From positions 3,374-19,698 of the forward strand of contig JALTYW010000049.1 of assembly GCA_027046415.1 (NCBI GenBank): a stretch of 16,325 nucleotides of DNA. The letters run 5' to 3'. The DNA is from Sulfurovum sp. Lineage in GTDB: Bacteria; Campylobacterota; Campylobacteria; Campylobacterales; Sulfurovaceae. A program made the position numbers and the translations under genes. Positions 1 to 16,325 of the stretch are shown in pieces (positions within the stretch are counted from its first letter, which is position 1; each line of letters begins with the position of its first letter). Below the pieces are notes generated by a model. The model worked only from the letters and a program-made list of their open reading frames with translations. It was not told the origin of the DNA and ran no database searches.

Positions 1-368
1 CCTGCGAGCTGGTGCTTCAGGCAGGTGCCATAGGAAAAGGGGGAGAGATTTTCATTCTCGATATGGGCAGCCCTGTCAAAATTGTCGATCTTGCCAAAAA
101 AATGATTGAACTCAGCGGCAGGGAGGAGATCGAGATTGTCTTTACAGGACTTCGCCCCGGTGAAAAACTCTATGAGGAGCTGCTCATCGACGAGAGTGAT
201 ATGCATACTGTTTATGAATCCATCACCGTTGCGGCACCGACACACTATCCAATCGAGCAACTCAACAACGATATTGAGGTTCTGATGCAGGAGGAGGACA
301 AAATCGCCAAACTCAAGGAGATTGTTCAGGAGTTCAATCACATGCCAAATGGTTCACAGAAGCCGTAG
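1..368 (+). CDS. Nucleotide-sugar 4,6-dehydratase/epimerase (CapD/WbpM/PglF type), 3' end only
   Basis: The reading frame is open from the first full codon (position 3) to the TAG at 366-368, so this is the C-terminal ~120 residues of a longer protein that starts outside the window. It carries the typical tail of the membrane-anchored CapD/WbpM/PglF short-chain dehydrogenase family: [15 protein letters not shown], then [11 protein letters not shown], then [13 protein letters not shown]. Family members convert UDP-GlcNAc to a 4-keto-6-deoxy sugar, the first step toward sugars such as QuiNAc, FucNAc or bacillosamine. The NAD-binding Rossmann and catalytic residues lie upstream and cannot be checked. 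An internal GTG at position 12 is in frame but is not a real start, because the preceding codons (CEL) already match the family. The position directly before the exporter genes fits a sugar-precursor gene at the start of a polysaccharide locus. Confidence 0.9.
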
Positions 369-399
369 TATTCTGTTCTACTTATAATTCAAAAAGGTG

Positions 400-405
400 T
401 ATAAT
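400..405 (+). promoter_or_regulatory. Candidate sigma-70 -10 box upstream of the exporter operon
   Basis: A perfect TATAAT sits in the 63-base gap between the dehydratase stop and the wzm start. About 18 bases upstream there is only a poor -35 (TTCTAC, 376-381). Campylobacterota sigma-70 promoters usually depend on the -10 and T-rich upstream sequence rather than on a -35 box, so this is credible. Transcription would begin near 412, leaving a leader of about 20 bases before the GTG at 432. Confidence 0.5.
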
Positions 406-431
406 GGGACTTCAATTTGGGCTAAAGGGCA

Positions 432-1226
432 GTGTTGTTCACTTTTTTAAAAACGATATGGCAGAATAAAAGACTGTTATGGTCACTGATCAAAAATGAT
501 TTCAGACAGCGCTATCTTGGCAATGTCCTCGGTATTGCATGGGCATTTATCCAACCGACCGCTACCATTCTGATTTTCTGGTTTGTTTTTCAGGTTGGAT
601 TCAAATCACAGCCGGTCGATAATTTTCCGTTTATCCTCTGGCTGGTTGCGGGAATGTTCCCCTGGTTTTTCTTCGCGGAAGCACTCTCTACCGGTACAAA
701 CAGTATCATCGCCAACGCATTTCTGGTTAAAAAAGTGGTCTTCCGTGTCAGCTTGCTGCCTATTATCCCGCTCTTTTCCGCATTAATCGTTCATCTTTTC
801 TTTATCTTTTTCATGCTCGGTATGTTCCTCTACTATGGTTACACGCCCGATATATATGCACTCCAGCTCTTTTACTACCTCTTCGCTCTCTCCATACTCG
901 TACTCGGACTTTCATGGATCACCTCATCTGTGGTTGTCTTTTTCAGAGATATGGGACAGCTCGTTTCGATGCTGATTCAATTTGGGTTTTGGCTGACACC
1001 AATCTTTTGGTCTATGAAAATGATCCCGGAAAAGTACCACTGGATCATTGAACTCAACCCCATGGTATACATTATCGAGGGGTATCGTAACAGTATGATC
1101 TACCACAAGTGGTTCTGGGAAGACATGCATATGACCCTCTACTACTGGAGTATCACACTTACCCTGTTTGTTCTGGGAGGACTAACGTTTAAAAAACTGA
1201 GACCACACTTTGCGGATGTGTTATGA
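432..1226 (+). CDS. wzm: Polysaccharide ABC exporter permease (Wzm, ABC-2 family)
   Basis: A 264-residue integral membrane protein, the usual length for Wzm/RfbA permeases. The N-terminus has the family motif LIKNDFRQRYLGNVLG (about residues 19-34), followed by about six hydrophobic segments and the C-terminal LNPMVYIIEGYRNSM motif (about 215-229). It would form the inner-membrane channel that moves undecaprenyl-diphosphate-linked glycan to the periplasm with Wzt. An in-frame TAA at 423-425 limits the start to GTG 432 or TTG 435. The AAAGGG at 424-429 is better spaced for TTG 435, so either is possible. The end (RPHFADVL) looks intact. Its partner wzt, normally adjacent or overlapping, lies 416 bases downstream because another gene has been placed between them. 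Confidence 0.93.
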   Translation: MLFTFLKTIWQNKRLLWSLIKNDFRQRYLGNVLGIAWAFIQPTATILIFWFVFQVGFKSQPVDNFPFILWLVAGMFPWFFFAEALSTGTNSIIANAFLVKKVVFRVSLLPIIPLFSALIVHLFFIFFMLGMFLYYGYTPDIYALQLFYYLFALSILVLGLSWITSSVVVFFRDMGQLVSMLIQFGFWLTPIFWSMKMIPEKYHWIIELNPMVYIIEGYRNSMIYHKWFWEDMHMTLYYWSITLTLFVLGGLTFKKLRPHFADVL

Positions 1227-1228
1227 TG

Positions 1229-1270
1229 TGTTCTGTGTTACGTATTCCGTTTTCTGTATTCCGTGTTACG
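1229..1270 (+). repeat. Degenerate 7-bp tandem array, left flank of the four-helix gene
   Basis: Six consecutive heptamers can be read in register: TGTTCTG, TGTTACG, TATTCCG, TTTTCTG, TATTCCG, TGTTACG. The approximate consensus is T[G/A]TT[C/A]CG. The array begins 2 bases after the wzm stop and ends 26 bases before the ATG of the four-helix-bundle gene. A related array lies on the opposite strand on the other side of that gene (1678-1726). The 14-base stretch at 1257-1270 matches the reverse complement of 1713-1726 at 11 of 14 positions. Confidence 0.75.
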
Positions 1271-1296
1271 AATGCCAGCTTCCAAAGGTATACTAA

Positions 1297-1653
1297 ATGA
1301 AATGTGAAAAGTTGGATGTTTGGAAAAAAGCAACACGTTTGTCCTCTGATGTTTATAAGACCTTTGCAAAGTGTAAAGATTTTGGTTTCAAAGACCAGAT
1401 CACACGTTCAGGACTTTCTATACCAAGCAATATTGCAGAGGATATGGAAAAGACATCCGTAAAAGAACAAATTCGTTTTTTAGACATTGCCAAAGGCTCA
1501 ACTGCAGAATTTGCTACACAAACGTATATTGCAATGGATATAAAATATATAGAAAAAGAAGTAGGCAGAGAGTGGATAGATGCAGCTGACCATCTCATAG
1601 CAATGATCACAAAACTTCAACAATCTCTGAGAAGGAAACTGGATGCCAACTAA
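1297..1653 (+). CDS. Four-helix-bundle protein (S23/23S rRNA IVS-encoded family)
   Basis: 118 residues, the typical length of the TIGR02436 four-helix-bundle family. Hallmarks are LDVWKKA near the start (6-12), SIPSNIAE (41-48) and IAKGSTAEFATQ (64-75), followed by a final amphipathic helix with ADHLIAMITKLQQSL. The usual glycine after IAE is Asp49 here. The start ATG has an AAAGG (1284-1288) eight bases upstream. Biochemical function is unknown for most members; relatives are found in 23S rRNA intervening sequences, and Avd binds RNA or the reverse transcriptase in retroelements. Nothing links the protein to polysaccharide chemistry. It overlaps the next gene by 11 bases (ATG of wzt at 1643, TAA here at 1651-1653), so it is placed to be translationally coupled to wzt. 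No reverse transcriptase or template repeat is visible nearby. Confidence 0.9.
   Translation: MKCEKLDVWKKATRLSSDVYKTFAKCKDFGFKDQITRSGLSIPSNIAEDMEKTSVKEQIRFLDIAKGSTAEFATQTYIAMDIKYIEKEVGREWIDAADHLIAMITKLQQSLRRKLDAN
1632..1636 (+). promoter_or_regulatory. Ribosome binding site that fixes the wzt start
   Basis: AAGGA lies six bases before the ATG at 1643 and inside the last codons of the four-helix gene. An in-frame TGA at 1628-1630 lies just upstream, and there is no in-frame ATG, GTG or TTG between 1643 and the codons of the ATPase core near 1834. This site and ATG are therefore the only conventional way to start Wzt. Confidence 0.7.
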
Positions 1654-3022
1654 AAACACACTCCAATCCTCAAAAAACACGACACGGAAGACCGAACCCG
1701 GAACCCGGAACCCGGAACCCGCAATACAAGTTTCCAATCTAACCAAAATCTACCACCTCTACGATCACCCTCAGGACAGGCTCAAAGAGGCACTGAATCC
1801 TTTCAAAAAGTCCTACCATCACGACTTCTATGCTATGCAGGGGGTCTCTCTTGAGATCAAAAAAGGTGAAACCGTCGGGATCATAGGGAAAAACGGTGCA
1901 GGAAAATCGACACTGCTGAAGATGATCACCGGGGTTCTCAACCCCACCCACGGAGAGATCAAAACGTACGGGACTATCGCTTCTCTTTTGGAGCTTGGTG
2001 CCGGTTTCAACCCTGAAATGACAGGTCTGGAGAACATCTACCTCAACGGAACCCTGATGGGCTTCACCCATGCACAGATGGAAGAGAAAGTTGAAGCCAT
2101 TTTGGCATTTGCCGATATTGGCGAGTTTATACACCAGCCTGTCAAGATGTACAGTTCAGGCATGTTCGCAAGGCTGGCATTTTCTGTTTCAATCAATGTT
2201 GAACCGGATATACTCATAGTCGATGAAGCGCTCAGTGTGGGGGACATGGCATTTCAGATGAAGTGTTTCAAAAAGTTTCAGGATTTTCAGGCAGAAGGGA
2301 AAACCATTCTCTTCGTTACCCATGCACTCGATACTGTCATTCGGTACTGCAGCCGCGGCATCGTCATCGATGAAGGCAGGATTGTCTTTGACAACACCCC
2401 GAAACTTGCAGTCGATGCATTTAAGAAGATCCTTTCAGGCAACTTCTACGGCAAGGAAGATACCCTGAAAGAATCAAACGAGAAAGCAAAAGAAGACACC
2501 GCCACATCGACCGAACATACCAATCCGCTTCCAAAACAGCAGTTGCTGAAAGCATCTTTCGACACGCACAGAGAACGCGACACCTACGGCAACAACAAAG
2601 CGGTCATCACAGATTACGGCATTACCGACAGCAGTGGTACACCCACAGCAATTCTCGACTACGACAGCGAATTCAAGATCATTATGGAAGTCACATTCAA
2701 CCAGACCGTGACCGAGCCCATATTTGCCTTTACCATCAAGGATCTCAAAGGCTTAGAGATCACCGGCACCAATACACTGATGAAACATACACTGACGGGA
2801 ACATTTGCCAAAGGAGAACGCGTAACGGTCTCATTCACCCAGAAAGCGAACCTGCAACTGGGGAAATATGCCCTATCACTTGGCTGTGTAGCGATCAACG
2901 AAACAGGGATAGAGGTTTTCAACAGAGTCTACGATGCCATACTCTTTGAAGTGATCGGATCGGTTCAAATGGTCGGTTTTTATGATCTTCAGAGCCATAT
3001 TACTGTGGAGAAAGGATATTGA
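1643..3022 (+). CDS. wzt: Polysaccharide ABC exporter ATPase with C-terminal glycan-binding domain (Wzt)
   Basis: 459 residues. The nucleotide-binding domain has Walker A GKNGAGKST (82-90), signature region SSGMFARLAF (171-180), Walker B DILIVDEAL (189-197) and the switch His227 in FVTHA. A charged linker (about 270-300) leads to a C-terminal beta-rich domain (about 305-459) of the Wzt_C type. In E. coli O8/O9a that domain binds the capped end of the glycan and licenses export. Family homology begins around residue 27 (AIQVSNLTKIYHLY). Residues 1-26 are extra: they are encoded by the end of the four-helix gene region and the heptamer array at 1678-1726, which gives the low-complexity EPGTRNPEP. 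The native start codon seems to have been lost. The stop overlaps the next ATG at TGATG (3020-3024). Confidence 0.95.
   Translation: MPTKNTLQSSKNTTRKTEPGTRNPEPAIQVSNLTKIYHLYDHPQDRLKEALNPFKKSYHHDFYAMQGVSLEIKKGETVGIIGKNGAGKSTLLKMITGVLNPTHGEIKTYGTIASLLELGAGFNPEMTGLENIYLNGTLMGFTHAQMEEKVEAILAFADIGEFIHQPVKMYSSGMFARLAFSVSINVEPDILIVDEALSVGDMAFQMKCFKKFQDFQAEGKTILFVTHALDTVIRYCSRGIVIDEGRIVFDNTPKLAVDAFKKILSGNFYGKEDTLKESNEKAKEDTATSTEHTNPLPKQQLLKASFDTHRERDTYGNNKAVITDYGITDSSGTPTAILDYDSEFKIIMEVTFNQTVTEPIFAFTIKDLKGLEITGTNTLMKHTLTGTFAKGERVTVSFTQKANLQLGKYALSLGCVAINETGIEVFNRVYDAILFEVIGSVQMVGFYDLQSHITVEKGY
1678..1726 (-). repeat. Degenerate 7-bp tandem array, right flank, translated into Wzt N-terminus
   Basis: Read on the minus strand from 1726 to 1678 the heptamers are TATTGCG, GGTTCCG, GGTTCCG, GGTTCCG, GGTTCGG, TCTTCCG, TGTCGTG. 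On the plus strand the core is AACCCGG three times (1695-1715) plus a partial copy. The unit is the same family as the left array (1229-1270) but in inverted orientation. Twenty-one bases of exact repeat equal seven codons, so the array stays open in the wzt frame and encodes a Pro/Glu/Arg/Thr-rich leader. Confidence 0.8.
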
Positions 3023-4860
3023 TGAAAAGAGTGAACCTGAAAAAACTGGGGATACTGTTTGCCCTTTACATCGCTATTTTTGCGGCAGCTTATCACTACT
3101 CCTATGCCCATGCCAAAATCAACTTTGAAATCAAAAAGGTAAAAGCAAGCCATGGTCATGCCTACGGACAGGTATACTATTCGCTCAACAACGCCTACTC
3201 ACCTTACCAGATGTACGCTTTTTTGCATTGGTGGGGATTTCATCACAAGTATCAGTCCTTTACAATCCCTGTCTACGCTGAGACTTTCAACAATATCCGC
3301 CTCGATCCCCTCTCCGATGCCGGAGAGGTTGTTATTCGTAACGTAAATGTAACAGAAGGGGCATGGTTCAACAAAAAGGTACATCCGGTAGATCTCAACA
3401 GGGTTGACCCTACACTGATGCACAATCTAAAGATCGTACATCAGGAGAGTAACCTTCTTCATCTTGTAGCAACTGGAAAAGATCCGCATCTTGTCATCGC
3501 TCAAGAACTTCACATCGGACCAACTCGTATAGACTATGCCCAATTGGTCAACATCGGTCTTTTTTCATTCTTTATACTGCTTACCCTTGTACTTCTCTTC
3601 AAAGGATTTCGGAAAGGGTATCTCCGGGGGGAAGAGATTCTGACCGTGATCATGCTGCTTGCCTACAGCACCTATACCGTTCTCTTTGGAACACAGTTCA
3701 AAATGGCATGGCTACTGATTGAATACCTGCCTTTCATTGCCATTCTGATCATTTTGAAACAGGGACTTGTCAACTACCTGTATGCCATCAGGAACATCAT
3801 TTTCATTCTTGTATCTCTTGGCACTATTGTCCTTATTGGTGACCTTGCCAATGGCACCCATACCTTCAGCAGGTATACGGATATCATTCAAAATATCGCA
3901 TCTGCGATGATCATCGCAACAAGCTTCATACAAAAAAGACGATTCAACTATCATTTTTACAAATATTTTCTGTTCGCCTTTACACTCTTCTTTGGTATAC
4001 TGACAACCATGCTGCACTACTACCTCTTCCGTATCGATACGACCATAGCCTTCGGCTTTACCATGTCCATGTCCGAATGGGCGCAAAAGAACTATACCTT
4101 CTGGTATATTTTCCTCGTATGGGGAACTGTCTCCTTTTTCCATCTGCGCGGGTACGGGTACAGGGAAAAAGCTGCCCTTCTGCTACTGCTTGCAGTCGCA
4201 TCTGTAGCCGTATTTACAGGATATTCCGCCTCTGCCAAAGTTGCTTTTGCCCTGAGTCTGCTTGTCTATCTGGTATTGACCTACCTGCCGCTTTCCAAAA
4301 AGATGCTTATGGGCATTGCCTTTCTCATTGCAGGGTATGTTCTCTTTTTCCCATGGATCTCCCATATCTTCGTGATGCTGAAAGACCTTCACCACTCTTT
4401 GGCAGGCAGAGAGGGGATCTTTGCTATTTACTCAGACCTTGTCAAGAACAATCTCCTGTTTGGGTACGGGTTTAACAACACAGGCTCCATCAACACACCA
4501 CAGTGTGTCTCCCCCGAAATCTATCGTCAGTATGCAGACAACCTCTTCATGAAGGGGTGTGCACCTCACTCCCTGCCGCTGCTGCTCTGGCTGAATCTTG
4601 GGCTTGTCGGTATGCTTCCTTTCAGCATACTGCTGTATCGTGCGACCAAAAAGCTCATCGATAGAACTTTCAAACAGAACAATCAGCCGGCACTTATTGC
4701 CATGATCGCTGCATTCATTACGATCATCACATTCAGCTGGGGTACATGGCAGCCACATGCGCTGCTTACTTTCAGCTTCTTTACAGGAATGATCCTGCTA
4801 AGCCTGAACATTAATACACTTTCCAAAAACAGACTGGAAGAACAAGATGTACAGAGATAA
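3022..4860 (+). CDS. O-antigen ligase/polymerase-superfamily membrane protein with N-terminal periplasmic domain
   Basis: 612 residues from ATG 3022, preferred over TTG 3019 because AGGA at 3013-3016 is correctly spaced. TM1 is at about 9-26. A soluble, probably periplasmic beta-type domain spans about 30-168 and includes FNNIRLDP (89-96) and ATGKDPHL (150-157). About ten further membrane segments follow. The Wzy_C/WaaL-like signature is visible: YSASAK (401-406), GREGIFAIYSDLVKNNLLFGYG (motif at 462-483) and PHSLPLLLWLNLGLVG with His516. This superfamily joins polyprenyl-linked glycan to lipid A core, protein or another repeat unit in the periplasm. Because the locus exports by ABC transporter, which does not need a Wzy polymerase, a ligase or side-chain role is more likely than main-chain polymerisation, but sequence alone cannot decide. 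It overlaps the next gene by 14 bases. Confidence 0.72.
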   Translation: MKRVNLKKLGILFALYIAIFAAAYHYSYAHAKINFEIKKVKASHGHAYGQVYYSLNNAYSPYQMYAFLHWWGFHHKYQSFTIPVYAETFNNIRLDPLSDAGEVVIRNVNVTEGAWFNKKVHPVDLNRVDPTLMHNLKIVHQESNLLHLVATGKDPHLVIAQELHIGPTRIDYAQLVNIGLFSFFILLTLVLLFKGFRKGYLRGEEILTVIMLLAYSTYTVLFGTQFKMAWLLIEYLPFIAILIILKQGLVNYLYAIRNIIFILVSLGTIVLIGDLANGTHTFSRYTDIIQNIASAMIIATSFIQKRRFNYHFYKYFLFAFTLFFGILTTMLHYYLFRIDTTIAFGFTMSMSEWAQKNYTFWYIFLVWGTVSFFHLRGYGYREKAALLLLLAVASVAVFTGYSASAKVAFALSLLVYLVLTYLPLSKKMLMGIAFLIAGYVLFFPWISHIFVMLKDLHHSLAGREGIFAIYSDLVKNNLLFGYGFNNTGSINTPQCVSPEIYRQYADNLFMKGCAPHSLPLLLWLNLGLVGMLPFSILLYRATKKLIDRTFKQNNQPALIAMIAAFITIITFSWGTWQPHALLTFSFFTGMILLSLNINTLSKNRLEEQDVQR

Positions 4861-6439
4861 CATGCGCCAGTCACCTCTTTCAAAAGAGTATCTTCTTTTT
4901 TACCTGCTCTTTGCCGCCACCCTTGCTGTCCTCTGCTGTCTGACCCATCCATTCATGAAATATCCGTTCGACATTTTCAGACACCTTTTGATGTTCGATG
5001 ACTTTTACAGTCATCCGGAAAAGATACATGATCCCTTTAAACCCTATTGGCACCATGCATGGGCACGTATTTTTCACCTTTTCCACATTGATAACACCCA
5101 GATCTTTTTCAGAGCACGCCTTGTACATGCTGTTCAGGTATTTATCAGTTTTACAGCCGTGTTCTACTTCAGCAAAATACTCATCAGGAATCTTTTTCAC
5201 ACGATCAATCCGCTTCAGGCCAACTATCTCGCATACTGGGCGACCCTGATATGGTTTACCATATTTGCGACCTTCTCGGAAGGATACCATCTTGTCTGGA
5301 TTGAGTGGTACTCCGTCACTTACCAAATCACACTGCCGCTTACACTGCTCATTACCGGCTGGACCATCTCACTGCTGTACGAAACCGCCTCTGTACGAAA
5401 AAAAATGCTTCTTTTTACAGGTATTGTACTGGTCTCCTTCGTCATTCTGGCTATCCACAGCATGGAGTATATCTACTACCTCATGTACCTTTGTGTGCTC
5501 TTGCTCGTCTATTTTGACAAAATAGCAGCTCTAGCGAAACGACACTTTTGGATATCGTTTGGGATACTTTCAGGAGTGGTACTGCTGTTTTGGAACATCC
5601 ATACCGTCGTTCATCTTGTCTCTTACCGAGAGCCTCCCCTGCTGCACTACCTGTCGTTTGACAAACTGCCGCTTTTATGGGAGAAGATCCTCCGGGATGG
5701 GCACTTTGTCGCCACCAGGCTCAGCCGGGCACACGCCTCTTTTAACGAGCTCTATATCCTCTCTCTGCTGTTGATAACCATAACAGCCGTAACCGTGCTT
5801 CTGCGTCTTCTGCTGCACAAAACTCCGATCGTTCGGCCAAGACTTCTCATCTTTGTTACAATTACATCCTTTTTCGTGTTTATCCCTGTTGCCGACATTA
5901 CAGCAGGCATTGGTGCCATCCTCACCCATGTCAACCTTGTCAACCGCTTCTATTACAGCTCTCTTCTCTTCCTCGCTGTACCGGTTGCCGTCTTCTACTT
6001 TCTGCATCTTGCCAAGCAAGACCGTATCTTGATTGTCAACATGGCAGTTGCAGTGCTGCTAAGCGGTACCTATCTCTACTCAAAGTACGATATAGGCCAT
6101 CGGCAGAACTACTACAAAAACATACAGTCAATCAAAAATGCGTTTGATGAGAGGAAGATCGGTTTTCAGCTCTCACCTGAACAGATTGAAACGATTGGAA
6201 GGAAGCTCACACAGATAAAGCAAGAACACCCAGGAGAATACTACTATTTTTATGCAAGAGAAGACATCGCATTTGTGCTAAAATATGTTTATGCACAGAG
6301 TGTTTACCTGCCAAAACACTGGAACGGAAGAGGCATCGATGTCAACCGCTATATACAAGCCTATCACCACAGCGATAAGGCAAACAAAATACTCTTTAGT
6401 GTACCCGAAGGATTTCCGGACTATGCACCGTATCGATAG
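4847..6439 (+). CDS. Polytopic membrane protein, possible GT-C glycosyltransferase
   Basis: 530 residues with about 9-11 hydrophobic segments (first at about 15-33, last at about 394-411) and a soluble C-terminal tail of about 115 residues. The first extracytoplasmic loop after TM1 contains paired acidic residues (FDDFY, Asp51-Asp52) and several His and Trp residues, the place where GT-C glycosyltransferases keep their catalytic Asp. I do not recognise a specific family and the GT-C assignment is tentative. The start at ATG 4847 has GGAAG at 4836-4840; a second ATG at 4862 is possible. Its location between a ligase-like protein and a glycoside hydrolase, in a locus with a GtrB-like enzyme, suggests glycan assembly at the outer face of the inner membrane. 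It could also be an uncharacterised polymerase or acceptor-handling protein. Confidence 0.6.
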   Translation: MYRDNMRQSPLSKEYLLFYLLFAATLAVLCCLTHPFMKYPFDIFRHLLMFDDFYSHPEKIHDPFKPYWHHAWARIFHLFHIDNTQIFFRARLVHAVQVFISFTAVFYFSKILIRNLFHTINPLQANYLAYWATLIWFTIFATFSEGYHLVWIEWYSVTYQITLPLTLLITGWTISLLYETASVRKKMLLFTGIVLVSFVILAIHSMEYIYYLMYLCVLLLVYFDKIAALAKRHFWISFGILSGVVLLFWNIHTVVHLVSYREPPLLHYLSFDKLPLLWEKILRDGHFVATRLSRAHASFNELYILSLLLITITAVTVLLRLLLHKTPIVRPRLLIFVTITSFFVFIPVADITAGIGAILTHVNLVNRFYYSSLLFLAVPVAVFYFLHLAKQDRILIVNMAVAVLLSGTYLYSKYDIGHRQNYYKNIQSIKNAFDERKIGFQLSPEQIETIGRKLTQIKQEHPGEYYYFYAREDIAFVLKYVYAQSVYLPKHWNGRGIDVNRYIQAYHHSDKANKILFSVPEGFPDYAPYR

Positions 6440-6466
6440 TATTCGCATCGGCACAGAGGCGTGTCG

Positions 6467-8158
6467 ATGACATTGACCACCCGTACTGGCGAAGTTGCTG
6501 AATGGGACTACCTTTCCCATGTTCACTATGCAGATCCTTTCAACGATGTAAGACTTGACATCATTATCAGTAATGACAAACAGACATGGAAAGTGCCTGC
6601 ATTCTGGAGAGGCAAAGAGCGGTGGAGTGTACGGTTTAGCGCACCAGAGCCAGGGCTCTATAGCGTACGCAGCCTATGCTCGGACAAAGAGAATACCTCA
6701 CTGCATAACATCATACATACCCTGCATATCGAACCCTCCGAGACAGGAACACACAAAGCGCTTACAATCAGTTCAGATAAAAATATACTTCAGTATGATA
6801 ACGGTGATCCTTTTCTCTGGCTTGGAGATACCTGGTGGATGGGGCTGAGCGACCGGCTGCACTATCCTGAGGAGTTTCATGTGCTGTCACAGGACAGAAG
6901 AGAGAAAGGCTTCAATGTTATCCTCCTTGTTGCAGGACTTTACCCCGATATGGATGCCTTCGATGCACGGGCTGCCAACCAAAGCGGATTCGTCTGGGAA
7001 GAGGGATTTACCCGTATCAACCCTGCCTTTTTCGATGAAGCGGATGCGCGCATCTTCCACCTTGTTTCTGAAGGATTCATCCCCTGCATCGTAGGTGCAT
7101 GGGGATACTACCTCCTTAAGATGGGTAAGGAAAAAATGTGCCGCCATTGGGAGTACCTTATCGCCCGCTGGGGAGCTTACCCTGTTGTCTGGTGTGCCGC
7201 AGGGGAGGCAGCTATGCCCTACTATCTCAGCGAAACACCTGAACAGGACAAAGCAAAACAGATCAAAGGCTGGACAGAAATCGTACGTTTCATCCGTGAA
7301 CGGGATCCTTTCAGACGTCCAGTCACCATCCATCCTACCGAGGTGGGACGTGACCAGATCACCCAGCCCGAACTGCTTGACTTTGAGCTGCTTCAGGCAG
7401 GCCACAACGGATACAAAAGCATCTTCTGGGGGGCAAAGCTGCTGCATCAGGCAATACAAAGAACCCCCAAAATGCCCGTTGTCATGGGGGAAATAAACTA
7501 TGAGGGGATCATCCACGATACCGGGGCGGAGATGCAGCGGTTCGCTTTCTGGAGCAGTCTGCTCGGCGGCGCAGTCGGGTTTACCTACGGCGCCAACGGT
7601 ATTTGGCAGGTCAATACGCCCAAAATACCTTTCGGTTCTTCGCCACATGGCGGATGCTGGGGAAATACCCCATGGCAGGAGGCCATGAAGCTGCCGGGCT
7701 CACGACAGATAGGGCTTGCAAAAGCCTTGCTTGAGACACTGCCCTGGGAACAGATGCAGCCCAGACCCGACTGGATCACACCTTCAGGCAGTCATGCAGA
7801 ACGCGAGACACCGTATATCGCCGGTATAGGTGAACTGTTGCGCATTGTCTACTTTTATGGTCCGGTATATCCGTGGTCAAGGCGCTATACACTGCTTGCA
7901 CTTGAAGCCCATATCGCCTATGAGGCCTACTTCTGGGATCCAAGAACTGCACAGCGCTACCCTTTAGGTATGGTCACTGCCACGGCAGAGGGGGCATGGG
8001 ACATCCCTCCTCTGCCTACCTTTGAGGACTGGGTTCTGGTACTGCAGGCACGCTTTGCAGAGGCAAGTGCTGCACCACTACCCAAAAGAGGAAGATTCAC
8101 ACGTATGATCCCGCTCTTTATCCGACAGTTGCTCAAACGTCTGCTGCATCGCAGCTAA
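6467..8158 (+). CDS. DUF5060/DUF4038 glycoside-hydrolase-like protein (GH140-like), no signal peptide
   Basis: 563 residues from ATG 6467; AGAGG (6455-6459) is well spaced for this ATG and too close for GTG 6461. An N-terminal beta domain (about 1-95, DUF5060-like, with FWRGKERWSVRFSAPEPG) precedes a TIM barrel (about 100-440, DUF4038-like). The barrel has LWLGDTWWMGLSDR (117-130), DRREKGFNVILL, HWEYLIARWGAYPVVW, Glu247 in AAGEA and Glu342 in VVMGEINYEG. The two Glu are positioned as plausible acid/base and nucleophile of a clan-A hydrolase. A third beta domain (about 445-530) resembles the collagen-binding-like domain that often follows DUF4038. The C-terminus (about 540-563) is strongly basic and amphipathic (FIRQLLKRLL) and may bind membrane. 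There is no signal peptide or TM segment, so it is probably cytoplasmic, unlike most relatives, which are secreted. The substrate is unknown. An editing, trimming or transglycosylating role on the nascent glycan is conceivable. Confidence 0.75.
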   Translation: MTLTTRTGEVAEWDYLSHVHYADPFNDVRLDIIISNDKQTWKVPAFWRGKERWSVRFSAPEPGLYSVRSLCSDKENTSLHNIIHTLHIEPSETGTHKALTISSDKNILQYDNGDPFLWLGDTWWMGLSDRLHYPEEFHVLSQDRREKGFNVILLVAGLYPDMDAFDARAANQSGFVWEEGFTRINPAFFDEADARIFHLVSEGFIPCIVGAWGYYLLKMGKEKMCRHWEYLIARWGAYPVVWCAAGEAAMPYYLSETPEQDKAKQIKGWTEIVRFIRERDPFRRPVTIHPTEVGRDQITQPELLDFELLQAGHNGYKSIFWGAKLLHQAIQRTPKMPVVMGEINYEGIIHDTGAEMQRFAFWSSLLGGAVGFTYGANGIWQVNTPKIPFGSSPHGGCWGNTPWQEAMKLPGSRQIGLAKALLETLPWEQMQPRPDWITPSGSHAERETPYIAGIGELLRIVYFYGPVYPWSRRYTLLALEAHIAYEAYFWDPRTAQRYPLGMVTATAEGAWDIPPLPTFEDWVLVLQARFAEASAAPLPKRGRFTRMIPLFIRQLLKRLLHRS

Positions 8159-8181
8159 CTGTAACTTCATACAATAATGAG

Positions 8182-8187
8182 TATAAT
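8182..8187 (+). promoter_or_regulatory. Candidate sigma-70 -10 box for the methyltransferase/kinase-GT segment
   Basis: A perfect TATAAT lies in the 78-base gap between the hydrolase stop (8158) and the methyltransferase start (8237). This is the largest gene-free gap in the second half of the window. The context GTATAAT matches the first candidate at 399-405. No convincing -35 is seen (TGTAAC at 8160-8165 is weak). Transcription would start near 8194. No terminator-like hairpin with a T run is visible in the gap, so it would be an added promoter inside a longer transcript. Confidence 0.5.
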
Positions 8188-8236
8188 ATCGTTAAAACAG
8201 TAAGCCCCAAACAAGCGGGTATGACAAAGAAGTGTG

Positions 8237-9127
8237 ATGAGCGCAACATTCAATTTGGATTTCTATACCGGAACGGACACCTACAGTGACGGGTCAGTCG
8301 AAGATGAACTTCTGGAGATCGTCAAACGGACAGATGACTACAGTGAGATTCTCGCCTCCGAGGATCGCTGGCCGATTCTCTACCATCTCTCTCCCATACG
8401 CCAGAATATCATCAACTGGTATCCCTTCAAAAGTGATGCAAGCTGTCTTGAAATAGGTGGGGGATGCGGTGCCATCACCGGTGCACTGTGCGAGAAACTC
8501 GCCAAAGTCAAAGTGGTCGAGCTCTCCAAACGCCGTGCAAGTATCCTTTATGAACGGCATAAAAAGTATGACCATCTCGAAGTCTTTGTCGGCAACCTCA
8601 ATGACATTGTTTTTGAAGAAAAATTCGACTACATCACCCTCAACGGCGTACTCGAGTATGCAGGTTCATTTACAAAGACCAATGACCCTTATGCCGATTT
8701 TCTAAAACAGATCAAACAGTATCTCAAACCCGACGGAAAACTTATTATCGCTATAGAGAACCGGTACGGCATGAAATATTTTGCCGGTGCGAAAGAGGAT
8801 CATACCGCCAAAGCGTTTGACGGTATCACAGGATATATCGGCAACGATACGGTACGCACTTTCGGGAAGAAAGAGCTTGAAGAGCTTCTGGCAAGAAGCG
8901 GTTATCCGATGCAATCCTTTTACTACCCCCATCCCGACTATAAAATGCCTATGGAGATCTTCTCTTCCGATTGGCTGCCTTCACCGACGACACTGCTCTC
9001 TCCAGCTCCAAATTTCGATTATGAGCGCTATGAGCTTTTTAACGAAACCGAAGCCTATAAAGGAATCATCGAGAATGGACAGTTCGAGTTTTTTGCGAAT
9101 TCCTTTCTTGTCATATGCGGAGAATAG
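8237..9127 (+). CDS. Class I SAM-dependent methyltransferase
   Basis: 296 residues. ATG 8237 is preferred over GTG 8234 because AAAGAAG (8226-8232) is better spaced. SAM-binding motif I is CLEIGGGCGAITGAL (70-84), with the acidic ribose-binding residue in VKVVELS (Glu95). DYITLNGVLEY (131-141) forms the motif IV region and IAIENRYGMKYFAGAKEDHT (171-190) follows, a recognisable subfamily block. The C-terminal part (YYPHPDYKMP, SSDWLPSP) is also typical of this subfamily. It ends directly at the ATG of the next gene (TAGATG), which encodes a kinase-like domain fused to glycosyltransferases. In the chain terminator WbdD a methyltransferase and a kinase domain are joined in one protein and cap the glycan with methyl-phosphate, so a capping role is plausible here. 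Methylation of an internal sugar is the main alternative. Confidence 0.85.
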   Translation: MSATFNLDFYTGTDTYSDGSVEDELLEIVKRTDDYSEILASEDRWPILYHLSPIRQNIINWYPFKSDASCLEIGGGCGAITGALCEKLAKVKVVELSKRRASILYERHKKYDHLEVFVGNLNDIVFEEKFDYITLNGVLEYAGSFTKTNDPYADFLKQIKQYLKPDGKLIIAIENRYGMKYFAGAKEDHTAKAFDGITGYIGNDTVRTFGKKELEELLARSGYPMQSFYYPHPDYKMPMEIFSSDWLPSPTTLLSPAPNFDYERYELFNETEAYKGIIENGQFEFFANSFLVICGE

Positions 9128-11827
9128 ATGAAAATACTATATATCAAAAACAACAGCGAACGCAACAGAGCCTTTCAGCTTAGAACCACCATTTACGAAA
9201 AAGATGGAGATCGATATGTCACCAAAGAGGCGATAACCCCGGAGGCACGATCCCATATTGCGCGGATGAAAGAGAACCGAAAGAGACTCTCTGAAAGTAT
9301 CGTCGATCCCTCTTTCAAACTAGTTGATATTGTCTCTGAAACGGAAGAGAGTCTGACATTTTCTTTTATCGAAGGGGTAAGCTTTGAAAGTATGTTCCAT
9401 CAGGCACAGCATAACCCCACGGCGCTCAAAGCACTTTTTGAACGTTACACATCCATACTTCAGAACACATTTCAAACCACACAGTTTGACCACACCACAA
9501 TGATCACAGAGGAGATGAAAAGACTTTTCGGTGACCTTGACTACAGTATACTTGACGGGACACTGTGCTACAACGGCATCTGCAATATCGACATGATCCT
9601 CTCCAACCTTATTGAAAAGGACGGAAACGTCTATCTGATAGACTATGAGTGGGCGTATACACTCAACCTGCCGGTGGACTACATCCTTCACCGTACCTTC
9701 CAACTGCTTCCCAAAACTTATCAGGAGAGACTTGATATAAACTTTGACCATCCGCTCCTCTACCATAAAATGGAACGCCACTTCATCGACCATTATGTCA
9801 TGAAAGATGGATTCTACTTCCAAAAAAACCGCTATATGAAACGAAACACACCCATCAGCGAACACATCCGGATCAAGGAGGAGCACATTGGTCAGCTTGA
9901 GCAGCATGTGGAGGATCTCGCAGCAGAAAACCGCCGTATTGACGACAGGCTTCGTGAAACACTCGACAAACTCAACGAAACAGGTGAAGCCCTTGGCTAT
10001 GCACAGCGTGTCATCACGTTGCGTGATCAGCAGATCGAGTCTCTGCGTATCAAAAACCGTCTGAAAAATGCTGTCAAAAAACTTGTACCCGGAATGCAGC
10101 CCAATCATGTACCTGACACTCCGGAGGAGGCTTTTGGCTCAGAACCTGCTCAGGAAACCGGCTATTGCTATCGTGCACCGGAACTGACGGAAACGATCAA
10201 AGAAGAGATACTGCATTTTGAAAAAAAGCCTCTCATCTCACTGATCATGCCTGTCTACAATGTCGATCCGAAATGGCTGAAGAAGGCACTCGAGTCGATA
10301 GAAGCACAGTGGTACGAGAACTGGGAGCTCTGTATCGCCGATGACAAAAGTACCAATAAGTCGACCATTGCATATCTGGAGAGCATTTCCAATCCAAAAA
10401 TAAAAATTACCCGTCTTGAGGAGAATCTTAACATTTCGGGAGCATCCAATGCAGCACTTCAGTCTGCAGAGGGTGAGTACATCGTTTTAATGGACAATGA
10501 TGATGAAATTACGCCGAATGCACTTTATGAGGTGGTCAAGTGCATCAATGAAACAGGAGCCGACTTCATTTACAGTGACGAGGACTTCATCTCTCCTGAA
10601 GAACAGTATATCAACCCCCATTTCAAACCGGACTTCTCTCCTGACCTGCTTCTCTCCCACAACTACATCACCCATCTCAGTTGCTTCAAACGTGCACTCC
10701 TTGATGAGGCAGGCCACTTCAACCCTGCCTATGACGGAGCACAGGACTATGAGCTATTTTTGAGGCTGACTGAAAAAGCAGCCAACATTCAGCACATTCC
10801 AAAAGTCCTCTACCACTGGAGAATGCTGGAGAGCTCTACCAGTCTCAACAGTGAAGCCAAGCCTGAAGCCCTTGAACGGGGAAAACATCTGCTCGAAGAG
10901 ACACTAAAGCGCAGGGGTATCGACGGAAAGGTGGAATATGGCAACATGAACCACTATTTCCGTGTTCGCTACACCATTCAAAACAACCCGCTTATCAGCA
11001 TCGTCATCCCCTTCAAGGACAAACCAGAACTGCTTGAAATGTGCATCAACTCCATACTTGAGAAATCAACCTATACCAACTACGAGATCATCGGTATCAG
11101 CAATAACTCAGAGGAGGAATCCACCTTTGCCTCTATGCTGAGACTCGAACAAAAAGACCCGAGGGTCAGATTTTACGAATACAATGTCCCCTTCAACTAT
11201 GCTCAGATCAACAACTATGCGGTCGATACCTATGCCAAAGGGGAGCATGTACTGCTGCTGAACAATGATATAGAGGTCATCACTCCTGACTGGATCGAGG
11301 CGATGCTCGAACACTCCCAGAGAAAAGAGATAGGATGTGTAGGGGCAAAACTCTACTACCCGGATGACACTATCCAGCATGCAGGGATCATCATCGGTCT
11401 TGGCGGCTACGCCGGGCATTCGCACAAAACATACCCTCGTGAAAACCCAGGCTACTTCAACCGGTTGAGTGTTGTACAGAATCTCAGTGCCGTCACCGCC
11501 GCCTGTCTGATGATCGAAAAACATATCTACCAGGAAGTCGGTGGAATGGATGAGGTAAACTTCAAAGTTGCCTACAACGATGTGGATTTCTGTCTGCGGG
11601 TCATGGAGGCGGGGTACTACAACCTCTTCACCCCCTATGCACAGATGTATCACCATGAGTCCGTCTCAAGAGGATATGAGACAACACCGGAGAAAATCGC
11701 ACGTTTCCAGACAGAAAAAGATGCACTCTACAAACGCCATAAAGCTATTCTCGATAACGGTGATCCATACTACAATCCGAATCTGACACATGATGATGAA
11801 AGTTTTACGCCATGCATAAACCCATAA
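9128..11827 (+). CDS. Kinase-like domain, coiled coil and two GT2 glycosyltransferase domains in one protein
   Basis: 899 residues. Residues 1-240 look like a small-molecule or protein-kinase-fold domain: Lys33 in YVTKEA, a hinge-like FIEGVSFESM (80-89), Asp155 and Asn160 in CNIDMILSN (spacing DxxxxN), and Asp172 in LIDYEW, matching the catalytic-loop and metal-binding positions of the fold. Residues about 243-315 form a coiled coil rich in E, L, R and Q, followed by a basic patch (LKNAVKKLV) and a flexible linker (320-365). GT2 domain 1 (about 368-600) has SLIMPVYN, DNDDE (456-460) and GAQDYELFLRL. GT2 domain 2 (about 620-860) has SIVIPFKDK, LLLNNDIEV (709-717; NND in place of DxD, as in several rhamnosyl/galactosyl transferases) and NDVDFCLRVMEAGY. 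The protein probably extends the glycan, with the kinase-like part acting with the methyltransferase. Its end overlaps the next gene by 16 bases. Confidence 0.85.
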   Translation: MKILYIKNNSERNRAFQLRTTIYEKDGDRYVTKEAITPEARSHIARMKENRKRLSESIVDPSFKLVDIVSETEESLTFSFIEGVSFESMFHQAQHNPTALKALFERYTSILQNTFQTTQFDHTTMITEEMKRLFGDLDYSILDGTLCYNGICNIDMILSNLIEKDGNVYLIDYEWAYTLNLPVDYILHRTFQLLPKTYQERLDINFDHPLLYHKMERHFIDHYVMKDGFYFQKNRYMKRNTPISEHIRIKEEHIGQLEQHVEDLAAENRRIDDRLRETLDKLNETGEALGYAQRVITLRDQQIESLRIKNRLKNAVKKLVPGMQPNHVPDTPEEAFGSEPAQETGYCYRAPELTETIKEEILHFEKKPLISLIMPVYNVDPKWLKKALESIEAQWYENWELCIADDKSTNKSTIAYLESISNPKIKITRLEENLNISGASNAALQSAEGEYIVLMDNDDEITPNALYEVVKCINETGADFIYSDEDFISPEEQYINPHFKPDFSPDLLLSHNYITHLSCFKRALLDEAGHFNPAYDGAQDYELFLRLTEKAANIQHIPKVLYHWRMLESSTSLNSEAKPEALERGKHLLEETLKRRGIDGKVEYGNMNHYFRVRYTIQNNPLISIVIPFKDKPELLEMCINSILEKSTYTNYEIIGISNNSEEESTFASMLRLEQKDPRVRFYEYNVPFNYAQINNYAVDTYAKGEHVLLLNNDIEVITPDWIEAMLEHSQRKEIGCVGAKLYYPDDTIQHAGIIIGLGGYAGHSHKTYPRENPGYFNRLSVVQNLSAVTAACLMIEKHIYQEVGGMDEVNFKVAYNDVDFCLRVMEAGYYNLFTPYAQMYHHESVSRGYETTPEKIARFQTEKDALYKRHKAILDNGDPYYNPNLTHDDESFTPCINP

Positions 11828-13665
11828 TCTCTGCCCTTTTTACTGTTTTTCTCCACCTTGCAGCGGTACTGGTGCTTTATCTTCTGCTAATACTCACACT
11901 GGATAATAAGACCACCCTTATTCTGCAAATGTCCGCAGAGAACAATGCACCGCTGCAGACCGAGATCTACTATACCCGCGAAGGAGAACCGTTTACAGAT
12001 GCTAAAATGATCAGTGCCGAGAAAACAAACGGTACCCTCTACTACTTTACACTTCCCCCGTTTGACAGCTTCAACTATATTAGACTCGATCCTGCAAAAA
12101 ACAGACAGAAAATCAAAATCGACAATGATATTCTCATCATCACATCGCACTGGTTTACAAAACAGGTTTTTAAAGCCGATATCAAAAAGGCACAGCCGTC
12201 ACACCAGATCACCCACTACAGCATCAACAACAACGGTATCACCTTTGAGACAACAGGGAACGATCCCCAATTAAACCTCAATCTGTCACATACGCTGCTC
12301 TACAGTACGAAGGACTACCATATAGAAAGAGCCCTTCTGGCTCTGATCCTCTACTTGGCTACACTCTTTCTCTACAAAACATTCAAAGGCGCTTCTCCAA
12401 ATAACTATACTGTCAGCAAACTTATTCTCTATGCACTCTTTCTCTCATTGAGCTTTCTGAAGGTAAGTTACTACAAAGAGCATGTACGTTTTATCTATAC
12501 TCCGGATGTTGTCGCTCACTTTTCATATGTCAGGGATATGTCCGTAGAGCCTACCCTGATACCTGAGTTTGAACATATGTATATGGTCACAAACAAAAAT
12601 GCGGGGAACTATCTTGGTCACCCTCCTCTATACTACCTGCTGATGAGTCTTGCCTACGACAACAAATCTACCAGTGTACGCAATATGGACCACATGCAGT
12701 CTGTCAACATGATGCTTTTCCTGCTCTCGATGCTGCTGCTGTGTTATATGGTGTTTAAAAGCGATATGCCTATCCTTGGCCATTTTACCTATCTCAGCAT
12801 CATTGTATCCATACCTATGCATGCCTATCTCGGAGCCGCTCTCACAAACGACAATTTGGCATTTTTAGGAGGTATCCTTTTTCTAATCGGTCTGAAAAGC
12901 TTTCTTGAAAAAGAGGATATGCAGAGCTATATACTGCTGCTTGCCGGCACATTCATTGCCTTCTTCAGCAAACTGACCGCTGCACTTTTAATATTTTTTG
13001 CACTCGTCTACCTTCTTGGATACTTCTATAAAAAACGTTCTCTTCCACGCCTGAACAGATGGCATATCATCCTGCTGGCACTGACCACTGTACCGATTGT
13101 ACTCTATCAACTGCATATTCTGTTCCACTATCATGCCATTATTCCGACACTGAATATCACGCATCCACAGGAGTATCTGCATTCTGTTTACTATATTCCC
13201 GAAGAGAAACGCCACTATATGACCTTTGGACAATGGCTCGAACTTTACTGGCACGGCATCCAGTCAGGATGGTTCGGTATACACTCTCACCACTCGCTCT
13301 ACAAACATCATATCTTCGGCTATATCGGACTGTTTGCTCTGCACATGATGGCTATTATCGCACTTTTCTTCCCTTGTCGCGAAAAAGAGAGAGCCCTGTG
13401 TCTGACGGGAAAACTTGCACTCTTTGCACTGTTTTCCGTAGCACTGATACAGCTTCTTTTTGGATATAAAACCCATTTGCACAGCGGATATACGGGAGGA
13501 CTACAGCCGCGCTATTTATTACCTTTTATGGTTGGGTTCGCTATAATGGCAACAATTTTTGTGAATAAATTCAATAAATCTTTTCTATTTACAATTGCAG
13601 TGATCACACTCTGTATCCATGCAATCTATTCAGATTTCTTTTATTTTATACAATACTACCGATAG
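11812..13665 (+). CDS. GT-C fold membrane glycosyltransferase (PMT/DUF2142-like) with N-terminal periplasmic domain
   Basis: 617 residues. TM1 is at about 8-29. A soluble domain (about 31-165) contains FNYIRLDP (87-94) and TTGNDPQLNL (147-156), clearly similar to the corresponding part of the protein at 3022-4860. About ten TM segments follow from residue 172. The first large loop after TM2/3 has the GT-C hallmark YTPDVVAHFSYVRDM (Asp232, His236) and then GHPPLYYLLM (269-278). QPRYLLPFM near the end (565-573) is typical of PMT/DUF2142-like transferases. Such enzymes use polyprenyl-phosphate sugars at the periplasmic face of the inner membrane. The next gene encodes a likely producer of such a donor, so the two probably act in sequence. 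The ATG at 11812 lies within the end of the preceding gene; its ribosome binding site is weak, suggesting translational coupling. Confidence 0.78.
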   Translation: MHKPIISALFTVFLHLAAVLVLYLLLILTLDNKTTLILQMSAENNAPLQTEIYYTREGEPFTDAKMISAEKTNGTLYYFTLPPFDSFNYIRLDPAKNRQKIKIDNDILIITSHWFTKQVFKADIKKAQPSHQITHYSINNNGITFETTGNDPQLNLNLSHTLLYSTKDYHIERALLALILYLATLFLYKTFKGASPNNYTVSKLILYALFLSLSFLKVSYYKEHVRFIYTPDVVAHFSYVRDMSVEPTLIPEFEHMYMVTNKNAGNYLGHPPLYYLLMSLAYDNKSTSVRNMDHMQSVNMMLFLLSMLLLCYMVFKSDMPILGHFTYLSIIVSIPMHAYLGAALTNDNLAFLGGILFLIGLKSFLEKEDMQSYILLLAGTFIAFFSKLTAALLIFFALVYLLGYFYKKRSLPRLNRWHIILLALTTVPIVLYQLHILFHYHAIIPTLNITHPQEYLHSVYYIPEEKRHYMTFGQWLELYWHGIQSGWFGIHSHHSLYKHHIFGYIGLFALHMMAIIALFFPCREKERALCLTGKLALFALFSVALIQLLFGYKTHLHSGYTGGLQPRYLLPFMVGFAIMATIFVNKFNKSFLFTIAVITLCIHAIYSDFFYFIQYYR

Positions 13666-13677
13666 GAGCTGCTCTTT

Positions 13678-14628
13678 ATGAAACTTATCATCCAAATCCC
13701 CTGCTACAATGAGGCCGAAACACTTGCCATCGCACTTGGGGCACTACCAAGAGAAGTCGAAGGTTTCGATACAGTAGAGTGGCTTATCATCAATGACGGT
13801 AGCACGGACGATACCGTAAAGGTAGCAAAAGAGTGCGGCGTAGACCACATCGTCGACTTCAAACACAATCAGGGACTTGCCAAAGGGTTCATGGCAGGCA
13901 TCAAGGAGTGTCTCAGGCAGGGTGCCGATGTCATTGTCAACACCGATGCAGACAACCAGTATGAGGCAAAGGATATTCCAAAACTCGTTAAACCTATTTT
14001 GGAACATAAAGCAGAATATGTTATCGGTGCGCGTCCGATTGATAAAACAGAGCACTTTTCGACAACAAAAAAACTGTTGCAGAAGCTTGGTTCATGGGTG
14101 GTACGAAAAGCAAGCCGTACCGATATCCCTGACGCACCAAGCGGTTTCAGGGCAATGAGCCGCGAATGTGCTATGCAGCTCAATGTCTATAACAACTACA
14201 CCTATACACTGGAGACCATTATTCAAGCGGGACAGAAAAATATGGCAATCACCTCCGTTCCCATTCGTACCAACGAGGATCTGAGACCTTCGCGCCTGCT
14301 TTCAAGCATCCCAAACTATATCAAAAAATCGGTCGTTACCATTGTACGTATCTCTGTAGTATACAAATCTTTCCAGTTTTTCATGAGCATTGCTGCTATC
14401 CTGTTCGGAATGGGACTGCTGCTTGGATTGCGCTATCTCTACTTCTACTTTACTGGTGAAGGGGACGGGCATGTCCAGTCAGTCATTCTTGCCGGAGTAC
14501 TGATGGGCATGGGCTTTCAGACCGGTCTCATTGCATTCATTGCAGACCTGCTCTCCGTGAACAGAAAACTGCTTGAAGAGCTTCGGGTCGAACAGATGAA
14601 GAGTGCTTTGGAGAAAACTGAAAAGTAA
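13678..14628 (+). CDS. Polyprenyl-phosphate glycosyltransferase, GT2 (GtrB/DPM1-like)
   Basis: 316 residues, the usual length for GtrB-like enzymes. The GT-A domain (1-225) shows IQIPCYNEAETL (6-17), INDGSTDDT (38-46), NTDADNQY (88-95; DxD is Asp90-Ala-Asp92) and PSGFRAMSRE (154-163). Two TM helices (about 235-257 and 267-292) and a short charged tail follow. The family transfers a sugar from a nucleotide donor to undecaprenyl-phosphate on the cytoplasmic face, and the product is flipped and used by GT-C transferases. AGGAG (13664-13668), overlapping the preceding stop, gives a strong ribosome binding site nine bases before ATG 13678. The preceding gene is a GT-C protein, a natural consumer of the product. 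The sugar cannot be told from the sequence. Confidence 0.87.
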   Translation: MKLIIQIPCYNEAETLAIALGALPREVEGFDTVEWLIINDGSTDDTVKVAKECGVDHIVDFKHNQGLAKGFMAGIKECLRQGADVIVNTDADNQYEAKDIPKLVKPILEHKAEYVIGARPIDKTEHFSTTKKLLQKLGSWVVRKASRTDIPDAPSGFRAMSRECAMQLNVYNNYTYTLETIIQAGQKNMAITSVPIRTNEDLRPSRLLSSIPNYIKKSVVTIVRISVVYKSFQFFMSIAAILFGMGLLLGLRYLYFYFTGEGDGHVQSVILAGVLMGMGFQTGLIAFIADLLSVNRKLLEELRVEQMKSALEKTEK

Positions 14629-15705
14629 ATGAAAGTTCTCTTTACCTGCGCAGACAAACCGACTATCTCCCGTAACAGATTTCACAGAGAAACACTCAAA
14701 AAACGTTTTACCTACAGTGAATGCATTTCGGAAGGGAAAAGCTACGTATCGAGAATTCCGAGTATTCTATCACGGCTTCCGTTCAAGACAGTAGGTCAGG
14801 ACTTCTTTTTTGTCAGCTATATGGGTCATTTTCTTGTCATTTTCCTGCGCCTCTTTAGCAAAAAACCCATTGTGTTCGACTTTTACCTCTCCATTTATGA
14901 TATGATGTGCAATGACAGAAAAGTCTACAAGCCCAACAGCATACCCGGAAAACTGACCTACTGGATTGAAAAAAGATCACTCCAACTGGCCGATTATGTT
15001 ATTGTCGATACCCACAAACTCATTGAAACACTCTCTCAGACCTACAATATACCGAAAGAAAAATTTGTCAGAGTACCTCTAACAATCAATGAAGAGAATG
15101 TCAAACCGCAAAAAGTGGAACGTTATAAACCGCAGTTTACCGTACTTTATGTCGGCAGCTATATTCCTCTGCACGGTACCGAAGTCATCATTGAAGCTGC
15201 ACATATCCTTCAAGAATCAGGAGACGACACCTTCTTTGTCATGATTGGCCAGGGACCGGATCTGAACAAATGTCAAGCACTTGCAGAGCGATACGGGCTG
15301 AAAAATATTGAATTTAAAGGGTTTATGCCCCTTGAAGAGCTCAACTACTACTACAATGCCTGTGACATCAACCTTGGACTCTTTACCAATGGAGAGCGTG
15401 CAAACAGTGTTGTACTCAACAAGACCAATGACTCCTTCAGAGTAGGCAAACCGCATCTGACACTGGCAACCGATGCCATGAAAGAAGCCTTTGCAGATAG
15501 CGATGATATCTTTTTTGTGAAAGATACCCGTCCGGATACACTTGCGAACAGGATTCTTGAGATCAAAAATAATACAGACCTCATCAAAGAGGTCGGACAG
15601 CGTGCACTGCAGTCATACGACAAAAAACTAAGCAATGCAAAAGCCAAAGAGATCATGGAAACAGAAATCTTTATACCATTGGAACGAAGCCATACCCATG
15701 CATAA
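14629..15705 (+). CDS. GT4-like (GT-B fold) glycosyltransferase
   Basis: 358 residues. The N-terminal half is a divergent acceptor-binding domain with VFDFYLSIYDMM (82-93) and IEKRSLQLADYVIVDT (113-128), a block common in GT4 enzymes. The C-terminal donor domain starts at VLYVGSYIPLHGTE (172-185) and continues with MIGQGP (205-210), IEFKGFMPLEELNYYY (227-242) and LNKTNDSFRVGKPHL (263-277). In GT4 proteins the last block normally reads about NKvfEyla.GkP; here the conserved Glu is Asp268, and the usual EX7E pattern becomes E256-X7-N264. No signal peptide or clear TM segment is present, so it is cytoplasmic or peripheral. It starts directly after the previous stop (TAAATG at 14626-14631) and overlaps the next gene by 8 bases. 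The donor and acceptor sugars are unknown. Confidence 0.83.
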   Translation: MKVLFTCADKPTISRNRFHRETLKKRFTYSECISEGKSYVSRIPSILSRLPFKTVGQDFFFVSYMGHFLVIFLRLFSKKPIVFDFYLSIYDMMCNDRKVYKPNSIPGKLTYWIEKRSLQLADYVIVDTHKLIETLSQTYNIPKEKFVRVPLTINEENVKPQKVERYKPQFTVLYVGSYIPLHGTEVIIEAAHILQESGDDTFFVMIGQGPDLNKCQALAERYGLKNIEFKGFMPLEELNYYYNACDINLGLFTNGERANSVVLNKTNDSFRVGKPHLTLATDAMKEAFADSDDIFFVKDTRPDTLANRILEIKNNTDLIKEVGQRALQSYDKKLSNAKAKEIMETEIFIPLERSHTHA

Positions 15706-16325
15706 AACGCAACTGAAACAGATCGCCACATTTATAGGAAAGATTCTGGGAATTGCAGGCCTTCTGTTTGTACTCTACAAACTGACGGAGGAATACACCC
15801 TTACTTCATTTATTGAACAGTTCAAACAGATATGGGAAACACTTCCACTACTGCTTATTCTCAATCTTGCTTCCATGCTGCTTGGGATATTTACATGGCG
15901 CCTCATGCTGCATAACTATGCTGCAGAGCCATTCAATTATAAAACTGCCTACTACTATTTCTCCAAAACCGAAATTGCCAAATATCTTCCCGGAAATATG
16001 TTTCACTTTATAGGCAGACAGGCACTCGCCTCTTCCATAGGAATCAGCCAGAAGAGCATGGCAAAAGTCTCTTTCTTACACTCTTTCCTGCTGCTGGCAG
16101 CAACGATCTTTACCAGTACACTCTTTGCACTTTTTGCCCATCATATCCCGATGTACATCTTGACTTTAATGGGGGTATCTTGTATCATTGCAGCTATTGT
16201 TGTGCACTACACGTACCCTTCATTTCCTGCAAGGGAGAAGATCAGGATCAACCTCCTCCTCTCTGTATCGATTGCACTGCAGGGGATTATGCTGGGGGTT
16301 ATAATTGCCTCACTCTCTCCAGAGA
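15698..16325 (+). CDS. Flippase-like integral membrane protein (UPF0104/AglD family), 5' part
   Basis: A frame opens at ATG 15698, inside the end of the GT4 gene, and is still open at the window edge (209 full codons). The visible protein starts with a short basic segment and TM1 (about 12-27), followed by a helix (TLTSFIEQFKQIWETL), TM2 (about 49-64), and the family hallmark EIAKYLPGNMFHFIGRQ (about 91-107). Further TM segments lie near residues 121-145, 151-168 and 186 onward. Members of this lysylphosphatidylglycerol-synthase-TM/AglD-like family are polytopic proteins often found with polyprenyl-phosphate glycosyltransferases and proposed to move or modify lipid-linked sugars. Here it could handle the product of the GtrB-like enzyme. 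The function is inferred only from context, and about a third or more of the protein is missing. Confidence 0.82.
   Translation, partial: MHKTQLKQIATFIGKILGIAGLLFVLYKLTEEYTLTSFIEQFKQIWETLPLLLILNLASMLLGIFTWRLMLHNYAAEPFNYKTAYYYFSKTEIAKYLPGNMFHFIGRQALASSIGISQKSMAKVSFLHSFLLLAATIFTSTLFALFAHHIPMYILTLMGVSCIIAAIVVHYTYPSFPAREKIRINLLLSVSIALQGIMLGVIIASLSPE

Follow-up and report, generated by a model that had tools for sequence, protein, structure and literature searches.

How does a gene for a four-helix-bundle protein come to stand between two genes that normally touch, with short repeats in opposite orientations on its two sides? The wzm–wzt locus of a Sulfurovum genome raises this question, and an earlier note on the window (the whole stretch of 16,325 nucleotides that was analysed) had suggested a small mobile cassette. 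Our analysis indicates that the feature is probably a single copy of a compact insertion element that is widespread and about 0.4–0.6 kb long, built as array, IVP gene and inverted array, with ends that are probably recognised by a ring of the IVP protein. The features of the locus are as follows.

432–1226, + strand: wzm, ABC-2 permease (PF01061, 70.2 bits); stop codon overlapping the former wzt start (TGATG)
1226–1228, + strand: ATG at the wzt start-codon position of empty relatives and left edge of the insert (junction comparison)
1229–1720, no strand assigned: whole insert, about 492 bp (empty-site comparison)
1229–1270, + strand: left array, six heptamers of the TGTTCTG/TGTTACG/TATTCCG type (lag-7 score 12.0; TRF 1228–1267)
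1297–1653, + strand: IVP (23S-IVP / four helix bundle) gene, 118 aa (TIGR02436, PF05635, NF008912; AF2 model)
1643–3022, + strand: wzt, ABC ATPase (PF14524, PF00005); codons 1–26 are insert-derived
about 1692–1721, − strand: right array, inverted heptamers GGTTCCG (CGGAACC on the + strand; lag-7 score 21.5; TRF 1694–1721; weaker units from about 1678)

The insert at the wzm–wzt junction

The left array occupies exactly the positions given in the earlier note, 1229–1270, and reads TGTTCTG TGTTACG TATTCCG TTTTCTG TATTCCG TGTTACG. Seven inverted heptamers had been claimed on the right: four are good units (TRF 1694–1721, 100% matches), while the other three, two at the left end and one at the right, are degenerate. 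The scores of both arrays (12.0 and 21.5) were reached by none of 20,000 single-base shuffles of each flank. These arrays are also the top two lag-7 peaks in the 16.3-kb window, where the next window listed scores 6.

The protein between the arrays belongs to the proposed family, scoring 102.7 bits against TIGR02436 (cut-off 24) and 108.9 bits against PF05635 (cut-off 33.8). The AF2 model has four helices (pLDDT 95.8) and forms a four-helix bundle as in 2gsc and 2rld, solved relatives of IVP with five chains in each structure. A Xanthomonas campestris relative is described as a toroidal homopentamer in PMC4990558. The IVP gene is the sole gene recognised within the insert. No Pfam match to a recombinase or transposase was found among 12 window ORFs, a set that stops before the last 600 bases, in agreement with the earlier note.

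The junction was readable in 26 of the 30 wzt loci fetched, window included (L192 and L201–L203 were unreadable). It was empty in 17 of the 26, with a junction reading of 56–78 nt and a stop/start overlap in most, so the two genes do normally touch, as had been supposed. Comparison with these empty sites places the beginning of the left array directly after the old ATG (1226–1228) and the right edge just ahead of GCA ATA, which encodes Ala-Ile of native Wzt. The Wzt frame of the window starts inside the IVP gene and reads through the right array, giving 26 insert-coded residues, and a few Wzt codons are replaced at the insert.

An IVP gene occupies the junction in 6 of the 26 loci, and at least two IVP types are represented. 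The type found in the window recurs at L183, with the same array family, and at L180, where the arrays are decayed; L187 and L191 carry another type with other heptamers, and L184 has a decayed IVP (25.8 bits). The three remaining junctions hold an unexplained 237 nt (L190), a second wzt-like piece (L198) and other sequence with neither IVP nor arrays (L200). L190 was considered as a possible decayed cassette, but neither an array nor IVP turned up there. Since the junction also hosts the unrelated sequence of L200 and the wzt-like piece of L198, it may be a general insertion spot.

The genome of the window (an assembly 65.7% complete, in 260 contigs) has one IVP match besides the window copy. 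This second match, L001, is flanked by inverted arrays of a different heptamer, TTGGTTG-type on the left and ACCAGAA-type on the right. Short heptamer arrays also lie near it (L001 272–294, 2468–2498 and 2938–2966); by eye, these fall inside sugar-biosynthesis coding regions or at their beginning and are possibly translated into proteins.

Arrays around IVP genes in other genomes

IVP matches were found in 77 of 150 genomes sampled in the host's family and in 36 of 298 across the phylum. For 52 loci from these searches, a lag-7 score of at least 12 was reached in 57/104 near windows (250 bp) vs 11/99 windows 1 kb away. A second set of 79 loci from a species-level genome collection (80 of more than 580 candidates, one duplicate dropped) gave 65/156 vs 6/149. 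Flanking arrays around other family members, which the earlier note had made a test of its idea, are thus strongly enriched (122/260 near vs 17/248 far in both sets together; single-base shuffles 2/2080 and 0/3120), while ParE toxin genes of the same genome set gave 0/42 windows. At other lags from 4 to 20, 0–3 windows reached the threshold, except at lag 14, a harmonic; in the second set, lags 8 and 16 were also raised (20 and 13 of 156), reflecting the octamers present at some loci.

A period of 6–8 with a score of at least 9 was found on at least one side in 172 of all 192 IVP loci and on both sides in 118. Under this one criterion, the counts for either side and both sides were 113 and 73 of 129 IVP loci, 25 and 2 of 117 far windows, and 2 and 0 of 21 ParE loci. 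Far windows are mostly coding, and ParE is therefore the fairer control, though small (21 loci, as 9 of 30 were dropped for lengths outside the full-flank range). No array was detected in 20 of the 192 loci even by this loose criterion, for which the far-window background is 25/117, and lag 7 alone put both sides at 9 or more in only 104 of 190 usable loci. Among the rows dropped were L078, which repeats the contig and gene of L010, and L271, at the same place as L044.

Arrays on at least one side occur in Bacteroidota (40/49), delta/Desulfo-type bacteria (8/9), Firmicutes (5/5), Verrucomicrobia (2/2), Treponema (2/2), Patescibacteria (2/3), Nitrospira (1/2) and Cyanobacteria (1/1), groups being assigned from record titles. 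Six of 27 plasmid records with an IVP match were examined (L308–L313): strong arrays flank both sides in L308 and L309, which share one block, and in L310; those of L311 are weaker (8.5 and 10.0), and L312/L313, representing the same gene, have an upstream array only. The shared block lies on two Calothrix brevissima NIES-22 plasmids (L308/L309 2956–3333) and contains a phage-integrase gene, an IVP gene with AGGGTGT arrays and hypothetical genes. On Trichormus plasmids (L312/L313 1965–2330), the IVP gene stands in a row with a TrbI/VirB10 gene and is perhaps a domesticated copy. Carriage by phages was not supported: a search of 50,697 phage records with one query protein gave no hit at E ≤ 1e-6.

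Several IVP genes lie a few to some tens of kb apart in G033, G391, G201, G090 and G102. Near heptamer arrays in G033, two tRNA genes of equal Rfam score stand side by side (L053 10755–10931), between the first two of four IVP matches (737–747 kb).

Arm matching was tested at the 65 loci where both arrays score at least 9. The inverted match was better than the direct one at 60 of them (mean similarity 5.22 vs a permutation maximum of 3.74), the reverse being true of L103, L112, L123, L143 and L151, and for 58 of the 65 left arrays the own right array was among the best seven of 65 partners. A mirrored order of variant units between the arms was sought, again only at loci with both arrays, and not found (mean z 0.41). 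Among arrays scoring at least 11, those upstream are G-rich on the gene strand in 94/102 cases and those downstream C-rich in 111/119. Four to five units make up 78/102 upstream and 94/119 downstream arrays, with a length mode of 30–33 nt. The upstream array ends about 16–85 nt before the profile match (5th–95th percentile), the downstream array is close to the stop, and the whole cassette has a median length of 452 nt (106 loci).

The earlier description of one degenerate heptamer holds at the window locus; other loci have other heptamers, octamers or hexamers. Octamer arrays, also inverted, surround IVP genes at L080, L109, L148, L274 and others, and hexamers occur at L011–L013. In analyses of octamers, hexamers and core counts that were devised after data inspection, octamer array lengths were mixed with respect to five cores vs a fixed 31 nt.

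The arms of one cassette are also predicted to pair as RNA, with a median duplex energy of −30.4 kcal/mol for own arms and a mean of −10.7 for arms swapped between loci. In the predicted folds of 89 of 106 cassettes, half or more of the left arm is paired to the right arm; the fraction is 48% in the window copy (L002) and 77% in L054.

The repeat unit and its period track the protein rather than the genome. Unit similarity correlated with protein identity (106 of 192 loci, each having both arrays; Mantel r 0.285, maximum of 2000 permutations 0.064). Proteins at least 70% identical in different genomes had a unit similarity of 5.54 of 7 (78 pairs), vs 3.30 for divergent proteins within one genome (14 pairs) and a background of 3.31. 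Part of this link is inheritance at one site, because homologous flanks raise the similarity (5.55 vs 4.68 at 70–80% identity). With non-homologous outer flanks, the similarity was 4.68 for 27 pairs at 70–80% identity and 5.90 for three pairs above; the AAGAGTG-type units found with related proteins in G033, G120, G090, G014 and G038 are an example.

Period was analysed for 168 of the 192 loci, those with mixed or no period being left out. On a FastTree tree of the 168 proteins, periods 6, 7 and 8 required 11 changes, and none of 500 shuffles needed fewer than 19; for the 38 Bacteroidota loci alone, there were 4 changes vs a shuffle minimum of 6. The nearest protein of octamer-only loci was that of an octamer locus in 13/20 cases (permutation mean 2.3, maximum 10). 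L005 and L148 have a stop codon in the translation and were left out of the protein alignments. The IVP gene is under purifying selection, with a median dN/dS of 0.176 (230 usable of 765 pairs). As the repeat changes together with the protein, these results suggest that the IVP protein reads or makes the repeats.

Insert edges at other sites and comparison with known systems

Empty and filled sites were compared, as the earlier note had proposed for wzm–wzt, at three unrelated places, wzm–wzt, 23S rRNA and nrdB/nrdA of cyanobacterial plasmids, and at all three the arrays are the insert edges. G171 has three equal-scoring IVP matches, each within 23S sequence. In these 23S copies, the Rfam match runs over L054, the same insert recurs at L153 and L171, and the arrays lie at the edges. 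The insert sits in a hairpin loop that we take to be helix 45, where G168, of the same genus, has a short hairpin. At the same loop, the G171 relatives L156, L158, L163, L166 and L167 have 128–222 nt vs about 36; these stretches are too short for an IVP gene and may be remnants or a different kind of intervening sequence (IVS).

The nrd site of a Nostoc edaphicum plasmid has eight AGTAGGG-type units, the IVP gene and about five CCCTACT units, and the nrdB/nrdA pair of Calothrix NIES-4105, without arrays and IVP, is its empty counterpart. These edges were read by eye, as pairwise alignment misplaced the gap. No target-site duplication is visible at the three sites, where instead a few bases seem to have been replaced; because the compared genomes have diverged, short duplications might escape notice. 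With one genome sampled per species, recent copies at new positions within a species were not detected, and movement itself was not observed.

The element resembles insertion sequences and MITEs in that inverted ends delimit the window insert, and differs in the absence of a visible target-site duplication at the three IVP sites. Unlike insertion sequences, the insert has no transposase gene, which a non-autonomous MITE would also lack. In REP/RAYT systems, inverted copies of a repeat stand on both sides of a gene, and further copies are scattered through the genome. The IVP gene between inverted, also dispersed repeats would be analogous; however, its arrays consist of 6–8-mers, not palindromes, and a Y1 transposase is not associated. 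No Y1 transposase match was found in the 12 window ORFs or in the window's own, incompletely assembled genome, and PF01797 occurred in 58/77 IVP-plus vs 55/73 IVP-minus genomes (p = 1). Avd of diversity-generating retroelements shares the four-helix-bundle fold, a resemblance noted in PMC10053308; unlike Avd systems, the IVP cassette has no linked reverse transcriptase.

The closest comparison is with the ORF-bearing 23S IVS. According to PMC4990558, the Coxiella burnetii IVS has two or three tandem GACAGAT heptamers and a degenerate one just upstream of the ORF, the number varies between strains, and inverted repeats form a 28-bp stem. RNase III is reported there to cut the paired-end stem of 23S IVS, with excision, and older proposals that the S23 ORF serves mobility are cited. 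The window element has the same protein family and complementary, stem-forming ends; in contrast, it lies outside rRNA, between the protein genes wzm and wzt. Beyond the Coxiella case, two-sided arrays recur here across phyla, unit and period follow the protein, and solo arrays are dispersed. The earlier note had called the family orphan apart from 23S IVS and Avd; this is narrowed, as an ORF-bearing 23S IVS found here (G171, L054) has the same design. The insertion-element class probably includes ORF-bearing 23S intervening sequences, of which at least one has this design.

As far as the parts of the open PMC literature available to us go, two-sided arrays as a general rule, arrays as insert ends outside rRNA, and unit and period following the protein were not found stated. 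In those parts, IVP genes are noted in cas loci (PMC3936711) and PMC8700078 only names the protein; none of the terms sought occurs in PMC11270868, on rRNA inserts of CPR bacteria.

Solo arrays, rival explanations and a possible mechanism

Solo arrays were sought in sampled stretches without a listed IVP gene: 33 were found in 640 kb of seven IVP-plus genomes and three in 400 kb of seven IVP-minus genomes. All three of the latter are in G024, and 40–60 kb of three IVP-plus genomes (G084, G134 and G023) had none. Most are sized like the flanking arrays, and 21 of 36 are located outside open reading frames of at least 150 residues, even though such frames cover 89% of the bases. They resemble resident IVP units weakly more than units of other genomes: the match exceeded random other-genome sets by 1.4 (G033), 1.9 (G020) and 2.9 sd (G042) and was lower in G061 (one array), a comparison on which we do not build. 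Dispersed heptameric repeats have been described in Xanthomonas, Nostoc, Geobacter metallireducens and Beggiatoaceae (PMC4692102, PMC2700814, PMC4679880), four units being preferred in one account (PMC4692102), four tandem units described in another (PMC2700814) and two to six copies in the third (PMC4679880). The solo arrays are similar in size, and no mention of IVP was found in the parts of these three accounts available to us.

Such dispersed heptamers, published with IVP unmentioned in those parts, would be expected if the arrays were ordinary slippage-born or G4-prone simple repeats, in or beside which IVP genes merely land. Likewise, extrapolating the sampled density in G033 (16 in 240 kb) gives solo arrays in excess of those beside its 9 IVP matches. 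Nevertheless, the two arrays of a locus mostly match in inverted orientation, the arrays coincide with insert edges, and few arrays occur in the sampled IVP-minus genomes; that unit and period covary with the protein already disfavours this explanation, which we consider unlikely. A retroelement of Avd-like type, in which IVP serves a reverse transcriptase copying the cassette RNA, is very improbable. No reverse transcriptase matched in the 12 window ORFs tested or in the window's own genome (65.7% complete), and none was associated with IVP over 150 genomes; dependence on a reverse transcriptase or Y1 transposase is not supported, as neither is associated with the IVP gene.

The arrays could also be an operator, through which an IVP ring, as a putative RNA- or DNA-binding protein, regulates its own or neighbouring expression while the spread of the cassette is purely passive, through homologous recombination or gene transfer. 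An upstream array about 16–85 nt before the profile match, a downstream array near the stop, the fixed array size and the conserved protein would fit such a role, and TAACTGA heptamers have been suggested to act in regulation (PMC4679880). The occurrence of cassettes within 23S rRNA and at unrelated junctions, the array on each end and the different IVP types at one junction speak against it, and as the full explanation we give it a small chance. Regulation through the arrays and an insertion element bounded by them are compatible.

We favor the insertion element, for which the following mechanism can be proposed. The IVP protein, whose two solved relatives have five chains each, would recognise the array of its own cassette. 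The typical array length of about 31 nt corresponds to about five repeats of a conserved core, perhaps with each subunit taking one; the TRAP ring and its triplet repeats provide a model for such recognition. Within the cassette RNA, a long stem is predicted to form between the two arms, and host RNase III would cut this stem, as we infer for loci outside rRNA. We propose that this cutting makes insertion into rRNA or between operon genes tolerated. Movement may proceed via host functions, without an element-encoded recombinase; annealing or recombination at the arrays is a guess. The dispersed solo arrays may be single ends or sites of the same system.

More tentatively, and with some doubt, IVP may be a ring protein whose sequence sets that of short DNA repeats and also their period, with five cores to an array and one core for each subunit, and thereby the maker or reader behind many "orphan" dispersed heptamers. 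The 23S intervening sequences may then be only the ribosomal branch of a transposase-free element class.

The insertion-element reading would provide a common frame for three puzzles: the function of "four helix bundle"/S23 proteins, the entry of 23S IVS into rRNA, and the degenerate heptamers that litter some genomes. Because unit and period vary with the protein, binding could be tested directly on dozens of natural protein–array pairs, with mismatched pairs as controls.
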